DNA of 52,458 bases from a virus. Positions 1 through 52,458 of this stretch are shown piece by piece (the stretch's first letter is position 1; each line of letters begins with the position of its first letter). The translations under genes and the position numbers were made by a program. The notes beneath the pieces are model-generated. The model did no database searches. It was not told the origin of the DNA and saw nothing but the letters and a program-made list of their open reading frames with translations. The DNA lies in the IMG/VR virus record IMGVR_UViG_3300045283_000148, positions 1-52,458 of that record; one strand, given 5' to 3'.

Positions 1-2
1 CC

Positions 3-152
3 GGAGCGGTCACGGTGGCCGCCGATAGCGGCGTAACGATCCGCAAGCATGTCAGCTTCTCGAGCGTCCTACTTGGACAATACGCGACCGCAACGGTGAA
101 GAAGACGGCGGCGAACGAATGGCGTTTATTTGGTCTGCTGTCGGCGGCGTGA
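3..152 (+). CDS. 3' end of a tail-fibre gene variant (partial, runs off contig start)
   Basis: This is an open frame with no start inside the window. It encodes 49 residues ending RLFGLLSAA. It is a near copy of the C-terminus of the fibre protein at 51369-52364, differing at about four residues, while the DNA before base 120 differs at roughly one base in five, mostly at third codon positions. That pattern means both versions have been under protein-level selection. From base 120 on the two are identical. Most likely this is the same gene from a co-assembled strain rather than a second fibre gene. Confidence 0.8.
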   Translation, partial: GAVTVAADSGVTIRKHVSFSSVLLGQYATATVKKTAANEWRLFGLLSAA

Positions 153-246
153 GATGATTTCATGGGATACGAGGAGGAGCGCAAGCAGGCACACGTGGTG
201 CGGTTTTACGGCAAGGAGGGCACCGACAACGAGGATTTCTGGATCG
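120..246. repeat. 127-bp direct repeat, left copy (contig-end overlap)
   Basis: It is identical base for base to 52332-52458. It covers the last codons of the fibre gene and the first codons of the 162-806 gene. The length of 127 equals a k-mer size commonly used by short-read assemblers, so this is probably an assembly overlap that closes a circular or circularly permuted genome, not a biological terminal repeat. Confidence 0.85.
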
Positions 247-806
247 ATATTGAGGTCATTGATAAAATTACCTTTAATGGAATGAGTTGGCCGTCGGACG
301 ACCGAAGCAACCGGTTTCAAAAGACTACCGTTCACGTTCCTTATCAAGACGACGAGCACCCGGAACGTAGGCGGCAAGCGCTGCGGGTTTACAATCCGCA
401 GGATGAAAACCAGTACATCGACATCGAGATAACCAACACGATCGGGGTTCACGCGCGCAGCAATTATCAGTACCAAGGTACGGCCCGCTGGTTCGACAAT
501 AGCGAGAACAACGACTCGCGCACGACATTGCCGCTGCGCATCGTCAGCAACAATATTGGCGATGAATTTCTAACAGACGTGATCGGCGCAAACGGGCGCA
601 CGACCAAGCAGCCGCCCAGCGATCCAGACGAGTACCTCCAGGCTGTTTTGAAAACCAACGAAAAAGACGACAATCTTTATCTGGACATTGAACTGATCGA
701 CAAATTCGGAGTGACGCGAGGGTCTGGGTTTCAGTTTCAGGTCGTCATATTTAATGGCATCTGGAACAACACTCTGCTGATAAAGCAGGAGGGTGGTGGT
801 GAGTGA
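162..806 (+). CDS. Hypothetical virion-region protein with three internal repeats
   Basis: A 214-residue protein of unrecognised family lies 9 bases after the fibre stop, in what is really the end of the late operon (its start is repeated at 52374). Three related segments are visible: NEDFWIDIEVIDKITFNG (about residues 23-40), DENQYIDIEITNTIGVHA (about 88-105) and DDNLYLDIELIDKFGVTRG (about 169-187). This suggests three copies of a small beta-rich domain. There is no signal peptide or membrane segment. By position it is probably a tail-tip or fibre-associated component. The function is inferred from location only. Confidence 0.7.
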   Translation: MGYEEERKQAHVVRFYGKEGTDNEDFWIDIEVIDKITFNGMSWPSDDRSNRFQKTTVHVPYQDDEHPERRRQALRVYNPQDENQYIDIEITNTIGVHARSNYQYQGTARWFDNSENNDSRTTLPLRIVSNNIGDEFLTDVIGANGRTTKQPPSDPDEYLQAVLKTNEKDDNLYLDIELIDKFGVTRGSGFQFQVVIFNGIWNNTLLIKQEGGGE

Positions 807-1842
807 CATCATGCCGGGAGTGGAGGAGAGCCCTGGCGGAGTGCCGGCTGTCATGTTGGACCCACTGATGGCTATCGTTAACTTAGGCGGGGCTGGCGTG
901 GGAGGAAGATTTGTGAGTGGCGATCAGTGGGGCTTCGCCCGATATGTCAAGGTTGACAAAAAAGAGGACAAGCAAAATTGGAAAGGAATCACCAATGTGG
1001 CCACTCGCACGATTGAAGGAGCTGAGTTTGGACAATCGGCTAATGGTAACATCTTCGGCGCTTCATACGGGCTTGCGGGCGGAAACAAGCACTCCAATCC
1101 TCCCATAAAAGGAAAGCCAACCTTCGTGCTCACGGGAAATCAGGTGCACAGGCAAGATTTTGACGTGACCAAACCGGAGGTGATTCACTCGATCATCATG
1201 GCGTCTCACGACGGTGAGCACTGGGACATGGTGGTCGATCGCGTCACGCTACTGCTACCAGCGACCGCTTTGCTGTTTTCGGACCTTGTATGGGATAAAG
1301 ATGCAAATAAAGGCAATGGATCGTTTTTTTGTAAAACCGTTCAACAGCCAGAACTCACTGAAGGGTGTTACCAATCGGCCGACGGTTATAGCTGGACTGC
1401 AGGCGGAGGCAAATTTGAGGACCATTGCAAGGGCGTGCATAGGGAAAAAGGGCCGCCCGACCTGAAGGGACAGCCAGATGGTCTATACGGCTACGACAAG
1501 AGCAAGGACCTCCTGATCTGGCCGGAAAGTGGTAGTGGTGGCGTCAAGATCAAGAAAAAAACTAAAGACGGAAAAGGTTACACAGAAGAATCTATGTCGA
1601 TAGGGACAGACTTCGGCGCGACCTGCGTGGCCTTTGTCGGAGGCATCTGGGAGGTGGGCGGAGCCACCCCTATCGCGGGTGGTCCAGAGAATACCGCCGC
1701 TATTTACACCTCTACCGACGACGGCAAGACCTGGCAGCAGGTCTCCAAGGGGGCGCTCGGAATGCACGCTGAGACAGGGCAGGCTCCTGGCATTCAAGTC
1801 ATCGTGGGCGCGCCCAAGGGCAACTTTCCGCAACAGAATTGA
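799..1842 (+). CDS. Asp-box (BNR-like) beta-propeller virion protein
   Basis: A protein of about 347 residues starts at a GTG that overlaps the previous stop; GGAGG at 788-792 is well spaced for this GTG. Three Asp-box-like motifs (S-x-D-x-G-x-x-W) are visible: ASHDGEHW, SADGYSW and STDDGKTW. Such repeats occur in sialidase-type and other beta-propellers, including phage receptor-binding proteins. No sialidase catalytic residues could be assigned, so enzyme activity is not claimed. The position between fibre genes suggests a host-surface recognition role. Two further GTG codons at 793 and 796 are alternative starts. Confidence 0.7.
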   Translation: MSDIMPGVEESPGGVPAVMLDPLMAIVNLGGAGVGGRFVSGDQWGFARYVKVDKKEDKQNWKGITNVATRTIEGAEFGQSANGNIFGASYGLAGGNKHSNPPIKGKPTFVLTGNQVHRQDFDVTKPEVIHSIIMASHDGEHWDMVVDRVTLLLPATALLFSDLVWDKDANKGNGSFFCKTVQQPELTEGCYQSADGYSWTAGGGKFEDHCKGVHREKGPPDLKGQPDGLYGYDKSKDLLIWPESGSGGVKIKKKTKDGKGYTEESMSIGTDFGATCVAFVGGIWEVGGATPIAGGPENTAAIYTSTDDGKTWQQVSKGALGMHAETGQAPGIQVIVGAPKGNFPQQN

Positions 1843-1847
1843 AGCTA

Positions 1848-3002
1848 ATGCTTTCTGGCGTCATCGCAGCACAGCAGGCCGCAACGCCGAGAGGTGCGTT
1901 GTTCCCGCCGCTGTATCTCGACGACAGCGAAAACATCATTAGTCCATTTATCGCCTGGGCCACCGGCGGAGACAAGCTGCTGCGTCCAGGCGCCGTGTCC
2001 GACGCGGACGTGTTCTACGCACCGAGGCGTCCGCAAGTTTTGATGGCCGCATTTGTCGCCGACGCCGATGGCATACGCGCGCCCAGGCTTGTGCAAGCTC
2101 AGACATTGCATCCTGCACTCTACGTTGCCGTCGATGTCATTGGGTTGCCCGCCGTTGCGCTGCCCGGCATATTGCAAACTCATTTGCTGGTTGGCGACGA
2201 CAGCATATTCGCTTCGTTCATCTCCACGCACGGATCGCTGCGACCGGCTCTCTACAATGCCTTTGACGCGGTCTTCGCGCCGGCCCTGGGGGCCGCCCAA
2301 ACACTGCGGCCCAACTTGCACACTTCCTCTGACGTCTTCCAAGCACCGACTGTGCGTGTCGGCATAAGGCCGTTGCTCGTTTTCGACGCCGACGTTCACT
2401 ACACGAGTTTAATTGCGGGCACTGTGATACTTGCTACGTTCGATGGTATCGCAACCGAGGTGGCTTTAACGAACGGCAATTTGACTGCAACGCATACTAC
2501 TACGTCTTCAGCAACTGCTGGAGCACGCAGCACGTCCAACAAAACTACTGGAAAATTCTATTTCGAGTTCACAATGAGTTTGACTCATAACAGCAACGGC
2601 GACTCTGTTGGCCTCATTGCCTCGGGCGGGACTTACCCCGATATACTCAATCTCAGCGCTAATTGCATGGTGACTGAGAAAGGCGGAAATATCTTTTCCA
2701 ATGGTGGCTTTGCTGCCACATTCGGATCACCGGCGCCTGTTGGTACTGTCATCGGCGTGGCGGTCGATCTCGGCACACGTAAGGGCTGGTTCCGTAGAGG
2801 CTCTGGTAATTGGAACAATGATGCCGCACAAAATCCTGCGACGGGTGCAGGAGGTGTAACGGTACAAGCAACAGTAGCTTTTGCTCCTGTGGTTGCTCTT
2901 GGGGGAGGTAGTGCTGCGATCGGCGACTCGGTGACAGCCAACTTCGGCCAAACGGCTTATGCCAACGCCGCACCGGCAGGCTTCGGCAATTGGACGGCAT
3001 GA
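1848..3002 (+). CDS. Fibre-like protein with DxD repeats and a C-terminal SPRY-like domain
   Basis: A 384-residue protein. Residues up to about 200 carry repeats built around a D-A-D-x-F/Y or D-A-V-F-A-P motif (SDADVFYAP, FDAVFAPAL, SSDVFQAP), each following an L-x-P-x-L segment. The same repeat opens the protein at 39458-40948. The C-terminal half (from about 200) resembles a SPRY/concanavalin-like lectin domain: GKFYFEFTMS, GDSVGLIASGG, GVAVDLGTRKGWFRR, and an ending around GFGNW. It is probably a virion protein that binds a surface ligand. ATG 1848 is preferred, but a TTG at 1839 overlapping the previous stop is possible; neither has a clear ribosome-binding site. Confidence 0.7.
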   Translation: MLSGVIAAQQAATPRGALFPPLYLDDSENIISPFIAWATGGDKLLRPGAVSDADVFYAPRRPQVLMAAFVADADGIRAPRLVQAQTLHPALYVAVDVIGLPAVALPGILQTHLLVGDDSIFASFISTHGSLRPALYNAFDAVFAPALGAAQTLRPNLHTSSDVFQAPTVRVGIRPLLVFDADVHYTSLIAGTVILATFDGIATEVALTNGNLTATHTTTSSATAGARSTSNKTTGKFYFEFTMSLTHNSNGDSVGLIASGGTYPDILNLSANCMVTEKGGNIFSNGGFAATFGSPAPVGTVIGVAVDLGTRKGWFRRGSGNWNNDAAQNPATGAGGVTVQATVAFAPVVALGGGSAAIGDSVTANFGQTAYANAAPAGFGNWTA

Positions 3003-3595
3003 TGGATGCACCGAGCATGACCGCGAGCAGTAGCGGTGCTGGCCCACCGATCGCACCAGGGCGATCCTGCTCAAAATGCAGTTTATGCTGCAAGCTGCTG
3101 CACGTCATCGAGCTCGAGAAGCCCGCGAATCAGTGGTGTGGCCATTGCCGCCCCGGCGCCGGCGGCTGCACGATCTACGAGACGCGGCCACCGATATGTC
3201 GCAGCTATGCGTGCGGCTGGCTCATGACTGAGAACGTGGGACCGGAGTGGTTCCCACTGCTCTCGCATATGATTTTGTCGCTGGCCCCGTTTAATGGCGT
3301 CAACACCGTGACCGTCACCGTTGATCCGCGGTATCCATGGATATGGAAGGAATACCCGTACTACGCCCAACTGAAGCAGATGGCGGACCGCGGATTGCAA
3401 AACTTGAAATCAGCCGAGGACATTCTGCTCGTACATGTACGTTGCGATGGTCGGGTGTGGCTGATCGCCCCAAACGAGGACATTGAGATCACCAATGGCT
3501 CTTACGTCATCAAAGCTGGCGCTGATGGTCACTATGCGATCGAGCAATTCGCCACATCTGAGCAGGCGGCCGTGCGAGTCGCCGAGCTTATTTAA
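2999..3595 (+). CDS. CxxCxxCC metal-binding domain protein
   Basis: A 198-residue protein whose ATG overlaps the preceding stop. Near residue 30 it has CSKCSLCC, the CxxCxxCC signature of YkgJ/zinc-iron-chelating domain proteins, followed by CGHC, GGCTIYETRPPICR and CGW. The spacing and the TRPxxCR motif are typical of that family. The family is thought to bind Zn or Fe, but its biochemical role is not settled. It is the last gene of the rightward operon and ends 4 bases from the convergent gene at 3600. It could be a non-structural accessory gene carried at the end of the tail operon. Confidence 0.8.
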   Translation: MMDAPSMTASSSGAGPPIAPGRSCSKCSLCCKLLHVIELEKPANQWCGHCRPGAGGCTIYETRPPICRSYACGWLMTENVGPEWFPLLSHMILSLAPFNGVNTVTVTVDPRYPWIWKEYPYYAQLKQMADRGLQNLKSAEDILLVHVRCDGRVWLIAPNEDIEITNGSYVIKAGADGHYAIEQFATSEQAAVRVAELI

Positions 3596-3599
3596 GTGC

Positions 3600-3974
3600 T
3601 TATCGGGCATTGTCCCGTTCTAAGTCGCGTCGCCTTAGCTCGGCAGCGATCATGTCCCTAAAGATAATTGCGCAGCGGCCTTCCATCTCGGCGATGGTTG
3701 TGTCCCGAGGTCTGGCCTCCATGCAGGAGTTTATGAATGGCCGTGAGATTCGTTCACAATCCTGATTATTTCGGCAAGCACGGGAAACCAAGTCGGATTT
3801 AGGTTTATCTTCCGGGAGGCTGACCACTGGCGCTGCTGCGTTAGTTGTCGTTGCCGCCTGCGCAGCAACCGGCGTAGTAGTCTGCGACTTCGGTGTGGAA
3901 CCGATGATCTGACCCAGAAAAGCCAGAGCGAAAAATCCCAGCACTACAATGACGATCTTCTCAATGCGGGTCAT
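3600..3974 (-). CDS. Membrane-anchored hypothetical protein
   Basis: A 124-residue protein at the distal end of the leftward operon. Residues 6-26 (IVIVVLGFFALAFLGQIIG) form one membrane segment or signal anchor. A Thr/Ala-rich linker follows, then a charged domain with three Cys (CRNNQDCERI, SCMEARPR, GRCAIIF). AGGA lies 8 bases before the ATG. It converges with the gene ending at 3595. The family is not recognised. The layout, a short inside tail with the soluble domain outside the inner membrane, would fit a superinfection-exclusion or envelope protein, but nothing in the sequence proves that. Confidence 0.7.
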   Translation of the reverse strand: MTRIEKIVIVVLGFFALAFLGQIIGSTPKSQTTTPVAAQAATTTNAAAPVVSLPEDKPKSDLVSRACRNNQDCERISRPFINSCMEARPRDTTIAEMEGRCAIIFRDMIAAELRRRDLERDNAR

Positions 3975-4044
3975 TTCAGTATCCTACCTGTCCTATCTGT
4001 GTGAGACTTGTTGCTTTACGCCAAACATTTGATTTTCCCTGCCA

Positions 4045-4161
4045 CTACGTCCGCAGCGGCATCTGGCACGACGCCATCAGCAGCAGGATGATGAACGCCA
4101 CCACGCACGCCACGGCGAGGAACGCCCAGAGCTCGGCGCGCGAGGCGAACAGGTGCTTCAT
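4045..4161 (-). CDS. Small single-pass membrane protein
   Basis: A 38-residue protein with one strong hydrophobic segment (about residues 12-31, including AFLAVACVVAFIILLLMAS). Its ATG overlaps the stop of a five-codon reading frame (MTREP) that starts at 4175 inside the preceding junction sequence, so translation may be coupled through that mini-frame. A CQ pair after the segment resembles a lipobox only weakly. The function is unknown. Confidence 0.55.
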   Translation of the reverse strand: MKHLFASRAELWAFLAVACVVAFIILLLMASCQMPLRT

Positions 4162-4171
4162 GGCTCTCTGG

Positions 4172-4402
4172 TCATGGCTCGTGCTCCAGGGCGGCCACTA
4201 CTTCGCTCGCCCCAAATCCATCCCCGTTGGCAATCATGCGTCTTGCCGCCTCTCTGAGCGCCGCGCGCAGCCGCTCAACCATGTCTGCCATTTCCTTGCG
4301 ATCCCTCTCGCACAACGCCAACATTCGGCTGTCGTCCCGCAGCCGCTCAACCTCACGCATCGCATCCTGATACTCAGCACATTCTGAGCACGGCGATGTC
4401 AT
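4172..4402 (-). CDS. Small coiled-coil protein of the junction array
   Basis: A 76-residue protein starting MTSPCSECAEYQDAM and ending AALEHEP. It begins with a CSEC pair and continues as a heptad-rich helix with EVERLRDD and MVERLRAALREA. The segment MLALCERDRKEMADMVERL closely matches MLLLCEGDRKEMAAEIERL in the gene at 5025-5354, so the two are paralogues. The start overlaps the previous stop. The function is unknown; proteins of this style are common in early operons of alphaproteobacterial phages. Confidence 0.7.
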   Translation of the reverse strand: MTSPCSECAEYQDAMREVERLRDDSRMLALCERDRKEMADMVERLRAALREAARRMIANGDGFGASEVVAALEHEP

Positions 4403-4671
4403 GGCTTCGGCTCCAGGGCGGCGCGGACGGCCGCGAGGCGTTCGTTCAAGCCAATTCGCGCTTCCTCGCAGTCGGCGGTAACGGCCGTCCAAGCAAATTC
4501 ATCCATGAGGCGAAGCGCCGCTCGCAGCCGCGCGACCTCGGCGCGCAGCTCTCTGACCCTGGTATCATTCTCGGCGCGCACCTTATCCCTGTCGCTCTGC
4601 CGTTTGTGGCGCTGTTCTGCCAGCTTGGCGCGGCCATCGCGCAGATGGGCCTCGAGTTCCTTGCGGTTCAT
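4399..4671 (-). CDS. Coiled-coil protein of the junction array
   Basis: A 90-residue, strongly charged, all-helical protein: residues 1-60 are rich in K, R, E and Q with a VARLRAALRL heptad segment, and it ends AAVRAALEPKP. It shares the IERL/ARLRAAL pattern with its neighbours. The ATG lies within the upstream junction repeat and overlaps the previous stop by 4 bases. No enzymatic motif is present. The function is unknown. Confidence 0.7.
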   Translation of the reverse strand: MNRKELEAHLRDGRAKLAEQRHKRQSDRDKVRAENDTRVRELRAEVARLRAALRLMDEFAWTAVTADCEEARIGLNERLAAVRAALEPKP

Positions 4672-4850
4672 GGCCTGCGCTCCGGGGCGGCGCGGGCCTC
4701 ATCTAACTCTCTCCAAGCCTTCGACAGGTCTGCGGTAAGTGTTTGCACCTGCGCCCGCAGCCGATCGATCTCGGTGCGCAGCTTTTCGTTGTCGGCCGTT
4801 AATGCCTTGATTAGAACGCGATCATACGTTGCAACGTCCGGCTCGGTCAT
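4668..4850 (-). CDS. Coiled-coil protein of the junction array
   Basis: A 60-residue protein that is almost entirely one predicted coiled coil (ALTADNEKLRTEIDRLRAQ then VQTLTADLSKAWRELDEA), ending ARAAPERRP. The junction at its 3' end is a variant copy (CCGGAG in place of CTGGAG). Its start lies 28 bases inside the upstream gene instead of the usual 4-base overlap, because that junction copy is frame-shifted. Confidence 0.6.
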   Translation of the reverse strand: MTEPDVATYDRVLIKALTADNEKLRTEIDRLRAQVQTLTADLSKAWRELDEARAAPERRP

Positions 4851-5028
4851 GGCTTGCGCTCCTAGTAGCGTCGATCTTGGCGCGAACTACTTTGAAATAG
4901 CCGTCAAGGGCTGCCAACGAATTAAGGGCTTCCCATAGCTTGTTGTTTTCGGCAGTCAGCCGCTCGACCTCGGCCTCCAGCTTGTGCTTGTGAGAGACAA
5001 GGGCCTCGATTTCCAAGCTGTAGGTCAT
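4822..5028 (-). CDS. Coiled-coil protein with a frame-disrupted junction tail
   Basis: A 68-residue protein with a leucine-zipper-like segment (HKLEAEVERLTAENNKLWEAL, about residues 14-34, closely spaced leucines). The expected ending in the LE(x)KP frame is lost: the junction copy here reads CTAGGAGC instead of CTGGAGC. The protein therefore reads through in another frame (SASHDRAGRCNV) and overlaps the next gene by 29 bases. This looks like a recent insertion or mutation in an otherwise regular array. Confidence 0.6.
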   Translation of the reverse strand: MTYSLEIEALVSHKHKLEAEVERLTAENNKLWEALNSLAALDGYFKVVRAKIDATRSASHDRAGRCNV

Positions 5029-5354
5029 GGCTTCTGCTCCAGGGCGGTGTCGATCCTTGCAAGCGCCAACGTCTTTCCGTGAGCGTTGCCTTCGACTTGT
5101 TCACGAGCAAATACCAGCGCCGCGCGCAGCCGCGCGACCTCGGCCTCCGCTTCGTCGCGATGCCTCATAGCCAAATCGCAAGTTCCCTTGGCATAATGAG
5201 CTTCGTCTTGCAGCCGCTCGATCTCGGCGGCCATTTCCTTACGATCTCCTTCGCAGAGCAACAGCATTTTTCTGGCGTCTTTCAGCCGCTCGACCTCGGT
5301 GCGCGCTTCCGTTAACTCTAGTCGTAGTTCGCGTTCAATGGCGTCGTAGGTCAT
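5025..5354 (-). CDS. Coiled-coil protein of the junction array
   Basis: A 109-residue protein with repeated ERL heptads: TEVERLKDARKM, MAAEIERLQDEA and AEVARLRAALVFAREQVEG, ending TALEQKP. It is paralogous to the 4172-4402 protein over the CEGDRKEMAAEIERL segment. Its start overlaps the stop of the upstream gene within a junction copy. No catalytic motif is visible; an oligomerising or structural role is a guess. Confidence 0.7.
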   Translation of the reverse strand: MTYDAIERELRLELTEARTEVERLKDARKMLLLCEGDRKEMAAEIERLQDEAHYAKGTCDLAMRHRDEAEAEVARLRAALVFAREQVEGNAHGKTLALARIDTALEQKP

Positions 5355-5602
5355 GGCTTCGGCTCGCTGGTATTGTCGAACTCATTCAGTATTTCGCAGG
5401 CGTGTGCCGAGCGCATCCGAACATAGGAAATAGCTGCTTTCAGCCGCTCGATCTCCTTGCGCTGTCGCTCGATCTTCATTGGCCCGAAGTCGCCGCAGTC
5501 GCATGATGGGCAAATTGTTGGCCCGCCCATGGACAGGGGATAGTTGGTCAGTCCGCAGATGACGCACGGGCCGCCTTGCAACTGCCAGTCGATGTCGGTC
5601 AT
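5351..5602 (-). CDS. Small zinc-ribbon plus coiled-coil protein
   Basis: An 83-residue protein. Residues 12-36 hold two Cys pairs (CVIC and CPSCDC), suggesting a zinc ribbon. Residues 40-62 form a charged helix with the recurring KEIERLKAAI motif, and the C-terminus is NTSEPKP. It combines the helical element of its neighbours with a metal-binding head. The ATG at 5602 lies in a degenerate junction copy; an in-frame ATG at 5659 lies inside the upstream gene and is not favoured. Confidence 0.65.
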   Translation of the reverse strand: MTDIDWQLQGGPCVICGLTNYPLSMGGPTICPSCDCGDFGPMKIERQRKEIERLKAAISYVRMRSAHACEILNEFDNTSEPKP

Positions 5603-5724
5603 GGCTTGAGTTCCCTCAGAGCACGCAGAATGTCTCTTAGCGTGTCTGAAATCGCCCACGCCCAGTACGTGAAGCCGGTGCCAAAAATCAGCACCGCGAC
5701 AATCAGCAGTTGGATGTCAGTCAT
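5599..5724 (-). CDS. Small single-pass membrane protein
   Basis: A 41-residue protein starting MTDIQLLIVAVLIFGTGFTY, with one membrane segment from residue 5 to about 25 and a basic amphipathic tail ending RELKP. The tail and stop fall on a degenerate junction copy that overlaps the next start (ATGA). It is shorter than common gene-calling cut-offs. The function is unknown. Confidence 0.6.
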   Translation of the reverse strand: MTDIQLLIVAVLIFGTGFTYWAWAISDTLRDILRALRELKP

Positions 5725-5726
5725 GG

Positions 5727-5843
5727 CTAGGCCGGTTCTTTCTCTGGCACTTTCACCGGCTCGCGTGGTGCTGGCACTGGTTGTTGCTCTGGCACCGCAG
5801 GAATGACGACGATACGGCGGATGGGCTCGCCGATCTCAGACAT
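5727..5843 (-). CDS. Small proline-rich hypothetical protein
   Basis: A 38-residue protein: MSEIGEPIRRIVVIP followed by a Pro/Val/Glu-rich tail (VPAPREPVKVPEKEPA). GGAG sits 7 bases before the ATG. It resembles short proteins often seen in Rhizobiales phages and prophages that begin with a GEPIRR-V-IP segment; this is recalled similarity, not a search result. It ends 2 bases before the next start and does not use the junction repeat. Confidence 0.55.
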   Translation of the reverse strand: MSEIGEPIRRIVVIPAVPEQQPVPAPREPVKVPEKEPA

Positions 5844-5856
5844 AGATTTGCTCCAG

Positions 5857-6120
5857 TCACGCATGTCCCGTTATGTCAGGTTGCCCTTCAAATCTTTTAA
5901 TTTGTTCGCGAAGCATCGTCACCACGTCTTGCCGGTTAGCATTGCTCACGTAATTGCAGCGGCCCTCGTGGCCCTCGAACGGGAAGACCAGCAGGATGAA
6001 GCCATTCTTCTTTGGCCGCTCCTTGCCGTTCAAGATGTCATCAATGCCGTGCGCCAACTGGTTCATCACTTCATGCAGCCTCGGCTCAATCGGTGCATCG
6101 CCTAAACGCTCAGCAGCCAT
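5857..6120 (-). CDS. Conserved hypothetical phage protein
   Basis: An 87-residue protein with a GGAGG 5 bases before ATG 6120. The core LVFPFEGHEGRCNYVSNANR, then DVVTMLREQIKRFEGQ, resembles a small conserved domain found in early regions of alphaproteobacterial phages, of unknown role. The start overlaps the stop of the upstream gene. The clean Shine-Dalgarno and the lack of the junction repeat suggest that this and the 5727 gene form an older block within the array. Confidence 0.65.
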   Translation of the reverse strand: MAAERLGDAPIEPRLHEVMNQLAHGIDDILNGKERPKKNGFILLVFPFEGHEGRCNYVSNANRQDVVTMLREQIKRFEGQPDITGHA

Positions 6121-6568
6121 GTGTCCCTCCAAACCACAACGTGTTCAGTTCATCCACGATCTGCTCGGCCCGATAGCCCCAAGCCCGCAAAAACCGGGTC
6201 GGTTTTACGTGTTGAGCACGGTAGCCAAATTCGTGCTCGATCACCGAGTCTCCCCAGAACTCGACCTTGCCTAAGACAATCCCAGCCCTGCATTCGCACC
6301 ACCGACCTAGCATTTCCGCTACACTGTTGATGGCGTCGGCGCTGCCGCGCATGGCATCGTCCACGGTCTTGTAGACGTTAAGGCCGCGCCCGTTCTCGAC
6401 TGTCGGTATGCCGTCCGATTGAGCAGCTTGCCATGGGTTCCAGATGATGTCGCGATACTGGAATGACTCGATGACGAGGGATGGGAATTCGTAAGTCCAG
6501 AACCGCACGCCTTTGAGCGGGCCAATGATGACCTCGTCGCCAAAGTGAATGTCGAGGTAGTTGGTCAT
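6110..6568 (-). CDS. Hypothetical protein
   Basis: A 152-residue soluble protein. N-terminal segments (FGDEVIIGPLKGVRFWTYEF) look beta-rich. The C-terminal part contains GKVEFWGDSVIEHEFGYRAQ, a pattern seen in small phage proteins beginning with a GxVxxWGxVxEHExGYRA module. No catalytic residues are recognised. It is coupled at both ends: its ATG is in a junction copy, and its stop is 8 bases past the next ATG. Confidence 0.6.
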   Translation of the reverse strand: MTNYLDIHFGDEVIIGPLKGVRFWTYEFPSLVIESFQYRDIIWNPWQAAQSDGIPTVENGRGLNVYKTVDDAMRGSADAINSVAEMLGRWCECRAGIVLGKVEFWGDSVIEHEFGYRAQHVKPTRFLRAWGYRAEQIVDELNTLWFGGTHGC

Positions 6569-6744
6569 GGCTTCCGCTCCAGGGCGGCGCGGGCAATGGC
6601 GCGCATGTCCTCGGCGGGCCAGCCGTCTTCGGGTGTCTCGTATCGCTTAACGATTTGTTCCAGCACCGCCGTAAGCCGTTCGTTGTCGTCGCGCAGGCGA
6701 GTATTTTCCTCCTGCAACCATTCATATGCAGCGGTGCTGATCAT
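6565..6744 (-). CDS. Small coiled-coil protein of the junction array
   Basis: A 59-residue protein just below common length cut-offs. It starts MISTAAYEWLQEENTRLRDD, with heptads NTRLRDDNERLTAVLEQIV, and ends ARAALERKP. Full junction copies sit at both ends, giving ATGA overlaps with both neighbours. It is a clear member of the array with the same helix-plus-tail plan. Confidence 0.65.
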   Translation of the reverse strand: MISTAAYEWLQEENTRLRDDNERLTAVLEQIVKRYETPEDGWPAEDMRAIARAALERKP

Positions 6745-7037
6745 GATTTCGGCTCCAGGGCGGCGCGGTTGGCTTGAAGCGCCGCTAATACCGCGCCATG
6801 CTGCGATGGGTCAGCATTTCTGACTGCGCTTTCGATGACCAGTAAATAGCGGTCTATACCGCTGGCCGCCGCTCGCAGCCGCTCGCATTCCATATGCAAA
6901 TTGGTTGCCACCTCAATGCGACCGTGCAGCGCCGTTGTCAGCCGCTCGATCTCGGCGGCGGCCTCCCCGCAACAGGTGGCCCATGGAGTCACCATGTCCG
7001 CCCGCTTCTTTAGCCGTTCCACAAGCTGTCTGGTCAT
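6741..7037 (-). CDS. Coiled-coil protein of the junction array
   Basis: A 98-residue protein. MTRQLVERLKKRAD opens the helix, followed by CCGEAAAEIERLTTAL and MECERLRAAASG, and an ending RAALEPKS. The plan (VERLxKRA, then EAAxEIERL) is common in small early proteins of temperate phages. The start overlaps the methyltransferase stop by 4 bases within a junction copy. Confidence 0.7.
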   Translation of the reverse strand: MTRQLVERLKKRADMVTPWATCCGEAAAEIERLTTALHGRIEVATNLHMECERLRAAASGIDRYLLVIESAVRNADPSQHGAVLAALQANRAALEPKS

Positions 7038-7978
7038 GACTTCGGCTCCAGGGCGGCGCTCATGATTGCCCGTCCGATGATCTCGGGGATCTGGGGCACC
7101 ACTGCATTCCTTAACGCTCTGAGTTTGTTGGCTCGGTTGGGGACGCCTCTTGCGACTCGTCCTTCAAATCGCACCAGTCCACCGGATAGCCCATCAACCA
7201 ACTCACCCATTGCGGGTTCAGTGCCCCATTGAATTCTTCCGAACTCACCATCGTTCGCAATTTGGCGCGCGATCCTGCCCCACCCCATTTGCAGAGGGCC
7301 GCCCCGCCGGTGTCCGTCACCGCTGTTGGCGTCGGCCACATCCGCACCGCATCCGCGAGGCACACCCCGTTCGATCGGATGCGGGTTTCCGCCGTTTGAC
7401 TGTGGATGTTCTGCGCGCTTGTCGTTGCAGTGGGCCACGATCCAAACCCTGTCTCGTCGGTGAGGCGCACCAACGGCGGAAGCTGGTATGCAGTGCCACT
7501 CCGCATCAAACCCGAGCGCGGCCAGGTCTCCGAGAACTCGGTCAAGTCCCCGTCCAAGCAAAGCTGCGACGTTCTCCACGATGACGTAGCGCGGTCGAAC
7601 CTCGCCAATAATTCGGGCGTACTCCGACCATAGGCCGCTGCGCTCGCCGCCAATGCCTGCGCCCTTTCCGGCGACGCTGATGTCTTGGCAGGGAAAGCCG
7701 CCTGCGATAACATCAATACAGTCCGCCCTAATCCTTTGCCGCCCTGCGCATAGTTGTTCTTGCGCAGGCTCGCATCGCTTGTCGGCGTTGGAAACAAGCC
7801 ATCCTTCGTCCACGGCGAGCTCTCGGACATCTCCGTAAACAGGGACATCTGGCCAGTGCTTTCGCAGCACGGCTTGGCAATAGGGGTCGATTTCGACAAA
7901 GGCGACGGTTCGCATTCCGGCTCGTTCGAGGCCGAGGCTGAAGCCGCCAATTCCTGAGAAGAGATCGAGGACATTCAT
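7034..7978 (-). CDS. dcm: DNA cytosine-5 methyltransferase
   Basis: It transfers a methyl group from S-adenosylmethionine to cytosine C5, probably to protect phage DNA from host restriction. From ATG 7978 it is 314 residues with the family motifs in order: DLFSGIGGF (5-13, SAM binding), GGFPCQDIS with catalytic C97 (93-101), ENVAAL (135-140), APHRRDRVWIV (171-181) and NAVVPQIPEIIGRAI near the end. The C-terminus AALEPKS and the stop form one copy of the array's junction repeat. An in-frame ATG at 8068 would add 30 residues that read across another junction copy, so 7978 is preferred. A second long frame lies inside (7111-7974). Confidence 0.9.
   Translation of the reverse strand: MNVLDLFSGIGGFSLGLERAGMRTVAFVEIDPYCQAVLRKHWPDVPVYGDVRELAVDEGWLVSNADKRCEPAQEQLCAGRQRIRADCIDVIAGGFPCQDISVAGKGAGIGGERSGLWSEYARIIGEVRPRYVIVENVAALLGRGLDRVLGDLAALGFDAEWHCIPASAVGAPHRRDRVWIVAHCNDKRAEHPQSNGGNPHPIERGVPRGCGADVADANSGDGHRRGGPLQMGWGRIARQIANDGEFGRIQWGTEPAMGELVDGLSGGLVRFEGRVARGVPNRANKLRALRNAVVPQIPEIIGRAIMSAALEPKS
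7111..7974 (-). CDS. Long alternative-frame ORF nested in the methyltransferase gene (possible dual coding)
   Basis: 287 codons are open in a different frame on the same strand. The ATG lies 4 bases after the methyltransferase ATG (ATGAATG), so both could share one ribosome site. The product has non-random structure: three related segments (LFPTPTSDAS, SWPTATTSAQ, MWPTPTAVTD), the stretch SSWRTSQLCLDGDLTEF with ETWPRSGLMRSG, and LNPQWVSWLMGYPVDW near the end. I recall similar polypeptides annotated beside or inside other phage cytosine methyltransferase genes. Since the methyltransferase is conserved, its other frame would look conserved by shadow alone. Whether it is translated is therefore open. 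Confidence 0.45.
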   Translation of the reverse strand: MSSISSQELAASASASNEPECEPSPLSKSTPIAKPCCESTGQMSLFTEMSESSPWTKDGLFPTPTSDASLRKNNYAQGGKGLGRTVLMLSQAAFPAKTSASPERAQALAASAAAYGRSTPELLARFDRATSSWRTSQLCLDGDLTEFSETWPRSGLMRSGTAYQLPPLVRLTDETGFGSWPTATTSAQNIHSQTAETRIRSNGVCLADAVRMWPTPTAVTDTGGAALCKWGGAGSRAKLRTMVSSEEFNGALNPQWVSWLMGYPVDWCDLKDESQEASPTEPTNSER

Positions 7979-8101
7979 TCCGGCTCTCTGGTCATGGCTT
8001 GCGCTCCAGAGCGGCCCATTTTTGTCCTTAAGTTGCTGATATTCATGCTCTTGCCTTAATGGGGTCATATGGCCTAAGCCTATGATTTATATAGTTTAAC
8101 T
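7979..8101 (-). other. Leader of the methyltransferase/array block with a vestigial junction copy
   Basis: This 123-base stretch lies between integrase and methyltransferase. It holds a junction-repeat copy (7994-8018) followed by a six-codon frame MTREPE (ATG 7997) whose stop is next to the methyltransferase ATG. The same junction plus a MTREP mini-frame occurs at the far end of the array (4159-4197). The body of the gene that should precede this junction is missing, so it looks like the scar of a lost cassette. The upstream 8069-8101 is AT-rich (TATATAA) and could hold a promoter, but no confident -35/-10 pair was found. Confidence 0.45.
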
Positions 8102-9022
8102 CTATGTTTTTTTGGCCCCAGTCAGCCCGCGTTCCCTGAAAGTTCTATCCAAATGGAGCACCGCCGCCGCGGCGTTTTCGCGCTGCACTGAGAACCGGCA
8201 ATAGCGCCCGACGATCGGCTCTGACATGCCCACCATGTCTGCAATCTGCCGAGTGTTGGCGCCGGCTTGCAGGAGCTTCACGCAGGCGGTCGCGCGCAAG
8301 CCGTGAAGCACCATCCCGGCCAGCGGCGCCAAGGCGGGGTTGCCGTCGCGCTCCACGATCCATGCCCAAGTCAGTGCCTTGCGCGTCCAAGGGATGCCGG
8401 TAGGGCGCAGGAGAATAAAGCCGGGACGGCGTTCCCATGTCGCCATGGCTGCGGCAAGTTCGTGGGTGATCGGTACCCATATTTGCTTGCCGGTCTTGAT
8501 CTGGGTGACGTTGATGCCGTCGCGACCGTTGTAGGTTTCGATGTCGGTCCACCGCATCTTGACGAGATCGGAGCCGCGCTGGCCGGTGTTGGCACCGAGC
8601 GTGACGACGCGAGCGAGTTCGGGGCGAGCCTCCTGTTGGGCAAGTGTAACCTGCTCGTCGGTCCACGGCTTGTGACCATCATGAGACCGCTCATATTCGA
8701 TACCTGTCGTGATCGGGTAGGGCAGCAGGTCTCGGACGATCGCCCATCGTTCAAGCTGTCGCAGAGCCGCGAGCGCAGCGGACTGCTTGCCGGGGCGTCC
8801 CGCGAGCCCGTCGATGAATGCCTGCACAAGAGCGGGTCTGATGATGTAAACCGACACGGCGCCGAGCCGGTCAGGGTGCTCGGCAAAACGCAATTCGCGT
8901 CCCCACACATCTTGGGTTGACGGCGTATAGGTCTGCCATTTCGGGCTTGATATGAACGCCCGGATGACCGCAGCGAAGACCTGGTCAGTGATCTTTGCCG
9001 CGCGAAACCGCCGCTTTGACAT
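8102..9022 (-). CDS. int: Tyrosine-type site-specific integrase
   Basis: It integrates and excises the phage genome, acting on att sites. The protein is 306 residues from ATG 9022 (AGGG before it; longer in-frame starts lie inside the upstream gene). The N-terminal SAM-like core-binding region is about residues 12-100. Catalytic residues are visible in the C-terminal domain: R149 (TGQRGSDL), a likely K176 (QIKTGK), H240 and R243 (LHGLRATA), and Y274 (GRYCRFS). No tRNA gene or obvious attP core was found next to it, so the attachment site is unknown. Confidence 0.9.
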   Translation of the reverse strand: MSKRRFRAAKITDQVFAAVIRAFISSPKWQTYTPSTQDVWGRELRFAEHPDRLGAVSVYIIRPALVQAFIDGLAGRPGKQSAALAALRQLERWAIVRDLLPYPITTGIEYERSHDGHKPWTDEQVTLAQQEARPELARVVTLGANTGQRGSDLVKMRWTDIETYNGRDGINVTQIKTGKQIWVPITHELAAAMATWERRPGFILLRPTGIPWTRKALTWAWIVERDGNPALAPLAGMVLHGLRATACVKLLQAGANTRQIADMVGMSEPIVGRYCRFSVQRENAAAAVLHLDRTFRERGLTGAKKT

Positions 9023-9173
9023 TGTCCCTGATCCTATCTGCCAGACCGTCCGGTGATACTGCGGCATCTGCCTGTTCAAGTTCAAGGCACCGTTCCACAG
9101 CCTTGAGCGCGGCGACAGCCATCTTGATCCGCCGCTGCAGCTCAATGGCTCGGGCTTGCTTCTTGGCATTCAT
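8985..9173 (-). CDS. Small hypothetical protein upstream of integrase
   Basis: A 62-residue basic, helical protein (MNAKKQARAIELQRRIKMAV) whose end overlaps the integrase start by 38 bases, so the two are probably translated together. Its place just before int is where excisionases or directionality factors often sit, but no winged-helix or AlpA-like motif can be seen. The role is therefore only a possibility. Confidence 0.6.
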   Translation of the reverse strand: MNAKKQARAIELQRRIKMAVAALKAVERCLELEQADAAVSPDGLADRIRDNVKAAVSRGKDH

Positions 9174-9193
9174 GATGGGCCTCGTTTCAAACT

Positions 9194-9231
9194 GGCGCCG
9201 CCCCGGGGCGAGATTGGAACGGGGCGGCGCC
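9194..9231. terminator. Strong GC hairpin between HNH gene and integrase block
   Basis: A perfect 12-bp inverted repeat, GGCGCCGCCCCG at 9194-9205 with its complement at 9220-9231, surrounds a 14-base loop. It lies in the 97-base gap between the minus-strand genes at 9271 and 9173. No U-rich run follows on either strand, so it may be a pause or attenuation structure, a weak terminator, or a protein-binding site near int. Confidence 0.45.
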
Positions 9232-9270
9232 TTCCGCCGGTCAAGGGGGTGACAATCTTGCCGGCGAAAT

Positions 9271-9597
9271 CTATCGCTCTCTCGCGTGCACTATGCTGCC
9301 GTTGAAACGACGCCAACCGCGGAAGGACGATTTTCGCTTGATCCCGAGATCTTTACGTCGCACACGTCGTGATTTTGAAATAGCAGGCAGATCTCGGATA
9401 GCAGTTTTGCGGCTATGGCAGGATCGGCAACAGCACACGCAATTTTCAAGCGAACCATTCCCGCCGAGTGCGCAGGGAATTCGGTGGTCATATTCTATTC
9501 CTCCGGTTGCCAATGGTGCAGTACAGACTTCACAATGCCCGCTTGACCTTTCCCAAGCGGCTTCTTTTACTTTGTTGGAAAATTCGTTGCGTTTCAT
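9271..9597 (-). CDS. HNH endonuclease
   Basis: A 108-residue protein from ATG 9597 (MKRNEFSNKVKEAAW). It has a compact HNH fold: CEVC (zinc pair), IEYDHRIPCALGG (the DH of HNH), SLENCV, and CRSCHSRKTA (second zinc pair and final H). It resembles stand-alone HNH nucleases that either act in genome packaging or move as selfish genes. It is far from the terminase here, so mobility or a recombination role is more likely. The 114 bases upstream (9598-9711) hold no clear gene. An upstream TTG start at 9639 is possible but less likely. Confidence 0.85.
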   Translation of the reverse strand: MKRNEFSNKVKEAAWERSSGHCEVCTAPLATGGIEYDHRIPCALGGNGSLENCVCCCRSCHSRKTAIRDLPAISKSRRVRRKDLGIKRKSSFRGWRRFNGSIVHARER

Positions 9598-9711
9598 CGT
9601 TGGTTCATTTGGGTCGGCATCCGCGCCTGTTTTACGCAATCGCCATGGACCGCGCCTTCCGGCTGCAGTTGCTAAAGCTGCAATTCAAAAGTTTGACTCG
9701 TGCAGGCGGGC

Positions 9712-10164
9712 TCATGCTGCGGCCCTGCCATCGTTTGGCTCGATCATTGCCTCGAGCTCGGCGCGGACAGATTCCTCGGTTGTGCCAGGCGGGAGCCAGC
9801 GGCTGGCGATGACGTGAACCGCACGATCGTAGAACGCAGAGAAGCGACTCTGGTCCATGCTGCCCCAACTGATCGAGCGTAGGATGAAGAACGCTTTGCC
9901 GCTGTCTGGATCGATGTAGGTGTCGACCTCGCCGGTGGCGATCTTGATTGCGGTCTTGGCCTTCTCGACGGTCTCGAAATAGGGCGTATGCTCGACCATG
10001 AATTTGAGGATGGCGAAGAACTTTCTGTGATGTCCTGGGTTCCTGCGCGCCTTGACGGTCAGCACGACGTCACGCTCCTCGCCGACGGATTCGAGAAGGT
10101 CTAGCCCTTCCTGATCCACCGGGACGAAAGTGCGCCGTCGACGCCTGAATACGGCAGATGTCAT
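9712..10164 (-). CDS. DUF1367 family protein
   Basis: A 150-residue protein. The basic N-terminus (FRRRRRTFVPVD) and core KARRNPGHHRKFFAILKFMV, with VEKAKTAIKIATGEVDTYID and ISWGSMDQSRFSAFYDRAV, match the DUF1367 family. That family is found beside single-strand annealing and nuclease genes in temperate phages; its biochemical function is unknown. The ATG overlaps the previous stop, placing it in the recombination operon with Bet. Confidence 0.8.
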   Translation of the reverse strand: MTSAVFRRRRRTFVPVDQEGLDLLESVGEERDVVLTVKARRNPGHHRKFFAILKFMVEHTPYFETVEKAKTAIKIATGEVDTYIDPDSGKAFFILRSISWGSMDQSRFSAFYDRAVHVIASRWLPPGTTEESVRAELEAMIEPNDGRAAA

Positions 10165-10535
10165 GCCAACTCGCCCAATTCCTTGAAGCCGACAAGAATG
10201 TTCGGTGGGCGCGGGAACGCGCCGCCGGTCCAGTGCCAGAGATGCAGAACCTTGGAATAATTGTTGATGTAATCGGCTTTCGGTGGATGAAACTGCACCA
10301 CACAGTCATCCTCTGCCCAGAACAAGTCCTTGACAAAACACATCTCTTGCCAATTCGGGATGCGGCGGCGGATCGATACGCTGACGTGCTCCCACTTGCC
10401 GTCACTAGCGATGATAGTCAGTCTCTCTCCACATGGTCCCGGCAATTCAAATGCACCGAACGGCTCGCCCGGTCGGCTAGCATAGTCGCCCTTACGAATG
10501 CGGTACTCTTCCAGGTTGCTCTTGATCTGGATCAT
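10161..10535 (-). CDS. Hypothetical protein of the recombination operon
   Basis: A 124-residue protein from ATG 10535, which overlaps the Bet stop (ATGA). It contains ERLTIIASDGKWEHVSVS and CFVKDLFWAEDDCVVQFHPP, ending LVGFKELGELA. It resembles a family often encoded next to bet or DUF1367 in Rhizobiales phages, recalled as DUF7694-like, but I am not certain of the family. No catalytic motif is assigned. Confidence 0.7.
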   Translation of the reverse strand: MIQIKSNLEEYRIRKGDYASRPGEPFGAFELPGPCGERLTIIASDGKWEHVSVSIRRRIPNWQEMCFVKDLFWAEDDCVVQFHPPKADYINNYSKVLHLWHWTGGAFPRPPNILVGFKELGELA

Positions 10536-11452
10536 TCCTGCGCCTCGATCCGCTTGTAATGCTCGTCCCATAGCGCCTTTACCCGCTTTCGATCCGGCGG
10601 AAAGACATTCGGCAGGTTCGGACCGACCAGAGTTTTCTGCGCATCGAATAGCGAGGCCATATCCTCGCAGGCGGCGTAAGCGCCTTCCACGTCCTTGAGG
10701 AATTGCGCACCGTCGAAGACATCTTCGGCGGTTGCACGCAGAATTCCCCGCACGTCCTCAGCCGTAGGCAACTCGCTGTCTTCCGACCACTCGATCGATT
10801 GGCCATCGTCCAAGCCGGCCTCGAACTCGTGCACGAGATCAGCCTCGGTCGGTTGTGCCTTCCTCGCAGCCGGTGGCGGCGGCGGGCCGTCGTCCTTCGG
10901 CGTGACATCGCGCATGCCGTTGGTGCCTATGCGCTCGGCCTCGTCGGGATCTACAATGCCGGAAAACCCGAAGGCATATCGTGCGGCTTGGATCAGCGCT
11001 TTGTGCCGCAGCATCCGGCGCGGCCAGCGCTTCCATGGCTCGGTCGGCCGATAGCATTCGGCTAGGTATTCGGTGACGGTCGTCGGCTTGCTGCGATCCT
11101 TGCGCCAGATGCGTGCGGTGATCGATGCCACCTTGCCATCGCTATCGAGATGGTCGTCGAACTCGATGCCGTCACAGTTGGGTTGCCGATTGACAAGACT
11201 CGCCCATCCATCAACGGATACGATCGGCTGGATGCCACCGCCGGGCGCCGGAAAGGCGTAGATCTCCTTGGTGAGCGGGTTCAGGCCGTATTCGTTTGCG
11301 ACCACGAGGAAGGCGGCAAACTGCTCACGCGAGGCATTCTTGGGGACAACAGTTGCCCGCAAGGTTGCCTCAAAAGCAGCCGCCTCCATCCCGTACTTCG
11401 TGGCCATGGTGACCACTACGGATCGGCGCGGTAGTTCAACTGGCTGATTCAT
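10532..11452 (-). CDS. bet: Bet/RecT-family single-strand annealing protein
   Basis: It anneals complementary single-stranded DNA during phage recombination. The protein is 306 residues from ATG 11452, which overlaps the HNH stop. The conserved region is about residues 15-190: VVPKNASREQFAAFLVVANEYGLNP, then IYAFPAPGGGIQPIVSVDGW and WPRRMLRHKALIQAARYAFG. These are hallmarks of the phage Bet family. The C-terminal third is acidic and variable, as is usual. No partner Exo-type nuclease was recognised nearby; the upstream 299-residue protein might fill a partner role. Confidence 0.9.
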   Translation of the reverse strand: MNQPVELPRRSVVVTMATKYGMEAAAFEATLRATVVPKNASREQFAAFLVVANEYGLNPLTKEIYAFPAPGGGIQPIVSVDGWASLVNRQPNCDGIEFDDHLDSDGKVASITARIWRKDRSKPTTVTEYLAECYRPTEPWKRWPRRMLRHKALIQAARYAFGFSGIVDPDEAERIGTNGMRDVTPKDDGPPPPPAARKAQPTEADLVHEFEAGLDDGQSIEWSEDSELPTAEDVRGILRATAEDVFDGAQFLKDVEGAYAACEDMASLFDAQKTLVGPNLPNVFPPDRKRVKALWDEHYKRIEAQE

Positions 11453-12096
11453 GCCGCCCTCTGTTCCTTGACCACGCGACATCCCGGCAGTGAGATCTTC
11501 TGCTTAGCCGCCGCATCAGCGATGGTCTGCATGCATGCGAGAACTTCGGGGTGATTAACTAACTCCGCAATCATTGTGGAATGTTGCCAAGTGTCCTCAT
11601 AAATGGTGTGTTCTATACATCCACGTGAGACATTGAATTGTTTGCTGAGATCGGCAAATAATTTTCTAATCGGTCTCTTTTCTAATTTTGCGCAGGAGTA
11701 TGCTCGCCGGATCAGAAATACCTCGGCCGCAGATAACACAGCCATGCCGTGTCGGCTTCCTTGAGGCCTCGTTCCATGGATAATCTTATCGGCTTCGTTT
11801 TCTTTTCGCGTTTTCCAAGCCAAATTCAGATAGTGATTATTGGTTTTGCTCCCGTCCAGATGCGCCGTGAAGTGATCTAGCGATGGTCGCGGTCCATGAA
11901 ATGCAGCGCAAACGAGGCGATGAACCTTCGATAGCTTTTGACCGCCATGCCATCGGCCAAGCCAAAGACCAATTGTAATATAGCCGTCTTTGCTCTGGTA
12001 ACTGCTCATAAGACGATCACCATGACGGACGCGACCGTGTGATGAAACGTCATAGCCCGGAAATTCAGCAATAGGCCGCCATTGTTCGTCGATCAT
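11449..12096 (-). CDS. NUMOD4/HNH homing endonuclease with a hitchhiked neighbour tail
   Basis: A 215-residue protein. It opens with a NUMOD4-like segment (WRPIAEFPGYDVSSHGRVR), followed by an HNH core (VHRLVCAAFHGPRP, TAHLDGSKTNNHYLNL with WKTRKENEADKI) and a helix-turn-helix-like region. The last ~45 residues (NHPEVLACMQTIADAAAK, then SLPGCRVVK and AA at the end) match the C-terminus of the upstream 299-residue protein (THPEIRETAQRIADASAK, ELPGTRIIK, AA). So the endonuclease is fused to a diverged second copy of its neighbour's tail. Base composition is visibly more AT-rich than its neighbours. Both ends are coupled by ATGA overlaps. Confidence 0.85.
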   Translation of the reverse strand: MIDEQWRPIAEFPGYDVSSHGRVRHGDRLMSSYQSKDGYITIGLWLGRWHGGQKLSKVHRLVCAAFHGPRPSLDHFTAHLDGSKTNNHYLNLAWKTRKENEADKIIHGTRPQGSRHGMAVLSAAEVFLIRRAYSCAKLEKRPIRKLFADLSKQFNVSRGCIEHTIYEDTWQHSTMIAELVNHPEVLACMQTIADAAAKQKISLPGCRVVKEQRAA

Positions 12097-12992
12097 GCTG
12101 CCACCATCGATTTGATAATCCGCGTGCCAGGCAACTCAACTCTTGCTTTAGCGGATGCATCCGCTATCCGTTGGGCTGTCTCTCTGATTTCTGGATGGGT
12201 TTTTAATGAAGCGAGAAGCACATCCCAATCTGTAATTTCCGCTGATAGCCGAGTTCGCAACGCCGTCGACCGCTTGGATGAGCCGGCCGTCAATCGCACG
12301 TTCGGCAAGGTCGCGGGATCGGCGCCGGATAGAACTGCAGCGGCATCGGCCTTCTCGGTCGCTTCAACTTTCTTGGCGAGGAACGGCGTTACTACCGCCA
12401 GCTTCAACCGCCGTTTCAGTTCGGCGGCACGATCACGTAGACCAAACCATTTGCGGTCGACGGCGCGGCCGGCCTCAAGATGCGGTTCTTTCTCGTCCTT
12501 GTGCAGCCGCGAAATCTTGCCTTCGAGCTCGCCGAAGGTCTGTGCCAGATCGGAAGCCTGATTGCATTCCGTATCGGACTGTGCCGCGCCGGCGGCGATC
12601 AGTTTTTCGGCCTCACGCGCGAGATCCGCAATCCGATCCTTGAGCGCGGCGATGTCGTCGGCGACCGGCGATTTGTTGTGCCCCACGACGGCGACATGCT
12701 CATCCGGCCAGTGGCCATTGATCAGGCGAAAATCGTAAGCGTCCTTCCTGACCGGCTGCTTGCTGGCGTAAGGCCAGATCTCAAGCGCGCGCTGCTCATC
12801 GAAGTCCTTGCCGTCGAGGTGGCAGCGCTGCTTGCCGGTCTTGCTATCGATCCAGTAGGCGACGGGAGAAAAGCCGTCCTGACCTTTGCGGCGAACGCGG
12901 TAATAACCTGTCTGGGGCTCATCCTCAGTAATCGACGCGGCGTTGCCGGCAAGCGCGTTCTGCCACCACGTCCATTGCGAATCTGCAGTCAC
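12093..12992 (-). CDS. Hypothetical protein upstream of Bet (recombination operon)
   Basis: A 299-residue protein. The best start is GTG 12992, because GGGAGG (12999-13004) sits 6 bases before it and the upstream stop is adjacent; a longer in-frame ORF reaches 13091 but overlaps the zinc-ribbon gene. It begins TADSQWTWWQNALAG and has a charged coiled-coil middle (DDIAALKDRIADLAREAEKL, then DLAQTFGELEGKISRLHKDE). The C-terminal segment (THPEIRETAQRIADASAK) is shared with the downstream HNH gene. Proteins of this shape commonly precede bet in alphaproteobacterial phages; the function is unknown. Confidence 0.75.
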   Translation of the reverse strand: MTADSQWTWWQNALAGNAASITEDEPQTGYYRVRRKGQDGFSPVAYWIDSKTGKQRCHLDGKDFDEQRALEIWPYASKQPVRKDAYDFRLINGHWPDEHVAVVGHNKSPVADDIAALKDRIADLAREAEKLIAAGAAQSDTECNQASDLAQTFGELEGKISRLHKDEKEPHLEAGRAVDRKWFGLRDRAAELKRRLKLAVVTPFLAKKVEATEKADAAAVLSGADPATLPNVRLTAGSSKRSTALRTRLSAEITDWDVLLASLKTHPEIRETAQRIADASAKARVELPGTRIIKSMVAA

Positions 12993-12993
12993 T

Positions 12994-13239
12994 TCAGTCC
13001 TCCCAATCGAATTGCTGTTCCCAGTGGGCATCGTCGCAGCGTCGGTCGCGCTCGTCATCAGGATCGGGTTCGATGCTGCGGCATTCATCACAAGCCCATG
13101 TTTCCATGTTGCCGAATGCCCAGCATTGGGTGAGGTGCCTCACGCGACCGCAGCAGTCACACTCACCTTCACACTCAACGCCGGACCCGAATTCAGAATC
13201 GGCAGGGTTGGTGGTCTTCCATTGGTCGTAGGTGGTCAT
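12994..13239 (-). CDS. Small zinc-ribbon protein
   Basis: An 81-residue acidic protein with a four-Cys ribbon: CEGECDCCG and, about 20 residues on, CDEC (total span about residues 23-56). The C-terminus is very acidic (EPDPDDERDRR, then FDWED). Its start overlaps the upstream stop by 4 bases. The stop is 1 base from the GTG of the next gene, and its last codons contain that gene's GGGAGG ribosome site. The function is unknown; nucleic-acid binding is possible. Confidence 0.7.
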   Translation of the reverse strand: MTTYDQWKTTNPADSEFGSGVECEGECDCCGRVRHLTQCWAFGNMETWACDECRSIEPDPDDERDRRCDDAHWEQQFDWED

Positions 13240-13415
13240 GACGACAGCACCGCGCGGGCGAGGACGGCGAGGCGGGCTTCTTCCTGCGCCTCGGCGAGTG
13301 CCTTGCGCAGATGCTGCACCCGCTCGTGGTCGCGTGGGAGCGCTAAGCCGTAATCCGCTTTCTCCAATTCAAATGCGATCTGGCGAATGCGCTTGGCGTG
13401 TTCGTCGAAGGTCAT
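13236..13415 (-). CDS. Small helical hypothetical protein
   Basis: A 59-residue protein: MTFDEHAKRIRQIAFELEKA at the N-terminus, then a long charged helix (HLRKALAEAQEEARLAVLAR). It is below common length cut-offs but coupled to the next gene by an ATGA overlap and embedded in a tight leftward operon. The family is unrecognised. Confidence 0.6.
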   Translation of the reverse strand: MTFDEHAKRIRQIAFELEKADYGLALPRDHERVQHLRKALAEAQEEARLAVLARAVLSS

Positions 13416-13425
13416 GACCGCAGCC

Positions 13426-13620
13426 TCAATTCGATGTGCACTTGGTTACGAGCGATCCATCAGAATCTCGGTATGTGATGCAGGTCGTCGTCCGCGACTT
13501 TGACTGTCCGGCTGCGTAACAGCTCATGATGTAGTCAGGGCAGGCCGACGCTGGGGTACAGACTGCTACGGATGCCACCGCAATTGCGGCAACGGCAAAG
13601 ATGCGAAAGCGGGTATTCAT
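13426..13620 (-). CDS. Small secreted Cys-rich protein
   Basis: A 64-residue protein with a clear signal peptide (MNTRFRIFAVAAIAVASVAV, cleavage probably after PASA). The mature part is about 37 residues with four Cys (CPDYIMSCYA, TTCITY, TKCTSN), suggesting two disulfides in the periplasm. Being expressed early from the leftward promoter, it could modify the cell envelope or exclude other phages. This is inference; no homologous family was recognised. Confidence 0.65.
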   Translation of the reverse strand: MNTRFRIFAVAAIAVASVAVCTPASACPDYIMSCYAAGQSKSRTTTCITYRDSDGSLVTKCTSN

Positions 13621-13626
13621 TTCGGT

Positions 13627-13722
13627 TCAAACTCCAAGGATTGCGATGAATGCCAGGAGCATCGCGCTAAAGACCGCCAGCACGACGATGAGGGTGACTT
13701 CCTCGGGGACGATCCTGTGCAT
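13627..13722 (-). CDS. Micro membrane protein, first gene of the leftward operon
   Basis: A 31-residue protein: MHRIVPEEV followed by one membrane segment (TLIVVLAVFSAMLLAFIAI). Its ATG is 6 bases after the -10 box of the leftward promoter, so it would be translated from a leaderless message. It ends 6 bases before the secreted-protein gene. The function is unknown; the tight link to the promoter makes it more credible than its size alone. Confidence 0.6.
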   Translation of the reverse strand: MHRIVPEEVTLIVVLAVFSAMLLAFIAILGV

Positions 13723-13728
13723 GGGCCT

Positions 13729-13803
13729 ATTATGCATATCGCATAGCGCTCGTCAATGCGTTTCGCATAATAAAGTGCGGGCGCAGAAATGCGCCGCGCA
13801 TTG
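13729..13803 (-). promoter_or_regulatory. Leftward promoter with three operator-like sites (OL)
   Basis: On the minus strand: -35 TTGACG (13751-13756), 16-base spacer, -10 CATAAT (13729-13734), then 6 bases to the ATG at 13722. Operator-like 17-mers have the plan NNATGC-N5-GCATNN: 13730-13746 (TTATGC/GCATAG) between -10 and -35, 13754-13770 (CAATGC/GCATAA) over the -35, and 13787-13803 (AAATGC/GCATTG) further upstream. The first two are 24 bp apart centre to centre, the same as in the rightward set. They probably bind the repressor at 13828-14142. Confidence 0.75.
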
Positions 13804-13827
13804 CCCCTGTGGATAAAAGCCGGGAGA

Positions 13828-14142
13828 TCAGTCTTTGCGGGAGGCTAAATACTTAAGAAATGCAATGGCTTGCCGCTTGTCTTCGGGCCGAAGTTGCTCA
13901 TACAGGGCCTCAACTTCGGATTGTTGTCCGGGTTTCATCGACCCCTTGCCGTACAAAAGCCAATCTACTTTGACCCGGAAGAACTCAGCATAGTGCTCTG
14001 CGGCCCGTCCTAGCCCCCTGGAGCCGTTTTCGTGCCCTAGGTAGGTAGATCGCACCACCCCCATGGCTTCTGCCGCGTCTGTGGCTTTCCGATAGCCAGC
14101 AGCCTCGCGGGCCAGGATCAGTCGATCGCTCTCGTCGCTCAT
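13828..14142 (-). CDS. XRE-family phage repressor (CI-like)
   Basis: A 104-residue protein from ATG 14142 (MSDESDRLILAREAAGYRKA). The HTH_XRE domain covers about residues 6-62: TDAAEAMGVVRSTYLGHENG is the recognition region, followed by AEFFRVKVDWLLYGKG, typical of short phage repressors lacking a LexA-type protease domain. It lies between two mirror-image operator sets and most likely represses both early promoters. Its own -10 candidate is CATAAT at 14150-14155, 7 bases before the ATG, with only a weak -35, as expected for a maintenance promoter. Without an autocleavage domain, induction must work differently from lambda. Confidence 0.85.
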   Translation of the reverse strand: MSDESDRLILAREAAGYRKATDAAEAMGVVRSTYLGHENGSRGLGRAAEHYAEFFRVKVDWLLYGKGSMKPGQQSEVEALYEQLRPEDKRQAIAFLKYLASRKD

Positions 14143-14143
14143 A

Positions 14144-14213
14144 AAATGCATTATGCATGACGGCATTATGCAACAGGCATTGACAGCTATTATGCGGTAT
14201 GCATAATGACCAC
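14144..14213 (+). promoter_or_regulatory. Rightward promoter with three operator-like sites (OR)
   Basis: The -35 is a perfect TTGACA (14180-14185), with a 16-base spacer, -10 CATAAT (14202-14207), and 6 bases to ATG 14214. The 17-bp operators are 14190-14206 (perfect TTATGC-N5-GCATAA palindrome between -35 and -10), 14166-14182 (TTATGC/GCATTG, overlapping the -35 by 3 bases) and 14144-14160 (AAATGC/GCATGA, next to the repressor start). Spacing to the promoter elements is identical to the leftward set. Confidence 0.8.
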
Positions 14214-14417
14214 ATGCCCACGAGCGACGACATCAAGGCTGCCCGTCTCAGGCTCTGCGAGAACCAGACGGAATTCGCCAAACGCTTTGGGGTCGATCAA
14301 GCCACCGTTCACCGGTGGGAAACGAAAGGGCTGCCCGCGCGCGGCGCCGCACGGGTAGCAGTCGAAAATCTGCTGGACAGCTTGTCACCGGCTGGCCCCT
14401 TGGGGGCCGCCGAATGA
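14214..14417 (+). CDS. Cro-like helix-turn-helix regulator
   Basis: A 67-residue protein from ATG 14214. The HTH region ARLRLCENQTEFAKRFGVDQ, then VHRWETKGLPARGAARV, is the YiaG/XRE-like pattern (residues about 8-50). It is the first rightward gene, divergent from the repressor, the usual place of Cro. No Shine-Dalgarno is present and the predicted transcript would begin at or next to the ATG, so translation is probably leaderless. An in-frame ATG at 14199 lies upstream of the -10 box and cannot be used from this promoter. Confidence 0.8.
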   Translation: MPTSDDIKAARLRLCENQTEFAKRFGVDQATVHRWETKGLPARGAARVAVENLLDSLSPAGPLGAAE

Positions 14418-14599
14418 CGACCCGCCTGCAACGCCTTTCCCAGACGGCGCGCAAGGGCGCGCGGGTCCGCCAGCGCCTTGAGCGGCTCATTCCTGCTCGG
14501 CGCGCGCGGCGTCGGAAGCATCCAGTTTCACCGGTTCCGAAGCACTCCCAGACTGAGACTGACGTGTCGGTCGCGTCAACGACCGACCCGCCCGCGTAA
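14414..14599 (+). CDS. Small basic hypothetical protein
   Basis: A 61-residue protein starting MTTRLQRLSQTARKGARVRQ, with a strongly basic middle (LIPARRARRRKHPVSP) and a Ser/Thr-rich tail. Its ATG overlaps the stop of the Cro-like gene (ATGA). The composition would suit nucleic-acid binding, but high GC DNA also yields Arg-rich chance frames, so it is a moderate call based mainly on coupling. Confidence 0.4.
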   Translation: MTTRLQRLSQTARKGARVRQRLERLIPARRARRRKHPVSPVPKHSQTETDVSVASTTDPPA

Positions 14600-14688
14600 C
14601 GATCCGCTCGGCGACCAAACCAAGACTGTTCCAAGTGCTGCCTTTGCTCTCGCTTCTCATGCCCGAAACGGTGGCATGGGAGATTGCG

Positions 14689-15069
14689 ATGGCGCGCACG
14701 AAAAATGTTCGAAACCGGATAGCGAGTAGCGTTGTGAGTTTAGCGGAGGAGGTGAGAAGCGCCGCAACAGAGCTCGTCAGGCGGGAGGAGTATCGCGTCG
14801 GTTCACGCATGCTCGCTTACGAGAATGTCGGCGCGATGATCGGAGCCTCAGGTGCGTGGGTTCGCAAGTTCGTCAAAGGGTACGCCGAGGTCGGCATCTC
14901 GTTCCCGGTGGGGATGAACATCATCGCGCTCTACGAGCGTTTGTGTGAGCGGATCGAGGCGGACGCGGAACGTCGATTGGGGAACGCCCGTGCGGCTAGT
15001 GCGAGCAATAGCGAAATGGATCAGAGCTTGGATCGCCGAACAAACCGCAAAGAAGCATTAGATCAATGA
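14689..15069 (+). CDS. Hypothetical early protein
   Basis: A 126-residue protein from ATG 14689, chosen because GGGAG sits 6 bases before it (an upstream in-frame ATG at 14659 lacks one). It begins MARTKNVRNRIASSVVSLAE. The middle part GSRMLAYENVGAMIGASGAW, then VRKFVKGYAEVGISF, may be a helix-turn-helix, and a charged helical tail follows. No family is recognised. It could be an early regulator. The 89 bases before it (14600-14688) hold nothing recognised. Confidence 0.6.
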   Translation: MARTKNVRNRIASSVVSLAEEVRSAATELVRREEYRVGSRMLAYENVGAMIGASGAWVRKFVKGYAEVGISFPVGMNIIALYERLCERIEADAERRLGNARAASASNSEMDQSLDRRTNRKEALDQ

Positions 15070-15081
15070 TGCGGGGCCAAC

Positions 15082-15555
15082 ATGAATCACGCGACGGTTT
15101 GGCTTCCCGAACACGTCGTGCTCGCAATCGATCTTCACGCTCGGCATTTCTCCGCGCAGGTGGCGGCCGATGAATTTGCCCGACTTACCGGCAAGGCAAC
15201 CACGCGCAACGCCATGATCGGAAAATGGAACCGGCTTGGATTGCGAGCTGATGACCAGCCGGTGATCAGGAAGGTGCGTGCTCCCGAAAACAAGAGGCCC
15301 GTCCGCATGGTGCCGTCGCCACCGCTGTCATCGCCACAACCGCCGCTAGCCGAAGCCGAACCGCAGTTATCGCCGCGGCCGTGCGACATCATCGGCCTGC
15401 GTTTGCACGACCAGTGCCGCTGGGTCATGTCCGATCCGCGCCGGTTCCCGGTGTACTACTGCGGCGGCGAGCGCGAGTTTCCCGGTGATGAGGCGCCGCA
15501 CATGTACTGCATCCATCACGCACGGCGAGCCTTTGCGGGAAAGGGGCGGGCATGA
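15082..15555 (+). CDS. gcrA: GcrA-like cell-cycle regulator
   Basis: A 157-residue protein with the GcrA plan. The N-terminal helical DNA-binding region (WLPEHVVLAIDLHARHFSAQ, then TTRNAMIGKWNRLGL, about residues 8-55) matches the GcrA pattern ending TRNAVIGKxxRLGL. A Pro-rich linker (about 75-100) follows, and then the C-terminal Cys/His part (CRWVMSDP, YYCGGE, MYCIHHARRAF). In alphaproteobacteria GcrA binds RNA polymerase sigma70 and activates promoters carrying methylated adenine sites. The phage copy may redirect host transcription. It is coupled by ATGA to the adenine methyltransferase gene. Confidence 0.85.
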   Translation: MNHATVWLPEHVVLAIDLHARHFSAQVAADEFARLTGKATTRNAMIGKWNRLGLRADDQPVIRKVRAPENKRPVRMVPSPPLSSPQPPLAEAEPQLSPRPCDIIGLRLHDQCRWVMSDPRRFPVYYCGGEREFPGDEAPHMYCIHHARRAFAGKGRA

Positions 15556-16232
15556 GTCCGTTTGGCGATCTCCCGCGTGGGCATTACGGGGCGATCCTGG
15601 CCGACCCGCCGTGGCGATTTGAGGCTTGGTCGGAATTCAAAGAACTGAAAAATGGCGACAAAACTCGTGCGGTCGAGCGCTATTACGATGTGATGACGAC
15701 GCGCAAAATCTGTGCGCTAGCGGTGGATGACTTGGCCGCATCAGATTGTGTGCTGTTCTTATGGGCGTGCTGGCCGCAATTGCCGGATGCGTTAGCGGTA
15801 ATTGATGCTTGGGGCTTCAAATTCAAGACCGCGGCTTTCGTTTGGACAAAAGCTCACGCCGGCCAACTAGAACTTTTTGAGCAGGCGCTACCAGCACAAG
15901 TGGGAATGGGTTATTGGACGCGCGCTAATAGCGAGCCTTGCTTGCTGGCGACACGCGGCCGGCCAAAGCGCATTAGCGCTGACGTTCGCCAAGCGATCAT
16001 CGAGCCTCGGCGTGAACATTCCCGCAAGCCGGACGGCATTCACGAGCGCATCGAGCGGCTGGTAGCCGGTCCTTACCTTGAACTGTTCGCGCGCCAGCAA
16101 CGTCCGGGCTGGGACGTATGGGGCAATGAAACCGAGAAGTTCAAGCCAATAGCTATGCCCGATTCAGCGCAAGAATCTTGGGCCGAGATGTGGTCGCGGC
16201 CGTTCGACTTCTCGCAGGAGCCGACGTCATGA
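15552..16232 (+). CDS. MT-A70 family DNA adenine methyltransferase
   Basis: A 226-residue protein with the catalytic DPPW motif at residues 18-21 ([12 protein letters not shown]), then [42 protein letters not shown], and [15 protein letters not shown]. These are standard features of phage MT-A70 N6-adenine methyltransferases. It may protect phage DNA from restriction, or mark sites read by the adjacent GcrA-like protein. It is not of the CcrM class, so GANTC specificity cannot be assumed. Its start overlaps the GcrA-like stop and its stop overlaps the next start. Confidence 0.9.
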
Positions 16233-16660
16233 CCGACCGCCTCGACCTTGCGCGCCGCCGCGCAATATGGGCCAAGGACGCGCGGCAACCTGAGCCGAAG
16301 CCCGCGCCCGCGCCGCAGCAGCCACCGCCCAAGCCGGTCGAGCTCATCACGCCCATAGTCAAACGACATCCCATGGTGATCATTCAGCGCGCCGTCGCTG
16401 CAGCCTATGGCATTGAGTTTGCGGAGCTGCTCAGTCCGCGCCGCACGAAGAAGTATGTCCGTCCGCGGCAAATTGCGATGTTTCTCTGTTCGAAACTGTT
16501 GCCGGTATCGCTGCCGCAGATCGGGCGCCGCTTCGGCGATCGCGACCACACCACCGTGCTGCACGCGATCCGTAAGGTCGAGGAGTTGCGGCGGGTGGAT
16601 CTGAAATTCGATTTCGAGTTGTCAAAACTGATGGATGATCTGAAGGAGACGCTGACATGA
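16229..16660 (+). CDS. Stand-alone DnaA domain IV (DNA-binding) protein
   Basis: A 143-residue protein from ATG 16229. A Pro-rich N-terminus ([12 protein letters not shown]) precedes the DnaA C-terminal DNA-binding domain (about residues 50-130): [55 protein letters not shown]. The last segment fits the DnaA signature. The AAA+ ATPase part is absent, so it cannot open DNA as DnaA does. It could bind DnaA boxes at the host or phage origin, acting as competitor or recruiter. It is coupled to both neighbours. Confidence 0.88.
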
Positions 16661-17145
16661 CGATGCCAAAAGTCACGCCGATGCCACCGCCGCCGGCACG
16701 CCCAAACCGGGTGCAGCATGACACCTTTGCCGAGGAGGCGCTGCGCGCAGCTCAACGCCACATCGACCAGGTGCAGGAAATCGACCGGCTGGGCCAGGAG
16801 CTTGAGGAGTGGCGCCGCCGGGCGCAGCTCGCCGAGGCCGAGGCTAGGCGTCTCGACCAGCGCAATGAGGATCTGCAGGCCGCGCTCGAGCGCGAGCGGG
16901 AGCGGCTCACCGATGAACGTGATGCGTACCGCAACCGTGTCAATTCCCTCGTCTCGGGATTCCATACGGCCGGCGGAATCATTTTGCGGCTGTTGGAAAC
17001 GGCGCAAGGCGAGGTCCGACCGAACGTCAACTTGACGACATTGGCCACTGAAATCGAAAAGGTGGCTGAGCAGGAGCAGCAGCCGCCACCAGACGAACCG
17101 TTGCCAGGATTTCTGGCCGCAGGACCACGAAGCGATGAAAAATGA
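16657..17145 (+). CDS. Coiled-coil hypothetical protein
   Basis: A 162-residue protein. The Pro-rich start ([17 protein letters not shown]) is followed by a long predicted coiled coil (about residues 25-95: [20 protein letters not shown], then [16 protein letters not shown]). The C-terminus, after [15 protein letters not shown], is acidic and Pro-rich. The start overlaps the DnaA-domain stop. The family is unknown; it could be a scaffold linking the neighbouring replication proteins. Confidence 0.7.
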
Positions 17146-17163
17146 GAATGATCGGGCGGTTTG

Positions 17164-17691
17164 ATGAAGTGGTACAAGCGCGATCCGGCAGCGGCGCTTG
17201 AAGGGATGCTCGGTCTGACGATCGAGGAACGCGGCGCCTACAATGCCTTGATCGATCTCATTTATGCACGCGCGCCGCGAGGTGGGGTCACAGATCAATT
17301 AGTTTGCAAGGCTTTAGGGTGCCGTCCACAGGTCTGGCGGCGGCTCAAGGCCAGCCTTGTGGACAAGGGTAAGGTTTGGGAAAGCCCGCCCGGAAACCTA
17401 CTAGCAAACAGGGTAGTTACAGAGGTAGTTTCAGCGGAGTTTCGGACCCAAAACATGGTCAGATTAGGCCAGGTTTCAGCACTCAAACGTAAGGAACTCA
17501 ATAAGTTACTTGATGGGGTGTGGCAAAAAAGAGACCCAACGGCCACGTTGGAGACACCCAGATCTAAGAAAGAAAGAGTCTTTCTTACTGCTGCGCGCGA
17601 GTCTGCGGAACCAAAGCGGGTAGCCGAGAAGCGTGTGTGTGACCTGACCAAAGCCGAACTCGAGCAATCATTCGCAGCCAAACGTAAGTAA
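17164..17691 (+). CDS. DUF1376 family protein (replication-associated)
   Basis: A 175-residue protein from ATG 17164. MKWYKRDPAAALEGMLGLTI, EERGAYNALIDLIYA, VTDQLVCKALGCRPQVWRRL and KGKVWESPPGNLLANRV fit DUF1376, an N-terminal domain found in phage replication/primosomal proteins. The usual long C-terminal part is short here, ending in basic residues (LTKAELEQSFAAKRK). It may act in loading replication factors. AT-rich non-coding DNA follows it. Confidence 0.8.
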   Translation: MKWYKRDPAAALEGMLGLTIEERGAYNALIDLIYARAPRGGVTDQLVCKALGCRPQVWRRLKASLVDKGKVWESPPGNLLANRVVTEVVSAEFRTQNMVRLGQVSALKRKELNKLLDGVWQKRDPTATLETPRSKKERVFLTAARESAEPKRVAEKRVCDLTKAELEQSFAAKRK

Positions 17692-17792
17692 TTGAAACGG
17701 AAGGAACCTTTTTCGATAGGTTTCAATTATTTGTCGAATTAATCGAATTTCATAGCGTTTAACCTTGCCGAATTCGCTGTTTTGAGTATTAT
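17690..17792 (+). promoter_or_regulatory. AT-rich intergenic region with hairpin and promoter-like boxes
   Basis: AATTGAAAC at 17690-17698 and its complement GTTTCAATT at 17720-17728 form a perfect 9-bp stem with a 21-base loop. The stem starts in the stop codon of the DUF1376 gene and could end its transcript. Downstream are a direct repeat (TCGAATT twice, 17734-17749) and a promoter-like pair: TTGCCG (17765-17770), 16 bases, TATTAT (17787-17792). This would drive the ParB-like operon. The boxes match consensus only in part. Confidence 0.5.
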
Positions 17793-17859
17793 GCGCACTG
17801 GGACCGCCGGTGTAGCGACGGCCCCAGCACGACTTGGCACAGTCCGTTGGAGCGGTCCT

Positions 17860-18084
17860 ATGCCCACCGAAGATCCTATCACATTTGCGCGCGCCTGCGC
17901 GGCCGGCTGTTTTGCAGTGCGGCAATTAGCCGATGGCACATGGATTGCCATCGTGCCTGACCCCTCAAGTCCTTGTTACATCATCAGTGTTGCGCCTGTT
18001 GCCCTGCATCCACAGGGCAATGGGAGCAGCATGCTCAACATGTCGGGCAAAGCCCGCCATGCTCACCAACCAGGGAGGCAGTAA
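17860..18084 (+). CDS. Small hypothetical protein upstream of ParB-like genes
   Basis: A 74-residue protein from ATG 17860, chosen because GGAG lies 7 bases before it. The sequence MPTEDPITFARACAAGCFAV, then QLADGTWIAIVPDPSSPCYI and ISVAPVALHP, suggests a short beta-rich fold; no family is recognised. Its TAA overlaps the ATG of the ParB-like gene (TAATG), and its last codons contain the AGGGAGG site for that gene, so the two are translationally linked. Confidence 0.55.
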   Translation: MPTEDPITFARACAAGCFAVRQLADGTWIAIVPDPSSPCYIISVAPVALHPQGNGSSMLNMSGKARHAHQPGRQ

Positions 18085-19109
18085 TGCCCGCACCCCGCTA
18101 CAACGGTCAGCCCGCACAGGCAGCCGACATTCCGTCGTTATGTGCACAATACGTCGGTGTCGAGCCGACGCTCGACGAGCAGTACGATCGTCGCCAAGTC
18201 CGCTTGCTGGATCGTGTCCAGTCGCGGATCGACGCCAACAACGCGCCCGACTTCATGGTCAAGCGCTATGCCCACCAGATGGCGGAAAGCCGTTTCCCGG
18301 CTCCACTGCTTACCTCGGATCATATTCCGGTGGACGGCAATACTCGCGTCAAAGCCCATGCGATGCGCGAGACACGCTATATCGAGGCGTGGGTTCTACC
18401 GATTGCCTGGGCAGATGCCGACGCCGCGATGCAGCGCAAGCTCAAGCTTTTGAGCCTTGCACTTAACGCGATGAACGGCTTGCCGCTGGATGAAATCGAA
18501 CGCACTGGCTATGCGGTCGAGCTCATCAAGGACGGCGTCAGCGACGAGGAAATCGTCGGTAAAACCGGCCTTGTCTTGTCGAAGGTCACATCGCTGCGGG
18601 CTCAACAGCGTGCGAAGGAACGCTTGGTCAATCTCGGTATCGACGCTGATAATCTCAAGTTTGCCGATACCGTCTTGCGGGCTTTCGGCAAACAAAATGC
18701 GATGCAACTGGACGACGCGAGTTATTCCAGTCTCGTCGAACTGTCCAAGGATGCCCAGCTTAAGGGCAATCAAGTCAATTCGCTCGCGACCTCACTCAAC
18801 GAGGCGGCATCGGTGGAAGGCCGCAGCGAGCGGTTGACTCGCGAGCGGATTGCGTTGGCGCCTCAAATTCAAGCGATCCAGCATGGCCAGCAACAGCCGA
18901 TCTTGACGGACAAACTGCGCAAGGCTCTCGAACAGTTGCTCGATAAGCCCGTAACGGCATTCCTCGAGGGCAACTCGGAGAAGGCTGGCGATTACGTCCA
19001 ACTGCTGGATAAGGCAATCGATAAACTAGCTGAGGTTCGTGATTTGCAATTGAGCCAGCGCGGCTCACAGGCAGTATCGCAGGCTCAGGCAGCGGCGACG
19101 GTCCAGTGA
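18084..19109 (+). CDS. ParB-like DNA-binding protein 1
   Basis: A 341-residue protein from ATG 18084, preceded by AGGGAGG. Residues about 60-110 resemble the ParB N-terminal domain (IPVDGNTRVKAHAMRE, with the GxxR-type nucleotide-binding core). Residues about 125-190 look like the ParB/KorB helix-turn-helix (LPLDEIERTGYAVELIKDGV, then SDEEIVGKTGLVLSKVTSLR). The C-terminal part is helical and ends in a Gln/Ala-rich tail. No ParA ATPase is nearby, so it may act in regulation or DNA handling instead of classical partition. It overlaps the next ParB-like gene (TGATG). Confidence 0.75.
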   Translation: MPAPRYNGQPAQAADIPSLCAQYVGVEPTLDEQYDRRQVRLLDRVQSRIDANNAPDFMVKRYAHQMAESRFPAPLLTSDHIPVDGNTRVKAHAMRETRYIEAWVLPIAWADADAAMQRKLKLLSLALNAMNGLPLDEIERTGYAVELIKDGVSDEEIVGKTGLVLSKVTSLRAQQRAKERLVNLGIDADNLKFADTVLRAFGKQNAMQLDDASYSSLVELSKDAQLKGNQVNSLATSLNEAASVEGRSERLTRERIALAPQIQAIQHGQQQPILTDKLRKALEQLLDKPVTAFLEGNSEKAGDYVQLLDKAIDKLAEVRDLQLSQRGSQAVSQAQAAATVQ

Positions 19110-20392
19110 TGTTTACGAGCGGCGATCGCAGAGGCTGGCTTCAAACTGTGGCCAGCAAAATCATGGACGGCGGCTCATCCCCGCCGTCCATAGACCGACT
19201 CAACCTCATCGTTCCTCCCGACGTCGTGACAAAAATGAACGACGGCCACGTTACCGCTGCGCGCGCGTTTGGTGAAGACCGGCGCGATGATTATCGGGCA
19301 GGTTGGCATGTCATCATTGGGGAGATGGTCACGCTCCTGCGCGAGCAGGGCTTTGTCGGCGGCAGTGACCAGGCTTTGACTTGGATCAAGCCGCTCGATG
19401 GCGAGTGGAAAGTCACGATGGCCGACGACGGCCATCAGCTTGTCGTGCAGGGGCAACGCGAACTCCGCATGTCGCGGGATCGCATGATCGTCGGCGAGCG
19501 CAGCGAGGCAGACGGCAGCCGTGTCGGGCCTCCAAGTTTATTTGAAGCCGGCAGAATCCAGCCGCTTGAGCTGCAAGTGGTCGGACCGCGCGGTGGCACC
19601 ACACAACAATCATTCGAGTTGCATCCGCTCGCCTTGGCGATTCCGCCAATGACTGAGGCCGAGCGCGAAGTATTGCGTAAAAGCATCGAGCGCGACGGCG
19701 TCAAAGTTCCGATCGTCATCTTCCAGAAGAAAATTCTGGATGGACGCAATCGTAGTTATTTTGCTTCGATCTTCAAAACGCCAGTTCGCATCGAGGAATT
19801 CGTCGGCACCGAAGAAGAGGCTCGCCGCCACGTTGCAATCCTCAATCTTCATCGTCGGCATTTAACGACGGCACAACGCTATCTTGCGGCGGATAACCTG
19901 TTCGGCAAGCAGGCCGAGAAGGAAGCGGCGGAAGCGATGGTCCGAAAGCCTATTTCTGCGGTGCTAAAAATAGCACAGCAGAATCAAGCCAACGGTGGCG
20001 GCAAATCGCACGAACGTGCCGCCAAACTCGCCAAGGAAGCCGGTATCGCCAACATCAAACCGGCTGGTATGAGAATAATAAAAGTGCTCCGGAACGCTCC
20101 GGAAACCAGGGCCGCCGTTGAACGTGGAGAAATCAGCACCGTCAGTGACGCGCATAAGAAGGCGCTGGGGGAACTGCGTCAATCGGCGCCTATAACCGCG
20201 CAGACCGCCGATGCGCTCTCGATCAACAAACGTCTCGGTCGCTGCGTCACCGAACTGCAAGCTATTCTGAAAGACACCGATGGCGAAGCTCCGGTTGGCA
20301 ATCCACCTGAGATCAGCAGCAAACTTGATCAGATTGAGATACTCACACCGAAAGTTCGTCACATCTTACGACAGCGCAAGATCATTGCGTGA
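19109..20392 (+). CDS. ParB-like DNA-binding protein 2
   Basis: A 427-residue protein from ATG 19109. The first ~170 residues are of unrecognised type. The ParB/sulfiredoxin-like domain lies at about 180-270: HPLALAIPPMTEAEREVLRK, VPIVIFQKKILDGRNRSYFA (the DGRNR box), ILNLHRRHLTTAQRYLAADN. A helix-rich putative DNA-binding part follows (SAVLKIAQQNQANGGGKSHE, then VERGEISTVSDAHKKAL). Two consecutive ParB-like genes and a nearby parS-like site suggest a DNA-organising or partition role, but similar phage proteins also act as regulators. Confidence 0.75.
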   Translation: MFTSGDRRGWLQTVASKIMDGGSSPPSIDRLNLIVPPDVVTKMNDGHVTAARAFGEDRRDDYRAGWHVIIGEMVTLLREQGFVGGSDQALTWIKPLDGEWKVTMADDGHQLVVQGQRELRMSRDRMIVGERSEADGSRVGPPSLFEAGRIQPLELQVVGPRGGTTQQSFELHPLALAIPPMTEAEREVLRKSIERDGVKVPIVIFQKKILDGRNRSYFASIFKTPVRIEEFVGTEEEARRHVAILNLHRRHLTTAQRYLAADNLFGKQAEKEAAEAMVRKPISAVLKIAQQNQANGGGKSHERAAKLAKEAGIANIKPAGMRIIKVLRNAPETRAAVERGEISTVSDAHKKALGELRQSAPITAQTADALSINKRLGRCVTELQAILKDTDGEAPVGNPPEISSKLDQIEILTPKVRHILRQRKIIA

Positions 20393-20398
20393 GAGCCT

Positions 20399-20620
20399 AT
20401 GGTCGTCGCGATGGTGAATAGACTAGCCTATGTTGAAGCCATCACCGCCGCCGACAAGCTCGCCTGCGCCGAACGCGAGCTGCGGCTGCGCCGGCGCAAC
20501 TACCACCGCTTCATCGCCACCGGCCGCATGTCCGTGCGCAAGGCCAGCTACGAGTTCGCCGTGATGCGCAGCATAGTCGAGGACTACCGCGCCGCGGCGG
20601 AAAAGGAACGATTGCTGTGA
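20399..20620 (+). CDS. Small basic helical protein
   Basis: A 73-residue protein, MVVAMVNRLAYVEAITAADK followed by CAERELRLRRRNYHRFIATG and a charged helix ending AAAEKERLL. It lies between ParB-like 2 and the parS-like site. The family is unknown. A second ATG at 20411 is a possible start. No ribosome site stands out. Confidence 0.6.
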   Translation: MVVAMVNRLAYVEAITAADKLACAERELRLRRRNYHRFIATGRMSVRKASYEFAVMRSIVEDYRAAAEKERLL

Positions 20621-20621
20621 A

Positions 20622-20637
20622 TGTTTCACGTGAAAAC
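20622..20637. promoter_or_regulatory. parS-like palindrome
   Basis: TGTTTCACGTGAAAAC matches the bacterial parS consensus TGTTTCACGTGAAACA at 14 of 16 positions and contains the perfect 12-bp palindrome TTTCACGTGAAA. It begins 2 bases after the stop of the 20399 gene and 230 bases after the second ParB-like gene. parS is where ParB loads on DNA. Host ParB, which recognises almost the same sequence in alphaproteobacteria, could also bind it. Confidence 0.6.
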
Positions 20638-20826
20638 GCAAAAGCCATAGGACGGCCGCTGGTGCGGTTTTCAGGCTGGAGGGCATCTGGGGTAGGGTCA
20701 GATGGTTTTAAGCCGCCAGCGCCCGCCCGTGCTTGATCTTGTGGTTGAATTCCCGCCCGCGACCATGTATGGGGAAAACGACCGGTGGTTTCTGGGACCT
20801 GGCCGCAAAGCGAGGGTGCGCGCATC
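20638..20826 (+). other. Intergenic region before the NusG-like gene
   Basis: About 190 bases lack a confident gene. One frame (20702-20914, MVLSRQRPPVLDLVVEFPPA) is open, but it would overlap the NusG-like gene by 88 bases and turns into low-complexity sequence there. It is not called. No convincing promoter or terminator was found. Confidence 0.4.
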
Positions 20827-21294
20827 ATGCCATGGGGCCTCGTGCTTACGGAACATCGTTCGGAGTCCCGTGCTGCACGAGAGCTCGATCGCATCGGCGC
20901 GCGCACCATCCTAGCCAAATACCGCGACCAGTACCGCCACAAGCTCTTGCTCTTCCCGCGTTATCTGTTCGTCGACCTGATCGACGAGTGGCGCAAAATC
21001 TTCCGCGTGAACTACGTCCAGCGCCTGTTCACCTCGGGCGACAAACCTTGTATTGTTCCCAACAGGTTCATGGCCGAGCTTCAAGCTAAGATGAAGCCCG
21101 ACGGCACCGTGACCATGGAGCCTAGGGAACGCTTCACCATCGGTGACCGCGTCGAGATCATTCGCGGTCAGTTCAAGTCCCTGCTCGCAACCTATGACGG
21201 CCTCTCGCCGCGCCAGCAGGAAACCGCCCTAATCGAGATCCTCGGACGGAAGGTCCGCGTGGAGTTCCAGCCCGGCGATCTCGCGTCTGTGTGA
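20827..21294 (+). CDS. NusG/RfaH-like transcription factor (KOW domain)
   Basis: A 155-residue protein from ATG 20827. The N-terminal NGN-like domain (MPWGLVLTEHRSESRAAREL, LLFPRYLFVDLIDEWRKIFR, about residues 1-90) contains the FPRYLFV motif typical of NusG. The C-terminal KOW motif is FTIGDRVEIIRGQF (about 102-115). NusG-family proteins ride on RNA polymerase and control pausing and termination. Placed just before the terminase genes, this one is well positioned to help polymerase read the 30-kb late operon, a role played by Q- or N-type proteins in other phages. Confidence 0.85.
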   Translation: MPWGLVLTEHRSESRAARELDRIGARTILAKYRDQYRHKLLLFPRYLFVDLIDEWRKIFRVNYVQRLFTSGDKPCIVPNRFMAELQAKMKPDGTVTMEPRERFTIGDRVEIIRGQFKSLLATYDGLSPRQQETALIEILGRKVRVEFQPGDLASV

Positions 21295-21386
21295 CTACCC
21301 GGCGCGCGCAAAAGCAAAAACGGTCAGCGCGCGGGACCGGGCAACAGCATGGGGGCAGGTGAGCAAAGTGTGCGAAGAAACGAGCA

Positions 21387-21788
21387 ATGCCACAATTCCA
21401 GCCGGGCAACCAACTCGCCAAGAATAATCGCCTCTACGTCACCGAATTGATTATCCGAAAGCTCGATGAACCAGATGAGCTCACCGGCAAGCCCATCAAA
21501 GAGGAACTGGTCAACGCGCTATTCAAGCTCGCGATGGGCGTCAGGCTCCTCAAAAAAGGCCATCTCCTCAATAAAACAGAACCAAACCTCAAGGCTCTCC
21601 AAGAGATCATCAATCGCTGTGAAGGTAAGGTTCCCGTCCGTATTGACCTTGGGGTCAACGAGAACCAAGACCTATTGGAAGTGATCGAACGTGTGGTCGT
21701 TCGTGAACGAGCCCGAGCCAACGGCAGCAACGGCCACCTCATCGACATCACTCCCGAAGCGGAAGAAGCTGAGGATCGAGACGGCTGA
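21387..21788 (+). CDS. Putative terminase small subunit
   Basis: A 133-residue protein. The start MPQFQPGNQLAKNNRLYVTE resembles the FxPGNQxxKxNR opening of phage DNA-packaging small-subunit candidates. A helical middle (ALQEIINRCEGKVPVRIDLG) and an acidic tail follow. Its position directly before, and overlapping by about 100 bases, the large terminase supports a DNA-recognition role in packaging. No canonical HTH can be pointed to, so the function rests mainly on synteny. Confidence 0.65.
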   Translation: MPQFQPGNQLAKNNRLYVTELIIRKLDEPDELTGKPIKEELVNALFKLAMGVRLLKKGHLLNKTEPNLKALQEIINRCEGKVPVRIDLGVNENQDLLEVIERVVVRERARANGSNGHLIDITPEAEEAEDRDG

Positions 21789-22986
21789 GGTCTTCGAGCC
21801 GCTGCTCGATTACAAACGCTATAAGGGTGCGCGCGGCGGAAGAGGTTCAGGGAAATCTCACTTCTTCGCGGGATACGTAGTTGAACGCTGCCTGCTGAAT
21901 CCTGCGAGCCGGATCGTCTGCATTCGCGAATATCAACGCAGCCTGCAGCAGAGCGTCAAGCTCCTGATTGAAGACAAGATTGAATCGTTTGGCGTCGGCC
22001 ATCGCTTCCATCGCACACGTGAACATATTCAAGTGCTCGATCGCGCCGGAATGCCGCAAGGTTTGATCATCTTTCAAGGCATGCAGAACCACACCGCTGA
22101 GACGATCAAATCGCTCGAGGGTTTCGACGTTGCGTATGTTGAGGAGGCGCAGAGCCTGTCGATGCGCAGCTTCACTATGCTGCGGCCAACGATACGCAAG
22201 AGTAAGTCGGAGCTTCTCTTTGCCTGGAACCCGCGCTCAATGGATGATCCGGTCGATGTGTTCTTCAGGGATGATCAGCGCACCGATACGATCTTTGTCC
22301 ATGCAAACTATGACGCAAATCCATGGTTTCCCGCTGAGCTGCGCGCTGACATGGAGTACGACAAGCGGCGCGATCCCGATCGTTATGCGCACGTGTGGTT
22401 GGGTAAGTATCAGACGCAATCAGAGGCGCGGGTGTTTCACAACTGGCGCATCGGCGATGAGCGCGAATTCAGTACCGATGCGAAGACGCGATACTACTTC
22501 GGTGCGGATTGGGGCTTCGCCAGCGATCCGACCGTGTTGATCCGCGCCTACATCAAGGAGCGCATCCTGTATGTGGATCGCGAGGCTTATGCCATCGGCT
22601 GCGAGATCGATCGCACACCAGCGCTGTTCGACCAGATCGATGGCGGCCAGGCGCGCAAGTGGCGCATCATTGCAGACAGCGCGCGGCCCGAGACCATCTC
22701 TTACATGATGAAGCACGGCTATCCGCGCATGGTACCAGCCAAGAAGGGCAAAGGCTCGGTCGAGGACGGTATCGAGTTTCTGAAGAACTATGACATCGTG
22801 GTGCATCCAGATTGCCGACGTACCATCGATGAGCTGACCACCTATTCGTACAAGATCGATCGGCAAACCGAAGAGGTGCTGCCGATCTTGGATGATGACA
22901 AGAACCACGTCATCGATGCGCTGCGCTATGCGGTCGAGAGCCTACGCACCGGGCACAATTATGACACTTCTATGTCATGGGTTTAG
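21691..22986 (+). CDS. terL: Terminase large subunit (PBSX/XtmB-like)
   Basis: The packaging motor: an ATPase plus nuclease that cuts and pumps DNA into the prohead through the portal. Numbered from GTG 21691 (431 aa): Walker A GGRGSGKS (49-56), Walker B DVAYVEEAQ (146-154), and nuclease acidic residues D273 (FGADWGF), D329 (IIADSARPE) and D409 (NHVIDALRYA). The first ~27 residues are low-complexity and overlap the small-subunit gene, and homologues usually begin near KLRIETAEV. The true start may therefore be further downstream (GTG 21703 or a non-ATG codon near 21770). PBSX-type terminases are often linked to headful packaging. Confidence 0.93.
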   Translation: MWSFVNEPEPTAATATSSTSLPKRKKLRIETAEVFEPLLDYKRYKGARGGRGSGKSHFFAGYVVERCLLNPASRIVCIREYQRSLQQSVKLLIEDKIESFGVGHRFHRTREHIQVLDRAGMPQGLIIFQGMQNHTAETIKSLEGFDVAYVEEAQSLSMRSFTMLRPTIRKSKSELLFAWNPRSMDDPVDVFFRDDQRTDTIFVHANYDANPWFPAELRADMEYDKRRDPDRYAHVWLGKYQTQSEARVFHNWRIGDEREFSTDAKTRYYFGADWGFASDPTVLIRAYIKERILYVDREAYAIGCEIDRTPALFDQIDGGQARKWRIIADSARPETISYMMKHGYPRMVPAKKGKGSVEDGIEFLKNYDIVVHPDCRRTIDELTTYSYKIDRQTEEVLPILDDDKNHVIDALRYAVESLRTGHNYDTSMSWV

Positions 22987-22988
22987 TG

Positions 22989-23441
22989 ATGGCTCGTAGG
23001 TTTAGTATCGAGCGACTTGAACTGGATGAGGCCAATGCTTTCGTGCGCGAGCATCATCGCCATCATAAGCCGGTGATCGGACATCTTTTCTCAATTGGCG
23101 CATCACTCGATGGCCGGATTGTCGGGGTGTCGATTATCGGGCGCCCTGTCTCTCGGCGGCGAGATGATGGAGTAACTTCCGAAGTGACCCGGCTCTGCAC
23201 CGACGGCACGCCAAACGCTTGTTCGTTTTTGTACGGCGCATCTGCCCGAGCTTCATTCGCTCTCGGTTTCAAACGCATCGGTACGTATATCCTCGCGACC
23301 GAACCAGGCACATCCTTGATGGCGACGAATTGGCGGCTGATCGGTGAAACGCCGGGGCGATCTTGGTCGGTCCCGTCGCGACCACGTGTGGATACGCATC
23401 CACTACAGAAGCGGTTGCTATTTGAACTGGCGGCTATCTGA
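22989..23441 (+). CDS. GNAT-like protein, XF1762 family
   Basis: A 150-residue protein from ATG 22989. ANAFVREHHRHHKPVIGHLF, the VGVSIIGRPVSRR region and TEVTRLCTDGTPNACSFLYG with LGFKRIGTYIL match the XF1762-like family, whose fold resembles GNAT acetyltransferases. It is often found next to the large terminase in phages; its substrate is unknown. Its TGA overlaps the portal ATG (TGATG). An in-frame ATG at 22977 overlaps the terminase end and is less likely. Confidence 0.8.
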   Translation: MARRFSIERLELDEANAFVREHHRHHKPVIGHLFSIGASLDGRIVGVSIIGRPVSRRRDDGVTSEVTRLCTDGTPNACSFLYGASARASFALGFKRIGTYILATEPGTSLMATNWRLIGETPGRSWSVPSRPRVDTHPLQKRLLFELAAI

Positions 23442-24928
23442 TGGGCATTGCGTGGGTTGACGGTTTTGTAAATATGCTGGCCGGCATGGGCGTGCCGGGG
23501 CGCGATAAGTTTGCGTCGCAGAGCTATTCGTTCGTGCCGATGACGCAGTACGATCTCGAGGCCGCGTATCGCGGTGACTGGATTGCGCGCAAGGTCATCG
23601 ACATTCCGGCCTTCGATATGACTCGTGAATGGCGGGAGTGGCAGGCCGATGAAGCGCAGGTTGAGCTGCTCGAGGAAGTAGAGAAGAGCCTATTCGTTCA
23701 GCAGAAGGTGCAGCAGGCGCTGATCAAGAGCCGGTTGTATGGCGGCGCGATCATGATCATGGGCGTCGACAACGGCGCACCAGAGGAAGAACTGGACCCA
23801 GAGAGCGTCGGCAAAGACAGCCTGAAATTCCTGCATGTCGTGTCGATGATCAATGTCTCGGTCGGCCCGCTCGATACCGATGTGACATCGCCATACTATG
23901 GTTTGCCCACCTGGTATGAAGTCCGCAGTGGTCAGCAGGGCAGTTTGACTGAGCAAGTGCAGTTGCATCCCAGCCGCGTGGTGCGGTTCGTCGGCATGCC
24001 GCCGCCCGATCAGATGCTGAGCGGCCAAACATGGGGCGACAGCGTTCTGCAACCGGTCAATGACGCGGTGAAGATGTGCGGGCTGGTGACCGGCTCGCTG
24101 GCGACGCTGATCAGCGAGCTCAAGATCGACATCATCAAGATCCCCAGCCTGACCGACATCGTGTCGACCGCCGAGGGCGAGCGCAAAATGATTGAGCGCT
24201 TCAGCGCGGCCAATGCGCGCAAATCGGTGATCAACACCGTCATTCTCGATACGGAAGAAGAGTGGGAGCGGGTGCAGGCAAACTTGGCGGGCGTGCCCGA
24301 GATTATTACCACCTATTTGCAGATTGCATCGGGCGCGGCGGACATACCGGCCGGACGGTTTCTCGGCCTTCCGCATCGCGGGTTGAACGTCACCGGAGAA
24401 GCCGATTTCCGCAACTACTACGACAAACTGGCGGGCGAACAGACCACCATCCTTACGCCAGCGATGTCGGTGCTCGACGAGGTGATCATTCGCTCGGCAT
24501 TAGGCTCGCGGCCGCCCGAGATCTATTACGAGTGGAATAGCCTTTGGCAATTGAGCGACGGCGACAAGGCCGACATCGCGCTCAAGAAGGCGCAGGCTTA
24601 TCAGATCGACGTCAACGCCGCACAGATCCCGCCGGTGGCGCTGGCCAATGGCCGCGTCAATCAGTTGATCGAGGACGGCACCTATCCGGGCTTGCAGAAC
24701 GCGCTCGAGGATGCCGCGGCCGAGGGCGACACCATCGAGGAGCAAAATCAGCCGCAGCCGATGCCCATGATGGGTGTTGACCCGGTGACCGGCGAGCCGC
24801 TCGATCCGAATGCGCCGCCTGATCCCAATGCACCGCCTGGCGGCAATGGTGGAACGCCGCCACCAGATCAAACCAAACCTTTGCCGACCGCGCCTCGGCG
24901 CCCTGGCAAGACATTGCCACGCAGTTGA
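23441..24928 (+). CDS. Portal protein (DUF1073 family)
   Basis: The dodecameric ring at the head vertex through which DNA passes. It is 495 residues. YDLEAAYRGDWIARKVIDIP with FDMTREWREW near the N-terminus, KSRLYGGAIMIMGVDNG, SRVVRFVGMPPPDQML, DIIKIPSLTDIVST, and FLGLPHRGLNVTGEADFRNY (about 305-325) are typical of DUF1073-type portals. The last ~60 residues are Pro/Asn-rich (PNAPPDPNAPPGGNGG). Database entries sometimes give this family an anti-CBASS (Acb1) label; the catalytic HxT pairs expected of Acb1 are not seen here. Confidence 0.9.
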   Translation: MGIAWVDGFVNMLAGMGVPGRDKFASQSYSFVPMTQYDLEAAYRGDWIARKVIDIPAFDMTREWREWQADEAQVELLEEVEKSLFVQQKVQQALIKSRLYGGAIMIMGVDNGAPEEELDPESVGKDSLKFLHVVSMINVSVGPLDTDVTSPYYGLPTWYEVRSGQQGSLTEQVQLHPSRVVRFVGMPPPDQMLSGQTWGDSVLQPVNDAVKMCGLVTGSLATLISELKIDIIKIPSLTDIVSTAEGERKMIERFSAANARKSVINTVILDTEEEWERVQANLAGVPEIITTYLQIASGAADIPAGRFLGLPHRGLNVTGEADFRNYYDKLAGEQTTILTPAMSVLDEVIIRSALGSRPPEIYYEWNSLWQLSDGDKADIALKKAQAYQIDVNAAQIPPVALANGRVNQLIEDGTYPGLQNALEDAAAEGDTIEEQNQPQPMPMMGVDPVTGEPLDPNAPPDPNAPPGGNGGTPPPDQTKPLPTAPRRPGKTLPRS

Positions 24929-26250
24929 GCGACCCGACCGGCACAGCCCGCTTGCGCCGCGCGTTCCAGGCCGAGGGCAACCGCCGTCTCGGCCAAGTCC
25001 GCTCGCTCACCCATACGATGCTGGTCGAGCACGATCTGATGCAGGCGCGCGACGAACCATGGGCACAGTTGTTTCCGCAACCGGGCCATCGGCTATCGGT
25101 GTTCGCCGAATGGTTCTCGCGCACGGTCAACATCCAATTGCTCGGCATGTCTTGGTGGGAGAAATATCTACAACGCGCCTACGATTCCGGTCTGGTAGCT
25201 GGCGGCAAACTGGTGGGCCCTCCTCCTGGCAACCAACAGCCGCTGCCGGCGGTGTACAGCGAGCTGGCTCGCCGCGAGCTCGCTGGCATCGCTGCCGCAC
25301 TGGTGCAACAGGTGAGCAGGCAAGCCGGTACTGCATCTCTCACACGGCAAAAGCCGCAGCTCATGTACCGCCAGGTGCTCACCGCCATCCGCAAGGTCGG
25401 CATGGTACGGCTGCAGATGTTCGTGAACTACATGACGGTGCGGCTCCATAACGCAGCGCGGCTCGAGCAGTTTCGCGCGGCGGGCGTCACGCAGGTTGGG
25501 ATCATTGCCGAGCGGCTGGTCAATCCGAAGCCGTCGCGGTTTCTGCGGCACGACCACGTCATCCATGATGCATCATCGCCCAAGCGGAAGTTGGCGGCAC
25601 TGACCGCGGCGGCGGAAGAATTGCTGGCACAGCAACGCCGCGCGAGAGAGGCTGAAGAAGCAGCAGCACAAGCCGAGTTGCAGGCAGCAAGAACGAGTCT
25701 TGCGGCTGAGATAGCATCGCACATGGCGGGAGCCAAGGTCCCTCAATCGCTGGCGCAAGCGCAGTTGGAATTGCGGATCGCGCAAGGGCGTGCTCGAGCG
25801 GAAGTAGAAGCGGCAAAGGCCGCAACAGCGGCGCAAGAGGAAGAGGCCAAGGCGGCATGGGAAAAGGTTCTGGCCGCCAGGAGAGAGGCAAGAGCGGCAG
25901 GATACGCAGCAACGCGAGCTGCAAAAACCGCAGCCAAGACGGAGACGCCACGAGCGGCGGCAAAGGCAGAAGAAGCTAAGACTGCGGCAGTTGGAGCACA
26001 AGCGGAAGCGGTCGAGACCGAAGCCAAGAATGTGGTGCAGTTGCTGCCCAAAAGGCTTCTGGCAATAGGCGCAGAATACGTGAATGTGCTCACGGCGGGT
26101 GATGATCGCGTCTGTCAGGTTTGCGAGGACGCCAGCGAGGAAGGTCCGTATTCGCTCGAAGAGGCGCAAGGAATCTTGCCACTCCATCCGCGCTGCAGAT
26201 GCGCCTGGGTGCCGGCAGTCGTAAAACCAGAGCTGGTGGCGGCCGAATGA
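24925..26250 (+). CDS. Head morphogenesis protein (Mu gpF-like)
   Basis: A 441-residue protein that assists prohead assembly near the portal. The C-terminal MuF domain has the signature VLTAGDDRVCQVCEDASEEG (about 386-405) and ILPLHPRCRCAWVPAV (about 414-429). Residues about 210-370 are an unusually Ala/Glu-rich coiled coil, which makes it longer than a minimal MuF protein. The start is a TTG overlapping the portal stop (TTGA); the first ATG would be at 25018. Confidence 0.88.
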   Translation: MSDPTGTARLRRAFQAEGNRRLGQVRSLTHTMLVEHDLMQARDEPWAQLFPQPGHRLSVFAEWFSRTVNIQLLGMSWWEKYLQRAYDSGLVAGGKLVGPPPGNQQPLPAVYSELARRELAGIAAALVQQVSRQAGTASLTRQKPQLMYRQVLTAIRKVGMVRLQMFVNYMTVRLHNAARLEQFRAAGVTQVGIIAERLVNPKPSRFLRHDHVIHDASSPKRKLAALTAAAEELLAQQRRAREAEEAAAQAELQAARTSLAAEIASHMAGAKVPQSLAQAQLELRIAQGRARAEVEAAKAATAAQEEEAKAAWEKVLAARREARAAGYAATRAAKTAAKTETPRAAAKAEEAKTAAVGAQAEAVETEAKNVVQLLPKRLLAIGAEYVNVLTAGDDRVCQVCEDASEEGPYSLEEAQGILPLHPRCRCAWVPAVVKPELVAAE

Positions 26251-26417
26251 TCGATGGTTTCGAGGTGATGATGATCTGGCCGGGCGTCTATCTGGTGACG
26301 GCGATCATGGTCGATGCACCGGCGGTGCAACTCGGCATCTTCGGCAGTCTGGAAGACATTGACCACGCCGTTGATCTGTTCATGCAAGAGCGGCAACAGC
26401 AACGGCATCTGCACTAG
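26247..26417 (+). CDS. Small hypothetical protein
   Basis: A 56-residue protein: MIDGFEVMMIWPGVYLVTAI, ending in a charged helix (EDIDHAVDLFMQERQQQRHL). Its ATG overlaps the MuF stop (ATGA). It is not clearly a membrane protein. It is the first of a run of small genes leading to the endolysin. The family is unknown. Confidence 0.6.
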   Translation: MIDGFEVMMIWPGVYLVTAIMVDAPAVQLGIFGSLEDIDHAVDLFMQERQQQRHLH

Positions 26418-26426
26418 GAGGACAAT

Positions 26427-26669
26427 ATGAGCCTGTCAGGTCTGGTGCTCGGAGTAATCAACATCGCAATCGTTATCGCGGTCCTACTTTTGGTAGGGGC
26501 CATAATTTTATGGTTTTTGTCGTGGATGGGGATGAGCGTGCCGGGCAACGTGCAGAAGGGCTATCTCGCCGTGGTGGCGCTGATCGGTCTCTACATGTTG
26601 GTGGCGCTGTTGTTCGGCATTCCCTCGATCCGCATCATCGGGCACGCGGCGCTGCCTCTGGTAGCTTGA
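26427..26669 (+). CDS. Two-pass membrane protein (holin candidate)
   Basis: An 80-residue protein with AGGAGG 5 bases before its ATG. Membrane segments are at about residues 9-32 (INIAIVIAVLLLVGAIILWF) and 45-65 (YLAVVALIGLYMLVALLFGI), separated by a short polar loop. Size, topology and position before the endolysin gene fit a class II holin, which forms holes in the inner membrane for lysis. Several other membrane proteins are nearby, so this is a candidate, not a firm call. Confidence 0.65.
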   Translation: MSLSGLVLGVINIAIVIAVLLLVGAIILWFLSWMGMSVPGNVQKGYLAVVALIGLYMLVALLFGIPSIRIIGHAALPLVA

Positions 26670-26788
26670 TGGATCGTGCGACGAAAGCGGCGATCATCAT
26701 CTTTTGCGTGGTCGTGATCCTGATGCTTGCGATGGGGACCTACGGTTTTTGGTCCGGGGCCTGGGACAGTGACCTCTCGCCGCCCTGA
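26669..26788 (+). CDS. Micro membrane protein
   Basis: A 39-residue protein, MDRATKAAIIIFCVVVILML then AMGTYGFWSGAWD. One membrane segment covers residues 6-27. The ATG overlaps the previous stop (TGATG) and the stop overlaps the next ATG. It is part of a coupled set of tiny membrane proteins in the lysis region and could be a holin partner or antiholin. Confidence 0.6.
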   Translation: MDRATKAAIIIFCVVVILMLAMGTYGFWSGAWDSDLSPP

Positions 26789-26934
26789 TGAGCAGACATG
26801 AATGGCTCTGGTATGGGGCAATTCTCGTGGTCGCGGTGCTCACGCTGGCAATCGGCTATTATGTGGGCATCATTGCCGCCGTGTTCTTCTGGGCGGTGGC
26901 CGTCCTGATCCTGCTTGCGCTGCGGCCATATTGA
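26788..26934 (+). CDS. Micro membrane protein, two segments
   Basis: A 48-residue protein, MSRHEWLWYGAILVVAVLTL then GVIIAAVFFWAV-like sequence (read here as VGIIAAVFFWAVAVLILLAL), giving two close membrane segments (about 8-25 and 27-46). The start overlaps the previous stop (TGATG). It is coupled with its neighbours and may belong to the lysis machinery. Confidence 0.6.
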   Translation: MSRHEWLWYGAILVVAVLTLAIGYYVGIIAAVFFWAVAVLILLALRPY

Positions 26935-26946
26935 AGCGAGCGCACT

Positions 26947-27111
26947 ATGTCGATCGTCGATGAAATAACTGAGCTGTTGAAGCAGAAGCAGCAGATCGAC
27001 GGGCAACAGCAGGGCATCGCGAACTACGACGGCTGGGCGATCGAGGCTCTCGTGCTTCTGCTGCGGGCTGCGCTCGAGCAGGAGATGCAAAGAGAGCGGA
27101 ACAATGCGTAG
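26947..27111 (+). CDS. Small hypothetical soluble protein
   Basis: A 54-residue helical protein: MSIVDEITELLKQKQQIDGQ, then NYDGWAIEALVLLLRAALEQ. It has no membrane segment. It ends right at a strong hairpin (27111-27142). The family is unknown. Confidence 0.55.
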   Translation: MSIVDEITELLKQKQQIDGQQQGIANYDGWAIEALVLLLRAALEQEMQRERNNA

Positions 27112-27142
27112 AGAGCGCAAGCCGTGGGTGACATGCGCTCTC
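27111..27142 (+). terminator. Hairpin after the small-gene cluster
   Basis: GAGAGCGCA (27111-27119) and TGCGCTCTC (27134-27142) form a perfect 9-bp stem with a 14-base loop, starting at the last base of the stop codon at 27109-27111. A weaker second inverted repeat (GATCA-N5-TGATC) follows. There is no U-run, so it is more likely a pause, attenuation or mRNA-stability element than a full terminator. Confidence 0.45.
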
Positions 27143-27157
27143 ACGATCAGACCGTGA

Positions 27158-27262
27158 TCACCGTTGCGGTGGCGGCTGATTGGGTGGCTTCGGCGGCTGT
27201 TGGTCGGCCGGCTTCGGGTTGGGGTTAGGGTTTGGTTTACCCGGCTCGTTCGGATTCGGCAT
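27158..27262 (-). CDS. Micro proline-rich protein (antisense to the late operon)
   Basis: The minus strand of the 220-base gap before the endolysin encodes 34 residues, MPNPNEPGKPNPNPNPKPAD then QQPPKPPNQPPPQR. Similar short Pro/Asn-rich proteins are known to me from Rhizobiales genomes, but the plus-strand reading is also simple-sequence-like. A weak AGGT lies 8 bases before the ATG. It runs against the direction of all neighbours, so expression is uncertain. Confidence 0.35.
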   Translation of the reverse strand: MPNPNEPGKPNPNPNPKPADQQPPKPPNQPPPQR

Positions 27263-27332
27263 TGCGGCTACCTGAATTGGCCCACCTGCTGGCAAGATAA
27301 CACCGCAGCGACCAACTCGTTCCTAGAGGCAT

Positions 27333-28910
27333 ATGGCACGCAGAGCCAAAGCACTAGCGAAGCTGCTCGCGCAGTTGGACGAGCTTGTGCCGAATCGAAA
27401 CAAGTCGAGCGATGGCTGGGCGGCGTCGGCCGCGCACTCGGTGCAGAACCCGACCAGTGACCACGAGCCGGACTCGGCTGGTGTTGTCAGAGCGCAGGAC
27501 ATCACGCACGACCCGCGCGCGGGCATGGACACCTACAAGCTTGCCGATGTCATCAAGAAGAACCACGACAAGCGGCTGCGCTATCAGATCACCAACCGCA
27601 AGATCATGGGCGGCAACGAGGGGCCGCAGCCGTGGGTCTATCGCAGTTATAACGGCAAGAACCCACACGATGAGCACATCCACTTCTCAGTGCTGAAGGT
27701 GTTCGAGGACGACGAGAGTCCGTGGGATTTATCAGGCTTCCTCGTGGTCCCCAACAAGAGCGCGGCGGCCAAGACGCTGCCGCTGGTGAGCAAGGGTTCG
27801 AAGGGGTTCTACGTTTCGCTGGTGCAGACCTGTTTGGGCGGCTCGACGGTCGATGGCATCTTCGGGCCGATGACCGAGCAGGCGGTGCTGCAGTTCCAGC
27901 GCGATCACGAGTTGGTCGCCGACGGTGACGTCGGGCCGTACACGTGGCGCGAGCTGCTGCGGCCGATGGCGAAGGAAGTCCACCTGCTGCCGGACGACCC
28001 GCGCGGCAAGCTTGAAGCGATGGCGCAGGCTGCGATAGCGACTGGCTCGACCGCGAGCGTTGATGCCTTGGTGGCGTCGTTCCTCACGATCATCGAAGAC
28101 ATACTCCCGCCTGGACTGAAGCCACCGTCGGGGGTGGTGCCTAAGCCGTTGCCACCCCCGACAGACGGGACGCTGAACGAGCAGATTTATGACATCGTCG
28201 CCAAGTCAGCGATTGCGAAGTACCCATGGAAGTCGCGTGGCGTGGCGCCGTTGGCGTATCTCAATGGCATGGCGCTGGCGTTTAGCTCGCAGCTCACGCG
28301 GCTGCAGGCGGGGCACAGCGCAGCGATAGAGATGGCGAAGGCCGACACCCACAACGACGAGAAGGATGCGCTGTCTCGTTATAGGTCTAATTTTGCTGCC
28401 AAGGGGATGAGCAATGCAACCGCAGGTCCAGACACGTTGCGACATCTGTTCGTCCTTATGCTCGGACTGGGTATGCGTGAATCTAGTGGACACCACTGCG
28501 AGGGACGGGACCTCAGCGCAAGCAACACAACAGCAGACACGGCTGAGGCTGGTCTGTTCCAGATGTCTTGGGACGCAAACGGTGCAAGCAAGGAGATCGG
28601 CAAGCTGATGGACGAGTACGGCGACGACGAGGGCTTGTGTTTTCTCGGCGCGTTCGCGGACGGCGTCCAGTGCTCGACGTCGAGCTGGGCCAACTACGGC
28701 ACCGGCAAGGGCCACGACTTCCAAAAGCTGGCGAAGGAGTGCCCTGGCTTCGCGGTGGCAAGCGCGGCTGTGTGCTTGCGAGTGCTGTGCAAGCACTTTG
28801 GTCCGATAGTGAGGAAAGAGGCAGAGATAGTCCCCGCTGCCGATGTGATGTTCGCCGAGGTTCAAAGGTTTGTTGAGCAGGAAGCGGCAAAGATCAGCGC
28901 GGCTGCTTAG
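27333..28910 (+). CDS. Two-enzyme endolysin with central peptidoglycan-binding domain
   Basis: It degrades the host cell wall at lysis. The protein is 525 residues in three parts. First, an N-terminal peptidase-like domain (about 20-140) has SDHEPDSAGVVRAQDITHDP (42-61) and the metal-site-like DEHIHFS (113-119), which suggests an M15-type zinc peptidase. Second, a PG_binding_1 repeat (about 149-211) has VSLVQTCLGGSTVDGIFGPM and LQFQRDHELVADGDVGP. Third, a C-terminal lysozyme/transglycosylase-like domain (about 365-515) has likely catalytic E383 in LGMRESSGHH and GLFQMSWDANG. Two lytic activities in one protein are unusual. Its 3' end overlaps the antisense HNH gene by 17 bases. Confidence 0.8.
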   Translation: MARRAKALAKLLAQLDELVPNRNKSSDGWAASAAHSVQNPTSDHEPDSAGVVRAQDITHDPRAGMDTYKLADVIKKNHDKRLRYQITNRKIMGGNEGPQPWVYRSYNGKNPHDEHIHFSVLKVFEDDESPWDLSGFLVVPNKSAAAKTLPLVSKGSKGFYVSLVQTCLGGSTVDGIFGPMTEQAVLQFQRDHELVADGDVGPYTWRELLRPMAKEVHLLPDDPRGKLEAMAQAAIATGSTASVDALVASFLTIIEDILPPGLKPPSGVVPKPLPPPTDGTLNEQIYDIVAKSAIAKYPWKSRGVAPLAYLNGMALAFSSQLTRLQAGHSAAIEMAKADTHNDEKDALSRYRSNFAAKGMSNATAGPDTLRHLFVLMLGLGMRESSGHHCEGRDLSASNTTADTAEAGLFQMSWDANGASKEIGKLMDEYGDDEGLCFLGAFADGVQCSTSSWANYGTGKGHDFQKLAKECPGFAVASAAVCLRVLCKHFGPIVRKEAEIVPAADVMFAEVQRFVEQEAAKISAAA

Positions 28911-29460
28911 CCCATCTTTGCTTTGCGCTTTTGCTCATAAGTTCTCGCGTCTTGGGAGAGTGTTTCCATCCCATATGCGGTGTGACAGGTCGCCTGTTCT
29001 TTGTCTGCTCGCTTTGCGTAGACCATCGCACGTTGCCCGGTTCGTAGTTGCCGTCGTTGTTGATGCGGTCGATGGATAGCCCCGGAGGTCGTTCGCCAAT
29101 TTCGGCAAGGATGTCAGCGAGAAAGTTGGTGAAGTCCTTCCATCGTTCGCAGACTTGTATACCGCGCGCACCATAATTCTTGAAGCCCGGACGATTCGGG
29201 TTGGTGCAGCGCTGAACGATGTTGTGCCAAGCATCGTAAAGCGGGTGGACTTTCGTTCGAGCGTAGCCGTGCTTGAAGCTCTTTCCACAACCACAGGAGC
29301 AATTCTTGCGAGTGCGTAGATCACCTACTCGTCGGTTGCAGGAGTTGCCGCAGTCGCATTGGCACAGCCAAACGACTTTGTTGTTGGCGTCGGTGTGTAA
29401 CGCGCAGATAGCGGTCAGTCGACCGAAGCGATGGTTTGAGATATCTGCTGGTTTGGGCAT
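28894..29460 (-). CDS. HNH homing endonuclease, antisense in the late operon
   Basis: A 188-residue protein. An N-terminal zinc-ribbon-like part (FGRLTAICALHTDANNKVVW, CQCDCGNSC, then CSCGCGKSF) is followed by YDAWHNIVQRCTNPNRPGF, GIQVCERWKDFTNFLADI and the HNH core SIDRINNDGNYEPGNVRWST. It is a clear paralogue of the gene at 48542-49063. It is the only sizeable minus-strand gene in the late operon and sits between the endolysin and the fibre gene, consistent with independent insertion. Confidence 0.88.
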   Translation of the reverse strand: MPKPADISNHRFGRLTAICALHTDANNKVVWLCQCDCGNSCNRRVGDLRTRKNCSCGCGKSFKHGYARTKVHPLYDAWHNIVQRCTNPNRPGFKNYGARGIQVCERWKDFTNFLADILAEIGERPPGLSIDRINNDGNYEPGNVRWSTQSEQTKNRRPVTPHMGWKHSPKTRELMSKSAKQRWAKQPR

Positions 29461-29545
29461 CGAGCTGCTCCATCAGTTCGAAGTCAAGTGGCGGCTGACG
29501 TTCCAAGCGTCGGCCGCTGCGCATTATAGCGGGGTTCCGCTGTGA
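29461..29545 (+). pseudogene. Possible 3' remnant of a gene displaced by the HNH insertion
   Basis: Beginning at the HNH start, 27 codons are open on the plus strand ([20 protein letters not shown], then AHYSGVPL) and end at a TGA that overlaps the fibre GTG (GTGA). Such overlaps in this genome normally join two real genes, so this may be the surviving end of the gene that once preceded the fibre. The frame continues backwards into the HNH gene only by chance. Confidence 0.35.
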
Positions 29546-31029
29546 CAGCGATCATCCCGTTCAACGTGTGGGTCGACCGCTTCACCGACGCGGAGTTTTC
29601 GCTGTTCCGCACGCGCATGCGTGGCATCCAGTTCGTCGGCCCAAATATCTTGCGGCGCTGGGACCAGGCGGTGGCGGTCAACCTCGTCGACCTCGACGAC
29701 CCGATCATACCGTTGTTCAAGGATGCGTTGATTCGAGAGGGTATCCTCCTGCCCGCGCGCGCTGAGTTGGTGTTCTCTACTGATGGCACCAGCCCGACGC
29801 CTCCGGTTGAGGGTGCGGGCGCGATGGGGCCGCAAGGTCCGGCAGGTCCGCCTGGGCCGCAAGGTCCACAAGGTCCGGCCGGTGCAGATGGCGCACAAGG
29901 CGCGACAGGGCTGCAAGGTGGGCAAGGTCCGAAGGGTGATCCCGGTGTACAGGGCACTGCTGGCACACCCGGCACGACCGGATCGCAAGGGCCGAAGGGT
30001 GACAAGGGCGACACCGGCAGCACCGGACCAGCGGGCGCTGATGGTGCGCAAGGCTTGCAGGGGCCGAGTGGACCGCAAGGCCCGCAGGGGCCGCAGGGGC
30101 CGCAGGGGCCGACGGGACCAGCAGGCATCGCCAGTGGTCCACCACAAGGCCGCCTGACATTGCAGACTGCCACGCCGGTGATGACGTCCACGCAGAGTGC
30201 GAAAACGACGATACTGTATTCGCCTTATTGCGGCAGTCAGGTGCCGATTTACGACGGCGCCAACATGGTTATGACGACGTTCGCCGAATTGAGCGTCGCC
30301 ACCACCGACACAACCAAGAGCCCCGCCGCGATCGGAGCATCCAAGGTCAATGACTGGTTCATCTGGAATGATGCCGGAGCCATCCGTCTTGGCCACGGCC
30401 CGGACTGGACTAGCGACACAACGCGGTCGGCCGCTACCGCGCTCACAATCGTCAATGGCATTCTGCTTAACAACGTCTCGATCACCAACGGCCCGGCGGC
30501 ACAGCGTGGCACCTATGTCGGCACCACACGCAGCAATGCGGGCTCAACACTGGACTGGATTTATGGAACGGTGGCGGCGGCTCCGGTTGCGGGATTGTTT
30601 GGTGTCTGGAATATGTACAATCGAGTTTATGTATCGAGCTTAGTGGGCGATCTTGCTGACAGTTGGACGTATAGTTTGGCTGCGGTGCGGGCAGCCAATG
30701 CTAAAACTACGATGCGACATAGTTTCGTTAGTGGTGTGGCTGAAGACGCTTTTGAAGCTGTTTATACTTCTCATGGGACAGGTGCAACCGTAGTGATTGT
30801 GGGTGTTTGTTATGATGTAACCAATGCATTTAGTGGAGTAACCGGTTTTGCATTCGGGCTTGGAACGGCGTCTGTGTCACTGATGGGTGTCCATATTACT
30901 ACTGCTTTAGGGTTTCATTTTTTTCAGGCTGGAGAGTCGGCTGGTGCTGCGACCAGTGCAAATTTATTCGGAGATAACGCTGATGCTACACTCTATAAAA
31001 CAGGTATCGTTTTCAAGGGGTGGATGTGA
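29542..31029 (+). CDS. Collagen-like tail fibre protein
   Basis: A 495-residue protein starting at GTG 29542. The N-terminal ~95 residues ([40 protein letters not shown]) probably anchor it to the virion. About 96-200 is a Gly-x-y collagen-like run ([19 protein letters not shown] and similar), forming a rigid trimeric shaft. The remaining ~295 residues are a beta-rich head likely to bind the host surface. From about 30600 the codon usage becomes more AT-rich, suggesting the tip was acquired separately. Confidence 0.85.
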
Positions 31030-31442
31030 TGGATGCGGCAACGCTCAATGATGCCATCGCTGAAGTCTGCCCCGTGATCAGTACGAGCGTGGGGAAAGCG
31101 GATGATCGAGCAACTTGGTCATTCGTACCTGGGGCCAATGCGACACAGCCGCAGATCGACGCTGGCAACAATGTCATCGCGACCATACCCATTGACACCA
31201 AAGCTGTTGGCTTATCGACGGAAGAATTTATCAGCCGATGGACCAATGCCGAATATCTAGCGCTGGAAAAAAAACGTGCAGCCGATATCACAGCCAACAA
31301 GGTCGGCAACGCCAAAAATTGGGATCAGGTGATCGCCGGTTCGACAATCAATATGAACAAGCAAAAGGTACAGAGCCTGAAAGCTGATCTGGTGACCGAC
31401 GGCATCCTGACGCAAGCGCGGGCGGATGAGATCTTTGCATGA
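31029..31442 (+). CDS. Fibre-associated hypothetical protein
   Basis: A 137-residue protein from ATG 31029, overlapping the fibre stop (TGATG). N-terminal [20 protein letters not shown] looks globular. The C-terminal half is helical: FISRWTNAEYLALEKKRAAD, then KNWDQVIAGSTINMNKQKVQ and DLVTDGILTQARADEIF. The second half resembles the anchor segment of the preceding fibre ([22 protein letters not shown]), so it may bind the same virion site or act as the fibre's chaperone. Confidence 0.6.
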   Translation: MDAATLNDAIAEVCPVISTSVGKADDRATWSFVPGANATQPQIDAGNNVIATIPIDTKAVGLSTEEFISRWTNAEYLALEKKRAADITANKVGNAKNWDQVIAGSTINMNKQKVQSLKADLVTDGILTQARADEIFA

Positions 31443-31509
31443 AAGAGATGAGCACCGGCTGAGCGTGACGGGCTTCATCTCGGCTAGGCGAATTCGATAG
31501 GAGGGCAAC

Positions 31510-31893
31510 ATGGCGATCGGTATGGGCAGCATCATCGGCATCGGCCTGAAGGTCGTGGCCAACAGAGACAAGATCGCCGCAGCATGGCAAACAATCGTTC
31601 CGATCGTGCAGGAAGTGCGTCGCAATTATCCGAAGATCATCGACTTGCTCGACGAGATCGCGCCGGGGTTAACGACGCCGAAGGCGGAGCCCGAGGGATT
31701 CTCGGTCGAGTGGCTACAGGAAAGCTTGAACACGCTGATGGATGCGAAGTTGATCGTGGATGGAGAATACGGCACGGCAACCAAGGAGGCCGTGACCATG
31801 TATCAGCAGGCCCATAGTCTTGTGCCAGACGGTTGGGCGGGTGTGGCTACCCAGGCATCGATCTACGAAGAACTGGCAAAGCACAAAAAATGA
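31510..31893 (+). CDS. Peptidoglycan-binding domain protein
   Basis: A 127-residue protein with AGGAGG before its ATG. The N-terminal helical part (MAIGMGSIIGIGLKVVANRD) is followed from about residue 65 by a PG_binding_1-like repeat: VEWLQESLNTLMDAKLIVDG, then EYGTATKEAVTMYQQAHSLV. It probably binds cell wall, either as an accessory to lysis or as a virion component. The 67 bases before it (31443-31509) hold nothing recognised. Confidence 0.7.
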   Translation: MAIGMGSIIGIGLKVVANRDKIAAAWQTIVPIVQEVRRNYPKIIDLLDEIAPGLTTPKAEPEGFSVEWLQESLNTLMDAKLIVDGEYGTATKEAVTMYQQAHSLVPDGWAGVATQASIYEELAKHKK

Positions 31894-32216
31894 GTCCCGG
31901 CGGTGCAATCGAGGAAGTCGGCAAGGCCACGGGCAGCTTCATCGATGCCTTGAAGCGCGAACCGCTGTCGCTTGCCCTTGTACTAATGAACCTGGCGCTG
32001 CTGGGTTTCTTCTGGCTCATCCTCAATGCCGTGGCAGCGCAGCGCGAGCGGGAAGTCAACCTCATGTACGAAGACAAAAAAGAAGTGCGCGAGCTGATCG
32101 CCAAATGCGTCGTGCCATCGCGTACCGAATTACAGAACCGTGCCGATCTGCCGCTGAATCTATGGCCACCGCTTCCGGTTCCGCGTCCACCGGAAGCCGA
32201 TCAAGATCAGCCATGA
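31890..32216 (+). CDS. Membrane protein of a second lysis-like cluster
   Basis: A 108-residue protein from ATG 31890 (ATGA overlap). The cytoplasmic start MSPGGAIEEVGKATGSFIDA is followed by one membrane segment (about 27-47, LSLALVLMNLALLGFFWLIL), a charged helix (QREREVNLMYEDKKEVRELI) with one Cys, and a Pro-rich tail. The layout resembles an inner-membrane spanin (Rz-like) or a pinholin partner. It is coupled to the next small membrane gene. Confidence 0.6.
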   Translation: MSPGGAIEEVGKATGSFIDALKREPLSLALVLMNLALLGFFWLILNAVAAQREREVNLMYEDKKEVRELIAKCVVPSRTELQNRADLPLNLWPPLPVPRPPEADQDQP

Positions 32217-32323
32217 ACTGGCGGGACATACTGCGAGCCGTCGCCTGGATTGCGCTGATCGGGTTCATATTGACGGCGCTGATCGTCTTCATATGGACGA
32301 CAGTTCAAGGCGTCATGGGGTGA
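32213..32323 (+). CDS. Micro membrane protein
   Basis: A 36-residue protein, MNWRDILRAVAWIALIGFIL then TALIVFIWTTVQGVMG, almost entirely one membrane helix. The ATG overlaps the previous stop. With the preceding gene it could form a holin/spanin pair. No family is recognised. Confidence 0.55.
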   Translation: MNWRDILRAVAWIALIGFILTALIVFIWTTVQGVMG

Positions 32324-32327
32324 GAAC

Positions 32328-32717
32328 ATGCCTCTTCGTGGACCGCTGTGGGACTGGGTTGGGCTCGACACGATCGCGAGCCAGCTCACGCGCATGGAAC
32401 GTAAGATCGACCAACTATTAACAGGTCAAGCCAGAGGAAAGGAACTGATCATGGCTGAAGCAGAAGAGATCGCAAACTTGGTGCAACAGGTGCAGGCGAA
32501 CAAGGACGTCACGGCGAGCGCCACGCTCGCGCTGCAAGGGTTGCTTGATCGGGTATCCAGCCTGGATCAGCAGCTTGCCGATGCAATCGCCAATGCGGGC
32601 AGCGACGTATCGCCCGAGATCAGGGCGGCGGCTGACGCGCTGGCGGCCAATACTGCAGCCCTGCAAGATGCGGTCCCGCACATTTCGGCGGCGATCAAGG
32701 CCAACACCACGAAGTGA
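32328..32717 (+). CDS. Helical hypothetical protein
   Basis: A 129-residue protein. MPLRGPLWDWVGLDTIASQL leads into two helical stretches, EEIANLVQQVQANKDVTASA and DRVSSLDQQLADAIANAGSD. It ends with AAADALAANTAALQDAVPHI. It has no membrane segment. A strong internal ATG at 32451 (MAEAEEIANLV), preceded by AAAGGAA, is an alternative or second start. The family resembles short phage proteins with a QLQANxDATAS pattern; the function is unknown. Confidence 0.6.
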   Translation: MPLRGPLWDWVGLDTIASQLTRMERKIDQLLTGQARGKELIMAEAEEIANLVQQVQANKDVTASATLALQGLLDRVSSLDQQLADAIANAGSDVSPEIRAAADALAANTAALQDAVPHISAAIKANTTK

Positions 32718-32718
32718 G

Positions 32719-32937
32719 ATGGACATCGATATAAGCGATGCGCCTCATACCAGAGAAGTGATGCTGGATGGGCTGCGGCAGGCGCTGCAGGCGCGCGTGG
32801 GGGCCATCTGGAACAACGTGACGCTGGCCGGCGAGTCGTCGCAGGGACCGCGCTTCAAGGAAGGCATCACGCAAGCCATCACGTATTACGAGCAAGCGTG
32901 GAAGGCCATCAACGACACCTTGCCGAACGACGAGTAG
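32719..32937 (+). CDS. Small hypothetical protein
   Basis: A 72-residue protein: MDIDISDAPHTREVMLDGLR, QALQARVGAIWNNVTLAGES, KEGITQAITYYEQAWKAIND. It starts 1 base after the previous stop. It may be a small virion-associated protein; the family is not recognised. A structured 120-base gap follows before the head genes. Confidence 0.6.
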   Translation: MDIDISDAPHTREVMLDGLRQALQARVGAIWNNVTLAGESSQGPRFKEGITQAITYYEQAWKAINDTLPNDE

Positions 32938-32970
32938 CTTCTTTCTCCAGTCTGTCCGTCCCCACGTCGT

Positions 32971-33037
32971 GCTGTTGGAAGAAGCCAACAGCGGGAGATG
33001 CCACGCATTCATCTAGCCATGCGTCGGCGCCTCCCGC
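32971..33037 (+). promoter_or_regulatory. Two adjacent RNA hairpins upstream of the head operon
   Basis: Hairpin 1: GCTGTTGG (32971-32978) pairs perfectly with CCAACAGC (32985-32992) across a 6-base loop. Hairpin 2 is nested: GCGGGAG (32991-32997) pairs with CTCCCGC (33031-33037), and inside it ACGCAT (33003-33008) pairs with ATGCGT (33019-33024). The whole lies in the 121-base gap between 32937 and 33059. It may control termination, mRNA processing or stability so that capsid genes are expressed at a different level. Confidence 0.5.
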
Positions 33038-33058
33038 CTAATCCAAAGGGTAGAAGCC

Positions 33059-34264
33059 ATGTCGAACAAATCAAGGAAACCCAAGGTTGATGACGGCCTG
33101 TTCGATGATAGCGAGATTTCACTGACCGAGATTGTTGCGCTCGATGCTCCCGCTGCCGAGCGCTTCGGAATGCGTATCACTCCGAGCGGTTATTTGGTGG
33201 CTGAGCCGCGCATCGCTCGCACCGGTATTCAACTCTACAAGGGGTGCGAGGTCGGACGGCCCGACATGGAGCAGGTCCGCGTCTATCGGCCTGAGGCCGA
33301 GGTGTTCGACAAACGGGCAATGGCATCGCTCGCGCACCGGCCGATCACGCTCGACCATCCCGACATTGCCGTCGATGCAAGCAACTGGAAAAAACACGCC
33401 GTCGGTCATTCTACTGGGGATGTCGCGCGCGATGGTGAATTCGTCCGGGTGCCGCTGACCCTGATGGATCAAGCCGCGATCGACGCGGCGCGTTCCGGCA
33501 AATCGCAATTGAGCGTTGGTTATGGCGCGAAGCTGCGATGGGAGCCGGGCGAGACCAGTGACGGCCAGCTTTACGACGCCATGCAGACTGAAATCAGAGC
33601 CAACCACATCGCGCTTGTCAGTCAGGCGCGCGGTGGTCCCAGCCTCCGAATAGGAGATAGCAGAAAGGAGAATGCCATGACTGAGCGCGTGATCAATCTG
33701 GATGGTGTGAACATCCAACTGGAAGACCGAGACGGACAGGTTCTTGAGCGCCATCTCAAGAAGCTAGACGAGAAGTTCATTGCTGATCAGGAAACCGCCG
33801 AGGAGCTCAAGAAAAAGATTGCCGAACTACAGGCTCGGTTGAAAGAGCTCGAGAAGACAGGCGACACCAAGGACGGCGAGATCATCGGCCTGACCAAGAA
33901 ACTGGCCGATGCCGAATGGACGCCGGCAAAAGTCGATGAAGCCGTCCGCAATCGTCTGGAACTGTTCGAGCGTGCTCGTCGCGCGCTCGGCGACAAGCTC
34001 GTGACTGACGGCAAGACCGACGCTGAAATCAAGCGCCAGGTCGTGGTTGCCGAGCTCGGTGACGAAGAAGCCAAGACGATGTCGGACGAGGCCATCGCTG
34101 GCGTATTCCGTGCCGTCACCCGAGAGACCAAGAAGGACGATGGCCTGCGGCGCACAGTCGATGCGCTGTCCCGGCCGCTGCCGACAATGACTCCCTCTCA
34201 GATAGCTCACCAGAAATATACCGAGCGCCTGGCCAATGCTCACAAGCAAAAAAAGAGCGCGTAA
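33059..34264 (+). CDS. Prohead protease (DUF2213) fused to scaffold region
   Basis: A 401-residue protein. Residues about 15-205 are a DUF2213 domain, seen as ERFGMRITPSGYLVAEPRIA, LAHRPITLDHPDI, VGHSTGDV, GKSQLSVGYGAKLRW and HIALVSQARGG. This family occupies the place of capsid-maturation proteases. The rest (about 207-401) is a coiled coil (EELKKKIAELQARLKELEKT) with a helical tail, typical of a scaffold. AAAGGG lies before the ATG. It precedes decoration and capsid genes, as expected. Confidence 0.85.
   Translation: MSNKSRKPKVDDGLFDDSEISLTEIVALDAPAAERFGMRITPSGYLVAEPRIARTGIQLYKGCEVGRPDMEQVRVYRPEAEVFDKRAMASLAHRPITLDHPDIAVDASNWKKHAVGHSTGDVARDGEFVRVPLTLMDQAAIDAARSGKSQLSVGYGAKLRWEPGETSDGQLYDAMQTEIRANHIALVSQARGGPSLRIGDSRKENAMTERVINLDGVNIQLEDRDGQVLERHLKKLDEKFIADQETAEELKKKIAELQARLKELEKTGDTKDGEIIGLTKKLADAEWTPAKVDEAVRNRLELFERARRALGDKLVTDGKTDAEIKRQVVVAELGDEEAKTMSDEAIAGVFRAVTRETKKDDGLRRTVDALSRPLPTMTPSQIAHQKYTERLANAHKQKKSA
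33677..34264 (+). CDS. Nested scaffold protein (internal start)
   Basis: Within the protease-scaffold gene, AAAGGAG is followed by 6 bases and then ATG 33677 (MTERVINLDGVNIQLEDRDG), exactly where the protease domain ends and the coiled coil begins. An in-frame internal start would make a free 195-residue scaffold in excess over the protease, as lambda does with C and Nu3. It is inferred from the ribosome site and domain boundary. Confidence 0.6.
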   Translation: MTERVINLDGVNIQLEDRDGQVLERHLKKLDEKFIADQETAEELKKKIAELQARLKELEKTGDTKDGEIIGLTKKLADAEWTPAKVDEAVRNRLELFERARRALGDKLVTDGKTDAEIKRQVVVAELGDEEAKTMSDEAIAGVFRAVTRETKKDDGLRRTVDALSRPLPTMTPSQIAHQKYTERLANAHKQKKSA

Positions 34265-34301
34265 GTAAACCCAACCTAACCCAGCGAAAGGAGGCATGAC
34301 C

Positions 34302-34772
34302 ATGCCTGCTGTTCAAACTTCTTATAGCGCAACGATGCAGCCTGCCTTTGAAGGCATGACTGGCACCATGCGTGAGGATGATGTCGTTGATACCCGCATC
34401 TGTGAGACCTCGGCCGGGATCGGCTTCGGCCGGGCGGTGTCGGAAGGCACCAACGCTCGCGGTGCCGTGCTCGGTGGTGCCACCAAGTTCATCGGCATCA
34501 CGCTTGCCGATACTACCTTGGTTATTCAATCGGGCCAGACCGTCGACCAGTATCAGCAATACTCCAACATGGCAGTACGGCTCGAGGGCGATGTCTGGGT
34601 GCGTGTCGTTGCGGCCGTCAGCCATGGGTCGCCGGCAACCTACAGTTCGACCACGGGACAGCTCAACCCGGCCTCTGCCGGTGTCGCAATCCCAAACTCG
34701 CGCTACCTCACCTCTGCTGGTGCCGGTGCGCTCGCATTGCTGCAACTCACCGCAGCGGGTCCGGGCGCCTGA
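34302..34772 (+). CDS. Capsid decoration/structural protein (DUF2190-like)
   Basis: A 156-residue protein. ATG 34302 is preferred because AGGAGG is 7 bases before it (ATG 34296 would be only 1 base from it). Segments MREDDVVDTRICETSAGIGF, RAVSEGTNARGAVLGGATKF, DQYQQYSNMAVRLEGDVWVR and the Ala/Gly-rich end are typical of the small beta-rich proteins encoded between protease and DUF2184 capsid genes, usually head decoration proteins. Confidence 0.75.
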   Translation: MPAVQTSYSATMQPAFEGMTGTMREDDVVDTRICETSAGIGFGRAVSEGTNARGAVLGGATKFIGITLADTTLVIQSGQTVDQYQQYSNMAVRLEGDVWVRVVAAVSHGSPATYSSTTGQLNPASAGVAIPNSRYLTSAGAGALALLQLTAAGPGA

Positions 34773-34800
34773 TCCGCCCCGCGAACAGGGAGACACCAAG

Positions 34801-35748
34801 ATGAATTATCAATTCGGCGATGCTGCGCAGATAGCTCTCAGCTTCGTGCAGCAACAGGCGCAGGTGATTGAACCTCAGGTGTATGAGATTCAGTATCCTG
34901 AAATTCAATACCCGAATCTTGTTCCGGTCGATACCTCTGGCAACGAGTGGGCCAAATCGATCGGGTTCTATGCACAGGACAGAGTTGGTCAGGCAGCGTG
35001 GTTCAATCATCTGGCGAACGACGTTCCGTTCGCGGATATCTCACGGCAAAAGTTCGAGCAGGCCATCGAAATGGCTGCGGTCGGCTACTACTGGACGATG
35101 GAAGAAATCGGCCAGCAGCAGATGATCCCCAACATGAATCTGATAGTCGAGCGCGCTGCCGCCGCGCGTCGGGCTTCCGAGGAAATGATCGATAGTATCG
35201 CATTCTTCGGCGATACCACAAAGAACTGGACCGGGCTGACCAATGACGCAAATGTCACGGTCACCAACGCAACGGCAGACGGCACCGGTTCATCGGCATT
35301 GTGGTCAACCAAGACCGCCATCCAGATCGCCCGCGACATCAACCAGATCTTGTCAGGGATCTATACCGCCTCGTTGACTACCGAGACCGCCGATACGCTG
35401 TTGCTGCCACCGGATCGGTTCACCACGCTGGCGGGAACGCTGGTTACCAACACGGCAGTAACCGGACTCCAGCTGGTGACGCAGGGCAATGCTTACACCG
35501 CGCTCACCGGCAATCCACTCACCATTCGCACGGTGCGCGGGCTGGAGACTGCGGGTGCTGGCGGCATTGCCCGCGCCATCGCGTATCGCAACGATGCGCA
35601 GATCCTCAAACTACATCTGCCGATGACGTTCAACTTCCGGCCGGCGATGCAGGTCACAGCGCTCCGGTTCGATGTGCCCGGCATCTTCCGCACCGGCGGC
35701 CTCGAGATCAGGCGTCCGAAGAGTCTGCGATACTTGGATGGAATTTAG
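34801..35748 (+). CDS. Major capsid protein (DUF2184)
   Basis: A 315-residue protein with AGGGAG before ATG 34801. Family features are YPEIQYPNLVPVDTSGNEWA near the N-terminus, GYYWTMEEIGQQQM (about 98-111), AARRASEEMIDSIAFFGDTT, TADTLLLPPDRFTTLAGTLV, and LPMTFNFRPAMQVTALRFDV near the end. DUF2184 proteins form the icosahedral shell in phages with the DUF2213/DUF2190 set. There is no N-terminal delta region, in keeping with a separate scaffold. Confidence 0.9.
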   Translation: MNYQFGDAAQIALSFVQQQAQVIEPQVYEIQYPEIQYPNLVPVDTSGNEWAKSIGFYAQDRVGQAAWFNHLANDVPFADISRQKFEQAIEMAAVGYYWTMEEIGQQQMIPNMNLIVERAAAARRASEEMIDSIAFFGDTTKNWTGLTNDANVTVTNATADGTGSSALWSTKTAIQIARDINQILSGIYTASLTTETADTLLLPPDRFTTLAGTLVTNTAVTGLQLVTQGNAYTALTGNPLTIRTVRGLETAGAGGIARAIAYRNDAQILKLHLPMTFNFRPAMQVTALRFDVPGIFRTGGLEIRRPKSLRYLDGI

Positions 35749-35787
35749 TGATCCACACGGGAATCACACCAATGAAAGGAGCGTCCC

Positions 35788-36240
35788 ATGGCTGAGCAAA
35801 AGGAAGTTGCGAAGCAGAAGATCAGCGTCAAAAACACCGGCAAGGCCGACAACGTGCTGCACGATGTCGACGGTGGGGCAAAGACTATCGGCCCAGGCCA
35901 AGAGGCCGAGCTCGAGGTCGCGGAGCCGCAGGCAAAGATCCTGCAAGAGGCATCGAAGAAAGGCAGTCCTCTCGTGGTTTCTGGCCACGAGCCCGAAAAA
36001 GAAGAGCCATCCGAGGTCGAGAAGGCAACACCGGAGGAGCACAGCCATCGGGCCGCCTTGGCAAAGAAGGAAGCCGAGGACATGAAGGCGGGTTACGAAG
36101 CCGACAAGGAGCGGCGCGAGAAGGACGAAAAGAGGCTCGGCTCCAAGCGTGCCGCCGAAACCGGTATTCGCTTGTTTGCCCGCGGCGTAGAGCCCGAGGT
36201 CGTGACCGCGCCGCCGGATGCGCCTCCCGAGAAGAAGTAA
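35788..36240 (+). CDS. Charged hypothetical protein after the capsid gene
   Basis: A 150-residue protein with AAAGGAG before its ATG. Residues 1-60 may be a small beta domain (KISVKNTGKADNVLHDVDGG, TIGPGQEAELEVAEPQAKIL). The rest is Lys/Glu-rich and helical (KKEAEDMKAGYEADKERREK) with a Pro-rich end. The first part resembles short head-fibre or decoration-like proteins that follow capsid genes; this is weak. Confidence 0.65.
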   Translation: MAEQKEVAKQKISVKNTGKADNVLHDVDGGAKTIGPGQEAELEVAEPQAKILQEASKKGSPLVVSGHEPEKEEPSEVEKATPEEHSHRAALAKKEAEDMKAGYEADKERREKDEKRLGSKRAAETGIRLFARGVEPEVVTAPPDAPPEKK

Positions 36241-36250
36241 GCGCCTCACA

Positions 36251-36276
36251 AGGGGCGCCCGCTCGCCCCTCTTTCT
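36251..36276 (+). terminator. Intrinsic terminator-like hairpin
   Basis: AGGGGCG (36251-36257) pairs with CGCCCCT (36264-36270) across a 6-base loop, followed by CTTTCT. It lies in the 65-base gap after the capsid block. The short T-run suggests partial termination, which would lower expression of the following genes relative to capsid. Confidence 0.6.
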
Positions 36277-36305
36277 CACATCACTGAATGCAGGAGGGCT
36301 TCGCT

Positions 36306-36917
36306 ATGGCGAATGCCGTATGGCCGAGATTCAAACAAAGCCTCATGACCGAGGCTGACACCAACAAATCGCTCGATCAGACCGGCTCCAACGCGCCGTT
36401 CGCGGCACTAGTGTCGGCGACTTACACCTACATCTCAACGCATCAGTTCTACAGTTCGCTCGCCGGCGTCGTCGGCACCGACGTCGCCATCACCACGCCT
36501 ACTGTCGTCAACGGCCTGTTCGATGGCGACGACTGCACCTTCACCTCGGTGAGCGGCAGCACGGTGACCGCCATCGTGATCTATCGCAAGAACACCGGCG
36601 CGAATACTACTTGGCGGCTAGTATTGTATGAAGATACAAGTGTTACCGGACTTCCAGTCGTGCCCAACGGCGGCAATATCGTGATTACTTTCAATGCATC
36701 AGGTATATTTCAATTGAGCGACAGTAACACCAAGACGAATATTGTCCAAGTAGGCAAAGCCGGTCGCGCTAATCTATACGAGTTTGCTTATCGAGGCTTC
36801 GAAGACCTGCGTTTTACTGGTCTCATGGCGCAAGAGGTCGAAGAGTATGCGCCGTATGCCGTGCATGAAGTGAACGGCCACAAGGTCGTCAATCTGGGAC
36901 TTGCTCTGGCCGCCTGA
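36306..36917 (+). CDS. Virion protein with S74-like (intramolecular chaperone) C-terminal segment
   Basis: A 203-residue protein from ATG 36306. Residues 1-135 resemble a beta-rich capsid-accessory domain (TPTVVNGLFDGDDCTFTSVS, TAIVIYRKNTGANTT, VTGLPVVPNGGNIVITFN). From 138 it changes to SDSNTKTNIVQVGK, LYEFAYRGF, TGLMAQEVEEYAPYAVHEVN and GHKVVNLGLA. This follows the pattern of peptidase S74 / endosialidase chaperones (S-D-x-x-x-K, then GxMAQEV). S138 and K143 could be the self-cleavage pair. DNA over the join is more AT-rich, suggesting a domain fusion. Confidence 0.7.
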   Translation: MANAVWPRFKQSLMTEADTNKSLDQTGSNAPFAALVSATYTYISTHQFYSSLAGVVGTDVAITTPTVVNGLFDGDDCTFTSVSGSTVTAIVIYRKNTGANTTWRLVLYEDTSVTGLPVVPNGGNIVITFNASGIFQLSDSNTKTNIVQVGKAGRANLYEFAYRGFEDLRFTGLMAQEVEEYAPYAVHEVNGHKVVNLGLALAA

Positions 36918-36929
36918 CCGCCCGCGCAC

Positions 36930-37247
36930 ATGAATCCCGATCCGTTGATCGGCCTGCCCGAGCAGGAGCGTCTGCTGTTCAATGCCTTCAAGCAGGCATC
37001 GGCCGGCAAGAACGTCGACGCTGTGCTCGGTGCTGCGTTGAACATCGTAATCAATACGATCAGGCAGATGGAGCCCACTCGCGCCCAGGCGGAGGCGCGT
37101 TACGACGCGCTGTTCGGCCGCGCCAAGACGCTCCTGCTCGAACGTAATTATGATTCAGTGACCGGAAGGCGCAGGACAATTTTTCCCTTCGATCAGCAGG
37201 TACGCATGCCTCTTCATTGGGAAGATGATCAAGTCAACACGAGGTAG
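36930..37247 (+). CDS. Hypothetical protein
   Basis: A 105-residue protein, MNPDPLIGLPEQERLLFNAF then NVDAVLGAALNIVINTIRQM and a basic C-terminus. It is mostly helical. It lies between virion genes. The family is unknown; it may be a small head or tail assembly factor. Confidence 0.6.
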   Translation: MNPDPLIGLPEQERLLFNAFKQASAGKNVDAVLGAALNIVINTIRQMEPTRAQAEARYDALFGRAKTLLLERNYDSVTGRRRTIFPFDQQVRMPLHWEDDQVNTR

Positions 37248-37252
37248 ACATC

Positions 37253-37690
37253 ATGGCAATCGGCGGCACGACAGAGACGGCAATTCTCGCTCTTATCTTC
37301 AACGCGACGGCGTGGGCCAACTACGCCGACAACGCCGCCGGCACGCCGCAGACGAACATCGCGGTGGCGTTGCACACCGCTGATCCGGGAACAGGCGGCA
37401 CACAGTCGACCAGCGAGGTGGCCTATACTTCCTACGCCCGCGCCAGCGTCGCGCGCACCACGGGCGGCTGGACGATCTCGGGGACGGGTCCTGCAACTTG
37501 CTCGCCGGTTTCCAACATCACCTTTCCAGCGGGCACTGGTGGATCGGGTACGGCGACCAACTTCAGCACCGGCAAGACCGGCGGCGGCGCGACGGCAATT
37601 CTGTGGAGTGGGACTATAACGCCGTCAATTTCCTTGGGGAGCGGGGTCACGCCCGTGTTGACTTCGGCGACCTCTCTCACGCTCTCGTGA
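37253..37690 (+). CDS. Phage virion/fibre-like protein
   Basis: A 145-residue beta-rich protein: AILALIFNATAWANYADNAA, NIAVALHTADPGTGGTQSTS, EVAYTSYARASVARTTGGW, SNITFPAGTGGSGTATNFST. The pattern (LHTADPG, then SEVxYTxYxR) is a well-known family of small phage structural proteins often labelled tail or head fibre. Its exact place in the virion is unknown. GAGG precedes the ATG. Confidence 0.7.
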   Translation: MAIGGTTETAILALIFNATAWANYADNAAGTPQTNIAVALHTADPGTGGTQSTSEVAYTSYARASVARTTGGWTISGTGPATCSPVSNITFPAGTGGSGTATNFSTGKTGGGATAILWSGTITPSISLGSGVTPVLTSATSLTLS

Positions 37691-37691
37691 C

Positions 37692-38135
37692 ATGAACCAC
37701 GACGCAGAATTCCGGCGCTGTCTGATCGAGCTGGACGTGATCGGAATCTGTGACTTGTGGTTTCATGTTTCGCCAGGATTGCCGCAGCCGAGGAACAACG
37801 ACGAGGCGCTGATCACTTTGCATCACGCGCGCACGCAGGCCGAATCGATACCGGAAAAGCTGCGGTGCTATTCGCATTCATGGTTGCTGGAGCGCGGCCT
37901 GCCATCGGGACTGCCGGATCATCTGAAGCCAAAAGCAGATCGTCTATACCCGCGCCGGGTCGAAGCGGTGGGGGTGGCGGTCATGGCGACATCTGCCGAT
38001 GGCGTCACGCGGGCGCGCGCGATCGAGAGGGCCATGTCCGATGCTGTGGCTGAATGCTACGCGGATGGCGAGCGCGATCCCGAGGTCATCAAGGAGCGGA
38101 TGGCAGAGGCTAGACGAGCGATGGAAGCTCCATAA
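37692..38135 (+). CDS. Hypothetical protein
   Basis: A 147-residue protein. ELDVIGICDLWFHVSPGLPQ, TLHHARTQAESIPEKLRCYS and HSWLLERGLPSGLPDHLKPK form a globular N-terminal part. The C-terminal half is a charged helix (ARAIERAMSDAVAECYADGE). It starts 1 base after the previous stop. No family is recognised. It is probably not a virion fibre because it lacks the beta-rich, Gly/Thr-rich composition of its neighbours. Confidence 0.6.
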   Translation: MNHDAEFRRCLIELDVIGICDLWFHVSPGLPQPRNNDEALITLHHARTQAESIPEKLRCYSHSWLLERGLPSGLPDHLKPKADRLYPRRVEAVGVAVMATSADGVTRARAIERAMSDAVAECYADGERDPEVIKERMAEARRAMEAP

Positions 38136-38138
38136 TCC

Positions 38139-39461
38139 ATGGCATCCTATTACGTTTATTCCGGCGCGACGGGTTCAGGCAACGGCAGTAGTTGGGCCAA
38201 TGCGTACACTACGCTGTCGTTGGCGTTCTCCGGCAAGACGGCAGGTGACATATTCTATGTTGCACACGATCATGTGCAGAGCAGCGCATCCTCGTTCACG
38301 CTGACGAGCCCAGGCACCATTACTGCTCCGGTGACGGTGATCTGCGTCAATCGCGCGGGATCGGTCCCTCCTGTGTCAGCCGACCGGCGCACGACAGCGC
38401 AGGTCGCAACAACCGGCGGAACGCAGCTCAGATTTGCCGGATATACCCATTACGATGGCGTCATCTTTACCGCTGCAGATGGTGCCTTCAATGGACTTTT
38501 AATGATCCCGGAAGGGGGCGCCAGTGTATTGACACGCTTTGACAACTGTTCGCTACGGTTGGGCGGAACAGGATCAGGCGGCAGGATATATCTCGGCGCG
38601 CAAGGCGCTGCAACGGGAACTGCAACCGAACTCAACAACACGACAGTGTCGTTTGCTGCCGTAGGCCAAAGTATTGACGTGGCATCGACGCTTAAGTGGC
38701 GCAATACGCCGTCGGCAGTGATAGGGACGGTGCCGACTATCCTGTTCAATTTTTCGGCCTCGAATGGTGGCACTGTCGATTGCATCGGTGTCGATCTGAG
38801 TGCTCTAGGTTCCGGCAAAACCATTGCCGCGGCTGCAATCAGTGCTCGATGCGTACTCAATTTCCTGGATTGCAAGCTTGATGCAGCGGTTACCAAATCA
38901 GGCGTGCCGACCACATATGGCGGAACTGAAACCAATTTCACGCGCTCTGGCTCTGCGGGGGTTAATTATACGGTTTATTGTCAGAGGGTTGCCGGTTCGC
39001 TCGTCGAGGAAACCATCATCGTCCGCACCGGGGGCGCGTCGGACGGCACGACACCGATTGCGTGGAAGGTCGTCACGACCGCAAACTGCACGTATTCGAT
39101 GCCCTTCGAATCTCCCCCGATCGCGATCTGGAACGACACGACTGGCTCGGCCAAAACTGCGACGGTCGAGGGTATCTGGGGCGGCGGCGCGGTGCCGAAC
39201 GACGACGATGTTTGGCTCGATGTGGAATATCTGGGCAGCTCGTCGTCGCCGCAGGGCTTGTTCGTCAATGATGGCAAGGCCGATTTGCTGACGGCCGCCG
39301 CTGGCCAGACCTCGAGCTCGGCAACTTGGGGCGGCTCGACCACCAAGTTCAAGCTCGCGGTAACGTTCACGCCGCAGCAGAAGGGCTTGGTCTACGCGCG
39401 CGTCAAGTGCGGTAAGACATCGTCCACCTTCTACATTGACCCGATGATCACTTTGACATGA
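38139..39461 (+). CDS. Large beta-rich virion protein (beta-helix-like)
   Basis: A 440-residue protein starting MASYYVYSGATGSGNGSSWA, a typical opening of right-handed beta-helix/pectate-lyase-like phage proteins (YVYSGATGxGxGSSWANA). It continues with many short Gly/Thr/Ser-rich strands. The C-terminal domain (FKLAVTFTPQQKGLVYARVK) looks Ig-like. No catalytic residues are assigned. It is probably part of a head or tail fibre. Its stop overlaps the next ATG. Confidence 0.7.
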   Translation: MASYYVYSGATGSGNGSSWANAYTTLSLAFSGKTAGDIFYVAHDHVQSSASSFTLTSPGTITAPVTVICVNRAGSVPPVSADRRTTAQVATTGGTQLRFAGYTHYDGVIFTAADGAFNGLLMIPEGGASVLTRFDNCSLRLGGTGSGGRIYLGAQGAATGTATELNNTTVSFAAVGQSIDVASTLKWRNTPSAVIGTVPTILFNFSASNGGTVDCIGVDLSALGSGKTIAAAAISARCVLNFLDCKLDAAVTKSGVPTTYGGTETNFTRSGSAGVNYTVYCQRVAGSLVEETIIVRTGGASDGTTPIAWKVVTTANCTYSMPFESPPIAIWNDTTGSAKTATVEGIWGGGAVPNDDDVWLDVEYLGSSSSPQGLFVNDGKADLLTAAAGQTSSSATWGGSTTKFKLAVTFTPQQKGLVYARVKCGKTSSTFYIDPMITLT

Positions 39462-40948
39462 CAGATCGCAACTATATCGTCGGCGTTCCAGCTTCCGTTA
39501 CCGATGGCAGCGGCAAGACCATGCTCGTCGCTGGCTTCGCGAATCTGGGCGAGGTCGATCTTTCGACGGCCCTGTCTGCGTCGTTGGTCACTGACGCAGA
39601 TGCATTCTATGTGCCGAGCGTAACGCCGGGCGCCGTTGCATTGGCGCCTGCGTTATTCAGTGATGCGGATGTGTTTTACACAGCGTCCGTCACGCCAGGC
39701 GCAATTACTCTGGCGCCCGCGGCGTTCAGTGACGCTGACGCATTCTTTGCGCCAAATATTCCGAGTGGTGCCGTCAGTCTCCTGCCCGCGTTGCTGGCTG
39801 ATAACGATAGCATTCTGGCGCCATCGCTTGCCATCATTGCAGTAGCGGTCGGAACTGCCGCCGGCACCGGAACTGCAGCCGCCACCGCTGCGAGAGCTTC
39901 TGTCGGTCTTGCGGCCGGCACAGGCGCTGCTACCGCTCCCGCCGTCGTCACCAAGCAAGCGGTCGGTCGGGCGACCGGCCTCGGCACCGCCTCCGGGCAG
40001 AGCAGCGCCAAAGGCAAGCCCAAGCAGGCGAAGGGTCAAGCGAACGGCACCGGGGCGGCCCGTGCCACCGGCATTCGCGGATCAGCGGGGTTCGCATCCT
40101 CAGCCGGGTCTGGCGACGCCAGTGGGGCCGCGCAGCCGCTTATCACGGTCTACGTGGTGGGGCATGCCTCGGGTGTCGGCCAAGCCTCGGCTGCGTCCAG
40201 GGCGGGTGTAGCGGGCCATGCCAGTGGCTTTGGCGAGGCGTTTGCGACCTATGCCTTCGACGCGGAATCTGACGGCCATGCCATCGGCGGCGGCGACGCC
40301 GTGGCGGTCTGTGCCGCGGCAGCAGCGGGGCAGGCGGATGGTATTGGTGACGCTGTTGCGGCCACCTCGAGCCCGACGGCTGCAGTCGGGAGTGCGGCAG
40401 GAGCCGGCAACGCCATCGGCGGGGCAGCGGGCGCGGTCAGGGCGACAGCCGCCGGTGTGGGTGCAGCGGCGGCCATTGGTACGGCCAACACCGCCGGGGT
40501 TGGTGTTGCCGTTGGATCTGGGGACGCCGCCTCGGTCACCGGTTCGTTGGGCCAGGCCCCGAGCACCGGAGATGCGCTCGGAGTCAGTCCGCCGCTCGGC
40601 TTAGCACCGGCGCTGCTGGTTGATCAGGATGATGTCCCGACACCGGTGGATGTGGGATGGGGGTTATACGGCCAACTGCTCGTCGACGTGGATCTGGTCC
40701 TAAGCCCGCAGGCCAAGACGATCGCCTACCTGTCGCCAGACGTCTTCGTGGAAGAAGACGTCATCGATACCTACCCGTTCTTCATTCAGGCCGTCACCGG
40801 CGGCATTCCAGTCCCGCCACCTTCCGGCGTCTTGACTGGATCGATCAGCTATCCGCGGCGGATGACCGGCACCCTCGACCGTCGACCACGGTTGACGGGA
40901 AGCATAAAGCGCAGCACGCGAGTGCTAACGGGAAGCCTGAAAAGATGA
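39458..40948 (+). CDS. Repeat-rich fibre-like protein
   Basis: A 496-residue protein in three parts. Residues about 30-125 hold four repeats around DADxFYxPSVTPGAVxLAPA, the same unit as in the 1848-3002 protein. Residues about 130-370 are low-complexity Ala/Gly/Thr repeats (GTAAGTGTAAATAARASVGL), probably an extended shaft. The C-terminal ~35 residues repeat LTGSIxR (LTGSISYPRR, MTGTLDRRPR, LTGSIKR, LTGSLKR). The low-complexity part is prone to length change. Function as a fibre is inferred. Confidence 0.7.
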   Translation: MTDRNYIVGVPASVTDGSGKTMLVAGFANLGEVDLSTALSASLVTDADAFYVPSVTPGAVALAPALFSDADVFYTASVTPGAITLAPAAFSDADAFFAPNIPSGAVSLLPALLADNDSILAPSLAIIAVAVGTAAGTGTAAATAARASVGLAAGTGAATAPAVVTKQAVGRATGLGTASGQSSAKGKPKQAKGQANGTGAARATGIRGSAGFASSAGSGDASGAAQPLITVYVVGHASGVGQASAASRAGVAGHASGFGEAFATYAFDAESDGHAIGGGDAVAVCAAAAAGQADGIGDAVAATSSPTAAVGSAAGAGNAIGGAAGAVRATAAGVGAAAAIGTANTAGVGVAVGSGDAASVTGSLGQAPSTGDALGVSPPLGLAPALLVDQDDVPTPVDVGWGLYGQLLVDVDLVLSPQAKTIAYLSPDVFVEEDVIDTYPFFIQAVTGGIPVPPPSGVLTGSISYPRRMTGTLDRRPRLTGSIKRSTRVLTGSLKR

Positions 40949-41646
40949 CCGACACCGCCCAAAATTTTAGCCTCTATGTCGGCAATGATACCGATGTGCT
41001 GTTCGACATCGGCCCGGATGATACCGGAATGAATCTGCAATTTGCGCAAAGCCTGACATGGAAAGCTTACGATCAGACCCTCGGCGTGCCTGATATGTCC
41101 ACGACGGTGATCAGCAAGGCGGCAGGTTCCGGCATTACGATCACCGATCCACTGCTGCTCAAGATCACGGTAACACTCAACAATACGGACACCGCTGGGC
41201 TGAACGGTAATTATTATCATGAGATCAAGGTTGTCGACACCGCCGGCAAGGTGACGACCACAACAACTGGTTTTATGACCGTGATCGACCCGGCATCAAT
41301 GCCGAACGTTGCCGCGTTCAAGGCCATGTTTCCCGATCTCGCCAGCAATGACGATACCCTGGTGCAGGTTGCGCTCGATCATGCCTCCCAGTTCGTGGAC
41401 GAGAGCTGGGGATCGTCCGAGGCAAATGCCATCATGTATCTGGCGGCGCATTTCATGTCGACGGCACACGCGACTGCCGACACTGACGGTCGTGTAGTCA
41501 GTTCCGAAACCATTGGCCGTATGTCGATCAGTTACGCCGTCGGATCGGCCACGGGCACCAGCGCCAGTGCGCTCGGGATGTCTCGCTACGGTCTCGTCTT
41601 CAGCAGCCTGCTTGCCTCGCAAGGCTTCGGTATAGCGATTGTGTGA
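40945..41646 (+). CDS. Head-tail connector (DUF4054) with an extra N-terminal domain
   Basis: A 233-residue protein from ATG 40945 (ATGA overlap). Residues about 118-233 match DUF4054: FKAMFPDLASNDDTLVQVAL, DHASQFVDESWGSSEANAIM, YLAAHFMSTAHA, VVSSETIGRMSISYAVG. This family forms part of the neck between portal and tail. The first ~115 residues (FSLYVGNDTDVLFDIGPDDT and following beta strands) look like a BppU/Ig-like domain and are absent from a typical DUF4054 protein. Confidence 0.75.
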   Translation: MTDTAQNFSLYVGNDTDVLFDIGPDDTGMNLQFAQSLTWKAYDQTLGVPDMSTTVISKAAGSGITITDPLLLKITVTLNNTDTAGLNGNYYHEIKVVDTAGKVTTTTTGFMTVIDPASMPNVAAFKAMFPDLASNDDTLVQVALDHASQFVDESWGSSEANAIMYLAAHFMSTAHATADTDGRVVSSETIGRMSISYAVGSATGTSASALGMSRYGLVFSSLLASQGFGIAIV

Positions 41647-41984
41647 TGGCATTCGACTGGGCAGGCCGCCGCGCCACCGCGACCAGGATGATCACCAAGT
41701 ATGGTGCTCGCGCTATCCTGCGCCGAACCAGCGGCGATCGCGACTGCATCGCGTGCATGATCGACTTCATGCCGCGCCCGCATACCGGCGAGCTCCGCAA
41801 TGCGCCCGATCGTATGATCTTGGTGGCGGCAGACGGCCTCGACGTCGCGCCCGATGCCGAGAAGGATCATCTGGTTTGGCAACCTGGAAGCACTGAGGAG
41901 GAGAGCCTGCGGCTGATCGCACCGATCGGCAAGTTCGCCCCGGCGGGGGTAGTGGTTTATTTTGAACTGCAGGCACGGCGATGA
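41646..41984 (+). CDS. Neck/head-tail joining protein
   Basis: A 112-residue protein from ATG 41646, overlapping the previous stop. MAFDWAGRRATATRMITKYG, then RAILRRTSGDRDCIACMIDF and the beta-rich DRMILVAADGLDVAPDAEKD. Position between DUF4054 and the tail terminator is that of a head-closure or stopper protein. The family assignment rests on order. Confidence 0.65.
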   Translation: MAFDWAGRRATATRMITKYGARAILRRTSGDRDCIACMIDFMPRPHTGELRNAPDRMILVAADGLDVAPDAEKDHLVWQPGSTEEESLRLIAPIGKFAPAGVVVYFELQARR

Positions 41985-42457
41985 GCTTCGATAAGCGCGA
42001 GGCAATCCTGCAGCGCATGCTCGCAATCCTCAGCACGATTACCGGCCCGGCGGTGGTTGATGGCCAGGTGAGCATCTTCCGCAATCGCGGCGAGGTGCCG
42101 GTCGAGAAGTTGCCCGCGTTGGTACTGCTCGACGGCCGCGAGGAAATCAGGCTCTCCGCCAGCGGCAAGGGCGGCGCGCTCGCCGCCACGTTGTTCACGC
42201 TGCACCCGCAGGTGTTCGTGGTGCTCAAGCCGCGCGAGGATGTCAACAACGACGGCATCGGTGAGGAACTGTCGGACTATCGCATAAGGCTGCTCAAGGC
42301 GTTCACTAGCGACGACAGCCTGCTGGCCATGCTCGGCAGCAACGGGGAGATTCAATACCTCGGCCACGAAACCGACATGCAAACGGGAAGCACCATGCTC
42401 GGTCAACTGCAGATGCTGTTCTCGCTCACTTATGTGCTTAACCCCAGCGATCTATAA
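41981..42457 (+). CDS. Tail terminator-like protein
   Basis: A 158-residue protein. FDKREAILQRMLAILSTITG, VSIFRNRGEVPVEKLPALVL, LHPQVFVVLKPREDVNNDGI and LGQLQMLFSLTYVLNPSDL have the mixed alpha/beta plan of gpU-like tail terminators, with the usual ending in a beta strand. Its position directly before the tail tube gene agrees. The start overlaps the previous stop. Confidence 0.7.
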   Translation: MSFDKREAILQRMLAILSTITGPAVVDGQVSIFRNRGEVPVEKLPALVLLDGREEIRLSASGKGGALAATLFTLHPQVFVVLKPREDVNNDGIGEELSDYRIRLLKAFTSDDSLLAMLGSNGEIQYLGHETDMQTGSTMLGQLQMLFSLTYVLNPSDL

Positions 42458-42469
42458 AGGAGAATTATC

Positions 42470-43270
42470 ATGGCTGGCGTAGTCTCCCCAGACGTCCATA
42501 ATCTAGCAGTCGGCAAGGGTTTTATCCTCTTCAAGCCAGAAGATGCGACGGATTTTTACCACGTTGGTAACGTCCCAACTTTTACATTCACTCCGAAGAT
42601 CACCACGCTGGATCACTTCTCCAGCATGGAGGGCACGCGGCTGAAGGATCTTTCCATCACGCTGGAGAAGTCCGGCGAGATCAAGATGGACATGGAGGAG
42701 TTGACGGCCAGGAACCTCGCCATGCTGGTGCTCGGTGACGTCACCGAGGACACCGATGGCAACCCGGTGGTCAGCATCTTCTCGCGTGATTCGTTGACCG
42801 GCCAGCTCCAGTACTACGCCACCAACGAGGTGGGACCGCGCTGGTATGTCGATCTGCTCAGTGTGACCTTCAATCCGTCGGGCGACTTCTCGCCCATCGG
42901 CGACACCTTCGCCAAGCTGCCGGTGACCGGCACCGTGCAGGCGGTCGATGGCGTGTTCGGCACCATGACGCTCAAGCCCGACGTCAACACGGTCGCGCCC
43001 GAGAGTGTGCTGCCGCCGTTCATCACCGGCACGCCCAAGGTCGGGCAGGTGCTGACCGCCAACATCGGTGGATGGATCGGCGCGCAGAGCTTCACTTACC
43101 TGTGGAAGGTCGGTGGCACCACGCCGGCAGGCACACCGGTCAACCTGAAGACCTTCACTCCGGCGTCAGCCGATGCCACCAAGACGGCCACGGTCACAGT
43201 TACCGCCACCAACGCGAACGGCACGTCACCCCCCGAAGTCAGCGATCCGACGGCCACCATCGCGGCCTGA
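42470..43270 (+). CDS. Major tail tube protein with C-terminal Ig-like domain
   Basis: A 266-residue protein with AAGGAG before the ATG. The N-terminal ~175 residues are a tail-tube fold: GFILFKPEDATDFYHVGNVP, LDHFSSMEGTRLKDLSITLE, LTARNLAMLVLGDV. The C-terminal ~85 residues (FITGTPKVGQVLTANIGGWI, FTYLWKVGGTTPAGTP, ATKTATVTVTATNANGTSPP) form an Ig-like/Big domain decorating the tail surface, as in lambda gpV. Confidence 0.85.
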   Translation: MAGVVSPDVHNLAVGKGFILFKPEDATDFYHVGNVPTFTFTPKITTLDHFSSMEGTRLKDLSITLEKSGEIKMDMEELTARNLAMLVLGDVTEDTDGNPVVSIFSRDSLTGQLQYYATNEVGPRWYVDLLSVTFNPSGDFSPIGDTFAKLPVTGTVQAVDGVFGTMTLKPDVNTVAPESVLPPFITGTPKVGQVLTANIGGWIGAQSFTYLWKVGGTTPAGTPVNLKTFTPASADATKTATVTVTATNANGTSPPEVSDPTATIAA

Positions 43271-43287
43271 AAACAGGAGTTAGAAAT

Positions 43288-43797
43288 ATGACCAGCCTTC
43301 TCGACATCGGTCCTCTGACCGAGGAAGTGGAAATCCGCGGCACCAAGATCACGGTGCAGGGCCTGACAGCCGGGCATATCTTCCAACTGTTCTCCGAATA
43401 CCCCGACATGCGCAAGATGTTTGAGACCGGTACGGATGCCAGTCCGCAATCGGTCATGCTTGCGCTTGCGCCCGATCTGATCGCCAGAATCATCAGCATC
43501 GCGACGGGATCGCCCGGTGATCCGGCGGTTGAGGCCAAGGCCAAGACGATGGGCGCCGCCGATCAACTGGCTATCGTTTCGGCAGTGCAGCGGCTGTCGT
43601 TCAAGGATGGGATTGGCCCTTTTATCGAACAGATCAGCAGCCTGATGGGCGCGGCGATGCCGATGCCGACAGAACTGGAAGAGAAAGTCGCGCAAACCTA
43701 CAAAGATACGGTGAAGAAATTGCGTTCTCAATCCAATGCCTCATTGCAAACGGACACTCCAGGGATGCTGCGTGGGCCAGCACACCGCGCCAACTAG
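43288..43797 (+). CDS. Tail assembly chaperone (G-like)
   Basis: A 169-residue protein from ATG 43288 (AGGAG before it). MTSLLDIGPLTEEVEIRGTK, TVQGLTAGHIFQLFSEYPDM and RKMFETGTDASPQSVMLALA match tail assembly chaperones that coat the tape measure during tail assembly. Position between tail tube and tape measure is the standard one. An open -1 frame overlaps its 3' end (43713-43940), as in gpG/gpGT pairs. Confidence 0.8.
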   Translation: MTSLLDIGPLTEEVEIRGTKITVQGLTAGHIFQLFSEYPDMRKMFETGTDASPQSVMLALAPDLIARIISIATGSPGDPAVEAKAKTMGAADQLAIVSAVQRLSFKDGIGPFIEQISSLMGAAMPMPTELEEKVAQTYKDTVKKLRSQSNASLQTDTPGMLRGPAHRAN

Positions 43798-43940
43798 ACG
43801 CATGGTGTCAGTTGATCGAACGCGAGCGTAGTCTGCGGTTGGCGCAGGAGTTCAGCAATTTGCGCTATGCGCAGGCCGAGGGCGAGCACGCGCGCAATCA
43901 TCATGACGGACTGGTGGCGCTCGCGAAGGGCGGACGATGA
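43713..43940 (+). CDS. Tail chaperone extension in the -1 frame (T-like)
   Basis: An open frame of 75 codons, -1 relative to the chaperone gene, runs past that gene's stop and ends at a TGA overlapping the next ATG. It reads EEIAFSIQCLIANGHSRDAA, then LDAWCQLIERERSLRLAQEF and GEHARNHHDGLVALAKGGR. IANGHS followed by a LERER helix is typical of second-frame tail chaperone products. No ATG/GTG start is available near its beginning. A programmed -1 frameshift is likely, but no classical slippery heptamer was found. Coordinates mark the last part of the open frame, not a known start. Confidence 0.7.
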   Translation, partial: EEIAFSIQCLIANGHSRDAAWASTPRQLDAWCQLIERERSLRLAQEFSNLRYAQAEGEHARNHHDGLVALAKGGR

Positions 43941-44410
43941 TTGACATCATAGTAAAGGTTGAAGGGCCGCCGGTCGGTCCACAAGTCGCGGGCAATCTCG
44001 AAAAGATAAGGCTGCGCGTTCAGCGTGCGATCGCCAACGCTTCAAGGAAGCTCGGTGAGAACATCGTCGCCAAAGGACGCGCGGACATCAGCGCTGCCGG
44101 CAAGTTCGGCCCGCGCTGGACGTCGGGCCTGACTTTTGACGTGACAGGGCCCGAAACTACCCGCACCGTTAGCATCCGCGAGGCGGCGGCACACTGGCAA
44201 ACGCACCAGTATGGCGCCATCATTCACGGCAAGCCCCTGCTCTATTTTAAGCCCGACAGGCCGATTTTCTATCGGGGCAAGACAACCACGCCTGCGGTTA
44301 TCAGTGTGCCTAGCGTGCGCATCCCCAAACGATTCCATCTCATCGAAATTGCGCGGGCCGAATCGAAGACGTTCGGCGCGCTTTATCGTGTTGAGATGGC
44401 GACCGAGTAG
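43937..44410 (+). CDS. Minor tail protein upstream of the tape measure
   Basis: A 157-residue protein. IRLRVQRAIANASRKLGENI, GRADISAAGKFGPRWTSGLT, AAAHWQTHQYGAIIHGKPLL and FHLIEIARAESKTFGALYRV resemble proteins encoded between tail chaperone and tape measure in alphaproteobacterial siphoviruses (DUF6441/HK97 gp10-like style). It is probably a tail assembly component. The start overlaps the stop of the -1 frame extension (ATGA). Confidence 0.65.
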   Translation: MIDIIVKVEGPPVGPQVAGNLEKIRLRVQRAIANASRKLGENIVAKGRADISAAGKFGPRWTSGLTFDVTGPETTRTVSIREAAAHWQTHQYGAIIHGKPLLYFKPDRPIFYRGKTTTPAVISVPSVRIPKRFHLIEIARAESKTFGALYRVEMATE

Positions 44411-44413
44411 ACC

Positions 44414-47835
<3,422 letters not shown>

Positions 47836-47839
<4 letters not shown>

Positions 47840-48000
47840 AATCCCGTTACATGGTGGTCGAGGTCACAGACCTGCGCACCAGGGAGAAGAGCTACAAGGT
47901 GTATGAGCGCAACGCGCGGACACCGTTGACGATTGGCATTGCAACGCGCGAGGAGGCCGAAGCCAAGGTGCGCGAACTGGAAGAGGCGGAGGCAAGGTAA
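47836..48000 (+). CDS. Small protein after the tape measure
   Basis: A 54-residue protein: MKSRYMVVEVTDLRTREKSY, KVYERNARTPLTIGIATREE, AEAKVRELEEAEAR. It has a short beta part then a helix. Overlaps with both neighbours (ATGA before, TAATG after) support it as a real tail-operon gene. The family is unknown. Confidence 0.65.
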
Positions 48001-48464
48001 TGCCGATCGACATCCCGGGGCAGACGCCGTCGCTCCCCATTGGGACGTGGCTCGTGCTGTCGGTCGGTGGCGTGCCACTCTACAGCGCGCGGGGACTGGA
48101 TCAAACGCTCCAGCCGATCGACGCCGCACACGTCACTCGCAGGACCATCAACGGCACGCTGGTCGACCTGAGCGTGGACAAGTTCCACAAGTACCAGTCC
48201 AAGATCTCCTGCTCGGACGTCGAGGCTCCGGCGTTGGACGGAGTCATGCCCGGCATGGCGGTCACGGTCGACTGCGTAAGTGAATTGGTTTATCGTACTA
48301 TTGGCGGCACGCCGTCGCGCACGGTGATTGCGGGTTCGGCCCGCACGGTCGGCGATTTCACCATCTATCGTCCGCGCCTCGACATGATGGTCGTTGGATT
48401 TAATCAAAGCATTTCCGAGTATGCGCGCACCGTGCAATGGGAATTGGATTTGGAGGAGAGATAG
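48000..48464 (+). CDS. Minor tail protein
   Basis: A 154-residue beta-rich protein, SLPIGTWLVLSVGGVPLYSA, INGTLVDLSVDKFHKYQSKI, SCSDVEAPALDGVMPGMAVT and RPRLDMMVVGFNQSISEYAR. Its position between tape measure and the hub protein fits a distal tail component. No exact family is recognised. The HNH gene was inserted just downstream. Confidence 0.7.
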   Translation: MPIDIPGQTPSLPIGTWLVLSVGGVPLYSARGLDQTLQPIDAAHVTRRTINGTLVDLSVDKFHKYQSKISCSDVEAPALDGVMPGMAVTVDCVSELVYRTIGGTPSRTVIAGSARTVGDFTIYRPRLDMMVVGFNQSISEYARTVQWELDLEER

Positions 48465-48541
48465 TATCATAATGAGCGTGACGGCCGAACGGTGCAAACG
48501 CTCGGCCGCCACTAAGCAAGGCAACCTTCAGGGAGGTCACC
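48465..48541. other. Short leader upstream of the HNH gene with an inverted repeat
   Basis: This 77-base gap contains CGGCCGA and TCGGCCG (about 48483-48510), a 7-bp inverted repeat, and ends in GGGAGG 5 bases before the HNH GTG. It may be part of the mobile unit or its target site. No intron could be recognised. Confidence 0.35.
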
Positions 48542-49063
48542 GTGCCATTACCAATTCGCGATATTACAGGTCAGAAGTTCGGCCGTCTAACTGCAATCAA
48601 GCGATTGGGATCGTCCAAGCGAGGGCAGTCGATCTGGCTGTGCCGCTGTGATTGCGGCAAGATAAAAGAAATCGTGCTCACGCGCTTATCTAGAGTCAAA
48701 TCTTGTGGATGTCTTCTGCGAGAGATGCACATCAACGGTAACGCCAATTTCAGGCATGGCCATTGGAAGAATTCAAAACCAACGCCAGAGCACAATGCGT
48801 GGGTTCGCATGCGACAGCGCTGTTACAATGAGAATCGCGATAACTATCGCTATTATGGTGGGCGCGGGATCACCGTCTGTGAGCGTTGGCGATCGTCATT
48901 CGAAAATTTCTTTGCTGACATGGGACCGAGGCCATCACCAGCACACAGCATCGACCGCATCAACAACGATGGCGACTACGAACCGAGCAATTGTCGGTGG
49001 GCAACACGCTCGGAGCAGATGAAGAATACACACCGATCGAAGACCTACACAAAGACGAGATAG
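48542..49063 (+). CDS. HNH homing endonuclease (paralogue of 28894-29460)
   Basis: A 173-residue protein from GTG 48542. FGRLTAIKRLGSSKRGQSIW, LCRCDCGKIKEIV, KSCGCLLREMH, HNAWVRMRQRCYNENRDN, YYGGRGITVCERWRSSFENF and the HNH core SIDRINNDGDYEPSNCRWAT align along their length with the minus-strand endonuclease at 28894. It is more AT-rich than its neighbours. It lies between two tail genes and its stop is 2 bases before the hub ATG, so it appears to have inserted at a gene junction without breaking either. Confidence 0.88.
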   Translation: MPLPIRDITGQKFGRLTAIKRLGSSKRGQSIWLCRCDCGKIKEIVLTRLSRVKSCGCLLREMHINGNANFRHGHWKNSKPTPEHNAWVRMRQRCYNENRDNYRYYGGRGITVCERWRSSFENFFADMGPRPSPAHSIDRINNDGDYEPSNCRWATRSEQMKNTHRSKTYTKTR

Positions 49064-49065
49064 GG

Positions 49066-51108
49066 ATGCCTAATCAAAGCACCTTTTATATCGCTTGGGT
49101 CAATTCCACCGAAACGACCTTTGGTCCCGAACATCTTCGGGAAGATGAACTCGTGTTTAGTTTTAAGCTTACACACGACGAAGGACAATTTGCCACGCTC
49201 GAGCTTGAAATCATCAACCCTCATATTGGGCTGCTGGCACCCGGCAGGCCATTTTGGTTGTGGTTTGCATGGAGCGACGGCACAACGGTCACACCGCTGT
49301 TCTTTGGGCGGCTGGTTGGCATCCCGAGCGACCTGTTCGCTGAGGTGATCACGATCCAGTTCGTGGCCAAGCCGATCGACTACACCGAGCAGCGGCTCGC
49401 AATTGCGGCCGGCCTGCGGGTGCTGCCGTTCTTCGATCCAATCTTCATCGACGAGAAGTCGCGTGAGGACCCCGACACCGCGCTGGAAGGTTACTCGGCG
49501 CTGTATCACGTGGATCGAGTTTCGCACCATGTGTCGATTAGCGACGTGATCGCTGGGGAAGACGGCATCGTGGAGTTCACGCCGAACGATGCGTTCTACG
49601 ACAGTGTCAAGCTGGAGCTGGGCGAGGCCCCATTGATGGTGTGTGAGATCGACGCCACGGTGAGCTGGGTGCAATGCGACCACACTGGGGTGCTGCAGTT
49701 TCAGAAGCAGCAGCTCACGCCGTTATCGTCCGCTGTCGGCGATGCATTGTCAGTTCAAAATCAGGATCTTGGGAACGGCTTCAAGACCACCAAGACGCTG
49801 AATCCAAACGGCCAGACTGTGACCGGCGGCAACAGCAACTCGAACACCCTCAACATAACGTGGAGTTACGAAAATCAGGCAGAGACTCACAACGACGGCG
49901 ATACGATGTCAGTCAACGGAAGCGCGACATTTACGGGGTTGCCTGGTAGCACTCCCACTCTGGCAAATATCTTGGCTGCCCAGCAAATGACGATGGGTCC
50001 AGGCGGCGGAACCTATGAGTTTCAGCGCACTATGGTCATAGGCGATCCTTATACGGGAAGAGGGGCAGAAGGCAGCGTCACCGTGAAGTGGACGCAGCCC
50101 ATCAACACAGTCACGGCCGCGCTGCAGCAGCCGGTCGCTACCGATCTGGAGATTGCAACGGAGGTCGAGCAGAACCGTACCGAGATCATCCACGTTCGTG
50201 TCTTGGCCGATGTGCAGCCGGTTTTTACCGAGGCGACCGAGACCGAGAATAACATCAAGGAAACGCTGTCGATGCAGGCGTCGGACGTGGTCGCGGAAGG
50301 CGCGGCTACTCCCTCTGATGGCGTCTACTTCCCGACCGCGCGCGGCCTGCGGAGCCTCGAGTACCTGCTGATGGTCGCGCGGGCGCACCTGCTCGCGCGC
50401 TCGCGTGTGGTCAAGGTGTCGTGGGATTGCAAATTCAACGACATCATCGGGCTGAGTTGCCGCAAGAACGCGACGCTCGAGGATTCGCGCCTGCCAGGTG
50501 GCGGCGTGCTGGGCAAGGTCGTTAGCTACGGGATGACTGGGGCCGGCGACAGCGGCGAGTTTCTCGGTAACATCACCATCAGCAGCGCCATCGGCTACGG
50601 TAGTCCGATTGTGCTGGCCGATGGTACACCGGACTATGTCGACGCAGGGTATGTCGATCCCGGCTATCAGCACTATAGCGGCACGCTGGTGGCCGCCACC
50701 ACCAACGATATGACGTTTAGTCCCTTGGCATATGAGGCGGCTGGAATTCAGCTTCCGATCAGCGCGGATCAGGTCCTCGTTCGGCACGAATGGATCGATT
50801 CTGGACAAGCTGCGGCTGCGCAGACGGCATATGATTCCGCAATTGCAGCAGCGAGACAACTGGGGCCATTCACCGAGAGCGCGGAGATCGGCGGCATGAC
50901 CGGGCCATCCCCGGAACTGATGGCTTACGCGGCCGCGCGCGCCAACATGTTCGCTGGCGTCGACCAGGCAATTCGAGACAACCCGGCGTGGCTGGAGCTC
51001 GAGTTGAAGCCGGTGCAGGGCATCTCGACCAATGTCGAGTATGACGCCGATGTTAGTCCGCTGATGATCCCGATGCAGATCGATCTATCTGCGGGGTCAA
51101 CCCCCTGA
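49066..51108 (+). CDS. Tail hub / baseplate protein
   Basis: A 680-residue protein from ATG 49066. The first ~150 residues (TFYIAWVNSTETTFGPEHLR, FSFKLTHDEGQFATLELEII, PFWLWFAWSDGTTVTPLFFG) have the beta-barrel hub look of gp27/gpD-like tail proteins. The middle part (about 250-460) contains a Thr-rich insert (SNSNTLNITWSYENQAETHN). YFPTARGLRSLEYLLMVARA with WDCKFNDIIGLSCRKNATLE is typical of hub domains in alphaproteobacterial siphoviruses. It probably forms the tail tip with the fibre genes that follow. Confidence 0.75.
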   Translation: MPNQSTFYIAWVNSTETTFGPEHLREDELVFSFKLTHDEGQFATLELEIINPHIGLLAPGRPFWLWFAWSDGTTVTPLFFGRLVGIPSDLFAEVITIQFVAKPIDYTEQRLAIAAGLRVLPFFDPIFIDEKSREDPDTALEGYSALYHVDRVSHHVSISDVIAGEDGIVEFTPNDAFYDSVKLELGEAPLMVCEIDATVSWVQCDHTGVLQFQKQQLTPLSSAVGDALSVQNQDLGNGFKTTKTLNPNGQTVTGGNSNSNTLNITWSYENQAETHNDGDTMSVNGSATFTGLPGSTPTLANILAAQQMTMGPGGGTYEFQRTMVIGDPYTGRGAEGSVTVKWTQPINTVTAALQQPVATDLEIATEVEQNRTEIIHVRVLADVQPVFTEATETENNIKETLSMQASDVVAEGAATPSDGVYFPTARGLRSLEYLLMVARAHLLARSRVVKVSWDCKFNDIIGLSCRKNATLEDSRLPGGGVLGKVVSYGMTGAGDSGEFLGNITISSAIGYGSPIVLADGTPDYVDAGYVDPGYQHYSGTLVAATTNDMTFSPLAYEAAGIQLPISADQVLVRHEWIDSGQAAAAQTAYDSAIAAARQLGPFTESAEIGGMTGPSPELMAYAAARANMFAGVDQAIRDNPAWLELELKPVQGISTNVEYDADVSPLMIPMQIDLSAGSTP

Positions 51109-51125
51109 AAACAGGAGTTTGAGCC

Positions 51126-51365
51126 ATGGCGAATATGGAGAAGATCATTCGGCCGCATCTGCCGCCGAATGTCGCCCCTACCAATACGATATCGACCTGT
51201 CAGGTGCCGCCTGAGAACACGGTTGTGCAATTCGGTCAGTCCAATAGCGCGCAGGCCACGACTTCGACGGCAACACTGAGCTTTGACTATTCCAATTCAG
51301 CAAAGTGGTACATGACCAAGCAGGAGCGTGAGTTCGAGTTCGGCGAGATTTTCAAGACGAGATAG
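51126..51365 (+). CDS. Small tail-tip protein
   Basis: A 79-residue protein with AGGAG before its ATG. MANMEKIIRPHLPPNVAPTN, then VQFGQSNSAQATTSTATLSF and DYSNSAKWYMTKQEREFEFG. It is mostly beta with a short helical end. Set between hub and fibre, it is probably a tail-tip component. The family is not recognised. Confidence 0.65.
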   Translation: MANMEKIIRPHLPPNVAPTNTISTCQVPPENTVVQFGQSNSAQATTSTATLSFDYSNSAKWYMTKQEREFEFGEIFKTR

Positions 51366-51368
51366 TCG

Positions 51369-52364
51369 ATGTTGCTCTATCGCACATCAGGCGCATGGGG
51401 CGCGGGCACAGGTGCCAACCTGACGCCTGCGCAGGTCGATGGCAACTTCTATGATGTCTCGCAGCGGGTGCAGTTCCTCGAGCTGCATCCGTCCGAGCCG
51501 GTGCTGATCACATCGTTCTCCGCGACCGGTGATCAGCTCTACATCCACATGTCGGACGGCACCATCAACGGCCCGGTCACGTTGCCGGTGGTGCGCTGGT
51601 TCTTCCGCGGGCCGTGGGCGCCGTCGACCAGTTACGCCAAAGATGACGTTGTCGTTGGTCCCGACAGCGCAGTCTATATCGTCACGTTCAACCACACTTC
51701 GTCGGCTTCCACATTTGATCCGCATGCCAACGACGGCGCGGGCCACAGTTATTATTCGCTGTTGCTGAGCGTGCCCGCGGCGACCCTGCCAACGGGCGGA
51801 GGTGCGGGTTTTGTTTTAACTAAAAACACGACTGCTAACTACGATGTGGTGTGGGCGCTTCCTGGTGCGCCGGCCGGTGGCAGCACCGGACAGGTACTGC
51901 GAAAGAACACCTCGATTGACGGCGACGCGAGTTGGCGCACGTTGGCGTTTAGCGACCTCGGCGGCATGACCATTGCTGCTACGCCAGCCGACTGGGACTA
52001 CTTGCGATGGAACGCAGCCACTAGCCGCTGGATCAATCAACAACCCCCGATGCTGCACGTTCTGTCGGCGTCGTCATGGGTGCCAGCGGTTGGCGATGAT
52101 GGTGCGTTCATGGTGCTGACCAATGGTACGACAGCCACAACTATCACCATTCCCGCCGATGCCACCACAGCGTTCCCGGTCGGGACCGAGTTGCACATCC
52201 ACCAGGACGGTACTGGCGCGGTCACAGTGGCAGCCGATAGCGGTGTAACGATGCGCAAGCACGCTAATTTTTCGAATGTTCTGCTCGGGCAATATGCGAC
52301 CGCCACCGTGAAAAAAACGGCAGCTAATGAGTGGCGTTTATTTGGTCTGCTGTCGGCGGCGTGA
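51369..52364 (+). CDS. Tail fibre/tip protein
   Basis: A 331-residue protein. The N-terminus MLLYRTSGAWGAGTGANLTP, with AQVDGNFYDVSQRV, is a common virion-attachment start. Residues about 55-125 (WFFRGPWAPSTSYAKDDVVV) resemble a carbohydrate-binding 5/12-like module (W-x-P-xxxYxxxDxV). The C-terminus (WVPAVGDDGAFMVLTNGTTA, TVAADSGVTMRKHANFSNVL, RLFGLLSAA) is a typical fibre-tip beta domain. Its 3' end has a strain variant at 3-152, showing this region diversifies. Confidence 0.8.
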   Translation: MLLYRTSGAWGAGTGANLTPAQVDGNFYDVSQRVQFLELHPSEPVLITSFSATGDQLYIHMSDGTINGPVTLPVVRWFFRGPWAPSTSYAKDDVVVGPDSAVYIVTFNHTSSASTFDPHANDGAGHSYYSLLLSVPAATLPTGGGAGFVLTKNTTANYDVVWALPGAPAGGSTGQVLRKNTSIDGDASWRTLAFSDLGGMTIAATPADWDYLRWNAATSRWINQQPPMLHVLSASSWVPAVGDDGAFMVLTNGTTATTITIPADATTAFPVGTELHIHQDGTGAVTVAADSGVTMRKHANFSNVLLGQYATATVKKTAANEWRLFGLLSAA

Positions 52365-52458
52365 GATGATTTCATGGGATACGAGGAGGAGCGCAAGCAG
52401 GCACACGTGGTGCGGTTTTACGGCAAGGAGGGCACCGACAACGAGGATTTCTGGATCG
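52332..52458. repeat. 127-bp direct repeat, right copy (contig-end overlap)
   Basis: It is identical to 120-246. It includes the fibre stop and the first 85 bases of the 162-806 gene, which is therefore the next gene in the circle. Joining at this overlap gives a genome of about 52,212 bases. Confidence 0.85.

What the first reader, a model, noticed from the sequence alone, without database searches (positions are those of the whole stretch)
4159..8068. Gene array joined by a repeated junction that encodes one protein's end and the next gene's ribosome site
About eleven copies of a roughly 25-bp sequence sit at successive gene boundaries. Each encodes AALE(P/R)KP-stop, provides GGAG about 8 bases before the next ATG, and overlaps stop and start. 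It links genes that are otherwise unrelated (coiled coils, a zinc ribbon, a hypothetical protein, even the cytosine methyltransferase). Such a module lets any gene be inserted, lost or swapped by recombination at the repeats while translation stays coupled: a cassette system without a dedicated recombinase. One copy has lost its frame (4848) and one has lost its gene (about 8000), as expected from active shuffling. Lambdoid phages are known to have short conserved boundary sequences, but a repeat that is also C-terminus plus ribosome site looks different.
Basis: partly seen in the sequence, partly recalled or inferred. Interest (0 to 1): 0.78.

Follow-up and report, generated by a model that had tools for sequence, protein, structure and literature searches.

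The report
Phage gene cassettes joined by repeats
In this phage and in dozens of other mostly soil and rhizosphere phages, small genes are strung together by one repeated 25–30-letter DNA sequence that ends one protein and starts the next, and comparing phages shows genes gained, lost and swapped exactly at that repeat, so it behaves like a plug-in socket for genes.

Summary
Eight strong copies of GCCGCCCTGGAGCNNAAGYC|ATGAC, plus three or four decayed ones, lie at successive 4-nt stop/start (ATGA) overlaps between 4172 and 8015 (minus strand) and nowhere else in the window. The core occurs in 47 IMG/VR contigs. A control without the Shine-Dalgarno sequence occurs in one. Bacterial genomes (257 Gb) give one match, apparently chance.

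Contigs identical up to the repeat are unrelated beyond it, or the reverse. Five independent comparisons show whole-cassette indels (167, 167, 220, 299, 612 bp) whose aligned flanks overlap by 26–37 nt: the repeat. Alignment ends are sevenfold enriched there. Loci collected through a neighbouring gene, not the repeat, show zero to several cassettes between fixed flanks. None of 79 methyltransferase homologues carries the ALExKP tail, so paralogy fails.

Best reading: a gene-boundary repeat that keeps translation coupled and is a crossover site, probably for the phages' own annealing proteins (RecT or ERF). Gain, loss and swapping are shown by comparison; enzyme and coupling are inferred. It is a new, elaborate variant of phage boundary sequences.

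The parts
7992..8015 (-). Junction repeat, first in transcription order, no gene before it (35-nt shared array end 7982-8016)
7034..7978 (-). C5-cytosine methyltransferase cassette (PF00145); last residues SAALEPKS come from the repeat
7034..7057 (-). Junction repeat between methyltransferase and next gene
6741..7037 (-). Coiled-coil cassette, 98 aa, ends RAALEPKS; contains an EIERL patch at 6953
6741..6764 (-). Junction repeat
6565..6744 (-). Coiled-coil cassette, 59 aa, ends RAALERKP; weakly similar over its length to an array gene of L121/L101
6565..6588 (-). Junction repeat
6110..6568 (-). 152-aa protein of unknown family; begins at a repeat, ends without the tail
5857..6132 (-). 91-aa protein; relatives at 59-67% in the array phages L031, L147, L150
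5727..5864 (-). 45-aa small gene
5599..5724 (-). 41-aa membrane-type small gene, ends RELKP at a partial repeat (5599-5613)
5351..5602 (-). Cys-rich cassette; N-terminal half 80% identical to an L153 cassette up to KEIERL, C-terminal half unrelated; ends at a partial repeat (5351-5365)
5025..5354 (-). Coiled-coil cassette, 109 aa, ends TALEQKP; EIERL/EVERL patches at 5225 and 5297
5025..5048 (-). Junction repeat
4822..5028 (-). Coiled-coil cassette whose ending copy has lost frame
4847..4870 (-). Junction repeat with 1-nt deletion: peptide frame lost, GGAG-N8-ATGA kept
4668..4850 (-). Coiled-coil cassette, 60 aa, ends RAAPERRP
4668..4691 (-). Junction repeat
4399..4671 (-). Coiled-coil cassette, 90 aa, ends RAALEPKP; N-terminal half related to array genes of L021/L127
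4399..4422 (-). Junction repeat
4172..4402 (-). Coiled-coil cassette, 76 aa, ends VAALEHEP; C-terminal half 71% identical to an L250 gene from IERLRAAL onward, N-terminal half unrelated
4172..4195 (-). Last junction repeat, followed by the empty unit MTREP* (35-nt shared array end 4162-4196)
4045..4161 (-). 38-aa membrane-type small gene following the last empty unit
   Evidence: read from sequence
10532..11482 (-). RecT-family annealing protein; candidate driver of the exchange (inferred), not part of the array

Best explanation
The repeat is a gene-boundary 'socket'. Read as code it ends one protein with -ALExKP; read as an mRNA signal it supplies GGAG at the right distance from the next ATG; and it overlaps stop and start, so the next gene can be translated by coupling. 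Because every junction carries the same 25-30 nt, homologous exchange between any two copies, within one phage or between co-infecting phages, adds, deletes or swaps whole genes in frame without breaking the operon. Shown here: the repeat, its recurrence in many phages, and gene gain, loss and swapping exactly at it. Inferred: that the exchange is homologous and driven by the phages' annealing proteins (RecT in the window, RecT or ERF, often with NinB, in other array phages), and that coupling occurs. A second shared patch inside the coiled-coil genes (EIERLR codons) serves in the same way for exchanging gene halves.
For: 47 viral contigs against 1 for a control lacking the Shine-Dalgarno sequence; 171 sites, 0 in reversed or opposite-strand controls. 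One-sided flank similarity: 22 upstream-only and 58 downstream-only pairs against 9 two-sided, with base-by-base examples. Alignment ends at the repeat 90 of 384 against 12.4 expected, maximum 26 in 2000 simulations. Break fraction 0.42 at repeat junctions, 0.26 at other tandem junctions, 0.09 in mid-gene. Whole-cassette indels with the 26-37-nt repeat as the overlap. Independent sample through the anchor gene shows zero to several extra cassettes between fixed flanks, repeat present at the anchor in 9 of 14 loci. Methyltransferase tail absent from all 79 homologues. CTG 24/24, GAG 24/24, AAG 23/24 in tails against backgrounds 0.38, 0.56, 0.64. Copies within a contig more alike at two of three variable positions tested. 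RecT, ERF or NinB in most larger array contigs.
Against: No crossover was observed directly; all comparisons are between metagenomic contigs, where assembly at repeats can err. About five independent exact indels only. Other tandem junctions also break more often than mid-gene, so part of the effect is the general tendency of phage mosaics to join at gene boundaries. No close relative of the window itself. Annealing proteins are common in phages, so their presence is weak support.
Confidence: 0.8

Rival explanations
1. Selection only: joining is random (illegitimate), and the repeat survives because genes that end with a good ribosome site and an ATGA overlap are kept. The repeat is an optimised translation junction, not a crossover site.
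For: Non-repeat junctions also break more than mid-gene (0.26 against 0.09); CTGGAG and the spacing fit a Shine-Dalgarno sequence; indels with little or no overlap also occur in array regions.
Against: Overlaps of 26-37 nt at the exact indels and within-contig similarity of copies fit homologous exchange; independent convergence on 20 or more identical bases, including bases outside the ribosome site, is unlikely.
Confidence: 0.13
2. Tandem duplication of one coiled-coil gene family: the repeat is simply the inherited end and start of the ancestral gene, and arrays grow and shrink by unequal crossing-over inside the family.
For: Many cassettes are related coiled coils with EIERLR codons; two window cassettes share 88 nt at 74%; L104 against L128 differ by a 440-bp segment flanked by a 123-nt repeat.
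Against: The methyltransferase, Cys-rich proteins, membrane proteins and others carry the same junction; the methyltransferase tail is absent from 79 homologues; one gene is cut short at the repeat in L099/L126 relative to L031. Probably true of the origin of the repeat but not sufficient.
Confidence: 0.07
3. The C-terminal peptide ALExKP is the selected feature (for example a tag for stability or binding), and the DNA repeat follows from it.
For: L, E, K and P are nearly invariant while x varies.
Against: The copy at 4848 keeps GGAG-N8-ATGA but has lost the peptide frame, and empty units keep the DNA without a real protein. Synonymous codons are hardly used at L, E and K.
Confidence: 0.05

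Closest known systems
Short conserved boundary sequences of mosaic phages (lambdoid phages; mycobacteriophage Island3 gene 67/68, PMC3029335)
   Same: Short identical sequences at gene boundaries at which gene content changes; in Island3 the shared ~50 bp encode the same 18 C-terminal residues of neighbouring genes.
   Different: Island3 is a single event; here one sequence recurs at many junctions of one array and in dozens of phages, and it also supplies the ribosome site and the stop/start overlap.
Start-associated sequences (SAS/ESAS) of cluster K mycobacteriophages, PMC3203893
   Same: Short repeat with a Shine-Dalgarno core before the starts of many unrelated non-structural genes, in one orientation, nearly absent from host genomes.
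   Different: Different sequence (GGGATAGGAGCCC), in the paper proposed to act in translation initiation; in the passages read it is not described as a C-terminal coding unit or as a breakpoint.
PeSLs of T4-type phages (Arbiol 2010; Comeau 2014; cited in PMC4503421)
   Same: Repeated small regulatory element that mediates shuffling of genes between related phages.
   Different: PeSLs are promoter plus stem-loop elements (from their names and the citing text; full papers not held); here there is no intergenic space and the repeat is coding.
Lambda ninR chain of interlinked genes (Kroger and Hobom 1982; title seen in the reference list of PMC8022706)
   Same: Small accessory genes chained by ATGA overlaps in the early region beside recombination genes such as ninB.
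   Different: Lambda's nin junctions are not copies of one sequence.
Integron cassette arrays (own knowledge)
   Same: Variable string of small genes between fixed flanks, units bounded by a common repeat.
   Different: No dedicated cassette integrase is tied to the array: the window's integrase family occurs without it; the repeat is coding.

Membership tests
Phage mosaic boundary sequences | Short conserved sequence at gene or module boundaries | tested here: met
Phage mosaic boundary sequences | Similarity between related phages switches at that sequence | tested here: met
Phage mosaic boundary sequences | Exchange occurs by homologous recombination there | not testable with these tools
   26-37-nt overlaps are consistent; needs an experiment
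Start-associated sequences (cluster K) | Repeat with Shine-Dalgarno core just before starts of unrelated genes, one orientation | tested here: met
Start-associated sequences (cluster K) | 13-bp sequence GGGATAGGAGCCC | tested here: not met
   consensus here is GCCCTGGAGCNNAAGCC
Start-associated sequences (cluster K) | Associated 17-bp inverted repeats in about half the sites (ESAS) | not tested
   not examined
PeSL elements | Intergenic promoter plus stem-loop | tested here: not met
   junctions overlap by 4 nt, no intergenic space; a promoter within the coding repeat was not tested
Lambda ninR-type interlinked gene chain | Small accessory genes chained by ATGA overlaps near recombination genes | tested here: met
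Integron | Dedicated cassette integrase (IntI) linked to the array | tested here: not met
   21 loci with the window's integrase family lack the array; genes beside other arrays are NinB, ERF and HNH types
Integron | attC sites that fold as hairpins | not tested
   folding of the repeat was not examined

The most novel reading that the evidence does not exclude
A phage 'integron without an integrase': a translation-coupled cassette array in which one 25-30-nt repeat serves as protein terminus, ribosome site and crossover site, with a second coding patch (EIERLR) that lets gene halves recombine, so that soil phages continually reassemble small accessory proteins combinatorially using their own annealing proteins.
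Probability: 0.4. Interest if true: 0.82.

Novelty: new variant of a known kind. Interest (0 to 1): 0.72.

Why it matters
[quoted passage not shown] Here is a natural system with many copies of one boundary sequence and several whole-gene indels, in phages that encode RecT or ERF proteins, so the question can be tested directly. The repeat can also be used to find exchangeable accessory genes: whatever sits between two copies is probably cargo.

Tried and rejected
Integrase relatives as a route to related arrays: 21 loci, none with the array. The 152-aa protein at 6110-6568 and the 109-aa coiled coil at 5025-5354: no relatives found with these searches. Chance codon usage of GC-rich genomes: rejected by the control without the Shine-Dalgarno sequence (1 against 47 contigs) and the reversed control. 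Paralogy including the methyltransferase: rejected. Bacterial genomes as a source of arrays: only one exact match in 257 Gb, in no array. Lambda nin junctions as copies of one sequence: not so. The full texts of Arbiol 2010 and Comeau 2014 were not held. The host of the window was not determined; among its closest terminases in named phages are those of Xanthomonas and Rhizobium phages, which is only a hint.
Full report
WHAT IS THERE. The window is an IMG/VR virus record of 52,458 bases. On its minus strand, from 8016 down to 4162, small genes follow one another, most with 4-nt ATGA overlaps. Eight of the junctions carry GCCGCCCTGGAGCNNAAGYC|ATGAC almost unchanged; three or four more carry decayed forms. 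A weight matrix built from the twelve sites finds eleven of them at scores of 23 or more and nothing else in the window above 19.5. Read in frame the repeat ends the upstream protein with about -ALExK(P/S); read as mRNA it gives GGAG 8 nt before the next ATG. The genes joined include coiled coils, a Cys-rich protein, a 152-aa protein of unknown family and a C5-methyltransferase (PF00145). At both ends of the array stand nearly empty units, MTREPE* (7993) and MTREP* (4173), within 35 nt shared at 91%.

IT IS NOT CHANCE AND IT IS A PHAGE FEATURE. The core GCCCTGGAGCNNAAGCCATGAC occurs in 47 viral contigs; the same pattern with GGAG changed to GCAG occurs in one. In 257 Gb of bacterial and archaeal genomes it occurs once, and there it joins no array. 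In the 100 sequences collected (99 loci and the window) there are 171 sites in 0.91 Mb, none in the reversed sequence and none on the opposite strand; 36 of the sequences have two to eight copies. A second, overlapping scan gave 55 contigs. The amino-acid tail alone does not explain it: in loci gathered without using the repeat's DNA, plus the window, Leu is CTG in 24 of 24 tails, Glu GAG in 24 of 24 and Lys AAG in 23 of 24 (backgrounds 0.38, 0.56, 0.64), while the third bases of Ala and Pro vary. Shared ancestry of the copies also contributes to this.

GENE CONTENT CHANGES EXACTLY AT THE REPEAT. Comparing 136 distinct sites by 90-nt flanks, 22 pairs are alike only upstream, 58 only downstream and 9 on both sides (sites with identical flanks were collapsed, which lowers 'both'). 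Typical cases are 100% identical up to ATGA and random beyond, or the reverse (L021/L127, L117/L145, L109/L134, L145/L149). Over all alignments, 90 of 384 distinct alignment ends fall within -30 to +15 of a repeat ATG; 12.4 are expected and the largest of 2000 simulations is 26. Left ends pile up at -40 to -10 and right ends at 0 to +10, as they must if the repeat itself is shared. The mean share of aligned partners whose similarity breaks is 0.42 at repeat junctions, 0.26 at other tandem junctions and 0.09 in mid-gene.

WHOLE CASSETTES COME AND GO. L145 (same contig as L240) and L106 (same contig as L242) are identical for 1051 nt up to the repeat. L106 then has one more 299-bp cassette, and both continue with the same anchor gene; the two flanking alignments overlap by 28 nt, which is the repeat. 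The same signature is seen for 167 bp (L138 against L100), 167 bp (L110/L144 against L122), 220 bp (L110/L144 against L149) and 612 bp, three cassettes (L110/L144 against L121). Of 20 distinct pure indels in array regions 8 are centred on a repeat, where 5% of positions would be expected; of 21 outside the arrays none has an overlap of 15 nt or more. Because L110 and L144 give the same comparisons, this is about five independent events. A sample of loci collected through the anchor gene, not through the repeat, shows the same picture: behind fixed flanks (NinB-like and HNH genes in several) stand zero to several extra cassettes that differ from phage to phage, and the repeat stands at the anchor's start in 9 of the 14 loci that show it.

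PARALOGY DOES NOT EXPLAIN IT. Of 79 methyltransferase homologues none carries the ALExKP tail; similarity runs to about ...IIGRAIM and each homologue then ends in its own residues. Another gene (MTLFAPRYKRY...) is 197 aa in L031 but is cut to 56 aa ending in ARRALEPKP in L099 and L126.

A SECOND PATCH. Many cassettes are coiled coils with the same EIERLR codons. Alignment ends are enriched there too (right ends 11 against 1.4 expected, left ends 12 against 1.4). The window shows it: the C-terminal half of gene 4172-4402 matches L250 from IERLRAAL onward at 71%, and the N-terminal half of gene 5351-5602 matches L153 up to KEIERL at 80%. So halves of genes appear to be exchanged as well as whole genes.

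HOW IT MOST LIKELY WORKS. Shown by comparison: the repeat, its recurrence, and gain, loss and swapping at it. Inferred: that the exchange is homologous. This is supported by the 26-37-nt overlaps and by copies within one contig being more alike than copies in different contigs at two of three variable positions. Inferred with less support: that the phages' own annealing proteins do it. The window has RecT; among 25 records tested, the window included, 5 have RecT, 11 have ERF, none has both, and 10 have NinB, in several cases just upstream of the array. Such genes are common in phages, so this is only consistent. Translational coupling is expected from the overlap and the Shine-Dalgarno sequence by established knowledge; it was not measured.

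COMPARISON WITH WHAT IS KNOWN. The nearest precedent is one event in mycobacteriophage Island3, explained by ~50 bp encoding the same 18 C-terminal residues of neighbouring genes (PMC3029335). [quoted passage not shown] Start-associated sequences of cluster K phages (PMC3203893) share the ribosome-site position and the association with unrelated genes but differ in sequence, and the passages read do not describe them as exchange points. PeSLs of T4-type phages mediate shuffling but are promoter and stem-loop elements (cited in PMC4503421). Lambda's nin genes form a similar chain, but their junctions are not copies of one sequence. I therefore file this as a new variant of phage boundary sequences: the array form, the triple use of the sequence and the documented cassette indels are what is new to my knowledge; the literature search was limited to the open library.

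LIMITS. Almost all comparisons rest on metagenomic contigs, and assembly at repeats can err. No close relative of the window was found. The host is unknown. Sites collected by exact DNA patterns exaggerate the conservation of the core, so statements on codons use the anchor-gene sample and the window only.

Noticed in passing
window 15-152 and 51369-52364 (C-terminal end): The first small ORF of the window and the end of the last ORF encode nearly the same ~45 residues (…SGVTxRKHxxFSxVLLGQYATATVKKTAANEWRLFGLLSAA): a duplicated fibre-like end, or a sign of how the record was cut.
   Followed up: no
window 15552-16232: MT-A70 methyltransferase 90% identical to one in the array phage L031 and 68% to one in L019, while most other window genes have no or only distant matches in those loci: recent mosaic transfer.
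   Followed up: partly
L008-L010, L012, L013, L016-L018, L023, L025, L029, L030, L033, L034, L036-L039, L043: A second group of phages carries single copies (…RAALERKP*ATGA), often behind a shared …PSAPVERDERAAFE…WQARAALERKP C-terminal region on proteins with different N-terminal parts; L013 against L039 shows the same one-sided switch. The nearest named phage is Pseudomonas phage PPpW-3.
   Followed up: partly
L150 against L147: A 571-bp indel with a 101-nt overlap that does not contain the junction repeat: another repeat-mediated gain or loss.
   Followed up: no
window 2999-3595: 198-aa Cys-rich protein (CSKCSLCC...) without a Pfam match at E 0.01; a distant relative in L252.
   Followed up: no
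window 9271-9639: HNH endonuclease whose relatives (46-48% identity) also stand beside the arrays of L110, L124, L143, L152 and L241, so the window shares neighbourhood genes with the other array phages.
   Followed up: partly
window 29542-31029 and 44414-47839: Collagen-like GPQGP repeats in one ORF and long Q/L-rich (LQLQ, QQLQ) repeats in a 1141-aa tape-measure-like ORF.
   Followed up: no
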